The position numbers and the translations under genes were made by a program. A stretch of DNA of 64,000 nucleotides, taken from assembly GCF_013267195.1 (NCBI RefSeq), contig NZ_CP053941.1, forward strand, positions 2,480,001-2,544,000, in the 5' to 3' direction. How positions within the stretch are numbered: position 1 is the first letter of the stretch; each line of letters starts with the position of its first letter. Positions 1 through 64,000 of the stretch are shown piece after piece. Source of the DNA: Halorubrum salinarum. Lineage in GTDB: Archaea > Halobacteriota > Halobacteria > Halobacteriales > Haloferacaceae. Below the pieces are notes generated by a model. That model saw only the letters and a list, made by a program, of their open reading frames with translations, was not told the DNA's origin and made no database searches.

Positions 1-954
1 GCCACGGCCGGCTGTCTCAACGCCGGCGACCTCGACGCGTACTCCCTCATCGCGGACGAACTGGACCTGTCGTCGATCGAGCGCCCGTACCTGTGGCCGG
101 ACCCGACCGAAATCGACGCGGTGACCCGCGTCGACTTCGCGACCGAGGCGAAGGCCGCCTGGCTCTCGGAGCTGTTCGACACGGGCAGCGTGACTGTCAG
201 ACAGTGGCCCCTGGTCGGCCGCGACCGGTGGGGGACCGAGACGCGACCGCGCCCGACGTTCCTCCGCCGCGACGGCACCTTCTACGAGGTCGACATCGTC
301 GACGAACGGATCCGCCGACGCGATCGGTGGCACTTCGCGCTCGAACGAGTCGACGAGGCACCGCCGGAGGACGCGACGCTCGACGGGCCGCCGTTCGGCC
401 TCTCCGACCAAGACGAACGCGTACTGAACGCGGCGCTCGACGCGGTCTACGCGGGTCACGACGGCTTCCTCGGCGACCCCGAGTTCGACGAGCTTCAGAC
501 CGTCGAGTTCCACCACGGGCTCGACGCGGACGCCAGCGACCTCGTCCCGTCACCGTCGTTCGACTTCGTGGAGTACGAAGACGAGTACTTCCGAGCGGTC
601 GCCGAGCGTCGGTCCGTCGACGTTCCGGAGTGGACGTACGCGATCACCGAGATCAGCGATTCTCGGAGCGAGTTCACGGCGCACGCGCGCGACGCCATCG
701 TCGAACGGGACGTGGACGACGCCGGACTCTCGGAGGCCGCAGCCGGCGTCTTGGACGACGCCATCGCCGAGGAGCCGCGTCGCTACGAGGAAGGGGCACC
801 GCCGTCGGCGGAACTGACCGAGGCCCTCGACGCGCTCGCCATCGCGGACGACCTCGAACCGATCGACAGCTACGACGAGCGCGTCGACTTCCGGAACGTC
901 GTCGTCGAGTTCCGAGACGACGTCTACCGGTTCGATCTGATAGTCTCGCCGTAG
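1..954 (+). CDS. Lipoprotein-like acidic protein, 5' truncated
   Basis: The reading frame is open from the first base of the window, so the true start lies upstream. The first visible residues read ATAGCLNAG, and TAGC fits an archaeal lipobox, so this may be an anchored lipoprotein whose signal peptide is cut off. An internal GTG at 121 could serve as a start but would discard the lipobox. The rest (about 300 visible residues) is acidic with alternating charged and aromatic segments and no catalytic motif that I recognise. The gene ends with TAG at 952-954. Function unknown. Confidence 0.7.
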   Translation, partial: ATAGCLNAGDLDAYSLIADELDLSSIERPYLWPDPTEIDAVTRVDFATEAKAAWLSELFDTGSVTVRQWPLVGRDRWGTETRPRPTFLRRDGTFYEVDIVDERIRRRDRWHFALERVDEAPPEDATLDGPPFGLSDQDERVLNAALDAVYAGHDGFLGDPEFDELQTVEFHHGLDADASDLVPSPSFDFVEYEDEYFRAVAERRSVDVPEWTYAITEISDSRSEFTAHARDAIVERDVDDAGLSEAAAGVLDDAIAEEPRRYEEGAPPSAELTEALDALAIADDLEPIDSYDERVDFRNVVVEFRDDVYRFDLIVSP

Positions 955-1032
955 GAGAGGAGGTCGGACGACCGTCGGCTCATCGCCCCGAGCGGCGGGC
1001 CGCGGAAGCTCAGCCTCGCGCGGGGACGGCGC

Positions 1033-1257
1033 TCAGGCCTTGAGCCGGTATCGGTACGGCTGCCCCGCGATGACCTCGACCTCGCCGCGCTCGGCTCGCC
1101 GCCCGAGCACCGTGGCGACCCGGTGCGGGCTGCCGATCTCCTCGCACTCGTCGCACTCCTCGACGAGCGCCAGGATCTCCCGCGCCGTCAGCGGCTCGTC
1201 GGCCTCGGCGAGGACGCCGCGGATCCGCTCGTACCGGTCGTATTCACCGGCGCTCAT
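1033..1257 (-). CDS. Small winged-helix-like protein of unknown function
   Basis: A 74-aa protein. Residues 8-35 (RIRGVLAEADEPLTAREIL) look like the first helices of a winged-helix domain, followed by the short segment ECDECEEIGSPHRVATVLGR, which suits a recognition helix, and a C-terminal beta wing (EVEVIAGQPYRYRLKA). Two cysteines in CDEC are too few for a zinc site by themselves. It probably binds DNA or is a stand-alone fold; the target is unknown. The minus-strand ATG lies at 1255-1257 with an AT-rich stretch (ACATATAGGG on the plus strand) just upstream. Confidence 0.6.
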   Translation of the reverse strand: MSAGEYDRYERIRGVLAEADEPLTAREILALVEECDECEEIGSPHRVATVLGRRAERGEVEVIAGQPYRYRLKA

Positions 1258-1398
1258 ACGTCTTACGTACGGTCTCCGAACATATAGGGTTCAGTGAGAC
1301 AGAAGTCGGACGGTTGTCTGACAGCGGGCGCGAGACGCCCGCTAGCCGGCCTTTCGACGGAGTTCCGGTGGGCGTTCGGAACGGCCGTCGACCCGGGA

Positions 1399-1932
1399 TC
1401 AGGCGTACGGGTCCTCGGCCTCGAGGTCGCGCTCCGCGCGGTACTGCTCGACGAACTCGCTCACGTCGAACTCGACCATCTCCCGCTCGAACGCCGACAG
1501 CGCCTCGTCGTCGTCCGCGTGGCTCACGGCGTGTTCCATCAGTTCGACGACCAGCTCGACGACGATCTCGTGGAGCCGGCGGGAGTCGAACTCGGTGACC
1601 CACACCATCGCGTACCCGACGTCCGCGTTCTCGCTGGCGTCGTGCGCGACGACCGCCTCGGGGAACTCCTCCAGGACGACGCCGAGCAGGTGCGGCGTGT
1701 CGAACTCGGGCATCTCCTCGCTGGTGGTGTCGATCGCCTCGCGGAGGACCTCGACGAGGAAGTCCGGGAGGAAGCGCTCGGGCGGGTGAACGTCCATCAC
1801 GACCGCGTGCGTCTCGCCGCAGGCGCACTCGTACTCGCGCATCCCGAGGTCAAGTTCGCCGACGCCGACCGTCTCCCCGCAGGGTAGCTCCAGCGCGTTC
1901 TCGTCGCCGCCGGGGACGCGGGGCTGGGACAT
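1399..1932 (-). CDS. Conserved haloarchaeal protein (DUF5815-like)
   Basis: A 177-aa acidic protein. Residues 15-45 contain a compact cysteine/histidine pattern (LPCGETVGVGELD, then ECACGETHAVVMDVHPPERF) that looks like a small metal-binding N-terminal module. The rest is helical and acidic (HLLGVVLEEFPEAVVAH, EIVVELVVELMEHAVSH). It resembles the haloarchaeal family I know as DUF5815; the assignment is from memory of the N-terminal motif, and no function is established. It stands alone on the minus strand between small genes. Confidence 0.65.
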   Translation of the reverse strand: MSQPRVPGGDENALELPCGETVGVGELDLGMREYECACGETHAVVMDVHPPERFLPDFLVEVLREAIDTTSEEMPEFDTPHLLGVVLEEFPEAVVAHDASENADVGYAMVWVTEFDSRRLHEIVVELVVELMEHAVSHADDDEALSAFEREMVEFDVSEFVEQYRAERDLEAEDPYA

Positions 1933-1982
1933 GCCTCCGCTTGGTCGCTGTCGAGGTTAAAAGGAGCGGAACGGGTCGGTCG

Positions 1983-2219
1983 CTACTCGACGTGCTCGGA
2001 TTCGGCCTCGGCGTCCTCGCCGTCGCCGTCCCCGGCCGCGCCCTCGTCGGCTTCGTCCTCGTCGCCGCCGTGCGTCTCCACCTCTGCCTCGACCTCGATC
2101 TCGATCCCGTTGGCCTCGTAGGTCGCTTCGAGCATCTCGGCGTCCTCGCGTTCGACCTCCAGTTCGTTCCGGTCGACCTCCACCTCGACCTCCACGTCGA
2201 CGGTCACGTCGTCGGACAT
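1983..2219 (-). CDS. Small highly acidic protein
   Basis: A 78-aa protein starting at MSDDVTVDVEV. An in-frame start ten codons upstream exists, but the ATG at 2217-2219 gives a typical haloarchaeal beginning. The N-terminal 40 residues alternate Val/Glu/Asp (VDVEVEVEVDRNELEVE) and can form a beta hairpin. The centre (EMLEATYEANGIEIEVEAEV) suggests a small alpha/beta unit and the C-terminus is an Asp/Glu/Gly tail. No function can be assigned. It follows the 3' side of nothing else on its strand within 80 bases except cdc48, which ends upstream. Confidence 0.5.
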   Translation of the reverse strand: MSDDVTVDVEVEVEVDRNELEVEREDAEMLEATYEANGIEIEVEAEVETHGGDEDEADEGAAGDGDGEDAEAESEHVE

Positions 2220-2301
2220 ATCGGTCTCCCCTTCGAGGCCGGCACGCAAAAACGGTCGGTCGCGGCGGGCAGCGCGGTCCGCGGCCCCGCGACTCAGGCG
2301 G

Positions 2302-4524
2302 TCACTGGAAGCCGATCCGGCCGCCGGTGTCGCGGAGCGACTCGCCGCCGCCGCCCTTGAACTGCTCTCTCACGTCCTCGTAGTACGCGAGGATGTCCTC
2401 GTTGATGGTCGGGCGAACCGACTCCATCGCGCGCCGGAAGTGCTTCATCTCCACCTCCTCGGCGTCGTCGTCGTCGCGAAGCGCCTCGATGGCGGCCTCG
2501 CGGGCGATCCCCTCCAGGTCGGAGCCGACGTAGCCGTCGGTGATCTCGGCGACCTCGCGGAGGCTCACGTCGGGCGCGAGCGGCGTGTCCCGGGTGTGGA
2601 TGTCGAGGATCTGCTCGCGGCCCTCCTGGTCCGGCTGGCCGATCATCACGAGCCGGTCGAACCGGCCCGAGCGCAGCAGCGCGGGGTCGATCATGTCCGG
2701 TCGGTTGGTCGCCCCGATGACCATCACGTCGCCCATGTCCTCGAGCCCGTCGAGCTCGGTGAGGAGCTGGTTGACGACGCGTTCGGAGACGTTGTTCCCC
2801 ATCTCCTGGCCGCGAGAGGGCGCGAGGCTGTCGAGCTCGTCGAAGAAGATGATCGTCGGGCTCACCTGCCGGGCCTTCCGGAAGGTCTGTCTGATCGCCT
2901 TCTCGGACTCGCCGACCCACTTCGAGAGCAGCTGCGGCCCCCGCACCGAGATGAAGTTCGCGTTCGTCTCGTTGGCGACGGCCTTCGCCATCAGCGTCTT
3001 CCCGGTGCCGGGCGGGCCGTACAGCAGCACGCCCTTCGGCGCGTCGACGCCCATCCTGTCGAACTTCTCCGGCGACGTGAGCGGCCACTCGACGGACTCT
3101 TGGACCTGCTGTTTGGCGTCTTCGAGCCCGCCGACGTTGTCCCACGAGATCTTCGGGAGCTCGACGAGCACTTCCCGCATCGCCGAGGGCTCCACCTCGT
3201 TGAGCGCGCCCGAGAAGTCGTCGCGCTTGACGATCATCCGGTCGATGAGGCTCGGGGGCACCTCCTCCTCGTCTAAGTCGATCTCGGGGAGGTACCGGCG
3301 CAGCGCCTTCATCGCGGCCTCCTTGGTGAGGCTCTCGATGTCGGCGCCGACGAAGCCGTGCGTCTCGTCGGCGAGGTGGTCTAAGCTCACGTCGTCCGAC
3401 AGCGGCATGCCGCGGGTGTGGATCTGGAGGATCTCCTTGCGGCCCACCTCGTCGGGGACGCCGATCTCGATCTCGCGGTCGAACCGGCCGGGCCGGCGCA
3501 GCGCGGGGTCGACGCTGTCGACGCGGTTCGTCGCCCCGATGACGATCACCTGCCCGCGGGTCTCTAACCCGTCCATCATCGTCAGCAGCTGGGCGACGAC
3601 GCGGCGCTCGACCTCGCCGGTCACGTCCTCGCGCTTCGGCGCGATGGAGTCCAGCTCGTCGATGAAGATGATCGAGGGGGACTCCTCTTTCGCGTCCTCG
3701 AAGATCTCCCTGAGCTGCTGTTCGGACTCGCCGTAGTACTTCGAGATGATCTCCGGCCCGGCGATCGAGAAGAACGACGCCGAGGTCTCGTTGGCGACGG
3801 CCTTCGCGAGCAGCGTCTTCCCGGTGCCGGGCGGGCCGTGGAGCAGGACGCCCTGCGGCGGCTCGATCCCGAGCTTCGAGAAGATCTGGGGGTGTTTCAT
3901 CGGCAGCTCGACCATCTCGCGGACGCGCTGGATCTCCGACTGGAGGCCGCCGATGTCCTCGTAGGTGATCCCGCCGCCGGTCTTCTCGAAGCCGGAGATC
4001 GGTTCCTCGCGAAGCTCGACCTCCGTGTCCTCGGTGATGAGACAGACGCCGTCGGGCTCCGTCTCGACCGCGATCAGCGGGATCGCCTGCCCGGGCGACC
4101 GCATGAACGGGTGGTTCGTCGAGGACATCACCGGCACGATGTCGCGCTCGACGACCGGGCGCTTGAGGATCTGCCGTTTGACCATGCCGGCGGCGTCGGA
4201 GCCGAACTGGACCGACGCCTCCTCGGGCGGGGCCAGCACCAGCTTGTCGGCCTTCTCGGCCTCCGCCTTCCGGATGGTGACGCGCTCGCCGATGCCGACG
4301 TCCGCGTTCTGCCGCGTGAACCCGTCCACGCGAACGGTGTCGGTGTTCCAGTCTTGGCGGTCGGCGCGCCAGACCTTCGCAGCGGTCGTCTCCGCGCCCT
4401 CGATCTCGATGATGTCGCCGGGCGAGAGCTTCAGGTGGAGCAGGGTGTCGGGGTCGAGTCGGGCGATGCCGCGCCCCGAGTCGTTCGGGTACGCCTTCGC
4501 CACTTCGAGTTGGACTTCGTTCAT
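2302..4524 (-). CDS. cdc48: AAA ATPase Cdc48/VCP-like (VAT)
   Basis: A 740-aa protein unfolding and segregating ATPase acting in the cytosol, usually with the proteasome. An N-terminal double-psi barrel substrate domain ([20 protein letters not shown] onward) is followed by two AAA modules. D1 has Walker A GPPGTGKT near residue 230 and Walker [14 protein letters not shown]2 has Walker A near 505 and Walker [16 protein letters not shown] arginines are present in both. The frame extends 47 codons upstream, but MNEVQ at 4524 matches the conserved family start. The C-terminal tail is short and ends in GRIGFQ rather than a bacterial or eukaryotic adaptor motif. Upstream AT-rich DNA at about 4565-4672 holds the promoter. 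Length and domain order are normal. Confidence 0.97.
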
Positions 4525-4767
4525 GATTCCTCGCGGGGGATGATAGTATCTGGATCCGGTCCGGGAATAAGCCTGTTGCCCGTGTCCGGCCCGCCGATTC
4601 CTCCGGTCCGATCGGCGGCCGCGATTGGCTGTGTGATCATATAGCACGGTACGGAGTCCGGTCATAAAACCCCGTCGTAAGCGTGCGTTTTCGCCGTGGA
4701 CTCGCGGTCGCTCGTATCGGACGGTTCTCGGCCGCTCGCCGCGGCGTGCGCGCCGAGCGCTCTGCCG

Positions 4768-5070
4768 CTACCGCGGGCCGAGAACGATTTCGGGGGCGAA
4801 AACCGTGACCCCGAGCAGCCCCGTCAACAGGAGGACCGCGGCGACGCGAACCCACCCCGCCAACCGGCGACGCTCCGCCGGCAGGGACTCGGCGACCCCC
4901 GACAGCGCGAATCCGACCGCCATGACGAGCGCGTTGATCGCGGTGACGCCGCGGAGGACGCCGAAGTAGACGTAGATGCTCGCCATGAGGAGCGAGGAGG
5001 CGAACATCGCGTACGCGTTGAGTCCGCCGGACGGTTCGCTGAAGACGACTTCGCTGATTCTGGAGGGCAC
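4768..5070 (-). CDS. Small membrane protein
   Basis: About 100 aa if translation begins at the GTG at 5068-5070 (reads MPSRISEVVF). The frame stays open to 5190, but the extra 40 residues are Arg-rich and unlike a real N-terminus. Three hydrophobic segments are visible: AYAMFASSLLMASIYVYFGV, INALVMAVGFALSGVAE and VAAVLLLTGLLGVTVFA, so this is a three-helix integral membrane protein. No functional residues stand out. It is divergent from larC, with 193 bases between the starts. Start uncertain. Confidence 0.55.
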   Translation of the reverse strand: MPSRISEVVFSEPSGGLNAYAMFASSLLMASIYVYFGVLRGVTAINALVMAVGFALSGVAESLPAERRRLAGWVRVAAVLLLTGLLGVTVFAPEIVLGPR

Positions 5071-5263
5071 GGTACGAACCGATCGCTCGGCGACGCTGAT
5101 AGGGTTGGTGAAATGATGGGTGTCCGACCAGACGTTCCTCGCGCTTCCGCCCTGTGTGCGGACTCTCCGGCGACTATCGTCACCACGCACGTATCACCAG
5201 CCTATACGCTCGACGGAGCCGTCGATCCGGAGGTATTTGTCCGGCAGTCGCCTCGGAGGAGCC

Positions 5264-6679
5264 ATGCGAACGCTCGTCTTCGACGGTCGGACCGGCGCCG
5301 CCGGCGACATGATCTGCGCCGCGCTGATCGCGGCCGGCGCCGACCCCGCGGTCCTCGACCCCGTGCGCGACGCTCTCCCCGTCCGGTACGAGGTCGGCGA
5401 GACTGAGAAGAACGGGATCCGCGCGACGACCGTCGACGTCCTCGTCGACAGGCACGGCGCGGGGGATGCGGATTCGGATCACGACCACGCTCACGGTCAC
5501 GGCCACACTCACGACCACGGCCACGATCACGACCACGCTCACAGTCACGGCGACGACCACAGTTACGGTCATGACCACGACCACGATCACGGCCACGAGA
5601 CGGACGCCTCTCGGGACGAGACCCACGCCGAGGGCGCGGGCGTCCACCGCTCCTACCGCGAGGTGGTCGACCTCGTCGAGTCGATGGGCCTCCCGGACGC
5701 GGTCGAGTCGACCGCGCTCGACGCATTCGAGCTGCTCGGGCGCGCGGAGGCGTCGGTCCACGGGATCGACCTCGACGAGACGCACTTCCACGAGGTGGGC
5801 GCCGACGACGCGATCGCCGACGTGGTCGGCGCGGCGCTGCTGCTCGCCGACCTCGACCCGGAGCGCGTGGTCACCACACCGGTCGCCGCCGGCGGGGGCA
5901 CGGTCGAGATGAGCCACGGGACGTACCCGGTCCCGGCCCCGGCGACGACCGAGGTCGCGACCCGTTCGGACTTCCGAATCGTCGGCGGCCCGGTCGATCG
6001 GGAACTGCTCACGCCCACGGGCGCGGCGATCCTCGGCGCGGTCGCCGAGGGCGTCGACGCCGTCCCCGATCTCGCCGTCGAGCGCGCGGGCTACGGCGCC
6101 GGCGACGCCGACTTCGAGCCCCACCCGAACGTCCTGCGCGCGCTCGTCGGCGACGGGGGACGGGCGGAGAGCGAGACCGACCGGGGGCGGACCGTGGGCG
6201 GCGGGCTCGTTCGCGACGACATCGCGGTCCTCGAAACGAACCTCGACGACGCCGCGCCGGAGGTCCTCGGCGGGCTTCAGGAGACGCTCGAACGCGCCGG
6301 CGCGCGAGACGTGACGATCGTCCCGACGACGATGAAGAAGTCCCGCCCGGGTCACCTCGTGAAGGTCATCTGTAAGCCGGCGGACGTCGAGGCGGTCGCC
6401 GAGCGGCTTGCCCGCGAGACGGGGACGCTGGGCGTGCGCCAGTCCGGGGCGAGCCACCGCTGGATCGCGGAACGGGAGTTCGAGACGGCGACGCTCCGGG
6501 TCGACGGCGCCGACCACGAGGTGACCGTGAAGGTCGCCTCGACGACGGACGGAGAGGTCTACGACGTCAGCGGGGAGTACGACGAGGCGGCCGCGGTCGC
6601 GGGGGCGACGGGCCTCCCGATCCGCGAGGTGCTCCGGCGCGCGGAGGCCGCGGTGCGGGAGCGGCTCGCCGACGAGTAG
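5264..6679 (+). CDS. larC: Nickel insertion protein LarC with His-rich linker
   Basis: A 471-aa homologue of LarC, which in bacteria inserts nickel into the pyridinium thiocarboxylate nucleotide to make the nickel-pincer cofactor of lactate racemase and related enzymes. The start MRTLVFDGRTGAAGDM is diagnostic, and a GGAGG element lies four bases upstream of the ATG. Residues 73-111 hold 18 His alternating with Asp or Gly, a likely nickel-storage linker. The second domain carries VLETNLDDAAPEVLG and PTTMKKSRPGHLVKV. In Lactobacillus, LarC1 and LarC2 are joined by a programmed frameshift; here they are one frame. larB, larE and a larA are not visible nearby, so the client enzyme is not known from this window. 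Confidence 0.93.
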   Translation: MRTLVFDGRTGAAGDMICAALIAAGADPAVLDPVRDALPVRYEVGETEKNGIRATTVDVLVDRHGAGDADSDHDHAHGHGHTHDHGHDHDHAHSHGDDHSYGHDHDHDHGHETDASRDETHAEGAGVHRSYREVVDLVESMGLPDAVESTALDAFELLGRAEASVHGIDLDETHFHEVGADDAIADVVGAALLLADLDPERVVTTPVAAGGGTVEMSHGTYPVPAPATTEVATRSDFRIVGGPVDRELLTPTGAAILGAVAEGVDAVPDLAVERAGYGAGDADFEPHPNVLRALVGDGGRAESETDRGRTVGGGLVRDDIAVLETNLDDAAPEVLGGLQETLERAGARDVTIVPTTMKKSRPGHLVKVICKPADVEAVAERLARETGTLGVRQSGASHRWIAEREFETATLRVDGADHEVTVKVASTTDGEVYDVSGEYDEAAAVAGATGLPIREVLRRAEAAVRERLADE

Positions 6680-6706
6680 CAGGTGGCCGGCCTCGCGACC
6701 GGCCCG

Positions 6707-7039
6707 TCAGTCGGGCGGGTCGACGCGCTCGACGCGCTCGGGGTCGACGCCGAAGCCGTCGGCGAGGCGCTCGCGGACGCGGTCGGCGACGACCTCTTCG
6801 GGGGCGCCGAACTCCGCCCGTGAGACCGCCTCCTCGTCGACCGCGAGGGTGGCGACCGCCTCGACCGTGGTGTCGTTGAGGCCGGGCCGGAGGCCGGCGA
6901 TCTCGATCTCCTCGACGCGGAGGCCGTCGATTCGCTCGATCTGTGCTCTGGCGCCGGCGACGAGGTCGCCGGTGGCCGCCTGCGAGACGCGGACGGTCAC
7001 CGTGGCCTCGACCGACGGCGTGTGGATGGCTGCCGCCAT
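6707..7039 (-). CDS. Conserved hypothetical protein
   Basis: A 110-aa protein with no recognised motif. Predicted pattern: beta strand (VEATVTVRVS), helix (LVAGARAQIERI), strand (LRVEEIEIAGLRP), strand (TTVEAVATLAVD), helix (PEEVVADRVRERLADGF). This is compatible with a small ferredoxin-like alpha/beta fold. It converges with larC, with 27 bases between the two stops. Function unknown. Confidence 0.6.
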   Translation of the reverse strand: MAAAIHTPSVEATVTVRVSQAATGDLVAGARAQIERIDGLRVEEIEIAGLRPGLNDTTVEAVATLAVDEEAVSRAEFGAPEEVVADRVRERLADGFGVDPERVERVDPPD

Positions 7040-7596
7040 ACGCCCTCGCCGCGAGTCGAACGCGGCGCGGCCGGTCGCCGTCTCGGGCCGCGACCCGAGA
7101 GGCGACCGGTCCGCGTCCTCGAACGCCGCGGCGGCGACGACGGGGGTCGCCGGCGGCGGCGCTCGCGAGGGTGACGGTCGTCCGACTCGACGCGCGCGAC
7201 GGACAGCGGCGGCTGGAGAGAACGGGGTGCGGTCCGTCCCGCGGGGAAACCTCCCCAGCCGACGCGCGTCACGCGGTCGGGCGGACGGACCGTGGGGTCG
7301 GAATCCCGTAGCCGGTCCCGATCCACCCGAGGAACGCGACGCTCGCGGACCGCACGAGCGTCGAGCGGGTGGAACGGGTCATGGTCGGGATCCGCGGCGC
7401 GGGGTGCGCCGTCGTTCACCTCCAGTGTCGGTTTTGTATTAAAATTATGTTAGTTACGCGACCACATGCCACGGTGCGTTCGACCCGAGAGCCGCCGAGA
7501 ATCCGCCGGAGCGGACGCACGCGTTCGGTTCCGTCGACGACGAGACGACAGGCCTATGCCGACCGCCCGACCAGTTGCGCGTAAGCAGTCACCGCC
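7040..7596. other. Gene-poor interval upstream of aspS
   Basis: This GC-rich interval contains no ORF that I would defend as protein coding. An AT-rich core TATTAAAATTATG at 7437-7449 is a good TATA-type element. About 27 bases further on, an ATG at 7466 opens a 44-codon Arg-rich frame whose TGA overlaps the aspS ATG (ATGA at 7597-7600). This could be a translated leader for aspS or chance. A weaker TATA-like CCTATGCC near 7555 lies closer to aspS. I saw no tRNA-like or hairpin-dominated structure in the rest. Confidence 0.45.
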
Positions 7597-8901
7597 ATGA
7601 TCGAGCGCATTCACACGTCGGACGTCGAACCGGACGCGGACGAGGTCGCCATCGCCGGCCACGTCCACGAGATCCGCGACCTTGGGGGCCTCGTCTTCCT
7701 CATCGTGCGCGACCGCGAGGGGCTCATCCAGATCGTCTTCAAGGAGGAGCGCGAGCCGGAGCTGTTCGAGGCCGTCCAAGACGTGGGCGCCGAGGACGTT
7801 GTCCGCGTCGTCGGCGAGCCGCTGGAGAGCGACCAGGCGCCCGGCGGCGTCGAGATCGCGCCCACCGAGTACGAGGTCATCGACGAGGCCGACTCCCCGC
7901 TCCCGCTGGAGATCTCGAAGGACATCGAGGTCGACCTCTCGACCCGGCTCGACAACCGCGCGCTCGACCTCCGGAAGCCGGAGACGCTCGCGGTGTTCAC
8001 TCTCCGTTCCGAGCTCATCACCGCGATGGAGGAGTGGTTCGAAGACGAGGGGTACGTCGACATCAAGACGCCGCTGATCTCGAAGGGCGGCGCCGAGGGC
8101 GGCGCGGAGCTGTTCCCGATCCTCTACTACAACCAGGACGCGTTCCTCTCGCAGAGCCCCCAGCTGTACAAGCAGATGCTGATGGCCTCGGGCTACGAGG
8201 CCGTCTACGAGACCGGCACGGCGTTCCGCGCCGAGGACTTCGCGACCTCCCGCCACGTCTCCGAGATCGCGATGTTCGACGTGGAGCTGGCGTACATCGA
8301 CGACCACGACGACGTGATGGACGTCCAGGAGGAGTCGCTCCGCTACGCGCTCAGCGAGGTCGCCGAGAACGCCGAGCGCGAGCTCGACCTCCTCGACGTC
8401 GACCTGGAGGTCCCCGAGGACGACTTCCCGCGGATCACCTTCGACGAGGCGCTCGACATCCTCGAAACCGAGTTCGGGCACTTCCCGGACGACCCGACCG
8501 ACCTCGACACGAAGGGGGAGAAGCTCCTCGGCGAGCACTTCGAGGAACAGGGCCACCCCGCGTTCTTCGTCGTCGGCTACCCCGACGAGAAGTTCTACTA
8601 CATGCAGGACGTGCCGGAGGACGACATCGCCTCCCGGAAGTTCGACCTCATCTACAAGGGCCAGGAGCTCTCCTCGGGCGGGCAGCGCGAGCACGATGTC
8701 GAGCGCATGGTCGAAGTGATGGAGGAGGAGGGCGTCGAGACGAGCAACTTCGAGTTCTACATCGAGGCGCTGAGCTACGGCACGCCCCCGCACGGCGGCT
8801 ACGGGCTCGGCATCGACCGCCTCGTCCAGAAGGTCGCCGACCTCGACAACATCAAGGAGGCGATCATGTTCCCGCGCGACCCGAACCGGCTGGAGCCGTA
8901 G
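7597..8901 (+). CDS. aspS: Aspartyl-tRNA synthetase, archaeal type
   Basis: A 434-aa class IIb synthetase that charges tRNA-Asp. It has an N-terminal OB-fold anticodon-binding domain (residues 1-105), no bacterial GAD insert, and a class II catalytic core. Motif 2 is seen in [19 protein letters not shown] and motif 3 in [18 protein letters not shown]. The OB-fold reads [11 protein letters not shown]. In archaeal AspRS studies, a His in this region (instead of Trp) together with Gly/Pro near residue 82 marks non-discriminating enzymes that also form Asp-tRNA-Asn for the GatCAB amidotransferase; the match here is by eye. Length and motifs are complete. Confidence 0.96.
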
Positions 8902-8919
8902 GCGGCGCGACCCTTCCGG

Positions 8920-8963
8920 TCCGGTCTGGGTTTGGTCTGCGTTCGGTCCGCGTTTGATCCGAG
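8920..8963. repeat. Degenerate 11-bp tandem repeat (4 copies)
   Basis: Four consecutive 11-mers lie 18 bases downstream of the aspS stop: TCCGGTCTGGG, TTTGGTCTGCG, TTCGGTCCGCG and TTTGATCCGAG. They share a TYYGRTCYGNG pattern. The unit length matches about one helical turn, so proteins bound to it would sit on one face, but no function is known. Confidence 0.6.
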
Positions 8964-9091
8964 GTCGGTTCGCACCGCGGTCGTGACGGTCCGACCATCG
9001 AATAGGCGGATCTCCCTTCTCCTCCCCGGCCGCGCGAGCGAGTTCGACTTCGCCGCGCAAGCGACTTCTCCCTCGGTCGACGCGAGGGTTC

Positions 9092-9228
9092 TTTTATAAG
9101 TACACACTGAGTACGGGTGGATTCTGTCTTCAGGGCCTCTATTCTCTGTTTAACCGGATTAAATCGGGCGAAACTCGGCTGAACGGCTTGCGTCATTAAA
9201 GGGTATCGGGGCCCGAGGCCGAGTCGCA
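9092..9228 (+). promoter_or_regulatory. Promoter region of the secreted-protein pair
   Basis: Two TATA-type elements are present. CATTAAAG at 9194-9201 lies about 27-30 bases before the ATG at 9229, giving a leaderless transcript. A stronger-looking TTTTATAAGTA at 9092-9102 has no gene start at the expected distance. Between them, TTTAACCGGATTAAA is an imperfect palindrome that could hold a regulator. The remainder of the 327-base gap after aspS holds only the 11-bp repeats at 8920-8963. Confidence 0.5.
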
Positions 9229-9528
9229 ATGAACGCACTCCGAACGACGCTGCTCGTGGCGCTTGCCACGGTTGTACTGATCGGGACCGGCGCGGCCGCC
9301 GGTGCCGTCGCGGCGACGCCCGGCCCGGACAACGCCTCCGGCGACGCGGGGCCGCCGAGCGACCTCCCGGACCAGGTGCCCGACTTCGTCGGCGGCATCC
9401 TCGACAGCGTGAACGAGTTCCTCGACGGCGGCGTCGACGACCTCGGCGAGACCGTGAGCGACATCGCCGGGAACGGCGCCGGCGAAGGCGACGCGGACGA
9501 CGGAACGGACGCCGACGGGGGTGCGTAA
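9229..9528 (+). CDS. Small secreted acidic protein
   Basis: A 99-aa protein with a clear Sec-type signal: MNALRTTLLVALATVVLIGTG followed by a small-residue cleavage region near AAAGAVAATPG. The mature part contains one amphipathic segment (LPDQVPDFVGGILDSVNEFLD, then GGVDDLGETVSDIAGN) and an acidic Gly/Asp tail. No lipobox is seen. The stop at 9526-9528 is followed within two bases by the GTG start of the Tat lipoprotein gene, so the two are almost certainly one transcript and may work together at the cell surface. Function unknown. Confidence 0.75.
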   Translation: MNALRTTLLVALATVVLIGTGAAAGAVAATPGPDNASGDAGPPSDLPDQVPDFVGGILDSVNEFLDGGVDDLGETVSDIAGNGAGEGDADDGTDADGGA

Positions 9529-9529
9529 C

Positions 9530-10276
9530 GTGACGGACCGCAAGCCCGACCTCGACGCGCTCGACCGCCGGACCTATCTTCAGGCGACCGGCGCCGCGGC
9601 GCTCGGTGCGGCCGGCCTCGCCGGCTGCGTCGGCCGCGCGACCGGGACGCTCGCGACGCAGGTCACGGACCAGCCGGCGGACATCGACGACTTCGAGTCG
9701 CTCGTCGTCACCGTCGAGGGGTTCTGGCTCGGGCCGGAGGGCGCCGAGTCGGACGACGAGGACGGCAACGAGACCGACACCGGCGACGACGCGGACGGAG
9801 GCGACGACGCGGACGCCGGCGGCAACGAAACCGACGACGCGGACGCCGGCGGCAACGAAACCGACGACGGGGACGACGGCGAGGCGGGCCGCGAGTACTT
9901 CGAGTTCGACGAGCCGCAGGAGGCGGACCTCGTCGAGCTCCAGAACGGCGAGACCCAGCTGATCGACGAGCGCGAGCTCCAGACGGGCGAGTACCCGTAC
10001 CTCCAGCTGGACGTGTCGTCGGCCGACGGGACGCTCACCGACGGGAGCGACGCGACCGTCGACCTCCCGGGCAACGCGCCCCTGAAGTTCAACGAGTCGT
10101 TCGAGATCCGCGAGAACACGCGGACGACGTTCACCGCGGACTTCGCGCCGGTGCTCCGGGGGAACGGCCGCTACCTCCTCCGGCCGGTGCCGAGCGGCAT
10201 CGAGGTCGAGTACGAGGAGTCGAGCGAGTCCGACGGGAGCGATTCGGGCGGCGACAACGAGACCGCCGACGCGTAG
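9530..10276 (+). CDS. Tat-exported lipoprotein, DUF4382-like
   Basis: About 248 aa. The N-terminus DRRTYLQATGAAALGAAGLA is a twin-arginine-type signal and ends in the lipobox LAGC, predicting export in folded form and lipid anchoring. After a highly acidic linker with a duplicated ADAGGNETDD unit, the body (VTVEGFWLG, YFEFDEPQEADLVELQNGETQ, YPYLQLDV, PLKFNESFEI, YLLRPVPSGIEVEY) has the beta pattern of DUF4382 domains, which resemble carbohydrate- or peptidase-associated surface modules. Start: GTG at 9530 gives MTDRKPDLD; an alternative GTG at 9521 overlaps the preceding stop. Confidence 0.8.
   Translation: MTDRKPDLDALDRRTYLQATGAAALGAAGLAGCVGRATGTLATQVTDQPADIDDFESLVVTVEGFWLGPEGAESDDEDGNETDTGDDADGGDDADAGGNETDDADAGGNETDDGDDGEAGREYFEFDEPQEADLVELQNGETQLIDERELQTGEYPYLQLDVSSADGTLTDGSDATVDLPGNAPLKFNESFEIRENTRTTFTADFAPVLRGNGRYLLRPVPSGIEVEYEESSESDGSDSGGDNETADA
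9809..9868 (+). repeat. 30-bp perfect tandem duplication in the lipoprotein linker
   Basis: Two identical 30-bp units (9809-9838 and 9839-9868) encode ADAGGNETDD twice. It is an in-frame expansion of the disordered acidic linker, probably slippage derived. Confidence 0.85.
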
Positions 10277-10569
10277 CAACGCCGCGGTCCCCCGGTCCCC
10301 CGTTGGAGCAGCGGTCGCGATCCGGTCGCTCGCACGCGCGAGCGCGGACCGCGCCGCGGCTTCGGGGTCAGGGCTGGGTCGGTTCCCGGGATTCGGGGAC
10401 CGGGGGAATGCGCGCGCCGCTGCGGTCGGTGCCCGACTCGAGGCATCTCGTCGCCGTCAGAGGCACACGACCCGCACGGATCGTCCGCGCGACGACGCGC
10501 ACGGACGGTCTTCGCTTTCTCCGATCCGTTCATCCGACCGCTCTCGGGGCGGCGCCGCTCTCTATCTAG

Positions 10570-11262
10570 TCAGGCGGCCGTCGCGTCCGACCGCACGAAC
10601 GTCCGGTACAGCGGGCCGGCGAGCACCAGCGCGCCGACGCCCGCCATCCCGAGGATCATCGCGGGGTCGACGAGCGACCCGCCGCCCGCCGCGAGGCGGT
10701 CGAGCGAGACGCCGACAGCGACCCCGCAGAGGACCCACGGCAGCTCGCCGAGCGCGGTTCCGAAAATGAACGGTCGGGCTCCGACCCCCGCGGCCGCGGC
10801 GCCGACCGTCACCGCGTCTGAGGGGAGCGGCAGGAGGCGGGTCCCGGTCACGGCGCGCACGCCGCCGGACTCAGCCGCGAAGCGCTCGCCGGCGCGACAG
10901 AACCGCGCTGCGACGCCCGAGTCCTCGACCGTCTCGGGGTCGCTCCCGAGCCTGAGCCGCCCCGCCCGAGCGAGCGCGTACGGGGGCACGGCGGTGCCGA
11001 CCACGAGCGCGAGCGCGAACGGCGTCCCGACCCAGCCGTATCCGAACCCGACGACGACGGCGAGGAGCGTCGTCGGCCACGCGAGGAGGGGTCTGACGGC
11101 GGCCAGCACGACCACGGCGGCGCCGAAGCGGATCGGATCGGTCGCCAGCCAGCGGAGCCGCGAGAGCGCTGCCTCGGGGGAGACTGCGAGCGCGACCGCC
11201 GCGAGCGCGGCGACGGCGATCCCGGCGACCGCGTACCGACCGACCGTGGTCCGGCGATTCAC
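10570..11262 (-). CDS. TVP38/TMEM64 (VTT/DedA-type) membrane protein
   Basis: A 230-aa integral membrane protein of the SNARE-associated VTT family, whose members are implicated in lipid scrambling or undecaprenyl/polyprenyl phosphate flipping. Hydrophobic segments are seen at residues 12-28, 45-62 and 65-88, in the VTT core (LAWPTTLLAVVVGFGYGWVGTPFALALVVG), and in the last two helices. The family motif GTRLLPLPSDAVTVGAAAAG, with the conserved Arg-x-x-Pro re-entrant segment, is present near residues 145-165. The preceding 293-base gap (10277-10569) shows no gene. Confidence 0.8.
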   Translation of the reverse strand: MNRRTTVGRYAVAGIAVAALAAVALAVSPEAALSRLRWLATDPIRFGAAVVVLAAVRPLLAWPTTLLAVVVGFGYGWVGTPFALALVVGTAVPPYALARAGRLRLGSDPETVEDSGVAARFCRAGERFAAESGGVRAVTGTRLLPLPSDAVTVGAAAAGVGARPFIFGTALGELPWVLCGVAVGVSLDRLAAGGGSLVDPAMILGMAGVGALVLAGPLYRTFVRSDATAA

Positions 11263-11338
11263 GCTCTCGCGTCCGCGGGCGTCCGGTAAACGCTTTGTGG
11301 GTGCGTTCGCTCGGGGGTCGCCGGCGCGACCGCGCCGG

Positions 11339-12166
11339 TCACGACAGCTTGCCGAGCGCCTCGAAGAAGTCGGAGGGCGGCCCCGCGATCCGTATCGGGG
11401 GCGCGGCGCGCTCGACGGTCACCTCGACCGGCCCGTCGAGGGACTCGGTGTCGCGGCCGTCGCTGACGACCGTCGCTCCCGCGTCGTTCTCGACGGCGAC
11501 GGTGACCGTCGCGTCGGCGTCCACCACGAGCGGCGGCATCCCCTCGTCCGCGACCATCTCGTTGACGACCAGTCCCCCGACCTCGGGGTGGACCAGCGGG
11601 CCGCGCTCGGAGAGGTTGTACGCCGTCGACCCGGTCGGCGTGGCCACGAGGACCCCGTCCGCGTGGCCGCCGGCGTACCGCGAGCCGTCGACGCGCACCT
11701 CGTAGTCGATCCCGCCGCCCGGCCCGCGGCGCTCGCCCTGGACGACCACCTCGTTCGCCGCCGGCGTCGACGTCCAGTCGCCGGCGCTGGCCGCGAGCCG
11801 CGGGGCCTCGCGGACGTCTAAGCCGCCGTTGCGAAACGCCCGGATCTCGGCGCGGAGCGCCGTCGCCGCGTCCCCCGGCTGGACGGCGTTGAGAAAGCCG
11901 ACCTCGCCGAGGTTCACGCCGACGATCGGGGTGTCGCCGGCGTTGCGCGCGACGAACAGGAACGTCCCGTCGCCGCCGACCGCGACGACCAGGTCGCAGT
12001 CGTCGAACGCGCCGACCGGTCGGGCGTCGTCGCCGGCGTCGAGGGCTGCGGCGGTCTCCTCGTCGAGCCAGACGCTCTCGTCCGCGTCGACGACGACGTC
12101 CCGAAGGGTCGCCGCGAGCGACGCCGCCCGCTCGCTGCCCTTCCGCGCCACGATGCCCACTTCCAT
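11339..12166 (-). CDS. nadK: NAD kinase
   Basis: A 275-aa cytosolic enzyme phosphorylating NAD to NADP with ATP or polyphosphate. The diagnostic GGDGT motif occurs in LVVAVGGDGTFLFVARN, followed by PIVGVNLGEVGFLN, NEVVVQG, and the zone II sequence ADGVLVATPTGSTAYNLS. The ORF can be extended 44 codons upstream, but MEVGIVARKGSE is the family-like start, and the ATG lies just after AT-rich TTTTATC (plus-strand GATAAAAG) near 12190, as expected for a leaderless mRNA. It is divergent from the KaiC-like gene. Confidence 0.93.
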   Translation of the reverse strand: MEVGIVARKGSERAASLAATLRDVVVDADESVWLDEETAAALDAGDDARPVGAFDDCDLVVAVGGDGTFLFVARNAGDTPIVGVNLGEVGFLNAVQPGDAATALRAEIRAFRNGGLDVREAPRLAASAGDWTSTPAANEVVVQGERRGPGGGIDYEVRVDGSRYAGGHADGVLVATPTGSTAYNLSERGPLVHPEVGGLVVNEMVADEGMPPLVVDADATVTVAVENDAGATVVSDGRDTESLDGPVEVTVERAAPPIRIAGPPSDFFEALGKLS

Positions 12167-12249
12167 GGCAGTCCCATCCCGATCCCCGGATAAAAGCGTG
12201 CGGACATCGGGCGGCTCCGCCGGGTTCCGGGACTCCGGCGCCCGCCGGA

Positions 12250-12316
12250 AAGTTTCAAGCCGCTCGACCGCGTTGCTCGGGCCATGTCGACCCCCCACGG
12301 GCGGCGAAAACGATGA
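12250..12316 (+). promoter_or_regulatory. Promoter with a 10-codon leader ORF overlapping the KaiC-like start
   Basis: A TATA-like AAGTTTCAAG at about 12250-12259 places a leaderless transcript start at or near the ATG at 12284. That ATG opens MSTPHGRRKR and stops at TGA 12314-12316, overlapping the ATG of the KaiC-like gene at 12313 (ATGA). Ribosomes starting at the mRNA end would translate the basic decapeptide and could restart on the main ORF by coupling. What is seen is the ORF and overlap; coupling is inferred. Confidence 0.45.
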
Positions 12317-13821
12317 GCGAGGAGGACGACTGGTTCGAGCGCGCGCTACGCGAGACCGACGAGGAGTCCGACGAGCGGCCGGTGGGCGACGCGGAGGGCG
12401 GATCCGGTGACGACGAGAGAGCGGCGGAAATCGACTCCGCGAACGGCGATTCGGAGGGCGGCGACTCCGAGTCCGCGGCGACCGACTACGACGACCCGGC
12501 GGCCGAGCTCGGCGACTTGGGCGGCGGCGCCGACTCCGATTCGGAGTCCGGGGATGGGGGCGAGGAGGTGGGCACGGACACGGACGAGGCGGGCGCCGCG
12601 GCCGACGACGGCGATCCGTTCGGCGGCAATGCCGGAGGTGGCGGTGACGCCGGGGACGACGACGACCCGTTCGGCGGGGCCGTCGGCGGAGACGGCGAGT
12701 TCGGGGGCGAAGGACAGGGAGGCCCCTCGGCGGACGACGGCGTGCCGGCCGACGCGTTCGGCGACCCTGACGCGGACGAGGGGTTCGACTCCTTCGGCGG
12801 GGACGACCCCTTCGGCGGCGGCGGCGGGACCGACGCGGACGGCGCCCCCGAGAGCAACTCCGCCGCGGGGACTGACACCGGCTCCGGCGGCGGAGACCCG
12901 TTCGGCGCGGACGACCCCTTCGGCGGGAGTCGGAGAGGAGGCGGAGGCGGCGGATCGAGCGGCGCGGGCGGCGGCGGCGCGGAGGGCGGGGGCGACCCCT
13001 TCGGCGGCTACCGCGGCGCCGCGAGCGCCGGCGACGACGACTTCGGGTTCGGCGACCTCGGGGGCGACGCGGACGCCGGCGGCCCGCCCGACTTCGACAT
13101 CGACCCCGACGAGTTCGAGTCGGAGATCGCGCGGACCGACATCGGGATCGAGGGCCTCGACGACATGATCCTCGGCGGGGTCCCCAAGCGGTCGCTGCTG
13201 TCAGTCATCGGCGGCGCGGGGACCGGGAAGACGACGTTCGCGCTCCAGTTTCTCAACAGCGCGCTCGAATCGGGCGGGAAGGCGATCTACATCACCCTGG
13301 AACAGACCCGCGAGTCGATCTTCGACACCGCGACCGAGAAGGGGTGGTCGTTCCGCGAGTACGCCGACGAGGACCGCCTCGCCGTCGTCGCCATCGACCC
13401 CATCGAGATGGCCAACTCCCTGTCGTCGATCCGCAACGACCTCGTCCGGCTCATCTCCGAGTTCGACGCCGACCGGTTGGTGCTCGACTCTGTCTCTCTC
13501 TTGGAGATGATGTACGACCACCCGGCGAAGCGCCGGTCGGAGGTGTTCGGGTTCACGCGCTCGCTGAAGGAGTCGGGCGTCACCACGCTGCTCACCTCCG
13601 AGGCGAGCGAGGAGACCCCGTACGCCTCGCGGCACGGGATCGTGGAGTACCTCACGGACGCCGTCTTCGTCCTCCAGTACGTCCGAGGGTCGGACTTCCG
13701 CGAGACGCGGCTGGCCGTCGAGATCCAGAAGATCCGCGACGCGAACCACTCCCGCGAGACGAAGCCGTACGACATCACGGACACCGGCATCTCGGTGTAC
13801 GACCAGGCGAACATCTTCTGA
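12313..13821 (+). CDS. KaiC-like RecA-superfamily ATPase with long DPFG-repeat tail
   Basis: A 502-aa protein. Residues 1-260 are a disordered, acidic, Gly-rich tail with six DPFG motifs (five DPFGG and one DPFGA). Residues 270-502 form a single KaiC/RecA-type ATPase domain: entry IARTDIGIEGLDDMILGG, Walker A GGAGTGKTTFA near 300, YITLEQTRESI, Walker B LVLDSVSLLEMMYD near 390, and IVEYLTDAVFVLQY. Such archaeal KaiC-like proteins bind ATP and often act in signalling or motility control; RadA-specific DNA-binding loops are not evident. The tail is several times longer than usual. Alternatives are FlaH-like or GvpD-like ATPases, but no motility or gas-vesicle genes lie nearby. Confidence 0.85.
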   Translation: MSEEDDWFERALRETDEESDERPVGDAEGGSGDDERAAEIDSANGDSEGGDSESAATDYDDPAAELGDLGGGADSDSESGDGGEEVGTDTDEAGAAADDGDPFGGNAGGGGDAGDDDDPFGGAVGGDGEFGGEGQGGPSADDGVPADAFGDPDADEGFDSFGGDDPFGGGGGTDADGAPESNSAAGTDTGSGGGDPFGADDPFGGSRRGGGGGGSSGAGGGGAEGGGDPFGGYRGAASAGDDDFGFGDLGGDADAGGPPDFDIDPDEFESEIARTDIGIEGLDDMILGGVPKRSLLSVIGGAGTGKTTFALQFLNSALESGGKAIYITLEQTRESIFDTATEKGWSFREYADEDRLAVVAIDPIEMANSLSSIRNDLVRLISEFDADRLVLDSVSLLEMMYDHPAKRRSEVFGFTRSLKESGVTTLLTSEASEETPYASRHGIVEYLTDAVFVLQYVRGSDFRETRLAVEIQKIRDANHSRETKPYDITDTGISVYDQANIF

Positions 13822-13884
13822 GCGGGCGGAACGACGCGATGTTTAAATCGGCGTGCGTCACAGCGGCGATTATTTTCAAACGAA

Positions 13885-14160
13885 CGCTGTGCGGTGGCGC
13901 GTGCCGGTGAGCGCCGCAACGCGGCGCGAACCGCACGCGCGAGGGACGCGGCGAGCGCGAGCGGCGTAGCCGCGAAGCGTGAGCCGCGAGGCTGGGGAGG
14001 CGTGAGGTGCGGGGCGGTGCTGTCCAGGGCGGGACTCAAAGGGGCAGCCAAGAGGCGGGCGCAGGCGACACAAGCACCGCAACGAGGGAGCGAACGAAGT
14101 GAGCGACTGAGTGAGGAGCGCAGCGAGCGTGCGCCCGCCTCTTGGCTGGGGCTTTGGAGT
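13885..14160 (+). ncRNA. Candidate structured noncoding RNA or interspersed palindromic element
   Basis: This lies in the 449-base gene-free interval between the KaiC-like gene and tRNA-Gly. TATA-like ATTATTTTC at 13869-13877 would start a transcript near 13899. That is where a strong imperfect hairpin begins (arms 13897-13917 and 13921-13940, loop AAC). Further on, a 19-bp perfect inverted repeat CAGCCAAGAGGCGGGCGCA occurs at 14045-14063 and, inverted, at 14130-14148; weaker pairing extends both arms outward to about 14034 and 14160. The 66-base centre is rich in GAGCGAACGAAGTGAGCG-like repeats. No ORF is credible. It does not match the 7S or RNase P RNA sequences I know. It could equally be a dispersed REP/MITE-like repeat. 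Confidence 0.45.
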
Positions 14161-14270
14161 GTCAACCCTCGATCCACAATCTGCTATTTATAAACGAGCG
14201 GCCGGGAATTTGGAGGTATTCAAGCGTCAGAATCGGGAGATTGCGGCTCACGGATTGTTCGCCGCAGGAA

Positions 14271-14341
14271 TGCACCGTCCGGGAATTGAACCCGGGCTAT
14301 TAGCTTGGGAAGCTAATGTCCTACCACTGGACCAACGGTGC
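14271..14341 (-). tRNA. tRNA-Gly (CCC)
   Basis: On the minus strand a complete 71-nt cloverleaf is readable. The acceptor is GCACCGT/ACGGTGC with discriminator A, the D-arm is GGTCCAGTGGTAGGAC, and the anticodon stem TTAGC/GCTAA holds loop TTCCCAA (anticodon CCC). The T-arm is GCCCGGGTTCAATTCCCGG-like. No intron and no encoded CCA. A TATA-like TATTTATAAAC at 14186-14196 lies downstream of it on the opposite strand and drives no visible gene. Confidence 0.95.
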
Positions 14342-14458
14342 TCGACTGCTGCTACCCGACCGTGCCACTTGAACGTAGCGTTTCGGCGGACGCCGGCCGG
14401 CTCCGAGCCGCGGTGCCGCGAGCCACACGCTTAAGCCCTCACCGACGCAGGCACGCTC

Positions 14459-15898
14459 ATGACCGACGACGCAGCAGACGCGACGCGACCCGAGGCGGCC
14501 GCGGCGATCGACCGCGTCCGCGAGCGCGCGGCCGAGTTCGCCCCCGCCCTCGGCGCGACCTGGACCGACGACGAGCCGTGGCGCTTCCTCACCGACCTCA
14601 CGGCGATCGGAAGTCGCATGGCCGGGAGCGAGGGCGAGCGCCGGGCGGCGGGCCTCGTCGCTAACGCCTTCGAGCGAGCGGGGCTCGCGGACGTGCGCAC
14701 GGAGCCGTTCGACCTCCCGGCCTGGGAGCGCGGGTCGGCGTCGCTCGACGTGACCGTCTCGGGCCGCGACGGCGAGCCGGCGACGCGCTCGTTCGAGGCA
14801 CTGGCGCTCCCGTACTCGCCGTCGGGGAGCGTCTCAGGCGAACTCGTCGACGTGGGCTACGGCACCCCCGCGGAGATCGACGAGCGCGACGTCGAGGGCC
14901 GGATCGCGGTCGCGTCGACGACCACGCCCTCCGGCGGCCGGTTCGTCCACCGCATGGAGAAGTTCGGCTACGCGATCGACTCGGGCGCCGTCGGGTTCGT
15001 GTTCGTCAACCACCTCGACGGCCAGCTGCCCCCCACTGGGTCGCTCACGTTCGGCGAGGAGGCCGAGGCCGTCGCGGTCGGCGTCTCGAAGGAGACCGGC
15101 GCGTGGCTCCGCGAGTACGCGGTCGGCGGCGCGAACGCCCCAGTCGGCGGCGGAGACGACGTCGCGCGCGCCGAGCTGTCGGTGGAGGCGTCGACGACGC
15201 CCGGCGAGAGCCGGAACGTCCTCGGGAGCGCCGGCCCGGACACCGACGAGCGGGTCCTCCTGCTCGCCCACTACGACGCCCACGACATCGCGGAGGGCGC
15301 GCTCGACAACGGCTGCGGCATCGCGACGGTCGCGACCGCGGCCGACATCCTGGCGGACGCCGACCTCCCTGTCGGCGTCGACGTCGTCGCGGTGGGCGCC
15401 GAGGAGGTGGGGCTGCTCGGGGCGGAGCACCTCGCGGACCGGGTGGACCTCGACCGGGTGAAGGGCGTGGTCAACGTCGACGGAGCCGGGCGGTTCCGTG
15501 ACCTCGTCGCGCTCGCGCACGCCTCCACCGCGGCCGCGTCGGTCGCGGAGGCGGTGTCGGCCGCGACGCGGCAGCCCATCGAGGTCGACGCGCAACCGCA
15601 CCCGTTCTCCGACCAGTGGCCGTTCGTGCGCCGCGGCGTGCCGGCGCTCCAGCTCCACAGCGACTCGGGCGACCGCGGGCGAGGCTGGGGGCACACGCAC
15701 GCGGACACGCGGGACAAGGTGGACGACAGGAACGTCCGCGAACACGCGATGCTGATCGCGCTGCTCGTCGCCGAGTTCGCGGCGCCCGAACGCGACCTCC
15801 CGCGGCTGGACCGCGACGAGCTCGCGGCCGCGTTCCGCGAGGCCGACTTCGAGACGGGGATGCGCGCCGCCGACCTCTGGCCGGCCGACTGGGACTGA
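14459..15898 (+). CDS. M28-family zinc aminopeptidase with PA domain
   Basis: A 479-aa peptidase. The co-catalytic zinc ligands are visible in order: LAHYDAHD (His, Asp), ALDNGCG (bridging Asp), GAEEVGLLGAEH (catalytic Glu and ligand Glu), VVNVDGAG (Asp), and WGHTHADTRDKV (His). An inserted protease-associated domain spans roughly residues 120-230 (VDVGYGTPAEI, VEGRIAVASTTTP). No signal peptide is present, so it is probably cytosolic, releasing N-terminal amino acids from peptides. TTAAGCC at about 14431 is 27 bases before the ATG, indicating a leaderless mRNA. Confidence 0.9.
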   Translation: MTDDAADATRPEAAAAIDRVRERAAEFAPALGATWTDDEPWRFLTDLTAIGSRMAGSEGERRAAGLVANAFERAGLADVRTEPFDLPAWERGSASLDVTVSGRDGEPATRSFEALALPYSPSGSVSGELVDVGYGTPAEIDERDVEGRIAVASTTTPSGGRFVHRMEKFGYAIDSGAVGFVFVNHLDGQLPPTGSLTFGEEAEAVAVGVSKETGAWLREYAVGGANAPVGGGDDVARAELSVEASTTPGESRNVLGSAGPDTDERVLLLAHYDAHDIAEGALDNGCGIATVATAADILADADLPVGVDVVAVGAEEVGLLGAEHLADRVDLDRVKGVVNVDGAGRFRDLVALAHASTAAASVAEAVSAATRQPIEVDAQPHPFSDQWPFVRRGVPALQLHSDSGDRGRGWGHTHADTRDKVDDRNVREHAMLIALLVAEFAAPERDLPRLDRDELAAAFREADFETGMRAADLWPADWD

Positions 15899-15928
15899 TC
15901 GAAGGGCTCGGACGGGTCTGCCGACCGT

Positions 15929-16900
15929 TCACTCCAGGTCCGCGTCCGGCGTCGGCGCGGGAAGCCGCTTGTGCGCCGACGCGCGGTGACGCCCGAGCAG
16001 GTCCGCGACGAGTTCGCGGTCGACCGCGCCGAGGTCGGCGCCGGTCCCGGCGTCGGCCGCGGCAGGTTCGCCCTCCGTGAGCGCCGCCGCGATCCGCTCG
16101 ACGACGGACTCGGGACTGAGCCCGCGGTCAACGCCGAGGTGGAGGACCGGGTCGATGACCTCGTACGGCGCGCCTAGGTCGTCCGCGTCGCGCTGGCCCG
16201 GGAGGAAGCCGGCCCTCGGCGCCTTCTCGACGACGAACTCCGGCACGTCGAGCTCGCTCGCGAGCGCCCGCACGTCGGTCTTGTAGAGGTGGCCCAGCGG
16301 GAACAGGTCGGCCGCGCAGTCGCCGTGTTTCGTCAGGTAACCGAGCAGGAGTTCGCTCCGGTTCGCCGTGCCGCAGACGAGGCGGTCCGTCGCGTTCGCG
16401 GCGAGGTAGGCGACGGCCATCCGGAGGCGCGCGACGGCGTTGCCGGACCGGACCGGCTCGTCGTGGAGGTCGAAGCGGTCCGGGACGACGGCGCCGAACT
16501 GCGCGAACAGCGGCTGGAGGTGGGCCGTGTCGTGGTCGATCCCCAGCGCCTCGGCGAGCGCCTCGGCGTCGCGGGCGTGCGGCGCGCCGATCTTGTTACA
16601 CGGGAGGATCAGCCCGTACACGCGGTCTGCGCCGAGCGCCTCGACCGCGAGCGCGGCCGTCACCGTCGAGTCGAGCCCGCCGCTCATATTCACGACCACG
16701 CCATCGGCGCCCGCGGCGTCGACCCGGTCGGCCACGAACGACCTGATTCGGTCGCGTTCGAGCGCGGGGTCCCGGTCCGGGAGCACCGAGGCGGGGAGAG
16801 GCCGGCCAGCGGCCGCTTCGCCGTCGCCTGACGCTGTCGCTCCCTCCGAGCGGTCGACGGCGGCCTCGTCCGGATCGAACGCCGACTCGCGATCAGCCAT
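15929..16900 (-). CDS. nadE: NH3-dependent NAD+ synthetase
   Basis: A 323-aa enzyme of the N-type ATP pyrophosphatase family, amidating nicotinate adenine dinucleotide to NAD+. The P-loop is VVNMSGGLDSTVTAALAVEA; further family segments are LILPCNKIG, RLRMAVAYLAAN, VCGTANRSELLLGYLTKHGD, DLFPLGHLYKTDVRAL and KAPRAGFLPGQRDADDLG. No nitrilase-type glutaminase domain is fused, so ammonia is the expected amide donor. The ORF can extend nine codons upstream, but MADRESAF at 16900 is preferred. An N-terminal extension of about 45 acidic residues precedes the core. Confidence 0.93.
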   Translation of the reverse strand: MADRESAFDPDEAAVDRSEGATASGDGEAAAGRPLPASVLPDRDPALERDRIRSFVADRVDAAGADGVVVNMSGGLDSTVTAALAVEALGADRVYGLILPCNKIGAPHARDAEALAEALGIDHDTAHLQPLFAQFGAVVPDRFDLHDEPVRSGNAVARLRMAVAYLAANATDRLVCGTANRSELLLGYLTKHGDCAADLFPLGHLYKTDVRALASELDVPEFVVEKAPRAGFLPGQRDADDLGAPYEVIDPVLHLGVDRGLSPESVVERIAAALTEGEPAAADAGTGADLGAVDRELVADLLGRHRASAHKRLPAPTPDADLE

Positions 16901-17039
16901 CTTCCCCTCCGCCGGCCGTCCGCCCACTCCGCTTCGTCCGCCCGCGGGAGCGTCCGGCGCCTCGGCGCGGAGCCCGGACGCGTCTCTGCGAGCGATCGCG
17001 GGCGTCGCATTGGAATGTCATTCGTCGACCGCCGCTTCC

Positions 17040-17326
17040 GGTCGCGCTGGTAAATACTTGCGGTGTAGATAATATAAGGAACTGGTACTGTTGTTAGTTC
17101 CTCGTGAGAATGAAAGCAGAGAAACCACATACGCAATCAATTACAAACGAGATATTTTCAAATAATCGAATATGGTGTCTGTCGATAGGGTCTCTGGTTG
17201 ATACATGAATTCTTGTATCCGGGAATAGTTCTTGTTATTGTAGAAATAGCGCAGATAATCACATCTCCAACCATATAATGTCGTTATACACGAACATTTA
17301 TTAGTCGCATCTGGTTCGGTCTGACC
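17040..17326. promoter_or_regulatory. AT-rich divergent regulatory island with a 20-bp palindrome
   Basis: The 426-base gap between nadE and the Rrf2-like gene is unusually AT-rich from about 17040 to 17310. It includes GATACATGAATTCTTGTATC at 17200-17219, a palindrome with a single mismatched pair centred on GAATTC. AACATTTATTAG near 17293-17304 is the likely TATA for the ATG at 17327 (leaderless). The palindrome is a natural operator candidate for the neighbouring DNA-binding protein. No protein-coding ORF is credible in the island. Confidence 0.5.
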
Positions 17327-17860
17327 ATGTCGAAGATCCAGTTGAGTTCGAGTCAGGAACGCGTGCTCACCGCGCTCGTGAACCTCTCCGAGAGTCGGGA
17401 GGCGCCGGTACAGGGCCGCGAGATCGCGGACGCGATCGACCGCAACGCGGGGACGGTGCGGAACCGGATGGGGAGCCTCAGCACCCTCGGCCTCGTCGAG
17501 GGCGTCGCCGGGCCGGACGGCGGCTACATCCCGACCGACGAGGCGTACGACGCGCTCGGCATCGAGCGCCTGGAGGACGCCGCGACGACGCCGGTCGAGC
17601 GCGAGGGCGACCCGGTCGAGGACGTCACCGTCGCGGAGATCGACCTGTCGAGCGTCGCGAACCCGGAACTGTGCCGCGCCGAGCTCGTGATCCGCGGCCC
17701 GGTCGGCCCCTTCGACGCGGGCGACCACGTGACGGTCGGGCCGACGCCGGCCACCGGGCTGCGGCTCTCCGGCGTCGTCGATGCGACGAACGTCGACGGC
17801 AACAGCCTCCTGGTCCGCGTCGACGGCATGGAGACTCCGACGGGCGGGTCGGCCGCCTGA
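17327..17860 (+). CDS. Rrf2-like winged-helix transcriptional regulator
   Basis: A 177-aa haloarchaeal regulator. Residues 3-80 form a winged helix (SSSQERVLTALVNL, GREIADAIDRNAGTVRNRMGSLSTLGLVEG, then the wing GPDGGYIPT). Residues 95-177 form a beta-rich C-terminal domain (VTVAEIDLSSVANPELCRAEL, VIRGPVGPFDAGDHVTVGPTP, LRLSGVVDATNVDGNSLLVRV) that may sense a ligand or dimerise. There are no iron-sulfur cysteines of the bacterial IscR/NsrR type. The operator may be the palindrome at 17200-17219. Confidence 0.8.
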   Translation: MSKIQLSSSQERVLTALVNLSESREAPVQGREIADAIDRNAGTVRNRMGSLSTLGLVEGVAGPDGGYIPTDEAYDALGIERLEDAATTPVEREGDPVEDVTVAEIDLSSVANPELCRAELVIRGPVGPFDAGDHVTVGPTPATGLRLSGVVDATNVDGNSLLVRVDGMETPTGGSAA

Positions 17861-17881
17861 ACGGCCGGTCAGCGGCCGCGG

Positions 17882-18799
17882 TCAGTCCGGCTCGACCGCA
17901 GAGAACAGCCTGTCGCTGACCGCGCCGGTGGCGGACGCGGCGTGTCGCGCGTCCCGGTGCCGCTCGCCGAAGGCGATCCGCGCGCTCTCCGCGGCCTCGC
18001 GGTCGACCGCGAACGAGACGTCGGGGTAGGTCACGTCCCACAGCACGAGCGGCTCGGGTGGCGCGGGACCGATACCGCGGTCGCCCGGTATCGGCTCGGC
18101 GTCGAGCAGCCGGTCGATCCACACGAGGTCGGCGGTTCCGCGACCGACCGCGCGGGCCGCGGCGACGACCCGCCGCACGAGCGCCCGCGGGAAGCCGTCC
18201 GCCGAGAGCTCGACGACGAGCGTGTCGCCCTCGCGGGTCGCGCCCGCGTCGAGGTCGCGGACCGTCCCCGTCTCGTCGGTCGTCAGGTTGTGGAAGTCGC
18301 GTTCGCCGTCGAACCGCGCGAGCGCCTCCAGAAATCGGTCGTCGTCGACCGCGTGCTCGGGGTCTCGCCGCGCGCGGTCCGAGGCGGATTCGGCCCCGGA
18401 CTCGGGCGCGTAGAGGTGGTACCGGTACGTCCGTCGAACCGCGTCGTGCGTTGCGTGGAACTCGTCACCCACGTCGGCGGCGGCCCAGACTCGGACCGAC
18501 CCAGGCAAGTGGCCGTTGAACGCGCGGGGCGTGAGCCACGTCGGCGCCTCGAAGGCGACGGTCTGGGCCACCGCCGAGACGCCCGCGTCGGTCCGGCCGG
18601 CCGCGGCGTAGCCCGGGGGCGTGGCGTGCGTCGACCCGTCGCCGCGGTCGACGAGGCCGTGGTCCGCGAGCGCCTCGAGGAGCGCGTCCGCGACGGTGCG
18701 GGCGTGCGGCTGGCGCTGGAAGCCGGCGTACGCCCGCCCGTCGTACGCGACGCGGAAGGCGCGCGTGACCGTGTCGCGCCCGTTCGACGCGCCCGTCAC
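17882..18799 (-). CDS. truA: tRNA pseudouridine(38-40) synthase TruA
   Basis: A 305-aa enzyme isomerising uridines 38-40 in the tRNA anticodon stem. The catalytic Asp lies in AAGRTDAGVSAVAQ, with the family start AFRVAYDGRAYAGFQRQP and later HATHDAVRRTYRYHLY, DFHNLTT and GFPRALVRRVVAAARAVGRG. It starts with GTG at 18797-18799, overlapping the TGA of the UspA gene (GTGA), so the two are translationally coupled. The C-terminal 40 residues are a less conserved extension. Confidence 0.92.
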   Translation of the reverse strand: MTGASNGRDTVTRAFRVAYDGRAYAGFQRQPHARTVADALLEALADHGLVDRGDGSTHATPPGYAAAGRTDAGVSAVAQTVAFEAPTWLTPRAFNGHLPGSVRVWAAADVGDEFHATHDAVRRTYRYHLYAPESGAESASDRARRDPEHAVDDDRFLEALARFDGERDFHNLTTDETGTVRDLDAGATREGDTLVVELSADGFPRALVRRVVAAARAVGRGTADLVWIDRLLDAEPIPGDRGIGPAPPEPLVLWDVTYPDVSFAVDREAAESARIAFGERHRDARHAASATGAVSDRLFSAVEPD

Positions 18800-19320
18800 T
18801 GGGCGTCGGACGGCTCGCGGTCGCCCGCCTCGCCGGTGTCCGCCGAGTTCGCCTCGGTCTCGCCGGAGTCGGTCGGGAGCGACCCGACTTCCTCGGGGTC
18901 GGCCATCGGGACGGTCACCACCGGCACCGACGCGACGCGGACGACCTTCTCGGTGACGCTGCCGAGGAGGAGCCGGCGGATCCCCCGACGGGTGTGGCTC
19001 GGCATGACGACGATGTCGGCGCCGTCGTCGATGGCGTTCTCGATGACCTCCAGGGGGTCGCCGCGGACGACGCTGCCGACCGTCTCGACGCCTCTCGCCT
19101 CCAGTTCGGCGGTCACCGCCTCCACCCGTTCCTCGGCCGCGTCCGCCAGCCGGTCCGAGAACACGCCCGTCCGCGGGCCGGCGAGCGTGTCGACGGCGGT
19201 GTCGGCCGCGGAGAGGACGTGGACCGTCGCGTCGTACCGCTCGGCGAGGCTGGCCGCGTGCGGGATGGCGTCGTTCGCCTCGCCGCCGGGGGCGACGGGC
19301 AGGAGGATGTCGTCGTACAT
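18796..19320 (-). CDS. Universal stress protein UspA family
   Basis: A 174-aa single Usp domain with an acidic C-terminal tail (residues 140-174). MYDDILLPVAPGGEAND is the typical first strand, followed by ATVHVLSAADTAVDT, VVRGDPLEVIENAIDDGADIVVMPSH and RRGIRRLLLGSVTEKVVR. The GxxGxxxxxxxxxGS ATP-binding loop is only partly kept (SHTRRGIRRLLLGS), so nucleotide binding is uncertain. The frame extends nine codons further upstream, but ATG at 19320 begins the conserved core. Promoter proximal gene of the uspA-truA pair. Confidence 0.88.
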   Translation of the reverse strand: MYDDILLPVAPGGEANDAIPHAASLAERYDATVHVLSAADTAVDTLAGPRTGVFSDRLADAAEERVEAVTAELEARGVETVGSVVRGDPLEVIENAIDDGADIVVMPSHTRRGIRRLLLGSVTEKVVRVASVPVVTVPMADPEEVGSLPTDSGETEANSADTGEAGDREPSDAQ

Positions 19321-19499
19321 GCGTGGTGACGGAACGCCCACCCGCAAAGTCCTGTCGGCCGGGAAACCGGTCGGCGGGCCGGTCGAGAAGGCACGGTCGG
19401 GAAGGCGGGCGGTCAGCGACGGTCTATCGAGGGAGCAGGCGGGCGGCGGTCGAGCGCCGGATGGGTAGGGTTTTCCGGCGGGCGGCCCTCCCCGTGGGT

Positions 19500-20066
19500 A
19501 TGGGACGCGACGTGTCCGACCCCGACAACCCGCAGGTAACGCTTCAGACCAACCACGGCGACATCGTCGTCGAGCTGTTCGCCGACCGCGCGCCGCGGAC
19601 GGTCGAGAACTTCCTCGGCCTGGCGCGACACGACCCCGCAGCGGACGCCGAGCCCGCGCCGGAGACGAACACGTGGGAGGACCCCAAGTCCGGCGAGGTG
19701 CGCGGTGACTCGCTGTACGAGGGCAACGTCTTCCACCGCGTCATCGACGACTTCATGATCCAGGGCGGCGACCCGATGGAGAACGGCCGCGGCGGCCCCG
19801 GCTACCAGTTCGACGACGAGTTCCACGACGACCTCACCCACGACGGGCCCGGCATCCTCTCGATGGCGAACTCCGGTCCGAACACGAACGGCTCGCAGTT
19901 CTTCATCACGCTGGACGCGACCCCGCACCTCGACGGCAAGCACGCCGTCTTCGGGCAGGTCATCGACGGGATGGACGTCGTCGAGGAGATCGGCGCGGTG
20001 CCGACCGGCCGCAACGACGACCCCCGCGAGGCCGTCGAGATCGAGCGCGTCGACGTCGACGAGTAG
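19500..20066 (+). CDS. Cyclophilin-type peptidyl-prolyl cis-trans isomerase
   Basis: A 188-aa cytosolic cyclophilin. Active-site elements are present: FHRVIDDFMIQGGD (catalytic Arg and the QGGD loop), SMANSGPNTNGSQFFITL, and HLDGKHAVFGQVIDGMDVV, where the Trp of the cyclosporin-binding loop is replaced by His, as in many prokaryotic forms. An insertion of about 20 acidic residues (DPAADAEPAPETNTWEDPKS) between helix 1 and the active-site loop is typical of haloarchaea. The frame is open further upstream, but ATG at 19500 fits the conserved start. Confidence 0.93.
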   Translation: MGRDVSDPDNPQVTLQTNHGDIVVELFADRAPRTVENFLGLARHDPAADAEPAPETNTWEDPKSGEVRGDSLYEGNVFHRVIDDFMIQGGDPMENGRGGPGYQFDDEFHDDLTHDGPGILSMANSGPNTNGSQFFITLDATPHLDGKHAVFGQVIDGMDVVEEIGAVPTGRNDDPREAVEIERVDVDE

Positions 20067-20148
20067 CCCTCGCGGTCGGGCGTCGGACCCCGCCCCGGCG
20101 CGGGGAGTTGAGAAGAGTTAAATTGCCCCCGGCGTAATCCTCGATTGC

Positions 20149-20257
20149 GCTCGGTTGGTGTAGTCCGGCCAATCATGTTGGCCTTTCGGCGGACGCGGCG
20201 CCTCGGCGCCGGTTCGGAAGTCAGCCGACGACCAGGGTTCAAATCCCTGACCGAGCA
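20149..20257 (+). tRNA. tRNA-Glu (TTC) with 34-nt intron
   Basis: The acceptor GCTCGGT pairs with ACCGAGC, discriminator A at 20257. Exon 1 is 20149-20188 and exon 2 is 20223-20257; the intron is 20189-20222 at the canonical 37/38 position. The anticodon is TTC. A perfect hBHBh' motif is visible: anticodon stem TTGGC/GCCGA, central helix CTTT/GAAG, bulges CGG and TCA, intron helix CGGAC/GTTCG capped by a GC-rich hairpin (CGGCGCC/GGCGCCG). The T-arm is CCAGGGTTCAAATCCCTGG-like. A TATA element TTAAAT sits near 20118. The splicing endonuclease EndA is the expected processing enzyme. Confidence 0.95.
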
Positions 20258-20344
20258 TCCATTCTCACCTCGCGAGCGGCGCGTCCGGATCCGCGCGCGG
20301 TCCGAAGGGGAAGAATCACCACCGTCGGTGACGGAGGGACGGGC

Positions 20345-21529
20345 ATGAGCGACCGACCCGACGAGTCCGACGGCGACGACAGGCGGTTCGAGACGCGCGC
20401 GATCCACGCCGGCCAGGAGCCGGACCCGGAGACCGGCGCGCTGATGACGCCGATCCACGCGAACTCCACCTACGAGCAGGACGCGCCCGGCGACCACCGC
20501 GGCTACGAGTACAGCCGGACCGGGAACCCCACTCGGACCGACCTCGAAGCGAACCTCGCCTCGCTGGAGGCGGGCAGCCACGCCCGCTGTTTCTCTTCGG
20601 GCATGGGCGCGATCAACACCGTGCTCAACCTGCTCTCGGCGGGCGACCACGTCGTCGCGGGCGACGACGTGTACGGCGGGACCCACCGAATCTTGACGCA
20701 GGTGTACGACGAGTACGACATCGACACGACGTTCGTCGACACCACCGACCACGACGCGGTCCGGGCGGCGATGCGCGACGAGACCGAGCTGGTGTGGGTC
20801 GAGACGCCGACGAACCCCCTGATGAACGTCAACGACATCGGCGCGCTCGCCGACATCGCCCACGAGGGCGACGCGCTCTGCGCGGTCGACAACACGTTCG
20901 CGACCCCGTACCTCCAGCGGCCGCTCGAACACGGCGCCGACATCGTCTCCCAGTCGCTGACGAAGTACCTCGGCGGCCACTCCGACACGATCGGCGGCGC
21001 CCTGATCGTCGACGACGAGGAGCTGGACGAACGGCTCGGCTTCTACCAGAACTCCGTCGGCGCGACGCCCGGGCCCTTCGACGCCTTCCTCGTGCTCCGC
21101 GGGACGAAGACGCTCCCGGTGCGGATGGACCGCCACTGCGAGAACGCGATGGCGCTCGCCGAGTGGCTGGAGGGCCACGACGCGGTCGACCGCGTCTACT
21201 ACCCCGGGCTGGAGTCGCACCCGGACCACGAACTGGCGGCCGAACAGATGGACGACTTCGGCGGCATGCTCTCGTTCGAACTCGACGGCACCCTCGAAGA
21301 GGCGTCGACCGTCGTGAGCGAGACCGAGGTGTTCACGCTGGCGGAGTCGCTGGGCGGCGTCGAGAGCCTGATCGAGCAGCCGGCGGCGATGACCCACGCC
21401 GCCATCCCGCGCGAGGAGCGGCTCGCCGCCGGGCTCACCGACGGCCTCATCCGCGTGTCCGTGGGGATCGAACACGTCGACGACATGAAGGCGGACCTTC
21501 AGGCGGCGTTCGACGCGGCGCTGTCGTAG
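20345..21529 (+). CDS. Cystathionine gamma-synthase/lyase family PLP enzyme
   Basis: A 394-aa fold-type I PLP enzyme of sulfur amino acid metabolism. Family landmarks are [76 protein letters not shown], and the PLP lysine in [13 protein letters not shown]. It could act as cystathionine gamma-synthase, gamma-lyase or a related sulfhydrylase; sequence alone does not separate these. It begins directly after tRNA-Glu with its own short leader. Confidence 0.9.
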
Positions 21530-21631
21530 TCCGTCCGCCCGCCGGCCCGGGCTCCGGGCCGCTCCATGGCACGCTCGGTTCGCGGCCGGACGACTGGTAC
21601 CATTTTTGTCGCCGCCGCCGAGACTGCCTCC

Positions 21632-22579
21632 ATGAGCGATCCAGACGTCCTGGTGCTTCGACAGACGATCCACGGGCTCGGCCCCGACGAACTGGCGGCG
21701 GCGATCCGCGAGCGGCTCCCCGACGCCGAGGTGGCGCGGGCGCGGACGCCGGCGGAGGAGCGGGAGCTGATCCGGACCGCGCGGGTCGCCGTCGGACTCA
21801 CCATCGACGAACACCTGCTCTCGGTCGCCGACGACCTGGAGCTGTTCGCCTGCGTGTTCGCGGGGACGGGCCATCTGCCGCGGGACCTGCTCGCGGACCA
21901 CGGCGTCGCCGTGACGAACGCCTCGGGCGTCCACGGACCGAACATCGCCGAACACGTAATCGGCTCGATGATCGCGCACGCGCGGCAGTTCCACCGGGCG
22001 TACCGCCAGCAGTCCCGCCGCGAGTGGCGCACCTACGAGACGACGGAGGTGTACGGCTCGACGGTCGCCGTCGTCGGACTCGGCGCCATCGGGCGGTCCG
22101 TCGTCGACCGCCTGGAGTCGTTCGACGTCGACACGGTCGGGGTGCGCTACACCCCGGAGAAGGGCGGTCCGACCGACGAGGTGTACGGCTTCGACGAGTT
22201 CCACGACGCCGTCACCGACGCCGAGTACGTCGTGTTGGCGTGTCCGCTCACGGAGACGACGCGGGGGCTGGTCGACGCGGACGCGCTCCGGACGATGCGG
22301 CCCGACGCCGTCCTCGTCAACATCGCGCGCGGGCCGATCGTCGACACCGACGCGCTGGTGACGGAGCTCCGGAACAACCGGATCCGCGGCGCGGCGCTGG
22401 ACGTCACGGACCCGGAGCCGCTTCCGGAGGACCACCCGCTGTGGGGGCTGTCGAACGCGACGATCACGCCGCACAACGCCGGCCACACGCCGGAGTACTA
22501 CGAGCGCGTCGCCGACATCCTCGCGGACAACGTCGCGCGGCTGGACGCCGGCGACGACCTGCGCAACCGCGTGGTCTGA
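21632..22579 (+). CDS. D-2-hydroxyacid dehydrogenase, NAD(P)-dependent
   Basis: A 315-aa two-domain dehydrogenase reducing 2-oxoacids to D-2-hydroxyacids. Rossmann motif: VAVVGLGAIGRSVVDRL. The catalytic triad is visible: Arg in NIARGPIVDTDAL, Glu in DVTDPEPLPEDHPLW, and His in TPHNAGHTPEYYERV. The start MSDPDVLVLRQTIHG at 21632 is preferred over an upstream frame extension. ATTTTTGTC at 21602-21610 is a likely TATA about 25 bases before the ATG. Substrate is not predictable. Confidence 0.92.
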   Translation: MSDPDVLVLRQTIHGLGPDELAAAIRERLPDAEVARARTPAEERELIRTARVAVGLTIDEHLLSVADDLELFACVFAGTGHLPRDLLADHGVAVTNASGVHGPNIAEHVIGSMIAHARQFHRAYRQQSRREWRTYETTEVYGSTVAVVGLGAIGRSVVDRLESFDVDTVGVRYTPEKGGPTDEVYGFDEFHDAVTDAEYVVLACPLTETTRGLVDADALRTMRPDAVLVNIARGPIVDTDALVTELRNNRIRGAALDVTDPEPLPEDHPLWGLSNATITPHNAGHTPEYYERVADILADNVARLDAGDDLRNRVV

Positions 22580-22608
22580 AGCGCCGTCGAGGACTGACTT
22601 TACCCCCA

Positions 22609-22737
22609 AGTATATATCTCTATATACTACTAATTTGCTCCTAATACCGCTTTAGAAAACCCTGAGAGCGACGGAGCGAGCCGAGTCGGAGAGATTGAGC
22701 TGTACTCGCTGACAGAGGTATATATTTTGATCAAAAT
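22609..22737 (+). promoter_or_regulatory. Promoter and palindromes upstream of the AbrB-PhoU gene
   Basis: Two symmetric AT elements are visible. AGTATATA at 22609-22616 is repeated inverted as TATATACT at 22621-22628 with a TCTC loop (operator or terminator of the preceding gene). ATTTTGATCAAAAT at 22724-22737 is a perfect 14-bp palindrome overlapping the TATA-like AAAATTAA, 27-30 bases before the ATG at 22766. A repressor bound here would occlude TBP/TFB, suggesting autoregulation. Confidence 0.55.
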
Positions 22738-22765
22738 TAAGGTGATCCGCTCCCGAGGGCCTGAT

Positions 22766-23764
22766 ATGGAAACGCGGAAGGTCCAGGTCACCGGCGGCTC
22801 GACGTACACCGTTTCGATTCCGAAGACGTGGGCGACCGACAACGACGTCGAGGCCGGGACGGAGATCGAGTTCCACCCCGACGGCGACTCGCTGTTCCTC
22901 ACCCCGCGGTCCGAGTCCGAACGGACGCGGGGGTCGCTGGACATCGCCGATCTGAGCGGCCAGGCGCTCCGGCGGGCGGTGACGACGATGTACGTCAGCG
23001 GCTTCGACGTCATCGAACTGGAGGCCGCGGAGATCACCACCGAGCAGCGGTCGACGATCCGGGACGCGGTCCAGAGCCTCGTCGGCCTGGAGGTGTTAGA
23101 GGAGACGCGCGACCGCGTCGTCGTTCAAGACTTGCTCGACTCCTCGGAGCTTTCGATCCACAACGCGGTCACGCGGATGCGACTGATCTCGCTGTCGATG
23201 CTCGAAGACGCGATCACCGCGCTCTCGGAGCGCGACCACGACCTCGCGCGCGACGTGATCGGTCGCGACGACGACCTCGACCGCCTGTGGCTCGTCGTCT
23301 CGCGGATCTTCCGCGCCACCCTGCGGACGCCGAAGGCGGCCGAGGAGCTGGGTCTCCCCCGCGAGGAGTGTTTCGACTACCACTCCAGCGCCCGCCAGCT
23401 GGAACGGATCGGCGACCACGCGACGAAGATCGCGCACCTCACGCTGAACATCGACGAGGCCCTCCCCCCGGACGTGGTCGAGGCGGTGAGCGACCTCCAC
23501 GGCGACGCAGTCGACGTGATCGACGCGGCGATGGACGCGCTGTTCGACGACGACACCGAGGCCGCGACCCGTCGGGCCAACGAGGCGCGGACCGGCGTTC
23601 GAGCCATCGACGAGCGCGTGCGCTCCATCGACGAACTGCTCCGCGACCTCGATCCGACGCGCGCGCAGCTGCTCGGGCTCGTCGTCGACTCCGTGCTCCG
23701 CTCGGCCGACTACGGCGGGAACATCGCCGAGACCGCGCTCCAGAAGGCCGCGCCGACGCCGTGA
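22766..23764 (+). CDS. phoU: AbrB-PhoU family regulator
   Basis: A 332-aa protein. Residues 1-50 form a SpoVT/AbrB swapped-hairpin DNA-binding domain (METRKVQVTGGSTYTVSIPK, DNDVEAGTEIEFHPDGDSLF). Residues 100-330 contain two PhoU three-helix bundles with the expected E/D-x-x-x-D-type metal-binding helices (FDYHSSARQLERIGDHATKIA and ARAQLLGLVVDSVLRSADYGG). This archaeal architecture joins DNA binding and phosphate sensing in one chain. No pst transporter genes are adjacent. ATG 22766 is chosen over upstream alternatives as it begins the AbrB fold. Confidence 0.9.
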   Translation: METRKVQVTGGSTYTVSIPKTWATDNDVEAGTEIEFHPDGDSLFLTPRSESERTRGSLDIADLSGQALRRAVTTMYVSGFDVIELEAAEITTEQRSTIRDAVQSLVGLEVLEETRDRVVVQDLLDSSELSIHNAVTRMRLISLSMLEDAITALSERDHDLARDVIGRDDDLDRLWLVVSRIFRATLRTPKAAEELGLPREECFDYHSSARQLERIGDHATKIAHLTLNIDEALPPDVVEAVSDLHGDAVDVIDAAMDALFDDDTEAATRRANEARTGVRAIDERVRSIDELLRDLDPTRAQLLGLVVDSVLRSADYGGNIAETALQKAAPTP

Positions 23765-23850
23765 GGGGATCGGTCTCAGACGGAGATTCGAGCGCCGCTC
23801 TCGTTGCCGGGTGAACGGGTTTTTTCAGCACGCTCCCCCGAGGTGACCCC

Positions 23851-24234
23851 ATGCCAGAGATCGAACTCGGCGTGCCGAAGGGCGTTGTCGAGTCGCTTCC
23901 GGAGGACGAGGGGACCGCCGAACGCGACATGCGACGCGCCATTGCGGGGATCCAGTCGCGGCTGAACGAGGCGCTCGACGAGGCGGACCCGGACGAGGCG
24001 GCCGAGGTCGTCGCCGACGCGGTCGAGCGCATGGAGTCGCAGGCGAGCACGTACCACGAGTTCGTCCCCGAACTGCGCGCGTGGGGGCAGTCGCCGATAT
24101 ACGCCATCGCGTGGCGGAACCTCTACCTCGAACTGATCGGCCAGCTGTACGACCACGAGTGGCTCGCCGACGACCTCGACCGCGAGCGGAACTTCCGGCT
24201 GGTCGAGGACGGGATCCGGCTGTCGGACCTGTAG
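23851..24234 (+). CDS. Conserved hypothetical helical protein
   Basis: A 127-aa protein, predicted to be mostly helical: AERDMRRAIAGIQSRLNEAL, EAAEVVADAVERMESQAST, then a conserved-looking aromatic core WGQSPIYAIAWRNLYLELIGQLYDHEWL. No catalytic motif is recognised. GGTTTTTTCAG at 23817-23827, 27 bases before the ATG, can act as its TATA and also as a T-rich end of the PhoU transcript. Function unknown. Confidence 0.65.
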   Translation: MPEIELGVPKGVVESLPEDEGTAERDMRRAIAGIQSRLNEALDEADPDEAAEVVADAVERMESQASTYHEFVPELRAWGQSPIYAIAWRNLYLELIGQLYDHEWLADDLDRERNFRLVEDGIRLSDL

Positions 24235-24368
24235 CGGGAGCGACCTCGCGTGGGTCGCGGATCGCTGCCGGTGCCGCTGGCCGCGGAGCGCCGTCGCCGC
24301 CGCGTGTCCGCGGTCGGTTCGGTTCCGCGGCCGACCGCTTTTAAGCCGCCGCGACACGACGTACGGGT

Positions 24369-24650
24369 ATGGAACTCGAACTGCGGTTCTTCGCGACGTT
24401 TCGCGAGGCCGCCGGCGGGAAGACGGTGAACGCGGAGTTCGCCGACGGCTCCTCCGTCGGCGACGTGTTGCGCGAATTGGAGGCCGAGTACGAGGGGATG
24501 GAGGGCCGGCTGATCGTCGACGGCGACCTCGCCCCCCAGATCAACGTCCTGAAGAACGGCCGCGAGGTGCTCCACCTCGACGGGCTCGACACGCCGATGG
24601 CGGACGGCGACCGGCTCTCCGTCTTCCCGCCGGTCGCGGGGGGCGCATGA
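24369..24650 (+). CDS. Ubiquitin-like small archaeal modifier protein (SAMP3/MoaD-like)
   Basis: A 93-aa beta-grasp protein. MELELRFFATFREAAGGK and PQINVLKNGREVLHLDGL, with the end DGDRLSVFPPVAGG, are characteristic of the SAMP3-type (HVO_2177-like) and MoaD families, which are adenylated at a C-terminal Gly-Gly by UbaA for protein conjugation or sulfur transfer. Here the stop comes one codon later, leaving VAGGA, so a trailing Ala would have to be removed to expose the di-glycine. The last codon and stop (GCATGA) overlap the ATG of the next gene at 24647. Confidence 0.9.
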   Translation: MELELRFFATFREAAGGKTVNAEFADGSSVGDVLRELEAEYEGMEGRLIVDGDLAPQINVLKNGREVLHLDGLDTPMADGDRLSVFPPVAGGA

Positions 24651-25006
24651 CCGACGACGGGTCGGCGGCGACCGAGGGGAGCGTCGACGACGAGGCGGCG
24701 GGGGCCGACCTCCCGCCCGCCGAGGAGGGGTGGGAGCGAAAGACGGTCGCGTACCGCGGCATCTCTCGCCGCCTCGCGGCTCACTACCTCCGCAACCTCG
24801 GCGGGGAGCTGGTGGGGACCGACGACCCCGCGGCCGCGACCCGGGTTGACGGCGACGGCTGGCGAGTGACTCTCAGCGCCGAGACGGTGACCGCCGCGGC
24901 CGCCATCGAACTCACCGAGGTGACCGCCGAGTTCGCGGGCGACCCCGAGGTCCTCGCCGAGCTCCTGCCGAAGTACCGGCAGAAGGCGATGCGCGCCGGC
25001 GGGTGA
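24647..25006 (+). CDS. MoaD-associated DUF1952-like protein
   Basis: A 119-aa protein starting inside the SAMP stop codon (ATGA overlap). After an acidic leader (residues 1-25), the core WERKTVAYRGISRRLAAHYLRNLGGELV, VDGDGWRVTLSAETVTAA, IELTEVTAEFAGDP and LPKYRQKAMRAGG resembles the MoaD-related C-terminal domain (DUF1952) that neighbours MoaD/SAMP genes in haloarchaea. The conserved position and overlap imply joint expression with the modifier, perhaps as a partner. The family assignment is from memory. Confidence 0.65.
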   Translation: MTDDGSAATEGSVDDEAAGADLPPAEEGWERKTVAYRGISRRLAAHYLRNLGGELVGTDDPAAATRVDGDGWRVTLSAETVTAAAAIELTEVTAEFAGDPEVLAELLPKYRQKAMRAGG

Positions 25007-25533
25007 TGTCCGACGACGCCGACGGCGGGGAGTCGGGTGACCGGGACGACGCCGAGAAGGACCCGGGTCCGTACCCGATCGAGGGGACCGCGCTGGTGAA
25101 GACGGCCGCGCTCGCGAGCGTGCCGGCCGCCCGCGTCCCGGCGCTGCTCACGCAGGTTCAGGCCGACCTGGGGCCTAGGATCGACGAGTACCGCCGGCGC
25201 TACGAGCGGATCGCGGCCGAGCCGGACCGCGAGACGTTCCTCGTCGAACCGGATCACTGGGAGACGGTGGCCGACCGCGTGGGGCTCTCCGAGCGCGAGC
25301 GCGACGCGGTCGTGCGGGCCCACGAGGCCGCGGTCGAGCGGATCGGGTCCGGGAGCGGCCGCCGGGAGGAGTTCGACACCGCGCTGGAGATCCGGTCGGG
25401 CGTCGTTATCGGCGTCGACGTGGAAAGCGGAGGAAACGGCGACGCAGAGGCGGGAGCGAACGGCAGCGAATCGGATCCGGACGGCGGCGAATCGGACCCG
25501 GACAGCGGCGGGTCGGATTCGAACCGCGACTGA
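25006..25533 (+). CDS. Conserved acidic protein of the SAMP gene set
   Basis: A 175-aa protein whose ATG overlaps the preceding TGA by one base (TGATG). An acidic head (1-25) precedes a helical core (IEGTALVKTAALASVPAARV, VQADLGPRIDEYRRRYERI, FLVEPDHWETVADRVGLSERE) and a disordered Ser/Asp/Gly tail with imperfect SDPDGGE repeats. No family is recognised. The three coupled genes (SAMP, DUF1952-like, this one) form one transcription unit; what this member does is not known. Confidence 0.6.
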   Translation: MSDDADGGESGDRDDAEKDPGPYPIEGTALVKTAALASVPAARVPALLTQVQADLGPRIDEYRRRYERIAAEPDRETFLVEPDHWETVADRVGLSERERDAVVRAHEAAVERIGSGSGRREEFDTALEIRSGVVIGVDVESGGNGDAEAGANGSESDPDGGESDPDSGGSDSNRD

Positions 25534-25587
25534 CCCGAACGCTGCCGTCACCGACGCCTTTTCGGACGCCACCGCAGACGTTCCGGC

Positions 25588-26313
25588 ATGCGACTCGCTC
25601 GACTGCTCACGCCGGACGGTCCCGTCGCCGGCCGCTACGACGACGGCGGGGTCGTCGCGGACGACGGCCGCTACGAGGTCGGCCGCGACGGCCGGCTGCT
25701 CCCGCCCTGTGACCCCAGCGCGCTGTACTGCGTCGGCCGGAACTACGCCGAGACGCTCGACCAGATGGACTACGAGCGGCCTGACGAGCCGGACTTCTTC
25801 GTCAAGCCGCCGGCCAGCCTGCTGGCGCACGGCGAGCCGATCCGGTACCCGGAGTGGACCGACGAGCTGACCTACGCCGGCGAACTGGTCGCGGTGATCG
25901 ACGAGCGCTGCCGCGACCTCGCGCCCGATGAGGTGCCGGGCGTCGTGCGCGGCTACACGGTCATGAACGACGTCGACGCCCTCGACCAGCAGGGGCGGAC
26001 CGCCCGCAAGGCGTTCGACGGCTCCGCGCCGCTGGGGCCGTGGATCGAGACCGACGTCGACCCGACGGCCCTCGACATCGAGACGACCGTTGGCGGCGAG
26101 ACGCGCCAGGACGCCAACACGGAGCTGATGCTGTTCGGTCCCCGCGAGATCGTCTCGTACCTCTCGAAGCGGTTCTCCTTCGAGCCCGGCGACTGTATCG
26201 CGTTCGGCAGCCCCGCGAACCCCGGTCTCGTCGAACCGGGCGAGCGCGTCGAGATCACGTACGAAGGGGTCGGGACGCTCTCGAACCCGGTGGTCGCGCC
26301 CGGCGCAGACTGA
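25588..26313 (+). CDS. Fumarylacetoacetate hydrolase (FAH) family protein, altered metal site
   Basis: A 241-aa FAH-fold protein. Motifs are YCVGRNYAETLDQM, DFFVKPPASLL, YTVMNDVDALDQQG and ANTELMLFGPREIVSYLS, plus the C-terminal PGDCIAFGSPANPGLVEPG. In active family members the metal is held by Glu-x-Glu and a later Asp; the expected YEGEL reads YAGEL here, so the first Glu is Ala. The later Asp in NDVDA is kept. Activity may be altered or lost. Family members hydrolyse or decarboxylate acylpyruvates or related oxoacids. Confidence 0.85.
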   Translation: MRLARLLTPDGPVAGRYDDGGVVADDGRYEVGRDGRLLPPCDPSALYCVGRNYAETLDQMDYERPDEPDFFVKPPASLLAHGEPIRYPEWTDELTYAGELVAVIDERCRDLAPDEVPGVVRGYTVMNDVDALDQQGRTARKAFDGSAPLGPWIETDVDPTALDIETTVGGETRQDANTELMLFGPREIVSYLSKRFSFEPGDCIAFGSPANPGLVEPGERVEITYEGVGTLSNPVVAPGAD

Positions 26314-26360
26314 CGCGCCGCGGGCGGCCAATGAGCGGCGGGCGGCTGGCGAGTGGCGGG

Positions 26361-26396
26361 CAGCCGGCCAGCGGTGGCCAGCCGGCCAGCGGCGGA
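26361..26396. repeat. 18-bp tandem duplication in the intergenic gap
   Basis: CAGCCGGCCAGCGGTGGC at 26361-26378 is followed by CAGCCGGCCAGCGGCGGA at 26379-26396. A related GGCGGCTGGCGAGTGGCG precedes them. It lies between converging genes and probably arose by slippage. Confidence 0.7.
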
Positions 26397-26400
26397 CGGC

Positions 26401-27267
26401 TCAGCGGTCCGCCCGGTCGAGGTCGTCGACGCTCGCGTCGTCGATCAGGTCGGTTGCGGTCCGCAGGCTCTCCTCGTCGCCGGTTCGGACGTAAGCCCCG
26501 AGCGCCGCGGCGGCGTCGACGAGGGCGTCCGCGGTCGTGGGCGACACGTCGCCGCCGAGGGCGTCGACGCGCGTGACGCGGTCGCGGAGGCGTTCGAAGG
26601 CGTCGCGGGCGGGGGCGATCCTGTCTTCGGGATCGGATCCGTCGACAGTGACCGTCGGCGCGTCGTCGGCGTCGGTCTCGTCGTCGGCGTCGGTCGCATC
26701 ATCGGCGTCGGTCTCGTCCTCGGTCGGTTCGGCCCCGGCTTCGAGTTCGTCGAGGAAGTCGAGCGCGTCGCTCCGGTAAGCCTCGACTGCGCGCACGGCC
26801 GCCATTCCTCGCGCCTCTCGGAGCGCGGTCGGGACCTCCTCGGCCGCGGGTCGGTCGCCGTCGTCCGCGCCGGCGAGCAGCGCGAGGAGGTACTCCCCGT
26901 CGGTGTCGGTCGGGTCGCGTAGCCGCTCGAAGCAGTCGACGGCCTCCAGCAGCTCGCGGGCCGCGAGGTACGTCCCGTCGAGCGGGGCCAGCCGTCCCCC
27001 GTCGATGAACCCGCGCTTCCGGCAGTACTCCCGGAGGTCGGACTGGAGCTCGTCGACGCCGGAGCGGGGGAGGGTCCCCTGCGCCTCTCCGAACCGCTCG
27101 CGGTGGGGGGCGAGGTCGAGCGAGACGGGGGCGTCCGTGTGGGCCGTGCGGTCGTCGACCCCGACGCTGCGCAGGTCGCCGCAGCTCGGACACGCGACGG
27201 AGCCCGTGTCGTAGTACGACCACCGCGCGCCGCAGGACTGGCACTCGCGTTCGCCGCGGACCTTCAT
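26401..27267 (-). CDS. Zinc-ribbon protein of unknown function (DUF7117-like)
   Basis: A 288-aa protein. An N-terminal zinc ribbon has four Cys (CQSCGARW and VACPSCGDLR at residues 9-33), followed by a conserved-looking DLAPHRERFGEAQG segment, a helical domain (DLREYCRKRGFIDGGRLAPL, TYLAARELLEAVDCFE) and an acidic spacer with three DADD units (ATDADDETDADD). The C-terminus is helical. It matches the haloarchaeal type I remember as DUF7117; function unknown. Converges with the FAH gene. Confidence 0.7.
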   Translation of the reverse strand: MKVRGERECQSCGARWSYYDTGSVACPSCGDLRSVGVDDRTAHTDAPVSLDLAPHRERFGEAQGTLPRSGVDELQSDLREYCRKRGFIDGGRLAPLDGTYLAARELLEAVDCFERLRDPTDTDGEYLLALLAGADDGDRPAAEEVPTALREARGMAAVRAVEAYRSDALDFLDELEAGAEPTEDETDADDATDADDETDADDAPTVTVDGSDPEDRIAPARDAFERLRDRVTRVDALGGDVSPTTADALVDAAAALGAYVRTGDEESLRTATDLIDDASVDDLDRADR

Positions 27268-27409
27268 GGCGACCGGTTCGTCGCGTCCGCCCTAAACGGC
27301 TGCGGGTCGCCTGGTGGCCCGTGACACGGTGCCTGGGTCGGCCGCTCTCCCCCCGAACCGTCCGGGGCCAGTGGCCAGCCTATTTCACGCCCTCCGTCGA
27401 ACGGCCCGT

Positions 27410-28519
27410 ATGAGCTGGCACGCCGTCGCGGCCGTCGACCGCGCCGTCCGCGTCACGCGCGGGTTCCTCTTCCCCTTCGAAGCGGTCCGGTGGGCGAAGC
27501 TCGGGTTCCTGGCGCTCGTGATGGCGGGCGGCGGCGCGGGGGCGTCGGGCGCGACGACGTCGTCTCTCGGCGGTCCCGCCGGCGGCGGCGCCGGCGCCTG
27601 GAGCGACGCCGGGCCGACGGAGCCCGCGTCGGTGCCCGCGGGCGTCGAACGCGCCGCGAACGCGGGGATCGAGCGCCTCGCCGAGGTCGACGCCGCGGTG
27701 CTGACCGGACTCGCCCTCGGAGTCCTCCTCGCGGGGATGGCCTTGTTCGCGTGTTCGATCGCGTTTCGGCTCGTCTTCTACGAGGCGCTCTCGACGACGG
27801 AGGTCGCGCTGTGGCGGCCGTTCCGCGACCGCTTCCGACAGGCGCTCGGGCTCCTCGGCGTCGCGGTGGTGAGTGCGGTCGCCGTCGGGCTTCCCGCGGT
27901 CGCGGTCGCGATTGCGCTCGACCCCGAGCTGTTGCGGTTCCTCGGCGTTTCGCTCGGGGGATTACCTAGACAGTCGTCGGTGAGCGCTCCGGCGTTCGGC
28001 GTGCTGGCCGTGATCGGAGCCACTGTCGCGCTCGTCGGGACCGTCGTCTCCAGGATCACCTTCGAGTTCGTCGCGCCGGCGATGGTCGCCCGAGACGTGG
28101 GCGTGATCGACGGGTGGCGGGCGGTCTGGGCGTCGTTCCGCGGATCGTGGGCGGACATCGTCGTCTACTTCGCGGTCCACCTCGTCCTCGCCGCCGGCGT
28201 CGGGATCGTTCAGGCCGCCGCCGCCGCGTTCGTCGCCGGCGTCGTCGGGGCGACGGCGCTCGTCGCGCTCCTCCTCGCGTCGGTGGCGCTCGGCGGCGTC
28301 GGGGCGTTGATCGGGACGACCGCGGGGGCGGTCGCGCTCGCGGCGGTGCTCGTCTGCGCGGTCGTCGCCGTGGTGGTCCTGACGCTCCCGGTGACGCTTG
28401 TCGTGCGGACGTACCTGACCGCGTTCGAGGTCTCGACGCTCGCCGGCATCGATCCGGAACTCGCGCCGCTGGCGCCGACGCTCGTCGCGGGCGACGACCG
28501 CGAACCGGCCGGCGAGTGA
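27410..28519 (+). CDS. Polytopic membrane protein
   Basis: A 369-aa integral membrane protein starting at MSWHAVAAVDRAVRVTRGF; the longer frame from 27314 has no membrane-protein character. At least seven hydrophobic segments are visible, including AVLTGLALGVLLAGMALFA, LLGVAVVSAVAVGLPAVAVAIA, FGVLAVIGATVALVGTVV, VYFAVHLVLAAGVGIVQAA and a long Ala/Val-rich region near residues 270-345. The motif SRITFEFVAPAMVARDVGVI between helices looks conserved in this haloarchaeal family. No transport signature recognised. Confidence 0.75.
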   Translation: MSWHAVAAVDRAVRVTRGFLFPFEAVRWAKLGFLALVMAGGGAGASGATTSSLGGPAGGGAGAWSDAGPTEPASVPAGVERAANAGIERLAEVDAAVLTGLALGVLLAGMALFACSIAFRLVFYEALSTTEVALWRPFRDRFRQALGLLGVAVVSAVAVGLPAVAVAIALDPELLRFLGVSLGGLPRQSSVSAPAFGVLAVIGATVALVGTVVSRITFEFVAPAMVARDVGVIDGWRAVWASFRGSWADIVVYFAVHLVLAAGVGIVQAAAAAFVAGVVGATALVALLLASVALGGVGALIGTTAGAVALAAVLVCAVVAVVVLTLPVTLVVRTYLTAFEVSTLAGIDPELAPLAPTLVAGDDREPAGE

Positions 28520-28713
28520 GTCGGCGGCGGTCGGATGTCGGTGTGGGGTGACCCGAGAGAAATCATCCGTTGTCGGAGGGGTCGATCGGGGGTGATCGCG
28601 CACGGTCGGGGTTCTCGGCGCCGTGTACGGGTCGATCGGTGATCGTCGAACGTCGAATTGCGTACTCGACACCATCGGATAGCTTTTTACTCCGTTCACG
28701 AATGGAGAGAGAC

Positions 28714-30966
<2,253 letters not shown>

Positions 30967-31004
30967 CTCACCGAGCGGAGTCAGGCGAACGACCTCGTCG
31001 GTTG

Positions 31005-31020
31005 CTTTTTATTCTTCTTC
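31005..31020 (+). terminator. T-rich terminator after maeB
   Basis: CTTTTTATTCTTCTTC, 38 bases after the maeB stop, is an archaeal-type pyrimidine/T-rich terminator without need of a hairpin. It protects the origin region from read-through. Confidence 0.6.
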
Positions 31021-31162
31021 GGCGGTTTCCAGCAGCACCCGGAACCGAAGTGGCGTATTTCTCCTGCGGGCCCTACGTTTCCCGCGACTGATCCCACGCA
31101 AATTCTTCGCGGCTGACTCCGCGTCGTTCTCCGCGGCTGACGTGAGTCGCCGTGGGAGTGAC

Positions 31163-31183
31163 ACACCGTGTTTCCGGTGAAAT
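31163..31183 (-). repeat. ORB 1
   Basis: Minus-strand ATTTCACCGGAAACACGGTG followed by T. It is identical over 21 bases to ORB 5 and is the only ORB left of the AT-rich element. Confidence 0.8.
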
Positions 31184-31355
31184 CGGGTGTCGCTGTGTGT
31201 GGGTGTACGGTCGGCCGGGGTAGGCGTACAAAATCGCCGAAGTGAACTCGCGGACTCCATCATTCTGTCCGTTTTGAAACAACAGGTTTTATTACTCAAA
31301 TGTGTGTACAGCTCGCCAAGCGAAGTGAGCAGAGGCTCGCCGAGCGACTGGAGTC

Positions 31356-31376
31356 GTTCACCGGAAATGCGGTCTC
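31356..31376 (+). repeat. ORB 2 (degenerate)
   Basis: GTTCACCGGAAATGCGGTCT with a C-rich continuation. It keeps TTCACCGGAAA but varies in the 3' half. Confidence 0.65.
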
Positions 31377-31407
31377 CCCCGTGAGGGGAGCACCGATATG
31401 ACACCGT

Positions 31408-31428
31408 ACACCGGATTTCCGGTGAAAT
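31408..31428 (-). repeat. ORB 3
   Basis: Minus-strand ATTTCACCGGAAATCCGGTG plus T. The overlapping ACCGGATTTCCGGT adds local dyad symmetry. Confidence 0.75.
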
Positions 31429-31489
31429 GTAGGGACGTGTCTTCACCTTGTCTCGCCCCAGTTCCCCCGCTCTGGCAGCCGTTATTACC

Positions 31490-31527
31490 TTCTGTCGCTC
31501 TTTGAGGTTTCTGTCGCTCTTTGGGGT
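31490..31527 (+). repeat. 19-bp tandem duplication in the origin
   Basis: TTCTGTCGCTCTTTGAGGT at 31490-31508 is repeated directly as TTCTGTCGCTCTTTGGGGT at 31509-31527, one mismatch. It lies between ORB 3 and ORB 4. Confidence 0.8.
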
Positions 31528-31584
31528 CTCCTTTTCCCTCATGGCAGGACTTACTCCCGACTCACACCACCAACCGCTCACCCC

Positions 31585-31605
31585 GTTTCACCGGAAACAC
31601 GGTGT
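31585..31605 (+). repeat. ORB 4
   Basis: GTTTCACCGGAAACACGGTG plus T; it differs from ORB 5 only in its first base. Confidence 0.8.
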
Positions 31606-31666
31606 GTGTCTCGACCGGTCGAACCACCCGCCGACCTGCCTCCCGCCTAGTCGCGAAACAGAACGC

Positions 31667-31687
31667 ATTTCACCGGAAACACGGTGT
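31667..31687 (+). repeat. ORB 5, overlapping the orc1/cdc6 promoter
   Basis: ATTTCACCGGAAACACGGTG plus T ends seven bases before the orc1/cdc6 ATG at 31695. CATTTCAC at its left end is at the right distance to be the TATA element, so Orc1 binding would block its own transcription. Confidence 0.75.
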
Positions 31688-31694
31688 CTCCCTC

Positions 31695-32900
31695 ATGGAC
31701 GCAGCGGACGACCTCTTCACGAGGGAGGACCCTATCTTCGCGAACAAGGAGCTCCTCGAGATCAGTCACCTACCCGGGGAGGGACGGATCGTCGGCCGAG
31801 ACGACGAGATATCCGACTTGGCGACGGCCGTCAACCCGGCCATCTTCGGACAGAGCCCGAGCAACGTCCTGATATACGGAAAGACGGGCACCGGGAAGTC
31901 GCTGTGTGCGAAGTACGTCTCCAAACGGCTCGTCTCCACCGCCAGCGAGGAGGGCGTCACCGCCACGTTCGCCTACGTCGACTGCGCGCAGGACACTACG
32001 GAGACCCAGGCCGTCCAGACCATCGCCGAGGGCGTGAACAACCCCGAGCAGACCGGTATCAACATCCCCGACAAGGGGCTCTCGACTTCCACTTACTACA
32101 AGCGGCTCTGGCGCATCCTCGACCAGCGGTACGACGTGGTGCTGATCCTGCTCGACGAGATCGACAAGCTCGACGACGACGCGATCCTGATGCAGCTGTC
32201 CCGCGCGGGAGAGGCCGGGAAGATCACCGACTGTAAATTGGGCGTCGTCGGGATCAGCAACAAGATCCAGTACAAAGACCGGATGGACGAGCGCGTCAAG
32301 TCGAGCCTCTGTGAACGCGAGTTCGTCTTCCCGCCGTACGACGCGAACCAACTCCGTGAGATCATGCAGGCGCGCGCGGACGCGTTCCACGACGACGTGC
32401 TCGAACCGTCGACGATACCCCGCGCCGCGGCGCTCGCCGCGCGCGAGCACGGCGACGCCCGGAAGGCCATCGACATCCTCCGGTACGCGGGCGAGATAGC
32501 GCAGGCGAACGGCGAGCCTACGGTCCGCGAGGAGTTCGTCACGCAGGCGCGCGAGCGAGCCGAGACCGACCGCTTCCGCGAACTCATTCGCGGGTCCACG
32601 CCGCACTCGCGGTACGTGCTCCAGGCGCTCGCGCTGTTGTCGCTGTCGAACGGCCGCCAGGACGGGTTCCGAACGAGCCGCGTGTACGAGATCTACGAGA
32701 ACATCTGCCGACAGGAGGGGTCCGACAGCCTCTCGCTGCGCCGCGTCCGCGACCTGCTGAAGGAACACGCGTTCCTCGACATCATCGAACAGTCGAAACA
32801 CAGCGGCGGCAGCGCCGAGGGGAGCTACACCAAACACCAACTCCTCGAGGACCCGAGCGTCGTCAAAGAAGTACTCACCGAGGACGACGCCGAAACGTAA
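31695..32900 (+). CDS. orc1: Orc1/Cdc6 replication initiator
   Basis: A 401-aa origin-binding AAA+ initiator. Walker A is IYGKTGTGKSLCAKYV near residue 60, Walker B is VVLILLDEIDKLDDD near 150, sensor 1 is LGVVGISNKIQYKDRMDERVKSSL, and sensor 2 is in REHGDARKAIDILRYAGEIA. The C-terminal winged helix (SRYVLQALALLSLSNGRQDG, SLRRVRDLLKEHAFLDIIEQ) binds ORBs. The start MDAADDLFTREDPIFANKEL is the conserved family beginning; upstream in-frame codons run through ORB DNA and are not coding. It is adjacent to its presumed binding sites. Confidence 0.95.
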   Translation: MDAADDLFTREDPIFANKELLEISHLPGEGRIVGRDDEISDLATAVNPAIFGQSPSNVLIYGKTGTGKSLCAKYVSKRLVSTASEEGVTATFAYVDCAQDTTETQAVQTIAEGVNNPEQTGINIPDKGLSTSTYYKRLWRILDQRYDVVLILLDEIDKLDDDAILMQLSRAGEAGKITDCKLGVVGISNKIQYKDRMDERVKSSLCEREFVFPPYDANQLREIMQARADAFHDDVLEPSTIPRAAALAAREHGDARKAIDILRYAGEIAQANGEPTVREEFVTQARERAETDRFRELIRGSTPHSRYVLQALALLSLSNGRQDGFRTSRVYEIYENICRQEGSDSLSLRRVRDLLKEHAFLDIIEQSKHSGGSAEGSYTKHQLLEDPSVVKEVLTEDDAET

Positions 32901-33003
32901 CGGGACCGCACTCAGCCGCTCGACAGCGACCCACGGCCGCTCGACACCGGTCGCCGCCCGTCTCCGAGACGGCGGGAACCGAACAGACCGATCGATTCGA
33001 CCC

Positions 33004-33564
33004 TCAGCCGAGCAGGCCGAGCCCTTCGATGCGCTCGACGATCTCCTCGACGGCTTCCTCGGCGTCGTCGGTGCGCTTGCCGCCGGTGATGACGATTTTC
33101 CCGCTCCCGAACAGCAGGATGACGACCTCGGGTTCGTCCATCCGGTAGACGAGCCCGGGGAACTGCTCCGGCTCGTACTCCACGTCTTCGAGACCGAGAC
33201 CGATAGCGAGGGCGTTGAGGTTGAGGTTGTGTCCGAGGTCCGCGCTCGACACGATGTTCTGGACGGTGATATCCGGGTCGTCCTCGACGGGGATCTGGAG
33301 CCCGCGGAGCTTCTCGAAGATTATCCCGAGTGCGTCGTGGACGTCGTCGATGCTCTTCGCGCCCGTACACACTATCTTCCCCGAGCGGAAGATGAGCGCG
33401 GCCGCCTTCGGCTCCTGGGTCCGGTACACGAGGCCGGGGAAGTTGTCCGGGTTGAAATCCGCACCCGGAAGGTCCTCCGCGAGCGCCTCCAAATCGAGCT
33501 CCTGACCGATACCCGTCGATGCAACAACGTTCTGAATCTCGATCGAGTCTGCAGGGTTCGTCAT
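33004..33564 (-). CDS. tbp: TATA-box-binding protein
   Basis: A 186-aa saddle protein recruiting TFB and RNA polymerase. Two direct repeats are visible: residues 8-90 (IEIQNVVASTGIGQELDLEA ... FPGLVYRTQEPKAAALIFRS, GKIVCTGAKS) and 98-182 (ITVQNIVSSADLGHNLNLNA ... FPGLVYRMDEPEVVILLFGS, GKIVITGGKR). The first repeat carries one Cys. Three TATA-like runs lie upstream on its strand; GTTTATAAG near 33592-33601 is best placed for a leaderless ATG at 33564. It converges with orc1. Confidence 0.96.
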   Translation of the reverse strand: MTNPADSIEIQNVVASTGIGQELDLEALAEDLPGADFNPDNFPGLVYRTQEPKAAALIFRSGKIVCTGAKSIDDVHDALGIIFEKLRGLQIPVEDDPDITVQNIVSSADLGHNLNLNALAIGLGLEDVEYEPEQFPGLVYRMDEPEVVILLFGSGKIVITGGKRTDDAEEAVEEIVERIEGLGLLG

Positions 33565-33831
33565 CGTTCGCTTTTATATGTGTCCCCCTCCCTTATAAAC
33601 GCCCGTGGTATAAATGACCGGCTGCCCCGAGTTCCTCCTTCGTTCGATGTCGCGCACGCGTGTGTGGCCCCGAGTCGTCGGAGTCACTGTGATATAGTTC
33701 TGATATGTTTGCCGATCACGCGCTCCTCTCAAGCCGCTCGCTCCCGCGGGCGAGCTCTACTCGTCGCGCCGCGTCGACGAGTCACTCGGTTGTGAGTTGC
33801 TCCATGAAACCGCATGACGTGGCGTCGATGG
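33565..33831. other. Interval between tbp and the rRNA promoters
   Basis: The left 50 bases hold the tbp promoter with three AT-rich runs (near 33573-33582, 33592-33601 and 33608-33617). The rest, up to rRNA promoter P1, shows no ORF or repeat that I can support. Confidence 0.5.
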
Positions 33832-33873
33832 TTCGACGGGGTTAAGTACAACCCGGGCATTCGAAGAAATGCG
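33832..33873 (+). promoter_or_regulatory. rRNA operon promoter P1
   Basis: TTCGACGGGGTTAAGTACAA with downstream GGGCATTCGAAG matches the haloarchaeal rRNA promoter layout TCCGACG - TTAAGT - GGG - TTCG. TTAAGT is at 33842-33847; the expected start is about 27 bases on, near 33870. Confidence 0.85.
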
Positions 33874-33926
33874 AGGCGCCCCCGGCGAGGGGGCACCGAC
33901 CGGCCGTCGACGCGGCCGGTCGAAGC

Positions 33927-33970
33927 GTTCCGACGTGCTTAAGTGTATAAGCCCGTTCGGTCAAGACGCG
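33927..33970 (+). promoter_or_regulatory. rRNA operon promoter P2
   Basis: GTTCCGACGTGCTTAAGTGT continuing to GCCCGTTCGGTCAAG is the second copy of the same promoter class, 97 bases after P1, with TTAAGT at 33939-33944. Two tandem promoters suit high rRNA output. Confidence 0.88.
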
Positions 33971-34086
33971 AAGAACGCACCGCGGACTCGGGCCGTTCAA
34001 CTCGGCCCGGTTTCGCAGAGTCGGTTCATCCGACTCATCCGATGAGGATCACGCCCCCTGCGCTCCGGCGTAAGCGGTGATCTGAT

Positions 34087-34119
34087 GTGAGTCGTGGTCG
34101 TTCGGTGCCATCCAAGCCG
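34087..34119 (+). promoter_or_regulatory. 16S processing stem, upstream arm (BHB)
   Basis: GTGAGTCGTGGTCGTTC, then GGTG, bulge CCA, then TCCAAGCCG. It pairs with 35795-35827 to form a canonical bulge-helix-bulge; the predicted splicing-endonuclease cut is between 34109 and 34110. Confidence 0.88.
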
Positions 34120-34157
34120 TTGGCTGGGCCGGACACCACACAGACCAATGCAATGGT

Positions 34158-34218
34158 GTGTCAACATCATCGTTGACACCCGCCAACACCCCCTTCGAGC
34201 CGGGAATCAGGCTCGAAG
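34158..34218 (+). promoter_or_regulatory. Two hairpins in the 16S leader
   Basis: GTGTCAAC/GTTGACAC at 34158-34179 (loop ATCATC) and CTTCGAGCC/GGCTCGAAG at 34193-34218 are perfect stems just before mature 16S. They probably assist leader folding or 5' maturation. Confidence 0.7.
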
Positions 34219-34225
34219 GACATAC

Positions 34226-35694
<1,469 letters not shown>

Positions 35695-35794
35695 ACCGAC
35701 CCGAGACTCGCCTTCTGGGCGAGCTCACCTTACGACCGTCTTTCTAAGACGGTCACTACTCATTCGCATTGGACTGTATAGTCCGCCCACCCAC

Positions 35795-35827
35795 CGGCTT
35801 GGACACTTCAGAACGACCACGGCTCAC
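35795..35827 (+). promoter_or_regulatory. 16S processing stem, downstream arm (BHB)
   Basis: CGGCTTGGA, then CACT, bulge TCA, then GAACGACCACGGCTCAC. It is complementary to 34087-34119; the predicted cut is between 35809 and 35810. Confidence 0.88.
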
Positions 35828-35862
35828 ACAACACGCGACATGACCTTCCCTTCGGGGAAGGT

Positions 35863-35934
35863 GGGCTCATAGCTCAGTGGTAGAGTGCCTCCCTTGCAAG
35901 GAGGATGCCCTGGGTTCGAATCCCAGTGAGTCCA
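35863..35934 (+). tRNA. tRNA-Ala (TGC) in the rRNA spacer
   Basis: Acceptor GGGCTCA/TGAGTCC with discriminator A, D-arm AGCTCAGTGGTAGAGT, anticodon loop CTTGCAA (TGC), T-arm CTGGGTTCGAATCCCAG. No intron, no encoded CCA. This is the usual haloarchaeal spacer tRNA, cotranscribed with the rRNAs. Confidence 0.98.
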
Positions 35935-36072
35935 TGTCCGTCCGAAGCGAATCCGTCCCCTTAAGTGGGAGACGCGACTCGGTTCGGACACGACGACCGA
36001 TGCACCATCCCGGGAAACCGCGGATGGGAAGGGTTCGACGAACGCCCCGTCACACCCGGGGCGATTCAATGA

Positions 36073-36125
36073 CAACCGTGTATACGTGCGATCCAGACGT
36101 CCACTGAACTCATCCGAGTTCGTGG
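36073..36125 (+). promoter_or_regulatory. 23S processing stem, upstream arm (BHB)
   Basis: CAACCGTGTATACGTGCG, ATCCAGA, helix CGTC, bulge CAC, then TGAACTCATCCGAGTTCGTG. It pairs with 39133-39185; central helix CGTC/GGCG. Predicted cut between 36103 and 36104. Confidence 0.88.
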
Positions 36126-36210
36126 AACGTCAGTGAACCATATACAGTCGGGTGACATTACGTCACTTGACACCGTCAACAACTCTCCTTCGAGAGTTCG
36201 TTGACACACT

Positions 36211-39114
<2,904 letters not shown>

Positions 39115-39132
39115 TTCATTGGCGCTGACGCG

Positions 39133-39185
39133 CCACGAACTCGCATGAGTTCAGGCGGTATCTGGATCGCACGTACACACGGTTG
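39133..39185 (+). promoter_or_regulatory. 23S processing stem, downstream arm (BHB)
   Basis: CCACGAACTCGCATGAGTTCA, helix GGCG, bulge GTA, then TCTGGATCGCACGTACACAC. It is complementary to 36073-36125; predicted cut between 39159 and 39160. Confidence 0.86.
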
Positions 39186-39199
39186 ATTTCGAACCACGA

Positions 39200-39257
39200 C
39201 CGACACTGGCGTCGCTCTCTGTAGTGAGAGCGTCTCGGTTCGAGTCCGAGAGTCGGC
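39200..39257 (+). ncRNA. tRNA-like structure preceding 5S rRNA
   Basis: CCGAC/GTCGG closes a domain with two hairpins: CGCTCTC/GAGAGCG, and a T-arm mimic TCTCGG/CCGAGA with the canonical loop TTCGAGT. A D-arm is missing. In Haloferax a tRNA-like fold before 5S lets tRNase Z make the 5S 5' end; the same role is inferred here, since the cut after GTCGGC would fall right at the 5S start. Confidence 0.75.
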
Positions 39258-39258
39258 A

Positions 39259-39380
39259 TGAAGGCGGCCACAGCGGTAGGGAAACACCCGTACCCATTCC
39301 GAACACGGAAGTTAAGCCTACCAGCGTATCGTGAAGTACTGGAGTGAGCGATCCTCTGGGAACCACGAGTCGCCGCCTCC
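39259..39380 (+). rRNA. rrf: 5S ribosomal RNA
   Basis: It contains the conserved GCGGCCACAGCGG, CCCGTACCCATTCCGAACAC, GGAAGTTAAGCC and TACTGGAGTG segments, and closing helix AAGGCGGC/GTCGCCGCC. About 122 nt. No tRNA-Cys follows; the operon ends at the hairpin terminator. Confidence 0.96.
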
Positions 39381-39407
39381 CCACTCATACGGGAACATTC
39401 CCATTAC

Positions 39408-39439
39408 AGCCCACGGACAGCGCGTCCGTGGGCTTTCTT
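39408..39439 (+). terminator. rRNA operon terminator
   Basis: AGCCCACGGAC / GTCCGTGGGCT is a perfect 11-bp hairpin with a 5-base loop, followed by TTCTT. It ends the rRNA transcript 28 bases after 5S. Confidence 0.88.
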
Positions 39440-39588
39440 CATATCTAACGAGCCGCAGCGACGCGTCCGATTCGGTAGCTGTTGACCCACCAGTGTAGCC
39501 TGCGTGTATCGAGACGGCCGGACTAGGATACACTCCGTCGGCCGCTGCGCCGTTCGAGAGTCGGGTCGAAGATTGTCTCGGCGGAACC

Positions 39589-39604
39589 GTATCAGTACTA
39601 ATAC
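39589..39604 (+). promoter_or_regulatory. Palindrome before the 39650 gene
   Basis: GTATCAGTACTAATAC is a 16-base palindrome with one mismatched pair, about 25 bases upstream of the TATA-like AGTTTATCAC at 39617-39626. It may be an operator for the regulator-like gene starting at 39650. Confidence 0.4.
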
Positions 39605-39649
39605 TTTCGTCCGTAAGTTTATCACTTCTGTCGCTGAAGTCAAGGTATC

Positions 39650-40483
39650 ATGGGCGGGTCGGACGACGCGGTTCGACTGTGCTGCGGCGACGAGCCGTCG
39701 CTCCGCGACGGCGTCGTCTCGGACCGCGTCGTCTCCGTGTTGTTCGGAACGGACGTCGAGGCGTGGCGAAGGGGTTGGGATCGAACCGCGGCCGGGCCGC
39801 CGGCACGGGAGACGGCAGTGGACGTGAACGACATCGCTCGGAGCGGGGCCACCGCGTCGACGCAGGTGGTACCGAACAACGGACTCGCGTACACGGTGCT
39901 CGGCCGTGACGCCGACAGCGAGCGCGTGCTCGACGCCGTCGCCGATCACTTCGACGGCGTTCCGGAGGGGACGGTCGACCTGTTGGTCGACGACCTCGCA
40001 CCCCTCGCCGCGCGGGAGGGCATCGGCGCCGCGGTCGCGTTCGCGGGTCGTCTCCGCGAGCGCTTCGCCGACGAGGCGAACCGCGTCCTGCTCGGCTGTT
40101 CCGCCGAGTGCTCCGCCGAGCTACTGTCCCGCCTCGACGCCCTCGTCGACGCCGACGCGGCCGCGACGGCGGCGGTCGAGCGGCTCTCGCGCGACGACCC
40201 CACCACCTTCGGGTACGTCCGTCGTCACTGGGCCGAGGCCAGGCGGGGTATCGAGGCGTGCGACCGGAACTACCCGCAGTCGAAGCAGGTCCACGCCGCG
40301 CTGGCCGACCCGGAGACGACGCCGCGGACGCTGGGGGCGACCCTGTCTGGGTTGGTCACGCTCGGCGCGCTGGAGACGTGGGGCGACACGGTGGGACCGA
40401 CCCGATACGACCTCACTGCGTACCGGCCGGATCGGACGCGGGCGATCGGCGCGGCGCTCGAAGCGGACGGCGTCGAGGAGTGA
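39650..40483 (+). CDS. Possible degenerate RecA/KaiC-fold protein with C-terminal winged helix
   Basis: A 277-aa protein. The body alternates strands and helices (VSVLFGTDVEAWRRGW, VVPNNGLAYTVLGRDA, GTVDLLVDDLAPLAAREGIG, RVLLGCSAECSAELL) in a way that resembles KaiC-like ATPases but lacks a P-loop. The last 80 residues (SKQVHAALADPETTPRTLGA, TLSGLVTLGALETWGDTVGP, TRYDL) look like a winged helix. Such haloarchaeal proteins often sit near signalling genes; function unknown. Leaderless start from AGTTTATCAC. Confidence 0.65.
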   Translation: MGGSDDAVRLCCGDEPSLRDGVVSDRVVSVLFGTDVEAWRRGWDRTAAGPPARETAVDVNDIARSGATASTQVVPNNGLAYTVLGRDADSERVLDAVADHFDGVPEGTVDLLVDDLAPLAAREGIGAAVAFAGRLRERFADEANRVLLGCSAECSAELLSRLDALVDADAAATAAVERLSRDDPTTFGYVRRHWAEARRGIEACDRNYPQSKQVHAALADPETTPRTLGATLSGLVTLGALETWGDTVGPTRYDLTAYRPDRTRAIGAALEADGVEE

Positions 40484-40507
40484 AACATCGCCTCCCGACT
40501 CGGCGCG

Positions 40508-40810
40508 TCAGTCGCCCTTTTCGTCCCGCTCGTCGCTCTCCCCGACGCGTCTGAGGTCTGTCTCCACGACTGTGCCGTCGGGCTCCAGCGTCACGCTTCC
40601 GAGGGCGGCGGTCTCGCCGGTGTCGTACCGGGCGTCGACCGCCGCCAGCGTCCGGCGCCTGTCGAGCCGGTCCCAGACGGCCTCCGCGACGAGCGACTGG
40701 AACGCCTCGGGATCGGTCCACCCGGCGTCGATGTCGGAGGGGACGCCGACGACGACTCGGAGCTCCGTCTCGGCGACGCGGATGCCGACGCCGAACGTGT
40801 CCGCACACAT
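40508..40810 (-). CDS. Small conserved hypothetical protein
   Basis: A 100-aa protein beginning MCADTFGVGIRVAETEL; the long frame upstream is Arg-rich shadow. Predicted two-strand, helix (PEAFQSLVAEAVWDRLD), two-strand arrangement (TLAAVDARYDTGETAALGSV, TLEPDGTVVETDLRRV). No known motif. It converges with the 39650 gene; the stops are about 25 bases apart. Confidence 0.6.
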   Translation of the reverse strand: MCADTFGVGIRVAETELRVVVGVPSDIDAGWTDPEAFQSLVAEAVWDRLDRRRTLAAVDARYDTGETAALGSVTLEPDGTVVETDLRRVGESDERDEKGD

Positions 40811-40945
40811 GGACCGTCGTTCGCGTCGGGGGGTGAAATCACCGTCGGGGTCGGTTCGGCGGCGGACGCGACGGCGACCGCGCCGGCCCGCACGCTCGGC
40901 TCTCGAAACCGGTAAGCGCCCCCCGCTCGAAGGGCCGGAAACTCG

Positions 40946-41833
40946 ATGAGTTCGAAGCCAGCGGTGTCGCCGAAGGCGGGGCTCGCGGCGGCGGTCGTCG
41001 CGGTGAGCGCGGGCGCGATCCTCGTCCGCCTGAGCGACGCGCCGAGCTCGGTCGCCGCGTTCTACCGAGTGCTGTTCACGACCCTCCCGCTGGCCTCGGT
41101 GGCGGCGTGGCGGTACCGCGGGGAGTTCGGCCGGATCCGGTCGCGCGACCTCGCGTTCGCGGTGCTGTCCGGCGTCGCGCTCGCGGTCCACTTCGCGGCC
41201 TGGTTCGAGAGCCTCCGGTGGACGAGCGTCGCCGCGAGCGTGACGCTCGTCCAGGCGCAGCCGGTGTTCGTCGCGGTCGGCGCGTGGCTACTGCTACGCG
41301 AACGCGTCACGCGACGGATGGCCGCGGGCATCGCCGTCGCCGTGGCCGGGATGGCGTCGATGTCGCTCGGCGATTTCTTGGGGGGCGTGGCGGTCGGGCC
41401 TCGCCCGCTGTACGGCAACGCGTTGGCGCTGGCCGGTGCCGTCGCCGCGGCGGGGTACGTCTTGGCCGGTCGCTCGCTGCGGCAGCGGATCTCGTTGGTC
41501 CCCTACGTAACCGTCGTGTACAGCGTCTGCGTGGTGGTCCTGCTCGGATTCGTGCTCGCCGCCGGCCACCCGCTGACGGGGTACCCCGCCCGGGAGTGGC
41601 TCCTGTTCGCCGGGCTCGCGGTCGGACCGGGGCTACTCGGCCACACGGTCCTCAACTGGGCGCTCGCGCACCTGGAGTCGAGCGTCGTTTCCGTCTCGCT
41701 GCTCGGTGAGCCGGTCGGCGCGACGCTGCTCGCGGCCGCGCTCCTGTCGGAGACGCCCACTCCGGCGACGGTCGCCGGCGGCTGCGTGGTCCTCGTGGGG
41801 ATCTACGTCACCGCGACGGCGGGCTCCTCGTAG
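40946..41833 (+). CDS. EamA/DMT-superfamily transporter
   Basis: A 295-aa membrane protein with ten predicted helices in two EamA repeats. Typical segments are AVSAGAILVRLSDAPSSVAAFYRVLFTTLPL, WFESLRWTSVAASVTLVQAQPVFVAVGAWLLLRE (only short parts cited), and GLLGHTVLNWALAHLESSVVSVSLLGEPVG. Such transporters export amino acids or metabolites; substrate unknown. Confidence 0.85.
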   Translation: MSSKPAVSPKAGLAAAVVAVSAGAILVRLSDAPSSVAAFYRVLFTTLPLASVAAWRYRGEFGRIRSRDLAFAVLSGVALAVHFAAWFESLRWTSVAASVTLVQAQPVFVAVGAWLLLRERVTRRMAAGIAVAVAGMASMSLGDFLGGVAVGPRPLYGNALALAGAVAAAGYVLAGRSLRQRISLVPYVTVVYSVCVVVLLGFVLAAGHPLTGYPAREWLLFAGLAVGPGLLGHTVLNWALAHLESSVVSVSLLGEPVGATLLAAALLSETPTPATVAGGCVVLVGIYVTATAGSS

Positions 41834-41893
41834 CGTTTTCAGCGCCGATATTTTGGGGTAAACGTTCAAGACCGCGGAACGGGTGGGTCGAGT

Positions 41894-43468
41894 ATGGACC
41901 GGCGAACGGTCGTCGCGTTCGTTGGCGACGACGAGAGCGCCAGCGAACGCGTGGCCCGTGCGGTCGAGGCCGCTTGGAACGGCGCGGGCGGCCCGTCCCT
42001 TCGGACGCTCGCTCCCGCCGACTTCGACGGCGACCGAGACGGCGAGGAGCCGTTGGAAGACACGTGTGGGGTCGTCGTCACCGCCTCGGCCGCGACGGAC
42101 GGCGACGTGAGGAAGGGGCTCGCCGCGCTGCCGTCCCACGTGCCGGTGATCGCGCTCGTCGAGGACGCGACGACGACGACGATCCGGACGCTGCTGGCGG
42201 CCGACGTGGACGACGTGGTCGAGACCGACGACCGCGGCAGCCACGTCGGAGGGGACGCGGCCGACCCGCTCACGGAGCGGATCCGGAGTCGGATGACCCC
42301 CGACCGCGTGAAGCTCGGAGACGACGGCGTCGCCCGACTCTCCGAGGTGTTGCTCGACGCCGGAACGACGCTCATGAGCACGCGAACCGACGAGGTCGGC
42401 ACGAAGATCGAGTGGACGATGGAGAACGTCGGCGAACACGCCGAGCTCGACCGGATCGTCTGTTACCGCGAGGAGGACGGCGAGTTCGTCCCCGCCTACG
42501 ACTGGTGTCCCGAGGGGTTCGACCCGGCGCCGAGGCCGTTCGAGGACTTCCCGGAGCCGGACCTGCTGTCGACGTTCGGCAACGTCGCGCGCGGGTCCGC
42601 CCCGGCCGAGGACGACTCCGAAGGCAATGACGACGTTGGCCTCGCGGGGCCGCCGGCGACGGTCCACGTCCCGCTCGTCGTCGACTGGGAGCTCAGCGGC
42701 ATCGTCGCGTTCGAGTCCGACGACTGCCGCGTCTGGGCCGACGAGGAGGTGGGCCTGTACCGCACCCTCGGCGACCTGATCGCGCACACGATCGCGCGCA
42801 ACGACCGCCGGGAGGCGCTCCGCAGGCAGGCGGAACAGCTCGAACAGTTCAGCGCGGTCGTCTCGCACGACCTGCGGAACCCGCTGAACGTGCTCTCGGG
42901 CTATCTGTCGCTCTCCGAGGACGAGCTCACCCCGTCGCGGTACGAAGCCATGAGCGGCGCGGTCGACCGCATGGAGACGCTGATCGACGACCTGCTCATG
43001 CTCGCGCGCCGCGGCGAGGCGATCGGCGACACGGAGCCGGTGCCGATCGCGGCCGTCGCCGAGGACGCCTGGGGCTCGGTGCGCGCGCCCAACGCGACGC
43101 TCACGATCGCCGACGAGATCGGGCGCGTCGAGGCGGACCCGAGCCGACTCCGGCAGGCCCTCGAGAACCTCTTCCGGAACGCGATCGACCACGGCGGCCC
43201 GGAGGTCTCGATAGAGATCGGCCCGATCACCGACGGCGGCGACGTCGGCGGGATGTACGTCGCCGACGACGGGCCCGGCATCCCTGTCGAACTCGCCGAT
43301 ACGGTGTTCGACTCGGGCGTCTCCTCGGCCGACAGCTCCGGCATCGGCCTGGCGATCGTCGACCGGATCGTCGAGGCGCACGAGTGGGACATCGACGTCA
43401 GGAACGACGACGGCGCCGTCTTCGAACTCACCTTCGACGCGGACGCGACGCGGGTCGCGGCGCCGTAA
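41894..43468 (+). CDS. Sensor histidine kinase with receiver-like and GAF domains
   Basis: A 524-aa soluble kinase. Residues 1-125 resemble a receiver fold but show no clear phospho-acceptor Asp. Residues 150-310 look like a GAF domain. HisKA has the phospho-His in AVVSHDLRNPLNVLSG near 325, and the HATPase contains NLFRNAIDHGG (N-box), DDGPGIP and SGIGLAIV. No transmembrane helices, so it senses a cytosolic signal. No response regulator is adjacent. Confidence 0.88.
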   Translation: MDRRTVVAFVGDDESASERVARAVEAAWNGAGGPSLRTLAPADFDGDRDGEEPLEDTCGVVVTASAATDGDVRKGLAALPSHVPVIALVEDATTTTIRTLLAADVDDVVETDDRGSHVGGDAADPLTERIRSRMTPDRVKLGDDGVARLSEVLLDAGTTLMSTRTDEVGTKIEWTMENVGEHAELDRIVCYREEDGEFVPAYDWCPEGFDPAPRPFEDFPEPDLLSTFGNVARGSAPAEDDSEGNDDVGLAGPPATVHVPLVVDWELSGIVAFESDDCRVWADEEVGLYRTLGDLIAHTIARNDRREALRRQAEQLEQFSAVVSHDLRNPLNVLSGYLSLSEDELTPSRYEAMSGAVDRMETLIDDLLMLARRGEAIGDTEPVPIAAVAEDAWGSVRAPNATLTIADEIGRVEADPSRLRQALENLFRNAIDHGGPEVSIEIGPITDGGDVGGMYVADDGPGIPVELADTVFDSGVSSADSSGIGLAIVDRIVEAHEWDIDVRNDDGAVFELTFDADATRVAAP

Positions 43469-43536
43469 CGCTTGGTCGGCGGCGTCCCCGCGACTCGGTC
43501 AGTTCTCGGCGATCCGCTCAGTCCTCGGTGATCTAC

Positions 43537-44037
43537 TCAGTTCTCGGTGAACCGGTCGACGGTCCGGCGGTGCCGGTCGCGGAACATTCCCTCGAATCCC
43601 ACCTTCGCCATCGGCCCGACCGCGTCGCCCAGCGGGCCGAGCGGCAGCCGATAGGCGACCGTGTCGACGAGGAGCGTCTCGTCGCCGTCGGCGTAGAACG
43701 CGTGGGTGTGCTCCCACCGTCGGAACGGGCCGCCTTCCATCACGTCGACGAACCGGGCGGAGCGCTCCGGAGACGCCGTGCCGTCGGGCTCGCGCTCGAC
43801 GATCCGCGAGGTCCACCGCTGGCGCGGTCCGGCCCCGAACGGGCGGACCGACATCTCGATCTCCGAGCCCGCGACGAGGACCTCGGGGTCGGGGGATCCG
43901 TCCGGGCCCGCGACGCCGTCGACGCGGAGACGCATCCAGTCCGGGGTGAGTTCTCGCAGTCCGTCGACCGTGGAGTGAAAATCCCACACGTCTTCGATCG
44001 GGGCCGGCACCCGAGTCGTCCGCCTGTACGTCGGCAT
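43537..44037 (-). CDS. SRPBCC-family protein
   Basis: A 166-aa START/SRPBCC-like helix-grip protein beginning MPTYRRTTRVPAPIEDVWDF. Further typical segments are ELTPDWMRLRVDG, VAGSEIEMSVRPFG, RWTSRIVEREPDG, RWEHTHAFYADGDETLLVDTV and GPMAKVGFEGMFRDRHRRTV. It likely binds a hydrophobic ligand. The in-frame extension to 45312 is antisense to the next genes and not coding. Confidence 0.85.
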   Translation of the reverse strand: MPTYRRTTRVPAPIEDVWDFHSTVDGLRELTPDWMRLRVDGVAGPDGSPDPEVLVAGSEIEMSVRPFGAGPRQRWTSRIVEREPDGTASPERSARFVDVMEGGPFRRWEHTHAFYADGDETLLVDTVAYRLPLGPLGDAVGPMAKVGFEGMFRDRHRRTVDRFTEN

Positions 44038-44130
44038 ACCCGCGGTACGGTGCGGGCGGACAAAAAGCCGTCCTCGGCGGCGGTTCGGGGACCGAAACCC
44101 GCATGTCCGCGGGCGGTGTGAGACGAGACG

Positions 44131-45057
44131 ATGGAACGCGGGGCGATCGACGTCGGCGACCTGGCTGGACCGTTCGATCTCCAGGCGACCCTGGAGAGCG
44201 GACAGAGCTACCTCTGGAACCGCGCGGACGGCGAGACCTACGACGAGCTTCACGCCCACGGCGGCGACGCGTGGTACGAGACCGTCGTCGACCCGATTCC
44301 CGGGGTGACGGAGGAACGGGTCGCCGTCCGGGTCAGACAGGAGGGCGGCGTCCACGACGGCACGCTGCGATGGGAGGCGTCGACGGACGCCGAGCCGCTG
44401 TTGACGCACCTGCTCCGGCTCGACGACGACCTCGACGCGATCCTGGACGCAACGCCCGACCTGCCGCTGCTGGAACGGGCCTACGACGCCTACGAGGGGA
44501 TGCGGCTGACCCGGGACCCGGTGTTCCCCTGTCTGATCTCGTTCATCTGCTCGGCGCAGATGCGGGTCGCGCGGATCCACGGGATGCAGCGCCGGCTCCG
44601 GGAGACGTACGGCGATGCGGTCGCGCTCGGCGACGAGACGTACCGAGCGTTCCCGACGCCGGATCAGCTGGCCGCGCGCACCGAGGAGGAGCTCCGCGAC
44701 CTCTCCCTGGGCTACCGGGCGCCGTACGTCCAGCGCACCGCGGAGATGGTCGCGAGCGGCGAGGCCGACCCGCTGGCGGCGGCCGACCTCCCCTACGAGG
44801 AGGCGCGGGAGTCGCTCACGCGGTTCGTCGGCGTCGGGGACAAGGTCGCCGACTGCGTGCTGTTGTTCTCGCTGGGGTTCCTCGAAGCGGTGCCGCTCGA
44901 CACCTGGATCCGCACGACCATCGAGGAGTACTACCCCGACTGCGACCGCGGGAGCTACGCGGCGACCTCCCGCGCGATCCGCGAGCGGTTCGGCGGCGAG
45001 TTCGCCGGCTACGCGCAGACGTACGTGTTCTACTACCTCCGCGCCGGCGGGGAGTGA
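44131..45057 (+). CDS. HhH-GPD DNA glycosylase, OGG1/AlkA type
   Basis: A 308-aa base-excision repair glycosylase. An N-terminal TBP-like domain (FDLQATLESGQSYLWNRADG) precedes the HhH core, with catalytic Lys in FVGVGDKVADCVLLFSLG near 239 and Asp in AVPLDTWIRTTIEEYY near 257. The Lys/Asp pair makes it a bifunctional 8-oxoguanine-type glycosylase/lyase by family rules. No iron-sulfur cysteine cluster. Confidence 0.88.
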   Translation: MERGAIDVGDLAGPFDLQATLESGQSYLWNRADGETYDELHAHGGDAWYETVVDPIPGVTEERVAVRVRQEGGVHDGTLRWEASTDAEPLLTHLLRLDDDLDAILDATPDLPLLERAYDAYEGMRLTRDPVFPCLISFICSAQMRVARIHGMQRRLRETYGDAVALGDETYRAFPTPDQLAARTEEELRDLSLGYRAPYVQRTAEMVASGEADPLAAADLPYEEARESLTRFVGVGDKVADCVLLFSLGFLEAVPLDTWIRTTIEEYYPDCDRGSYAATSRAIRERFGGEFAGYAQTYVFYYLRAGGE

Positions 45058-45196
45058 GCGGCGGGCCCGCGTCCGCGGACGGCCGGCGTCTCCGCGGGAA
45101 CGAGCGGCCGCGAGACGCCCGCTCGCCGACCGCGTCGACCGCCGAGAAGCGGCCGGCCGAAGTTTGATACTCGTTCGCGTGGTACGCTCGGACGTG

Positions 45197-45637
45197 ATGG
45201 ACTGTCGAGTCGTCGTCGAGGCCGCGGTCCCGGTGTACGACGTGGAGACCCCTGACGAGGCGGTCCGGATCGCCATCTCGAAGACCGGCGAGATGCTCAA
45301 CCCGGACCTCAACTACGTCGAGATCGACACCGACACGCGGACGTCGCCGAGCGGTGAGCAGCTCGACCCGGCGTTCGTCGCGGCCGACGAGGCGCTCGTC
45401 GCCCTCGAACTCCGGATGGACGTGTTCAACGTCGACCGCGACGAACACGCCAGCCGCGTCGCGCGCAAGGAGATCGGCAAGCGGCTCCGTAACATTCCGC
45501 TGAAAGTGCTGTCCGTGACCGAGATCGATCCCGAGGAGAGCGACCGCCCGGAGGACTCCCCGACGGCCGAGGAGCCGTCAGCGTCGGCGGGCGACGGGTC
45601 CGACCCCGACGAGAACGGGGCGGCCGACGGTCGCTGA
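45197..45637 (+). CDS. DUF555/UPF0212 family protein
   Basis: A 146-aa protein. MDCRVVVEAAVPVYDVETPDEAVRIAISKTGEMLNPDLNYVEID is the DUF555 signature region (quoted in parts; residues 1-44), found only in archaea. The last 35 residues are an acidic tail. Function unknown. Confidence 0.85.
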   Translation: MDCRVVVEAAVPVYDVETPDEAVRIAISKTGEMLNPDLNYVEIDTDTRTSPSGEQLDPAFVAADEALVALELRMDVFNVDRDEHASRVARKEIGKRLRNIPLKVLSVTEIDPEESDRPEDSPTAEEPSASAGDGSDPDENGAADGR

Positions 45638-45759
45638 GACTCAAGAACGGTCTCCGGCACCGACGGTCCGCGGGCGAGAACGACGCGGGGCGACGGACGG
45701 CGGCGACGACGCTAGTCGGCGGACGGTCGGTCGGCGAGGAGTAGCGCGCAGTAGACGGT

Positions 45760-45993
45760 TCAGTCGGCCGTCGGGGCCAGCGGCTCCGATTCGGACGACT
45801 CCATCGGCTCGGTGATTCCCTCGGTCAGCTTGAAAACGGCGGCTTTGTGGTCGGTCTTCGACTTGTGAATCGATGTCGGCTTGACGCCCAGTTCTTCATA
45901 GGCTTCGAGGTCGACGTCGTCGTCCCAGAACTCGCACTGTTTTCGTACCTCCGCGAGGAGACCGTGAAGATGGATGAGCTCCTGCTTCTTCAT
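45760..45993 (-). CDS. UPF0058 family protein
   Basis: A 77-aa protein. MKKQELIHLHGLLAEVRKQCE is the conserved UPF0058 opening, followed by LEAYEELGVKPTSIHKSKTDHKAAVF and a short acidic tail. Helical, cytosolic, function unknown. TTATATTATTATC in the plus strand near 46020-46033 marks its AT-rich promoter. Confidence 0.85.
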   Translation of the reverse strand: MKKQELIHLHGLLAEVRKQCEFWDDDVDLEAYEELGVKPTSIHKSKTDHKAAVFKLTEGITEPMESSESEPLAPTAD

Positions 45994-46230
45994 GAGTACC
46001 AGTCCTTTGCTACCGGAGGTTTATATTATTATCTTGAGTCACGTTACCATACTGTTCGCGTATTTCGTGAGTAGCGGCGCGGAGAAGTGGATTCTCGATA
46101 GATCGATCAGGATCGTTTACGACCGTCCGCGGCGATCGCCCGCTCGCGAGCGACGGGCGTCGCTAGGGGGTCGGTCACTCGTCGATCGGAGGGCGCGGCG
46201 TCGCGGACGGTCGTCGTCGCCGGCGGTGCG

Positions 46231-46410
46231 CTACTGGAACTGCTTGACGGCCTCGAGGTCGCGTTCCGTCCGCATGAACTCCGTCAGGCGGCGCGTCGCG
46301 TGACACGCCGAACAGCTGAAGTTGGACCGCAGATCCTGAAGCTCGGCGGGGTTGTCCTGCCACTCCTTGCCGCACTCCGGACAGACGAGTCTGACGAACG
46401 CGTCAACCAT
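46231..46410 (-). CDS. Small zinc-ribbon protein
   Basis: A 59-aa protein starting MVDAFVRLVCPECGKEW. The Cys pairs CPEC and CSAC form a zinc ribbon, followed by ATRRLTEFMRTERDLEAVKQF. Common in haloarchaea as a stand-alone small protein; partner unknown. The frame upstream of residue 1 is not credible. Confidence 0.75.
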   Translation of the reverse strand: MVDAFVRLVCPECGKEWQDNPAELQDLRSNFSCSACHATRRLTEFMRTERDLEAVKQFQ

Positions 46411-46534
46411 GTCACCCAGTACAGGCGGCCGCGTTAAAAACGTGTGTGGCGGGCGATCCGCGACTGTCGGCGGGTCGATCTCGCGGTCGGTTCGACGGGC
46501 CGGTCCCACGGCCGGTTCGATCGTCGTCGCCCGC

Positions 46535-47584
46535 TCAGGCGCTCACGGTGCCGCTCGCGTCGAGCAGCTCCTTGTACCGGTTCCGGATGGTGACCTCCGA
46601 GACGTCGGCGACGTCGGACACCTGGCTCTGGGTCACCTTCTCGTTCGACAGCAGCGCCGCGGCGTAGACGGCGGCCGCGGCGAGCCCGACCGGCGACTTG
46701 CCGCTGGTGATCCCCGCGTTCGCGGCGTCGTCGAGCAGTTCGCGCGCGCGCCGCTCGGTCTCCTCGGAGAGGTCGAGCCGCGAGACGAACCGGGGCACGT
46801 AGCTCGTCGGGTCCGCGGGCTGGACGCGCAGCCCGAGCTCGCGGATGACGTAGCGGTACGTCCGTGTGAGCTCCATCTTCTCGACCCGGGAGACCGCGGT
46901 GAACTCGTCGAGGCTCCGGGGGTTCCCCACCTGCCGAGCGGCGGCGTACAGCGAGGCGGTGGCGACGCCCTCGATCGAACGGCCCGGAAGGAGGTTCTCG
47001 CCCAGCGCGCGGCGGTAGATGACCGACGCGGTCTCGCGGACGTTGTCCGGGAGGCCCAGCGCGCTGGACATGCGGTCGATCTCGCCGAGCGCCTGCTTGA
47101 GGTTGCGCTCCTTGGAGTCGCGGGTACGGAAGCGCTCGTTCCACGTCCGCAGCCGCTGCATCCGGCGCCGCTGTCGCCCCGTGAGCGACTTGCCGTAGGC
47201 GTCTTTGTCCTGCCAGCCGATGTTCGTCGAGAGCCCCTTGTCGTGCATCATGTTCGTCGTGGGGGCCCCCACACGCGACTTGCTGTCGCGCTCGCCGGAG
47301 TTGAACGCGCGCCACTCCGGGCCGCGGTCGACCGAGTCCTCCTCGACGACGAGCCCGCAGTCGCTACACACCGTCTCGCCGTGTTCCGTGTCCGTGGCGA
47401 GCCGGCCGTCGCACTCCGGACAGGTGGTGATCTGCTCGCTCTCCGTGCGCTCGTCGACGCTCGTCGACTCCGCTCCCGCCGCGTCCCTCGTTCGGGTGTG
47501 CTCGCCGGTCGCGGACGCGTCGCCCCGGTCCGCGAGTCGGTCTCGTTCCGTGCCGCCGTCGCTGTAGGTGTATGTCTCTGTCAT
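46535..47584 (-). CDS. tfb: Transcription initiation factor TFB
   Basis: A 349-aa factor bridging TBP and RNA polymerase. A 50-residue acidic leader precedes the zinc ribbon (Cys 55, 58, 73 and 76: CPECDG and CSDCGLV), the B-finger/reader (DRGPEWRAFNSGERDSKSRV, GAPTT), and two cyclin repeats (starting near ERNLKQALGEIDRM and VPRFVSRLDLSEE). The recognition helix VTQSQVSDVADVSEVTIRNR binds BRE. Haloarchaea carry several TFBs; this one is not placed among paralogues. Upstream: CATTTATATTC at 47669-47680 and TGTATTTTC near 47613-47623. Confidence 0.95.
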   Translation of the reverse strand: MTETYTYSDGGTERDRLADRGDASATGEHTRTRDAAGAESTSVDERTESEQITTCPECDGRLATDTEHGETVCSDCGLVVEEDSVDRGPEWRAFNSGERDSKSRVGAPTTNMMHDKGLSTNIGWQDKDAYGKSLTGRQRRRMQRLRTWNERFRTRDSKERNLKQALGEIDRMSSALGLPDNVRETASVIYRRALGENLLPGRSIEGVATASLYAAARQVGNPRSLDEFTAVSRVEKMELTRTYRYVIRELGLRVQPADPTSYVPRFVSRLDLSEETERRARELLDDAANAGITSGKSPVGLAAAAVYAAALLSNEKVTQSQVSDVADVSEVTIRNRYKELLDASGTVSA

Positions 47585-47867
47585 GGGCTTGCTCCGACGA
47601 TCCCCCGACGAAAATACAGCGAGGTCCGCAATCGCCAGTCTGTTAACGTGTAGTTAGTGGCGAAAGAATATAAATGTGTCGCTCTCAACGGTGGTGGGAG
47701 AAAGACGAAATTCGCCTTAGGGAGAGGAAAACGGCCGTCACGGCGCCCCGTTGGGGTCCGATCACGACGACGCAGGTCGCGCCGTTCGCGACGCACGATC
47801 GTATAAATACTTCTCTCCCGGACGCTCCGGACGGCGTGGCCGACCGGAAAACGGCGGTTCTCCCGGT

Positions 47868-48824
47868 CTATCGGCTACGGCTCACCGGGAACGCGACCCG
47901 GTCCGGGTTGTCGTTGAACCGTTCGAGGATCCGCTCGTACAGCCTGTTCTTCACGCGCTGGCCGCGGCGCGGGTGCGTGAGGTACCGCACCCGGAGCTCC
48001 ACCCAGGACTCCTCCTGCCGGACGTTGACGCTCGGGCCGTCGTGGACCTCCAGTTCGACGGGCGTCTCCGCGAGCGCGTCGCGGTAGGCGGCGATCCCCT
48101 CGGCCATGTCCCGGCCGACCAGGTCGGTCGCCTCCTCGATCATCACCGAGCGCGCGAACTCCAGGTCGGTCTCGTAGGCCACCTGAACCGAGACCTCGTT
48201 CCAGACGTACGGCGACCCGCCGCCGCCGAAGTTGACGACGTTCGACGACAGGACCACGCTGTTCGGAACGGTGACCACCCGTCCGGAGGGCTGGTTCGTC
48301 GTCACCAGTTCCCCGTTGATCTCCCACAGCGTCGTCACGAGGAAGTCGACGCCGATCACGTCGCCCTTCGCGTCGTCGATCCGGACCCGGTCGCCGACGC
48401 CGAACGGCTGCTTGACCGCGATGTACACCCACGCGATCAGCGATAAGAGCGGCTGCTGGAGCGCGAAGGTGACCGCGAACCCGATGACGCCGAGCGAGAA
48501 CAGGAGGCCGAGCCAGTTCTCGGTCGCCACCGCGAGGGTCGCCACGGTCCCGACGACCCCGAACGCCAGTCGAAGCAGGTTCCGGACGTTGTGCGCCCGG
48601 CGCTTGCTGGCCGACCGGGTCAGCACCCGGACCGCGAGCAGGTAGCTCCCGTACACGAGCCCCGCGACGGCGACGACGAGCAGCGAGCGGCCCACGACCA
48701 CCGAGGCGGGGTACCCGCCGATCGGCGGCCAGGTCGCCAGCGCGTCGGTCGTGCCGGCGATCGTCCCGCCGATCCCCGCGAACAGGCCGACCGCGACCGA
48801 CGCGAGCCCGAGTGGACGCCTCAC
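47868..48824 (-). CDS. MscS-family mechanosensitive channel
   Basis: About 318 aa from the GTG at 48822-48824 (MRRPLGLASVAVGLFAG); 20 further upstream codons are possible. Three or four helices are followed by the pore helix region (GVIGFAVTFALQQPLLSLIA) and beta domain (VGDRVRIDDAKGDVIGVDFLVTTLWEINGELV in parts, VVTVPNSVVLSSNVVNF). The fold and motifs are typical of small-conductance channels that relieve osmotic stress, apt for a halophile. Confidence 0.88.
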   Translation of the reverse strand: MRRPLGLASVAVGLFAGIGGTIAGTTDALATWPPIGGYPASVVVGRSLLVVAVAGLVYGSYLLAVRVLTRSASKRRAHNVRNLLRLAFGVVGTVATLAVATENWLGLLFSLGVIGFAVTFALQQPLLSLIAWVYIAVKQPFGVGDRVRIDDAKGDVIGVDFLVTTLWEINGELVTTNQPSGRVVTVPNSVVLSSNVVNFGGGGSPYVWNEVSVQVAYETDLEFARSVMIEEATDLVGRDMAEGIAAYRDALAETPVELEVHDGPSVNVRQEESWVELRVRYLTHPRRGQRVKNRLYERILERFNDNPDRVAFPVSRSR

Positions 48825-48891
48825 GCTCGTCGCTCGCCGCCGACCGGCAAAACGGTTGCGCCGTCCCGGACGCCGCTCCGGCAATCGCCCG

Positions 48892-50205
48892 TCACCGTCC
48901 GTCGGTCGCGACGCGCGCGAGCGCCCCGGCGAGCACCTCGGTCGCGGCGGCGCAGTCGGCCCAGTCGGTCCACTCGCGGGGGTTGTGCGAGATCCCGTCG
49001 CGCGACGGGGCGAACAGCAGCGACGCGTCCGTGACGCGCGCGACCCGCATCGCGTCGTGGGCGGCGCCGGAGTGGAGGTCGATCGCCTCGCGGCCCGCTG
49101 CGTCGGCGGCGTCGTGAGCGGCCTCGCGGAGGCGGTCGCTCATCGGCGTCGGCGCCACGTCGAACGGGCGCTCGAACTCGGTCTCGACCCCGCGCTCGCG
49201 CTCCAGCCGCGCCAGCGAGTCGCGCGCGGCGTCGACGATCGCCTCCATCGACTCGGCCTCCACGTCGCGCACGTCGACGCCCGCCTCGACGCGCCCGGGG
49301 ACCACGTTCGTCGCGTTCGGGGCGACCGACAGCGACCCGACCGTGCCGACGGCCGAGGGCGACGACGACGCGACGACCTCGTTCGCGGCGGCCTCGACGT
49401 CCAGCACGAACTCGCTCGCGGCCGCCAGCGCGTCCGTCCGCTCGTCCATCGGGGTCGCGCCCGCGTGGTTCGCCTCCCCGTCGATCGTCGCCTCGCAGTG
49501 GGTGATCCCGGTGATCGTCGTCACGACGCCGGCCGCCGCGCCCGCCGCCTCCAGCGTCGTGTCCTGCTCGACGTGGAGCTCGTAGAACGCCCCCCACGAC
49601 GCGGGCTCTAACGTCGTCGGCGCGCCCTCCGCGTCGGTCGGCGTGGCGGCGTCGACCGCGTCCCCGCCGCGGTAGCCGATCCGGTCGAGCGCCTCGCCGA
49701 GCGTCTCCCCCTCCGCGTCCGACAGCGCGAGCGCCTCGTCGAGCGCCAGCTCGCCCGTCGCGACGGTCGATCCCAGCAGGCCGTTGCCGAAGGTGCCGCC
49801 CTCCTCCTCGGTGAAGCTCACGACGCCGACGGGACGCTCCGGTTCGACGCCCTCGTCGCGCATCGCGCGGACGGCCTCCAGCGCGGCGTACACCCCGAGG
49901 GGCCCGTCGAAGATGCCGCCCTCGGGGACGCTGTCGAGGTGGCTCCCCGAGACGACCGGGGCGGCGTCCGGGTCGGCGCTCTCGGGGGTCCACGTCCCGA
50001 GGACGTTCCCGACGGCGTCGACGGTCACGTCGAGGCCGGCGTCGCGGAGGCGCGCGACCAGCCGGTCCCGGGCCTCCCGGTTGGCCTCGGTCCCCGTTCG
50101 GTTCGTTCGCGCGTGCGCGTCGGGGTCGTCCGTCTCGACCCGGCCGAACGCCGCGTTCGCCTCGATGTCCGCGCGGAGCCGGTCCGCGTCGACTGGGAGG
50201 TTCAT
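48892..50205 (-). CDS. Zn-dependent amidohydrolase, allantoate/N-carbamoyl type (M20)
   Basis: A 437-aa enzyme of the AllC/HyuC family. Metal ligands are in SGSHLDSVPEGGIFDGPLGV (His, Asp), FTEEEGGTFGNGLLGS (catalytic and ligand Glu), ELHVEQ (His) and SRDGISHNPREWTDW (His). The lid domain has NHAGATPMDERTDAL and the N-terminus NAAFGRVETDD. Hydrolyses carbamoyl or allantoate-type substrates; no other ureide or pyrimidine genes are visible here, so the substrate is open. Confidence 0.9.
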   Translation of the reverse strand: MNLPVDADRLRADIEANAAFGRVETDDPDAHARTNRTGTEANREARDRLVARLRDAGLDVTVDAVGNVLGTWTPESADPDAAPVVSGSHLDSVPEGGIFDGPLGVYAALEAVRAMRDEGVEPERPVGVVSFTEEEGGTFGNGLLGSTVATGELALDEALALSDAEGETLGEALDRIGYRGGDAVDAATPTDAEGAPTTLEPASWGAFYELHVEQDTTLEAAGAAAGVVTTITGITHCEATIDGEANHAGATPMDERTDALAAASEFVLDVEAAANEVVASSSPSAVGTVGSLSVAPNATNVVPGRVEAGVDVRDVEAESMEAIVDAARDSLARLERERGVETEFERPFDVAPTPMSDRLREAAHDAADAAGREAIDLHSGAAHDAMRVARVTDASLLFAPSRDGISHNPREWTDWADCAAATEVLAGALARVATDGR

Positions 50206-50292
50206 ACCGGCACCGGGTGCCGCGGGATCAAAACGGTTCGGGCTCCGGCCGGGCGCTCGGCGGCGCCGCCGTTCCCCGCCTGCGCCGCGCAG

Positions 50293-50625
50293 TCACTCGT
50301 TCCGCCGCGCGAGCCAGTAGCCGGCCGACCCCGCTCCGAGGCCGGCGGCGAACGAGCGCTTCGCCGCCGGGCCGTCGACCGAGCGCCCGACGGCGACCCC
50401 GAGCGCCGCCCACGCCAGCGCGACGCCGACGGTCCGCCCCGGGCCGCCTCGGAGCCGCCGACAGCCGGCGACCGTCCGCGCGTGCCGGTAGAGGTAGCCG
50501 GCCGCGAAGCCGACCGCGAACGGGGCGGCCCGGACCTCGCCGCCGGCCACTCGCCACCACGCGAGCAGGAGCACGACCCCGAGGCACTCGCTCGCGGCGC
50601 CGAGCGCGCGCAGCGCGTTCACCAT
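50293..50625 (-). CDS. Small membrane protein
   Basis: A 110-aa protein if starting at MVNALRALGA (ATG 50625). Hydrophobic segments ECLGVVLLLAWW, AAPFAVGFAAGYLY, TVGVALAWAALGVAVG and FAAGLGAGSAGYWLA predict three or four helices. No family recognised. Divergent from the 50714 gene. Confidence 0.55.
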   Translation of the reverse strand: MVNALRALGAASECLGVVLLLAWWRVAGGEVRAAPFAVGFAAGYLYRHARTVAGCRRLRGGPGRTVGVALAWAALGVAVGRSVDGPAAKRSFAAGLGAGSAGYWLARRNE

Positions 50626-50713
50626 GCGGAACGTTCGCACTCGACGCGAAAAGCGGTTTCGCCGGGCGCGGATCCGAAAGCACTTGTCGGGGGCCGTTCT
50701 GGTTCCGAGCGGT

Positions 50714-50926
50714 ATGTCCCCGTTGCTCCTCCAGGGTGCGGCCGCCGGGATCGCCCTGCTGATCAGCCTCGTCTTCCTCGTCGTTCACCTGGCGATGATC
50801 GTGTGGACGTACTCGGACGCGCAGTCGCGAAGCGATCATCCGCCCGTGCTCTGGGCGCTCGTGGTGTTCTTCGCGCCGATCCTCGGTATCCTGCTGTACC
50901 TCATCATCGGCCGGAACTCCTACTGA
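50714..50926 (+). CDS. PLDc_N-type two-helix membrane protein
   Basis: A 70-aa protein with two helices: AGIALLISLVFLVVHLAMIV and PPVLWALVVFFAPILGILLY, joined by WTYSDAQSRSD, ending in LIIGRNSY. This is the PLD nuclease N-terminal membrane domain occurring alone, as in many haloarchaeal genomes. Function unknown. Confidence 0.8.
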   Translation: MSPLLLQGAAAGIALLISLVFLVVHLAMIVWTYSDAQSRSDHPPVLWALVVFFAPILGILLYLIIGRNSY

Positions 50927-50973
50927 AGCGTCGCCTCCCGGCGACCGCGTAGCGTGACCGCCCGCGCCGGCCC

Positions 50974-52002
50974 TCACACGCCCTTCAGCACGCTCGTCGC
51001 TCCGACCGTCTCGGCGACGACCCACGCGACGAACAGCGCGTAGGCCGCGAGCAGCGCGTACGACTCGCGCTCGCCGAGCGCGAGTCCCGTCCGAAGCGTC
51101 ACGAACAGCAGGACGGTCGCGGCCGTCAGGACGCCGAACATCGGCACCGCCGTCGAGAAGTTCACCTCGACCGCGCCGACGATCAGCACGCCGAGCGGGA
51201 TCGCGACCAGCAGGTCGAAGGTGTTCGAGCCGAGGACGTTGCCGAGGCTCGTCGCGCCGCGGTCGTCGCGCGCCGTCCGGACGCTCACCAGCGCGTCCGG
51301 CAGGCTCGTCGCCGCCGCGACGACCGTGACGCCGGCGAGGAACTCCGGGACGCCGAAGGCCGCGCCGAGCGACTCGACCGACGCGACCAGCCGCTCGACC
51401 GTGACGACGATGAGCCCGAGGCCCGCCGCCAGCTTCGCCCACTCCCGCCGGAGGTCGACCCCGTCGCGCACGCGCTCCGCCGCCGCGTCGTCCACGTCCT
51501 GGTACTGGATGAACAGGTAGAGCCCGTACAGCCCGAGGGGGATGACCGCGAGCGAGCGCGGCAGCTCCCCGACGATCGGATCCGTCGACACCGGGAAGTA
51601 GATGACCGCGAGCGCGAACGTCACGACCAGCGCCGAGACCGCGAGCATGTAGAACTGCGCCTCCTTGTACACGATCGCCCGGTTGGCCTCCAGCTCCTCC
51701 TCGGCCCCGAGGCCGGCGACCGCGGGGATCACGAGGACGTTGAAGATGGCCGACCCGACGAGCGCCCCGACGCCCATGTCGAAGACGCCGGTGAAGGCGG
51801 TGACGAGGACGCTCACGAGCTCCGGGAAGCTCGACCCGACCGCGACCACGACCGAACCCTGGACGACGGCCGGCAGCCCGTAGTAGCCGGCGAGGGTCTC
51901 GGCGGCCTCCTCCAGCCAGCCGCTCCCGACCCAGATCAGCCCGGTCGCCGCGGCGATCACGAGGACGTGGACGACCGGCGCGTCGGGGAGGATCCCCGTC
52001 AC
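50974..52002 (-). CDS. CaCA-family sodium/calcium exchanger
   Basis: A 342-aa antiporter with two inverted repeats, each with the alpha motif: VVVAVGSSFPELVSVLVTA with GALVGSAIFNVLVI, and VVAAATSLPDALVSVRTA with GNVLGSNTFDLLVAIPL. About ten helices. The GTG start at 52000-52002 lies only three bases after the malQ stop, so it is probably cotranscribed. In the second repeat the usual Glu of the ion site (SLPE) is Asp (SLPD). Confidence 0.9.
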   Translation of the reverse strand: MTGILPDAPVVHVLVIAAATGLIWVGSGWLEEAAETLAGYYGLPAVVQGSVVVAVGSSFPELVSVLVTAFTGVFDMGVGALVGSAIFNVLVIPAVAGLGAEEELEANRAIVYKEAQFYMLAVSALVVTFALAVIYFPVSTDPIVGELPRSLAVIPLGLYGLYLFIQYQDVDDAAAERVRDGVDLRREWAKLAAGLGLIVVTVERLVASVESLGAAFGVPEFLAGVTVVAAATSLPDALVSVRTARDDRGATSLGNVLGSNTFDLLVAIPLGVLIVGAVEVNFSTAVPMFGVLTAATVLLFVTLRTGLALGERESYALLAAYALFVAWVVAETVGATSVLKGV

Positions 52003-52005
52003 GGG

Positions 52006-53496
52006 CTACCGGACGTGTCGCCCGCCCAGCTCCCAGAGCCGGTCCGCTATCTCGTCGTCGAGCGCGTCGCGGGCGACGCGCCACTCCCAGTTGCCGGCCA
52101 GCGTGCCGGGCTCGTTGAACCGCGCGTCGCTGCCGAGCCCGAGCAGGTCCTGGAGCGTCGTCACCGCGAGGATCGCGTCCGACCCCCACACCGCGTCGAT
52201 GATCGCCCACTCGGGCGGCTCCTCGGGGTCGGACCCGACGTTGTACCGGAAGCAGTCGCGCTGCTCGGGCGGGAGGTCCTCGAAGTAGCCGACCCAGGTG
52301 TCCGTGTCGTGCGTCGAGGTGTAGCCCACGACGCCCTCGCCGTAGTGCATCGGCTGGTACTGGTTCCCCTCCGCGCACCAGTCGGCGTACTGCGGGACGC
52401 GCATCCCCGGGAAGCCGAACTCCGCCATCAGTTCTTCCATCGCCGGCTCCTCGAACCCGAGGTCCTCCGCGATGAAGGGGGCCTCGCCCAGTTCGCGCTC
52501 CACGGTCTCGAACAGGTCCCGGCCCGGGCCGTCGCGCCACTCGCCGTCCGCGGGGTCGTCGCTGTCGGCCGGGATCGCCCAGTACTTCGCGAACCCGAGG
52601 AAGTGGTCGAGCCGCGCCACGTCCGCGAGCTCGAACAGCCGGCGGAACCGGTCGAGCCACCAGTCGTACCCCGACTCGGCGAGGTGCTCCCAGTCGTACA
52701 GCGGGTTCCCCCACCGCTGCCCGTCGTCGCCCGCGTTCGGCGGGACGCCCGCGACCGCAGTCGGGCGGTTCCCCTCGTCGAGCCGGAACGCCTCCGGGCT
52801 CGCCCACACGTCGGCGGAGTCGAGCGCGACGTAGATGGGCACGTCGCCGACGATAGACACCCCCTCCTCGGCCGCGACCGCCCGCAGGTCGCGCCACTGG
52901 CGGTCGAACGTCCACTGAACGAACTCGCGGAACCGGATCTCGCGGGCGTGCTCGTCGCGCGCCTCGGCCAGCGCCTCGGGGTCTCGCGTCCGCAGCGGCG
53001 CGGGCCAGTCGGTCCAGACGTCCTCCGGGCGCGCGTCGGAGAGCGCGCGGAACAGCGCGTAGTCGGCGAGCCACGGCTCGCGCTCGCGGAACTCGTCGAG
53101 CGCCGCGCGGTCCGCCTCCGTCGCCCGCTCCTCGAACCGGTCGAAGGCGGTCCGCAACAGCGGGAGCTTGTACTCGCGGACCGCGTCGTAGTCGACGCGG
53201 TCGGTCGGGAAGTCGGGGACCGGCGTCAGGTCGCCCTCGTCGAGCCAGCCGTCCGCGACGAGCCCGTCGGGGTCGACGAACAGCGGGTTGCCGGCGAACG
53301 CCGACGGCGACTGGTACGGCGACTCCCCGGCCACGGAGAGCGTCGGCCCGAACGGACAGATCTGCCAGTGGTCGACGCCGGCGTCGCCGAGGAACGAGAG
53401 GAAGTCGCGCGCGCCCTCGCCGAGGTCGCCGATCCCGTACGCCCCCGGCAGCGAGGTGACGTGACAGAAGACGGCGTCGGAGCGGTCGAATCGCAT
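52006..53496 (-). CDS. malQ: 4-alpha-glucanotransferase (amylomaltase)
   Basis: A 496-aa GH77 enzyme transferring maltooligosyl units between alpha-1,4-glucans. Start MRFDRSDAVFCHVTSLPG; the substrate loop SPYQSPSAFAGNPLFVD, SIVGDVPIYVALDSADVW, VAGVPPNAGDDGQRWGNPLY, ARLDHFLGFAKYW (nucleophile Asp), IAEDLGF (acid/base Glu) and TSTHDTDTWVGYF (Asp) are all present. Longer frames upstream are shadows. First gene of an operon with the exchanger; next to GH13 and GH15 genes. Confidence 0.94.
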   Translation of the reverse strand: MRFDRSDAVFCHVTSLPGAYGIGDLGEGARDFLSFLGDAGVDHWQICPFGPTLSVAGESPYQSPSAFAGNPLFVDPDGLVADGWLDEGDLTPVPDFPTDRVDYDAVREYKLPLLRTAFDRFEERATEADRAALDEFREREPWLADYALFRALSDARPEDVWTDWPAPLRTRDPEALAEARDEHAREIRFREFVQWTFDRQWRDLRAVAAEEGVSIVGDVPIYVALDSADVWASPEAFRLDEGNRPTAVAGVPPNAGDDGQRWGNPLYDWEHLAESGYDWWLDRFRRLFELADVARLDHFLGFAKYWAIPADSDDPADGEWRDGPGRDLFETVERELGEAPFIAEDLGFEEPAMEELMAEFGFPGMRVPQYADWCAEGNQYQPMHYGEGVVGYTSTHDTDTWVGYFEDLPPEQRDCFRYNVGSDPEEPPEWAIIDAVWGSDAILAVTTLQDLLGLGSDARFNEPGTLAGNWEWRVARDALDDEIADRLWELGGRHVR

Positions 53497-53618
53497 ACGG
53501 CCCCCTGCGATCCCCACCGACTCAAGCGTTGCGTCCGGTCGGGTCGCGTCCGGGTGAGATTCCCGGTGCGGCGCCGGCGGCCGGGCGACCGCTCCCTCCC
53601 CGGCGACCGGGCAGCCGC

Positions 53619-55724
53619 TCACTCCCCGGCGACCGGCACTACCGCCACCTCGTCGACGCGGATCCGCTCCGTGCCCTCGCCGTCCTCGACGAGGCAGTCC
53701 TCGCCGGTGACGAGGTCGCGCTCCCCGTAGTCGAGGTCGACCGCGACGCTCGCGTCGACCGGCGCGAAGTTGAGGACGACGACGAGGTCGTCGTCGCCGT
53801 CGCGCCGTCGGAACGCCACCACGTCGTCCGGGTGGGCGTCGCCGCTGGCGACGACCGGCTCCTCCGAGAGGTCGCCGCTCGCGACGTGGTAGTCGACGCG
53901 CGAGAGGTCGCCGGCCGGCCCGAGCGCGGGGTGGTCCCGGCGGACCGCGAGCAGGCGCTCGTAGCGCTCGCGGACCTCCTCGCGCGCGTGGTCCCACGCG
54001 ATCGCGTCGCGGCGCCCGCGCTGCCCGATCTCCTGGCCGGCGTACACCATCGGGACGCCCGGCAGCGTCATGATCGCCGCGCCCGCGGCGGCCGCGGCCG
54101 CGTCGCCGCACTCGACGCGGTAGCGCGTCTCGTCGTGGTTCTCGATGTACTGGAGGAACTCGGCGTGGTCCGGGAACCCGATCTCGGCGCGCTGGCCGAC
54201 CGCGTCGAGGACGGACTCCGCGGGCGCCGCCCCCCGTCCGATCTGCCGGAGCTGGAAGTACAGCGTCGCGTCGAAGTGGACGTCGAACATCCCCTCGTGG
54301 AAGCCGGGGATGTACGGGATCGTCTCGTCCATCAGGAGGAACTCCCGGTCGACGTCCTTCACGCGGTCGCGGAGCTCCCGCCAGAAGGAGTCGGGGACCG
54401 CCCACGCCATGTCGCAGCGGAACCCGTCGACGAGCGGCGCCCACTCGTCGACCACGTCGAGCAGGAACCGCCGCACGTCGAGGTTCGCGTGATTGAGGTT
54501 CGCGATCAGCTCCCAGTCGAAGTAGGTGCCCGGCTCGCCCGACTCCTGCCACTCGTAGCGGTCGCGGTACGGCGACGCCGGGTTTTGGTAAGCGTCCCGG
54601 AACCACTCGTGCTCGCGCGCGGTGTGGTTGGCGACGAAGTCGAACAGCACGCGCATCCCGTGGTCGTGGGCGGTCTCGACGAGCGCCTCGAAGTCCTCGC
54701 GCTCGCCGAGGTCCTCGGCGGTGTCGAAGAAGTCGACGATGTTGTAGCCGTGCGGCTTCCCGTCGTGGCCGAGGACCGGGGTGAGCCACAGCGTGTCGAC
54801 GCCGAGGTCGGCGATCCGCGGGATCCGCTCGGCGATGGCGTCGAACGCCTCGCCCTCGTCGGCGTCCGCGAAGGTGCGGACGAACACCTCGTAGACCGAG
54901 GCCTCGCGGGTCCACTCGGGCGGGTCGTTGAGCCGCACCGTCTCGAAGTCGGGCGCGTCCGGGACCCGCACGGGCTCGCCGCCCCCGGCCTCGTCGGCCG
55001 CGGCCCGGTCGCCCGCGGCGCGCTCGACGGCCGCCGCGTCGGCGACGCTCACGCGCGGGTCCTCGCCCGGGTCCCGCGCGACCGCGACGGCGTGTACCCG
55101 GAGCCGGTCCGGCACCGCGTCGAGCGGCACGCGGAGCTCGCGACCGTCGTCGCTCGCGCGGAGCGCGTCCCGCGGGTTCGTGCGGCCCGCCGCGACGGCG
55201 TCGGCCACGTCGCGGTCGTCGACGACGAACGTCACGGTCAGGTCGTCGGCGTCGAGCGAGGACTCCGGGTTCGGCGAGGGGACCGCGGTGAACACCGCCT
55301 CCCCGGCGTGTTCGCCCTCCTCGCCCGGGTCCCCGTCGAACGCGACGCTCGCGTCGACCCGCACGCGCGGCCGGTCGACTCCCTCGTATTGCTCCTGCGC
55401 GGCGTAATCGCGCGGCGCGTCGTCCGCGTCCCGGTCGCGGATCGCGGTCCCGCTCCCGCCCGCGACGTCGACGCCCTCGTAGCTCGCCGGGAACGCGCGG
55501 ACGGTGAGGAGGTGGTCGCCGTCCGGGGCGTCGAGGCCGAGCAGGTAGCGTCCCGGCACGTCGGGCGTGAACCCGGTCACGGGGCCGTCGCCGACGGTCG
55601 CCTCGCTGTCGGGCGGCGCGTCGGCGACGCGCCACGCGTACGCGCCGTCCGGGTTCGGATCTCTCGGCGCAAGCTCCGTCCGCTCGCCGGTCGCGAGGAA
55701 GCGCGGGGGTCCGGGGTGGTGCAT
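53619..55724 (-). CDS. GH13 alpha-amylase family enzyme with N-terminal domains
   Basis: A 701-aa glycoside hydrolase. An N-terminal beta region (1-280) precedes the barrel. The four GH13 regions are seen: FDFVANH, GFRCDMAWA (nucleophile Asp), LLMDETI (acid/base Glu) and YIENHDET. Domain B and the C-terminal beta domain (VVAFRRRDGDDDLVVVLNFA) are present. No signal peptide, so it probably acts on cytosolic glucan as an alpha-amylase, maltogenic or debranching-type enzyme. Confidence 0.9.
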   Translation of the reverse strand: MHHPGPPRFLATGERTELAPRDPNPDGAYAWRVADAPPDSEATVGDGPVTGFTPDVPGRYLLGLDAPDGDHLLTVRAFPASYEGVDVAGGSGTAIRDRDADDAPRDYAAQEQYEGVDRPRVRVDASVAFDGDPGEEGEHAGEAVFTAVPSPNPESSLDADDLTVTFVVDDRDVADAVAAGRTNPRDALRASDDGRELRVPLDAVPDRLRVHAVAVARDPGEDPRVSVADAAAVERAAGDRAAADEAGGGEPVRVPDAPDFETVRLNDPPEWTREASVYEVFVRTFADADEGEAFDAIAERIPRIADLGVDTLWLTPVLGHDGKPHGYNIVDFFDTAEDLGEREDFEALVETAHDHGMRVLFDFVANHTAREHEWFRDAYQNPASPYRDRYEWQESGEPGTYFDWELIANLNHANLDVRRFLLDVVDEWAPLVDGFRCDMAWAVPDSFWRELRDRVKDVDREFLLMDETIPYIPGFHEGMFDVHFDATLYFQLRQIGRGAAPAESVLDAVGQRAEIGFPDHAEFLQYIENHDETRYRVECGDAAAAAAGAAIMTLPGVPMVYAGQEIGQRGRRDAIAWDHAREEVRERYERLLAVRRDHPALGPAGDLSRVDYHVASGDLSEEPVVASGDAHPDDVVAFRRRDGDDDLVVVLNFAPVDASVAVDLDYGERDLVTGEDCLVEDGEGTERIRVDEVAVVPVAGE

Positions 55725-55852
55725 GTGACGGCCATCGACGCCCGGGGCCTTCGGTGTTGCTCTTGTGACGGTGGCCGCGCCGCGGCGCCGCTGGCCGCGC
55801 GGTTACCCGCCGCGGTCGTCAAGGCTTTTACTCCGGCAGGCGCAGGGCGGGT

Positions 55853-58800
55853 ATGCGACTGCGTACCGCCCTTACGGAGCACGAACGTCGGCGCGGGGAG
55901 CGCTACCCGGCGGAGCACTCGATGACCGCCGGCGCGTTCACCGGCGACGACGGCCGACTGGTCCACGTGGGGCCGGACGGGACCGTCCACGACTGTTCGT
56001 ACTCCCTCTCCGAGGTCGGCGGCGCCGACCGCCTCCGGATGGGGATAACCGCCGGGCGCGGCGTCCGCTGGTTCGACGACCTCGAGACGACCCGCCAGCA
56101 CTACGACGGCGACACCCCCCTCGTCGAGACCGAGTACGACGCCGGCCGCTACACCATCCACCAGTTCGACCTCGTGGTGAGCGACACCCACCTCACCCAC
56201 GTCGAACTGCGCGGCTCGCCCCCGGCAGAAGCCGAGCTCGTCGCCGCCTACGCGTTCTCGCCCGACATGGTCGAGGGCCGCGTCGGCAACATGGTCCACG
56301 ACGGCGCCGGCCCCGAGGACGGCGGCGTCGTCGAGGTGTACCACCGGACCGAACACGACTTCCTCACGGCCTCGACGGGCCTCTCGAACGCCCACGGCCA
56401 GCGCCTGCGGACGATCCCCGAGCTGCTCGGCGAGGGCGGCGACGGGTTCCCGCACCGCGGCGAGATCGACCGGCGCGAGGACTCGCGGCTCACCCCGGAC
56501 GTGGTCGTCCGCGCCCCGTTCGAGCGCGACGGGCGCACCGAGCGCGTCACGCTCGCGGGCCGCGCCGTCGTCGACCGCCGGGCCGCGCGCGACACCGGCG
56601 ACGACGCGAAGGACGCCCTCACCGACGGGATCGACCGACAGCGCCGGATCGAGGCGGTGTCGAACATCGCGACCGCCTACCCCGACGCCGACGACCTCCG
56701 CGAGGCCGCCGACGGCCGCGGCCCGGACGTGCCCGAGGACGCCCCCCGGCGCTCGGTAATCGCGAGCGACCTCCGCGCGCTCGACCTGCTCACCGCGGAG
56801 TCCGGCGCGCGGATCGCCGCGCCCGAGTTCGACCCCTTCTACTCCACCTCGGGCGGCTACGGCTACACCTGGTTCCGCGACGAGGCGACGGTGTCGACCG
56901 CGCTGCTCGACGCGAGCGAGGAGCTCGGGCTCGACGCCGACGAGGAGCTGCTCGCGGCCGCGAGCTTCTTCTGCCGGACGCAGGACGCCGACGGCTCGTG
57001 GCCCCACCGAGTGTGGGCCGACTCGGGGAAGGTCGCGCCCGGCTGGGCGAACGCCCGGATCGAGGGCGCAAACGCGACACCCGGCCCGAACGACCAGCTC
57101 GACCAGCCCGCGACGGTCGTCGCGTTCCTCGCGACGCTGCGCCGCGAGGCCGACCTCCCCGCTGAGTGGCGCGACCGGATCGACGAGACGATCGCCGACG
57201 CCGTCGACTTCCTCCTGGAGACGACCGAGGACGACGGGCTGCCGCGCCGCTGTCAGAACTGCTGGGAGAACGCCCTCGGTCGGTTCACCCACACCGGCGC
57301 CGAGTACCTCCGGGCGTTCGCCGCGGTGGCGCGGGCGCCGGTCGACGAGTCGCTCCGCGCCGACGCCGCCGACGCCGCCGACGCGGCGCTGTCGGGCCTC
57401 GACGCGCGCTGGAACCCCGACGCGGGGCGGTTCCTCCAGCGCGCCAGCGACGAGGGGCAAGACGCCCGCGCCGACGCCAGCACCTTCGCGCTCGCGACGG
57501 CGGCCGCCGAGTACGCCGCCCTGCTCGACGACGAGGCCGCGCCGGGCGGCGACGCGGCCGCCACCGACGGCTCCGGGCCCGCCGGCGTCGACTCGGTCGC
57601 GACGACGGAGTTCGACCGCTTCCTCGACCGGGTCAACACGCACGTCCGGCAGACGATCGACGCGCTCCGGCGCGAGACCGCCTCGGTCGAGGGGCTCGTC
57701 AGGTTCACCGGCGACGACTGGCGCACGGCCGAACAGGGCGCCGCGAAGGTGTGGTCCATCGCGACGCTGTGGGGCGCGACGGCCGCGGCGACGCTCGCGG
57801 GCGTCGTCGACGAGCGCGGCGGGGCCGCCGGGCCGCTGTTCGCGGACGCCCGCGACCTGTACGCGCTGTGCGGCCCGGACGGCCCCTTCGTCAACGAGGC
57901 GGGACTGTTCGCGGAGCAGGCGTTCGACGACGGCGACCTCGACAGCGCGACGCCCATCGCGTGGTCGCACGCGCTCCGCATCGACGCGACCGTGACGCTG
58001 GCGAGCCACGGCGAGCTCCCGGTCCCGCACGACCGCGAGAGCGGCCCCGAGGCGGCGCCACACTGGACGACCGGCCGGAAGTTCGGCCTCGGCACGCCGG
58101 CCGACTACGAGGCCGACGACCCGGTCCCGGTGTGGTTCACGCTCACGGAGGGGGCGCTCACCGAGGCGCGGTTCCCGCGGATCGACGTGATGAACGTCCG
58201 CACGTTCGACTTCCTCGTCGCCGACCCCGACTCCGAGTACGCGATCCGCACGTTCGACGAGACGGGCCACGTCTCGGCGACGGAGACGATCGAGCGGACG
58301 ACGGAGCCGGCGGCCGACGACGCGCTCGCGTACGTCCAGCGGATCCGCGAGACCGGCGACGGCCACGGGCACTCCTGGACGCTCCGGGTCGAGTACGCGG
58401 TCGACACCGACGGGACGGCGATCCTCGCGGACGTGCGGTTCGAGGGGAGCCGCGAGTACGACGTGTACGCGCTCGCCGACGCCACCATCGCCAACGTCGG
58501 CACGAACGACCGCGCCCAGCGCGTCGACGGCGACGGCGGCGCGCACCTGCTCGCGCGCAAGGACGACCCCGACCGCGACGCGGGCAAGCTCGTCGACGAC
58601 GAGGGCGAGCCGTTCGACCCCGCCCTCGCGCTGGCGAGCGGCACGGGGTTCGACTGGGCGAGCGCGCTCGCGGCCGGCGGCGAGGCGGCCGACGCGCTGT
58701 TCGGCGACGGCGAGCGCGGCGAGGAGTCGGGCGAGGCGGTCGGCAACGTCGTTCTGGCCGGCCTCGTCGGCAGCGGCGAGACCGTCGCGGACACGGTCGC

Positions 58801-60568
58801 GCTCGGCTTCGCCGAGGACGCCGACACCGCGGCCGCGCTGGGCGAGGCCGAGGGGGCGCTCGCGCGCGGCTTCGACGACGCCGCGGACGCGTACGCCGAG
58901 ACGTGGCGCTCGTGGCTCGCGGACCGCGAGCTCCCCGACTCGGTCGCGGACGACCCCGACCTCGCGGCGCAGTACCGCTTCGCGCTGATGACGCTCGCGG
59001 CCGTCGAGGACAAGGCCCACGACGGCGCGGGGATCGCGAGCCCCTCGGTCCCGTGGGGCGAGACGGAGTACGCCGCCGAGGACCGCGGCTACGGCTACAA
59101 CTTCGTCTGGTCGCGGGACCTCTACCAGGTGTTCACGGCGCTGATCGAGATGGACGACCTCGGCCGCGGCGCCGACGCCCTGGCGTACCTCTACAACACC
59201 CAGCAGGACGACGACGGCTTCCTCCCGCAGAACACCTACATCGACGGCCGGACCCGGTGGGGCGGCGAGCAGATGGACAACATCGGCTTCCCCTCCGTGA
59301 TGGCGTGGCAGCTGTACGAGCGCGGCGTGACGCTCGCCGACGCCGACTACACCTACGACCAGGTCGCCCGATCGCTCGATTACATCGCCGAGAACGGCCC
59401 CGAGACCGCCCAGGAGCGCTGGGAGGAGGAGGCGGGCTACTCGCCGTCGAGCATCGCGGCCGAGATCGCGGGCCTCGTCTGCGGCGCCGCGCTCGCGCTC
59501 GCCGAGGCCGACCGTCGCGACGGGGCCGACGAGGCGGGGAGCGGGGCGGCCGAGTCGCCCAAGTCGCTCCGCGCCGACGCGCTCGCGTGGCTCGCGCTCG
59601 CCGACGACTGGACCGCCCGCGTCGAGGACTGGTGCGCGACCGCGACCGGCACCGACCGCCACGACCGGACCCCGTACTACCTCCGGATCACGGCCGACGG
59701 CGACCCCGAGTCCGGCCGCCCCCGGACCATCGCCAACGACGGCCCGACGTACGACGAGCGCGAGATCGTCGACGGCGGCTTCCTCGAACTCGTCCGGCTG
59801 GGGATCAAGCCCGCCGACGACCCGGTGGTCCGGAACTCCGTCGCCGTCGTCGACGACTCGATCCGCGTCGACACGCCTCACGGCGCCGCCTGGTACCGCT
59901 ACGTCGGCGACGCGTACGGCGAGATAGCGGTCGGCGACCCCGGCGCGCCGTGGGCCGGGACCGGCGACGGCCGCGGCCGCCTGTGGCCCATCTTCACCGG
60001 CGAGCGCGGGGAGTACGAGCTCCGCGCCCGCGGCGACGGCCCCGACGCCTTCGGCGGCACCGACGAGGACGCGCTCGAACCCGAGACGCTGCTGGAGACG
60101 ATGGCGGGCTTCGGCAACTCCGGGCTGATGCTCCCCGAACAGGTGTGGGACCGCGAGCACCCGACGAAGTACGGCTGGGAGTTCGGCGAGGGCACCGGGG
60201 GGGCGACCCCCCTCGCGTGGTCGATGGCCGGCTTCGTCCGGCTGGCGCACGGCGTCGACGCGGGCGAGCCGGTCGAGACGCCGACCGTCGTCCGCGACCG
60301 CTACGTCGACCGCGACCGCCCGGCCGGTCCCGACCTGACGGCCACCGCCGAGTTCGTCGAGGACTCGGTCGTCGTCGCCGGTGAGACGAACGCCGCGCGC
60401 GTGGCAGTTCACACGCGGCAGGCGTCCCGGCTCGTCGCCCCCGACGCCGACGGCGCGTTCGAGGTCGACCTCGACGCGGACACCGACGCGCACACCGTCG
60501 TGGTCGCGGCCGCGACCGACGACGACTTCGAGACGGCGGGGACCGCCGTCGAGCGGCTCCGCCTGTAG
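55853..60568 (+). CDS. Tandem double GH15 glucoamylase-like protein
   Basis: A 1571-aa protein with two complete GH15 modules. The first (about residues 1-705) has a super-beta-sandwich, then YGYTWFRDEA near 325, CQNCWENALG near 469 (general acid), LFAEQAFD near 684 (general base) and PIAWSHALRIDA. The second (about 710-1515) has GYGYNFVWSRDLYQ near 1080, ERWEEEAGYSPSS near 1187 (acid), LPEQVWD near 1420 (base) and PLAWSMAGFVRLAH. A C-terminal beta domain follows. Both active sites look intact. No signal peptide. It is divergent from the GH13 gene, with 128 bases between starts; GCTTTTACT near 55824 is the TATA. Confidence 0.9.
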   Translation: MRLRTALTEHERRRGERYPAEHSMTAGAFTGDDGRLVHVGPDGTVHDCSYSLSEVGGADRLRMGITAGRGVRWFDDLETTRQHYDGDTPLVETEYDAGRYTIHQFDLVVSDTHLTHVELRGSPPAEAELVAAYAFSPDMVEGRVGNMVHDGAGPEDGGVVEVYHRTEHDFLTASTGLSNAHGQRLRTIPELLGEGGDGFPHRGEIDRREDSRLTPDVVVRAPFERDGRTERVTLAGRAVVDRRAARDTGDDAKDALTDGIDRQRRIEAVSNIATAYPDADDLREAADGRGPDVPEDAPRRSVIASDLRALDLLTAESGARIAAPEFDPFYSTSGGYGYTWFRDEATVSTALLDASEELGLDADEELLAAASFFCRTQDADGSWPHRVWADSGKVAPGWANARIEGANATPGPNDQLDQPATVVAFLATLRREADLPAEWRDRIDETIADAVDFLLETTEDDGLPRRCQNCWENALGRFTHTGAEYLRAFAAVARAPVDESLRADAADAADAALSGLDARWNPDAGRFLQRASDEGQDARADASTFALATAAAEYAALLDDEAAPGGDAAATDGSGPAGVDSVATTEFDRFLDRVNTHVRQTIDALRRETASVEGLVRFTGDDWRTAEQGAAKVWSIATLWGATAAATLAGVVDERGGAAGPLFADARDLYALCGPDGPFVNEAGLFAEQAFDDGDLDSATPIAWSHALRIDATVTLASHGELPVPHDRESGPEAAPHWTTGRKFGLGTPADYEADDPVPVWFTLTEGALTEARFPRIDVMNVRTFDFLVADPDSEYAIRTFDETGHVSATETIERTTEPAADDALAYVQRIRETGDGHGHSWTLRVEYAVDTDGTAILADVRFEGSREYDVYALADATIANVGTNDRAQRVDGDGGAHLLARKDDPDRDAGKLVDDEGEPFDPALALASGTGFDWASALAAGGEAADALFGDGERGEESGEAVGNVVLAGLVGSGETVADTVALGFAEDADTAAALGEAEGALARGFDDAADAYAETWRSWLADRELPDSVADDPDLAAQYRFALMTLAAVEDKAHDGAGIASPSVPWGETEYAAEDRGYGYNFVWSRDLYQVFTALIEMDDLGRGADALAYLYNTQQDDDGFLPQNTYIDGRTRWGGEQMDNIGFPSVMAWQLYERGVTLADADYTYDQVARSLDYIAENGPETAQERWEEEAGYSPSSIAAEIAGLVCGAALALAEADRRDGADEAGSGAAESPKSLRADALAWLALADDWTARVEDWCATATGTDRHDRTPYYLRITADGDPESGRPRTIANDGPTYDEREIVDGGFLELVRLGIKPADDPVVRNSVAVVDDSIRVDTPHGAAWYRYVGDAYGEIAVGDPGAPWAGTGDGRGRLWPIFTGERGEYELRARGDGPDAFGGTDEDALEPETLLETMAGFGNSGLMLPEQVWDREHPTKYGWEFGEGTGGATPLAWSMAGFVRLAHGVDAGEPVETPTVVRDRYVDRDRPAGPDLTATAEFVEDSVVVAGETNAARVAVHTRQASRLVAPDADGAFEVDLDADTDAHTVVVAAATDDDFETAGTAVERLRL

Positions 60569-60609
60569 CCCGTCGCAGCCGGGTCAGGTCGGCGGTTCGC
60601 GAACTCCTT

Positions 60610-61059
60610 CTACCCGAGGGCGGTCACGTCGACGGTGCGGGTCTCGCCGTCGACCTCGATCTCGACCGTCTCGGCGACGCGCTCGCGAACCGTTTCGCGC
60701 CAGTCCTCGACCGCCTCGGCGTGTCGCTTCCGCCGCGCCGCGAGGTCCGCGTCGGGGTGTTCCGCCGCCGTGTCGTCGACCTCGGGGTACGGCGGCGCGT
60801 CGGCCACCAGCGCCCGCGGGTCGATGTGGAGCGGCGCGGGAGGCCCGTCGCCGGCGTCCGCGTCCCCGTCGCCGCTTCCGGCGTCGAGCGCGTGGAGCCG
60901 CGCCCGCATCCGCCCGGAGAAGGGCGGCGTCGCGCGGAGGACGACCTCGCGGTCGCTCCGCAGCGTCGCTTCGATCGCGTTCGCCACGTCCTCGCGGTGG
61001 ACCGCGACCGACCGGATCCGGTCGGGGCCCGCGCCCCGACTCCCCTCGTCGTCAGTCAT
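60610..61059 (-). CDS. Conserved hypothetical protein coupled to MutS-like gene
   Basis: A 149-aa acidic protein whose ATG lies 8 bases inside the end of the MutS-like gene. Segments: REDVANAIEATLRSDREVVLRATPPFSGRMRARLH, LHIDPRALVADAPPYPEVDDT (short parts), then a helix ARRKRHAEAVEDWRETVRER and final strands. Family not recognised. The overlap implies coexpression with the ATPase. Confidence 0.65.
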   Translation of the reverse strand: MTDDEGSRGAGPDRIRSVAVHREDVANAIEATLRSDREVVLRATPPFSGRMRARLHALDAGSGDGDADAGDGPPAPLHIDPRALVADAPPYPEVDDTAAEHPDADLAARRKRHAEAVEDWRETVRERVAETVEIEVDGETRTVDVTALG

Positions 61060-62866
61060 CGTTCGCCGCCCACTCGGCGTCCGAGAGCGTTCGCTGGACC
61101 GCCTCCTCGCCGACCGCGCCGGCGAGGTGTTCGAAGCCCGCGCGGACCCCGCGGTCGCCGGCGTTCGCGACCAGCCGCGAGACGATGAACTCCGGCGTGG
61201 ACTTCCCGACCGTCTCGAACCGCGGCTGGTAGTCGACGCGGAGTTCCAGGTCGTTCGTCAGCCCCTCCGCGAAGATGCCGTCGATCCGGGCCGCGTCGGG
61301 CAGCGGGCTCAGGTCCTCCGCGAGGTGCGTGACGTAGACGCCGAGCGCGCCGCGGTCGACCGTGAGCGTGACGAGGCCGTTCAGCAGGTCGGCGGCGCGG
61401 CCCGGCTCCGTGATCGCCTCGAACTCGTCGACGAGCATCAGCGTGCGGCCGTCCGCGACGAGTGGGGGGACGACGGACTTCAGCGTCGACTCCAGCACAC
61501 CGGCGTTGAAGGAGGCGTGCCGGCGGTGGAAGACGATCCGGTCGAACGTCCCGACCTCGGCCGCGTCGGCGGGCACGGGCAGCCCCATCGACGCGAGCAG
61601 CGCGACCGCACAGAGGGTCTCCAAGAGCGTCGTCTTCCCGCCGGAGTTCGCCCCGGTGAGCACGCTCACGCGGTCGCCCGTCGGCGGCGCGTCGGCGCTC
61701 GCGACGCCCGCCTCGCCCGCGAGCGAGTGCGAACCGACCCCGTACGAGACCGGTTGAACGTCGCCGCCGAGGAAGGGGTTCCGCGCCCCGCGCACGGCGA
61801 TGCCGTCGTCGACGAGCGTCGGGCGGACGTGCCCGTTCTCGGCCGCGAACCGCCCCAGAGAGAGCAGGAACGCGGCGTCGGACACGGCCGTCGCGGCGCG
61901 GGCGACGGTGGTGTCCTCGTCGCCCTCCGGTTCGTCCCCGAGCCGCTCCCGGATGTCGGCCGCGACGGCGGCCTCGCGCTCGTCGGCGGCGGCCTCCAGT
62001 TCGCCGACGAGGTCGCGCAGCGTCCCGGAGACGAAGTCGGCCGCGTCGAGCGCCTCGTCGGGCGCCGCCGACCGGACCGTCGCCGGCTCGACGCCGGTCT
62101 CGCGCGCGACGTGGTCGACCGTCGCCGCCTCCAGCGCCTCGAAGTCCCGGAGGCTCCCGTCGCGGACGGTTTCGAGCACGTCGAACGCGGAGTCCGCGAG
62201 GTCGCGCGCGGCCGAGAGCTGCTCGCGTAGCCGATCCAGCTCCGCGTCGGCGCCGGCCGCGATCTCGATGTCGTCGCCGTCGAGGTCGCCGGCGGGGTCG
62301 ATCGAGCCCCGCACGTCGGCGAGCGCGTCGGCGGCGTCGCGCAGGCGGTCGCCGTCGAGCGCGCCCACGTCCGCGAACGGGCCGTCCGTCAACCCCGCCT
62401 CGCGGAGGGCGACGGCGGTCTCGACCGCGGCGAGGTCCGAGCCGTCGGCCTCGTCGTAGGCGGCGAAGGCGTCCGCGACGGCCTCGCGCTCGGCGTCGTC
62501 GAGGCCCTCCCACGCGTCGCGGGCGGCGACGACCCGGTCTAACCGCTGCTCGACGGCGTCGCGGTCGAGGAGTGGGGTCAGCACCCTGATCCGGTCGGCC
62601 GCGTGCGCGGTCAGCGCCGCGTCGGCCGCGAGCCCGAGGAGGTCGTCGTACACCGAGCGGGCGTCGCCAGTCGCGAGGACGTCCATTCCGGCCTCGCCGT
62701 TCGCCCGGCGGAGGATGCGGGTCGCGCGCCCCCGGTGGAGGCCGGCGTCGACGAGCGCGCGGACGTCGGCCGACTCGATCGCCTCGACGGCCCGTTCGGT
62801 CCCGAGCGCCTCGGTGAGCCGCTCGCTCGTCTTGGGGCCGATCCCCCAGTAGTCCTCCAGTCGCAT
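61052..62866 (-). CDS. MutS-like DNA-binding ATPase with HhH N-terminus
   Basis: A 604-aa MutS-family protein. The N-terminus MRLEDYWGIGPKTSERLTEALG is helix-hairpin-helix-like; a long helical core follows. The ATPase has Walker A VLTGANSGGKTTLLETLC near 402, Walker B LMLVDEFEAITEPG near 476 and LGVYVTHLAEDL. The mismatch-recognition domain I is absent, so it is MutS5/MutS2-like rather than a canonical repair MutS. The upstream in-frame extension to 63292 is shadow. Confidence 0.88.
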   Translation of the reverse strand: MRLEDYWGIGPKTSERLTEALGTERAVEAIESADVRALVDAGLHRGRATRILRRANGEAGMDVLATGDARSVYDDLLGLAADAALTAHAADRIRVLTPLLDRDAVEQRLDRVVAARDAWEGLDDAEREAVADAFAAYDEADGSDLAAVETAVALREAGLTDGPFADVGALDGDRLRDAADALADVRGSIDPAGDLDGDDIEIAAGADAELDRLREQLSAARDLADSAFDVLETVRDGSLRDFEALEAATVDHVARETGVEPATVRSAAPDEALDAADFVSGTLRDLVGELEAAADEREAAVAADIRERLGDEPEGDEDTTVARAATAVSDAAFLLSLGRFAAENGHVRPTLVDDGIAVRGARNPFLGGDVQPVSYGVGSHSLAGEAGVASADAPPTGDRVSVLTGANSGGKTTLLETLCAVALLASMGLPVPADAAEVGTFDRIVFHRRHASFNAGVLESTLKSVVPPLVADGRTLMLVDEFEAITEPGRAADLLNGLVTLTVDRGALGVYVTHLAEDLSPLPDAARIDGIFAEGLTNDLELRVDYQPRFETVGKSTPEFIVSRLVANAGDRGVRAGFEHLAGAVGEEAVQRTLSDAEWAANDD

Positions 62867-63022
62867 ACCTCGTGGTGTCGCCCCGGCGCCTTGGCGTTTT
62901 CGTCGCCCGCCCCGGCGGCCCCGCCGTCCCGATGTCTCTCTCGCCGTCCAGATTTCCCCGCGGTCTCGGCGGCGCGATCCGGCACGCGAGCGCTCTTGCC
63001 TCCGGCTCCCGTACGGGAGGCC

Positions 63023-63697
63023 ATGGCAACCGAGATCGCCGAGGGCGTCTGGCGGATCGAGTGTCGCGGTGTCAACGCGTACCTCGTCTTCGACGACGTG
63101 CCGACGCTCGTCGACGCCGGGACTCCGTGGGACGAGGCCGCGATCCGGGACGGGCTCGACGACGCTGGCGTCGCCGTCTCGGAAGTCGGCCGCGTCCTGC
63201 TCACGCACTACGACCTCGACCACGTCGGGACGCTGGCGGCACTCGCGCCCGACCTCGACGCGCCGGTCCGCGCGTACGGCTTCGACGCCCAACTCCTCCG
63301 CGGGGCGCGGTCACCGCCGCTTCGGAACCACAAGGGCCTGATCCAGCGGCTCGGCGGGCTCGTCACCGACCGCACCGACCTCGACGTCGTCGGCGTCCGC
63401 GACGGCGAGCGGATCGGGTCGTTCACGGCGTACCACACGCCCGGCCACACGCCGGGTCACGTCGCGTACGTCAGCGAGGAACTTGGCGTCGGCCTCCTCG
63501 GCGACCTCGTCTCGGCGTCGGACGGCGATCTCGAACCCTCCGGCTGGCTAATCAGCTACGACACGGGAGCGGTGACGACGAGCGTCCGCGGGCTCGCCGA
63601 GCGCGCCCCGGCGTTCGAGGTCGCCTGCGTCGGGCACGGCGACCCGCTCGCGACGGGCGGCGGCGAGGCCCTGCGACGGCTGGCGGCGACCGTCTGA
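63023..63697 (+). CDS. Metallo-beta-lactamase-fold hydrolase
   Basis: A 224-aa MBL-fold enzyme, start MATEIAEGVWRIECRG. Metal-binding motifs: LLTHYDLDHVG (HxDxDH form), YHTPGHTPGHVAYV (His), LLGDLVSA (Asp) and CVGHGDPLA (His). Similar to glyoxalase II-like hydrolases; substrate unknown. GTG-divergent from the MutS-like gene. Confidence 0.88.
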   Translation: MATEIAEGVWRIECRGVNAYLVFDDVPTLVDAGTPWDEAAIRDGLDDAGVAVSEVGRVLLTHYDLDHVGTLAALAPDLDAPVRAYGFDAQLLRGARSPPLRNHKGLIQRLGGLVTDRTDLDVVGVRDGERIGSFTAYHTPGHTPGHVAYVSEELGVGLLGDLVSASDGDLEPSGWLISYDTGAVTTSVRGLAERAPAFEVACVGHGDPLATGGGEALRRLAATV

Positions 63698-63706
63698 TCT
63701 ACCCGC

Positions 63707-64000
63707 CTACCGCGACTGCCGGTAGATGAGGTTGCGCTGGATGTCGTTTGCGCCCTCGTAGATCACCGGGATGCGCACGTCGCGGTAGACGCGGGCGATC
63801 CGGCGCTCGGTCAGGATCGAGCGGCCGCCGTGGAGCTTCATGCCCTTCTCGGCGCAGTCGGTGGCGACCTCCGTCGACTTGGTCTTCGCCAGCGCGGCCC
63901 AGTAGCCGGCGTCCTCGTTGTTCGCGACCTTCTCGCAGGCGCGCCAGTTGAGCGCCCGCGCCGACTCGAACCCGATCCGCATGTCCGAGATGGTGTGCTG
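63707..64000 (-). CDS. Acyl-CoA dehydrogenase, C-terminal part (truncated by window)
   Basis: The frame runs off the right edge. The visible 97 residues are the end of the C-terminal helical domain: ISDMRIGFESARALNW, AALAKTKSTEVATDCAEKGM, KLHGGRSILTERRIARVYRD and VRIPVIYEGANDIQRNLIYR. The Glu of YEGAN is in the position of the catalytic base of many acyl-CoA dehydrogenases. FAD enzyme of fatty or branched acyl-CoA oxidation. Confidence 0.88.
   Translation of the reverse strand, partial: QHTISDMRIGFESARALNWRACEKVANNEDAGYWAALAKTKSTEVATDCAEKGMKLHGGRSILTERRIARVYRDVRIPVIYEGANDIQRNLIYRQSR

Follow-up and report, generated by a model that had tools for sequence, protein, structure and literature searches.

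The SAMP3 gene of Halorubrum salinarum encodes a ubiquitin-like protein in which the Gly-Gly activation motif is followed by one further alanine, and this product is likely to be a precursor whose last residue is removed by a JAMM protease. The gene lies in the window, a stretch of 64,000 nucleotides, and the earlier note on this DNA had already raised the idea of a pro-form with a JAMM enzyme as candidate. This is the best-supported reading, in view of an invariant Gly-Gly before variable tails, the extension of all the SAMPs of the host, the fusions to a whole protein and the universal occurrence of the protease. We infer the cleavage, the identity of the protease and the fate of the products from the sequence, its conservation and its distribution, together with the fusions and the presence of JAMM and E1 genes.

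The SAMP3 gene and its C-terminal tail

The features concerned are the following:

24369-24650, + strand: orthologue of SAMP3 (HVO_2177), a MoaD/ThiS beta-grasp ubiquitin-like protein of 93 aa ending in GG plus Ala (translation, Pfam, PDB match)
24639-24644, + strand: codons of Gly91-Gly92, the activation motif, with predicted cleavage after Gly92 (invariant in 198/198 orthologues)
24645-24647, + strand: GCA codon of the extra C-terminal Ala, a predicted removable tail (codon reading)
24647-24650, + strand: ATGA in which the SAMP3 stop and the start codon of the partner gene overlap (sequence)
24647-25006, + strand: partner protein of 119 aa with a predicted TBP-like fold and the C-terminus KAMRAGG*, fitting the description of arCOG06308 and fused to SAMP3 elsewhere (sequence and predicted fold)
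24998-25003, + strand: codons of the exact C-terminal Gly-Gly of the partner (relatives never extended, 136/136 complete sequences)
25006-25533, + strand: third gene, for a small conserved protein, with a TGATG overlap with the partner (sequence)

Membership of the ThiS/MoaD family is evident from Pfam (ThiS, E 5e-17) and NCBIfam (SAMP1, 105 bits against a cut-off of 60), and the best PDB match is the SAMP3 of H. volcanii (HVO_2177, 2m19; E 4.7e-36 over residues 1-92), an orthologous beta-grasp protein with the same PPVAGG tail. The PDB sequence of the latter stops at GG, whereas the protein described here has an additional Ala, and its relatives carry longer tails or a fusion. The C-terminus translated from the + strand reads SVFPPVAGGA*, with the codons GGG (24639-24641), GGC (24642-24644) and GCA (24645-24647) before the TGA stop (24648-24650), and the last base of GCA is the first A of the partner ATG (24647-24649). 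Both the PPVAGGA tail and the overlap of its stop with the next ATG, as the earlier note described them, are confirmed in the sequence. As encoded, the protein ends in GGA and not in an exact C-terminal Gly-Gly; its mature end may yet be GG. The same genome contains genes for E1-like proteins. A sequencing or frameshift error in the run of G, which had been considered as an explanation, is excluded because many species reach the same outcome with differing codons: within the genus GGA, GGS, GGT and GGV ends are found, and the codons used for GG plus Ala include GGC GGC GCA, GGA GGG GCA and GGT GGC GCA.

Tails and fusions among the orthologues

SAMP3 sequences were gathered from 52 genomes of the same genus, from genomes of the order and from named genomes, and the removal of duplicates left 198 distinct haloarchaeal orthologues. 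In raw numbers, which like all the counts of tails, codons and fusions given here are uncorrected for relatedness, 75 of them end exactly in GG, 89 have between 1 and 47 residues after it and 34 are in-frame fusions, so the possibility that all orthologues end exactly in GG, which would have spoken against a pro-form, is false for 123 of the 198. The Gly-Gly itself is kept in every one, with all four synonymous glycine codons in use, which means that the amino acids and not the DNA are conserved; moreover, the free variation of the third codon positions indicates that this invariance is not due to chance. The motif is thus kept by purifying selection, which disfavours the loss of conjugation that the earlier note had offered as the other possibility, and in the 123 sequences an invariant Gly-Gly is followed by what looks like a dispensable tail. 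Within the genus, SAMP3 is either fused or extended (GGA, GGS, GGT, GGV, GGCEx, GGGGT, GGDD and others) in 52 of 52 genomes. Directly past the motif, 99 of these 123 sequences have a small residue (A, T, S, G or C) and none has proline, again without correction for relatedness. Two unusually long unfused tails have 47 residues, repetitive and rich in QTQLQ, in Haloquadratum walsbyi J07HQW1 (L214), and 44 residues (L130).

In the fused genes a variable linker joins the SAMP3 Gly-Gly to the partner in a single frame, an arrangement found in 12 genomes of the same genus and also in Halopenitus, Halobaculum, Halostella, Haloglomus, Halospeciosus, Halorientalis marina and others. In two of these genes (L003 and L005) the SAMP3 part is 97.8% (97-98%) identical to the unfused gene of the window, so that the switch to fusion must be recent and easily made. 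On the best tree of SAMP3 plus partner the fused state changes 11 times, against some 32 with shuffled labels; the exact number is uncertain, as several branches are weakly supported, and the tree does not separate gain from loss of the fusion. An AlphaFold model of the fused protein of Halostella consists of two folded domains, with pLDDT below 50 only at the AGG of positions 91-93, and in this model the flexible hinge coincides with the predicted cut site. On the other hand, a fused SAMP3 could function uncut.

Other ubiquitin-like modifiers of the host and its relatives

The remaining modifiers of the host are extended as well. SAMP1 ends in GGRSVR, and the other SAMP1 genes read from the genus have four extra residues, with the single exception of one that ends exactly in GG (L067, genome G022). 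SAMP2 (G000:C1:966169-966366, - strand; L272) ends in KGGTGASAPP, and all 30 of the 30 SAMP2 genes read from the genus (L272; L273-L301) carry 5-25 variable residues past the motif, whereas beyond the genus (L302-L321) SAMP2 may end exactly in GG, be extended or be fused. Finally, a ubiquitin-like protein borne on a plasmid ends in SGGR. With extended or fused cases in SAMP1, SAMP2 and SAMP3, residues past the Gly-Gly are characteristic of haloarchaeal SAMP genes in general and not the quirk of one of them, and all the extended modifiers of the host, the plasmid one included, are most likely precursors that a JAMM enzyme cleaves behind the GG. Since no chromosomal SAMP of this genome ends in GG, SAMP function should depend on a protease. 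The earlier note was silent on these extensions of SAMP1 and SAMP2, and it also missed that the next gene, often fused and always ending in RAGG, belongs to the picture.

In other haloarchaeal genera, SAMP2 is found in frame with a redoxin of the AhpC/TSA type (Halopenitus group, G302; L303-L305, L311 and possibly L319) and with a GNAT domain (G240; L315). The former fusion recalls the urmylation of the yeast peroxiredoxin Ahp1. The plasmid-borne modifier belongs to a cluster (G000:C2:39833-43200; L271, L265) that also encodes a DsrE-like protein, a DUF302 protein, a JAMM1 copy and a second E1 (ThiF).

Proposed processing by a JAMM protease and alternative readings

In the proposed pathway, the single alanine after Gly91-Gly92 would be the shortest form of a pro-extension that relatives may lack, carry as 1-47 residues or replace by a whole second protein. 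SAMP3 would be cut after Gly92 by a JAMM metalloprotease similar to HvJAMM1 (C1:2261601-2261930), and the freed Gly-Gly would be adenylated by the E1-like UbaA, leading to conjugation or sulfur transfer. As cutting would make the residues past the motif dispensable, the tail would be free to vary, to be shaped by ATGA coupling, or to be replaced through fusion with the next gene; in the species with fused genes, the cut would release SAMP3-GG and its partner in a 1:1 ratio, as happens with fusions of ubiquitin to ribosomal proteins.

Whether a JAMM homologue is encoded elsewhere was one of the checks suggested at the outset, and there is indeed one at the above position of the chromosome, related to JAMM1 of P. 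furiosus and with an intact motif (HSHP..S..D, for HxHP..S..D), plus a second copy on a plasmid; none adjoins SAMP3. JAMM genes are present in 51 of the 52 genomes of the genus, the one without being a 79% complete assembly, and throughout the order, where all 255 good genomes have one. As this universality extends to species where SAMP3 ends exactly in GG, the presence of the gene does not discriminate, and its comparison with SAMP3 extension was discarded as uninformative. The substrates published for HvJAMM1 are conjugates and linear fusions, and a linear SAMP1-MoaE fusion is cut precisely after GG, as judged by mass in vitro and by restored DMSO respiration in vivo (PMC4443979). Likewise, a JAMM enzyme of Caldiarchaeum subterraneum cleaves SAMP precursors, and cleavage by CsRpn11 is blocked by bulky residues close to the cut (PMC6043591). 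Cleavage after GG by JAMM enzymes is therefore established in other archaea, from which we infer it by analogy for the species considered here.

It is unlikely that the alanine is instead removed by a general carboxypeptidase or another protease outside the JAMM family: a tail of one residue could be lost non-specifically, but such trimming leaves unexplained the in-frame fusions and the orthologue tails of 12-47 residues, and cleavage after GG by archaeal JAMMs has been reported both for linear fusions (PMC4443979) and for SAMP precursors (PMC6043591). Quite improbable is also that extended SAMP3 is no longer conjugated and acts without covalent attachment, or in cis as a domain of the fusion, with a merely structural Gly-Gly. 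The modelling of fused proteins as two stable domains would agree with such a role, as would the dispensability of H. volcanii SAMP3 for molybdopterin synthesis (PMC4443979), but the motif is invariant in 123 of 123 extended or fused orthologues while the residues just past it vary freely, and in the fusion model it occupies the flexible stretch of lowest confidence. Moreover, with SAMP1-3 all extended, the host would lose all chromosomal sampylation, yet E1 and JAMM are kept.

For translational coupling the counts support a more limited role, the shaping of the tail. When the partner lies close downstream, the ATGA overlap occurs in 62 of 82 extended genes, and in all 33 with a single-residue tail, versus 6 of 45 exact-GG genes, although phylogenetically independent pairs, few of which are supported, show no significant association with extension. 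The suggestion of the earlier note that the alanine is a by-product of coupling stands in part, in that all these single-residue tails have the overlap. As the sole cause of the extra codon coupling is rejected, and a mere by-product is hardly credible, because the overlap coexists with exact GG (GGATGA) in L153, L117, L218, L149 and L187, because SAMP1 and SAMP2 are extended without this partner, and because coupling accounts for the shape of the tail but not for the freeing of the Gly-Gly.

Comparison with known systems

Maturation from a precursor is typical of eukaryotic ubiquitin, and the SAMPs of the well-studied haloarchaeal model are described with a terminal GG. In bacteria, the sulfur carriers of the QbsE/QbsD and HcyS/HcyD pairs bear a GGCF or GGA tail that is trimmed by a JAMM enzyme, HcyS being likewise a GG plus Ala pro-form with a metalloprotease to trim it. 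In these pairs the JAMM gene is adjacent, whereas in the host it lies elsewhere on the chromosome. Among archaea, the SAMP precursors of C. subterraneum with CsJAMM and its CsUb precursor with CsRpn11 (PMC6043591) are similar in having residues past the GG and a JAMM that removes them; there the removal was shown by experiment, while the present case is known from sequence, with tails on every SAMP paralogue that reach up to fusion. Natural fusions of ubiquitin-like proteins to MoaE, together with the engineered SAMP1-MoaE that HvJAMM1 cuts after GG (PMC4443979), offer a further parallel as linear arrangements of a modifier, its GG and a second protein, but the partner domain differs, and in the case described here it ends itself in GG.

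C-terminal precursors of ubiquitin-like proteins are thus an already known kind in archaea and bacteria. A literature search, with most subscription journals outside it, returned no report of lineage-wide SAMP extension or of recurrent SAMP3-partner or SAMP2-redoxin fusions, and as far as could be found, both the extension of all SAMPs throughout the genus and these recurrent fusions are new. Such natural fusions look like archaeal counterparts of the ubiquitin-fusion genes, and they would supply native substrates of archaeal JAMM enzymes as well as hints about likely functional partners.

The partner protein and the third gene

The relatives of the partner end in KA(M/I/V/L)RAGG followed directly by the stop, without extension in any of 136 complete sequences. 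With its GG end, its TBP-like fold, a MoaD-like neighbour and its occurrence in Halobacteria, the protein shows the traits of arCOG06308, an assignment made from the published description and not by accession lookup; this family of GG-ended TBP-like proteins encoded beside a MoaD-like one was proposed in 2010 as an analogue of ubiquitin-like modifiers outside the beta-grasp fold (Makarova and Koonin 2010, PMC2948915). Neither SAMP3 fusions nor C-terminal extensions were found in the accessible text of that paper, whereas both are present here.

Searches of the partner against Pfam, NCBIfam and PDB sequences gave no significant match, and only fold comparison and hhalign produced one. With its AlphaFold model (pLDDT 85) as query, Foldseek placed the MoaD-related protein 1v8c of T. 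thermophilus, whose family had been named as a lead ahead of the search, at ranks 1-2 among 350,542 PDB chains (E 2.6e-3), other relatives of the fold being possible. VIA-align superposed the partner on residues 85-165 of 1v8c (Z 11.6, rmsd 1.7 over 81 residues; next best 8.1), a region that starts right after the PPVAGG of 1v8c itself, and hhalign (P 2.5e-5) extended the alignment to the last Gly of both proteins, 1v8c ending in AASRGGG in its PDB sequence. The partner thus has the fold of DUF1952 (PF09189) and its order after a MoaD-GG, although it stays below the Pfam gathering score of that family (two of 20 members tested reach at best E 0.008; no match in the host genome), and tblastn found no copy of the Thermus C-terminal domain in plasmids. 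The bacterial and haloarchaeal proteins thus share the order MoaD-GG, TBP-like domain and GG end.

This arrangement leads to the tentative and rather doubtful idea that SAMP3 and its partner form a polyprotein of two modifiers, a cassette shared with Thermus (1v8c), in which a JAMM cut would free both SAMP3-GG and a non-beta-grasp RAGG protein, itself a modifier or sulfur carrier activated through its GG. That the Gly-Gly of the partner is never extended, in contrast to those of the SAMPs, would fit a motif that has to form the native end, since JAMM would not process that fold. The SAMP fusions also revive the hypothesis, put forward in 2010, of a second kind of modifier made up of GG-ended TBP-like proteins (PMC2948915).

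The third gene (25006-25533) has no significant match in Pfam and probably belongs to one of several small families described as neighbours of arCOG06308 (PMC2948915). Other genera, too, have a similar ORF after the partner.
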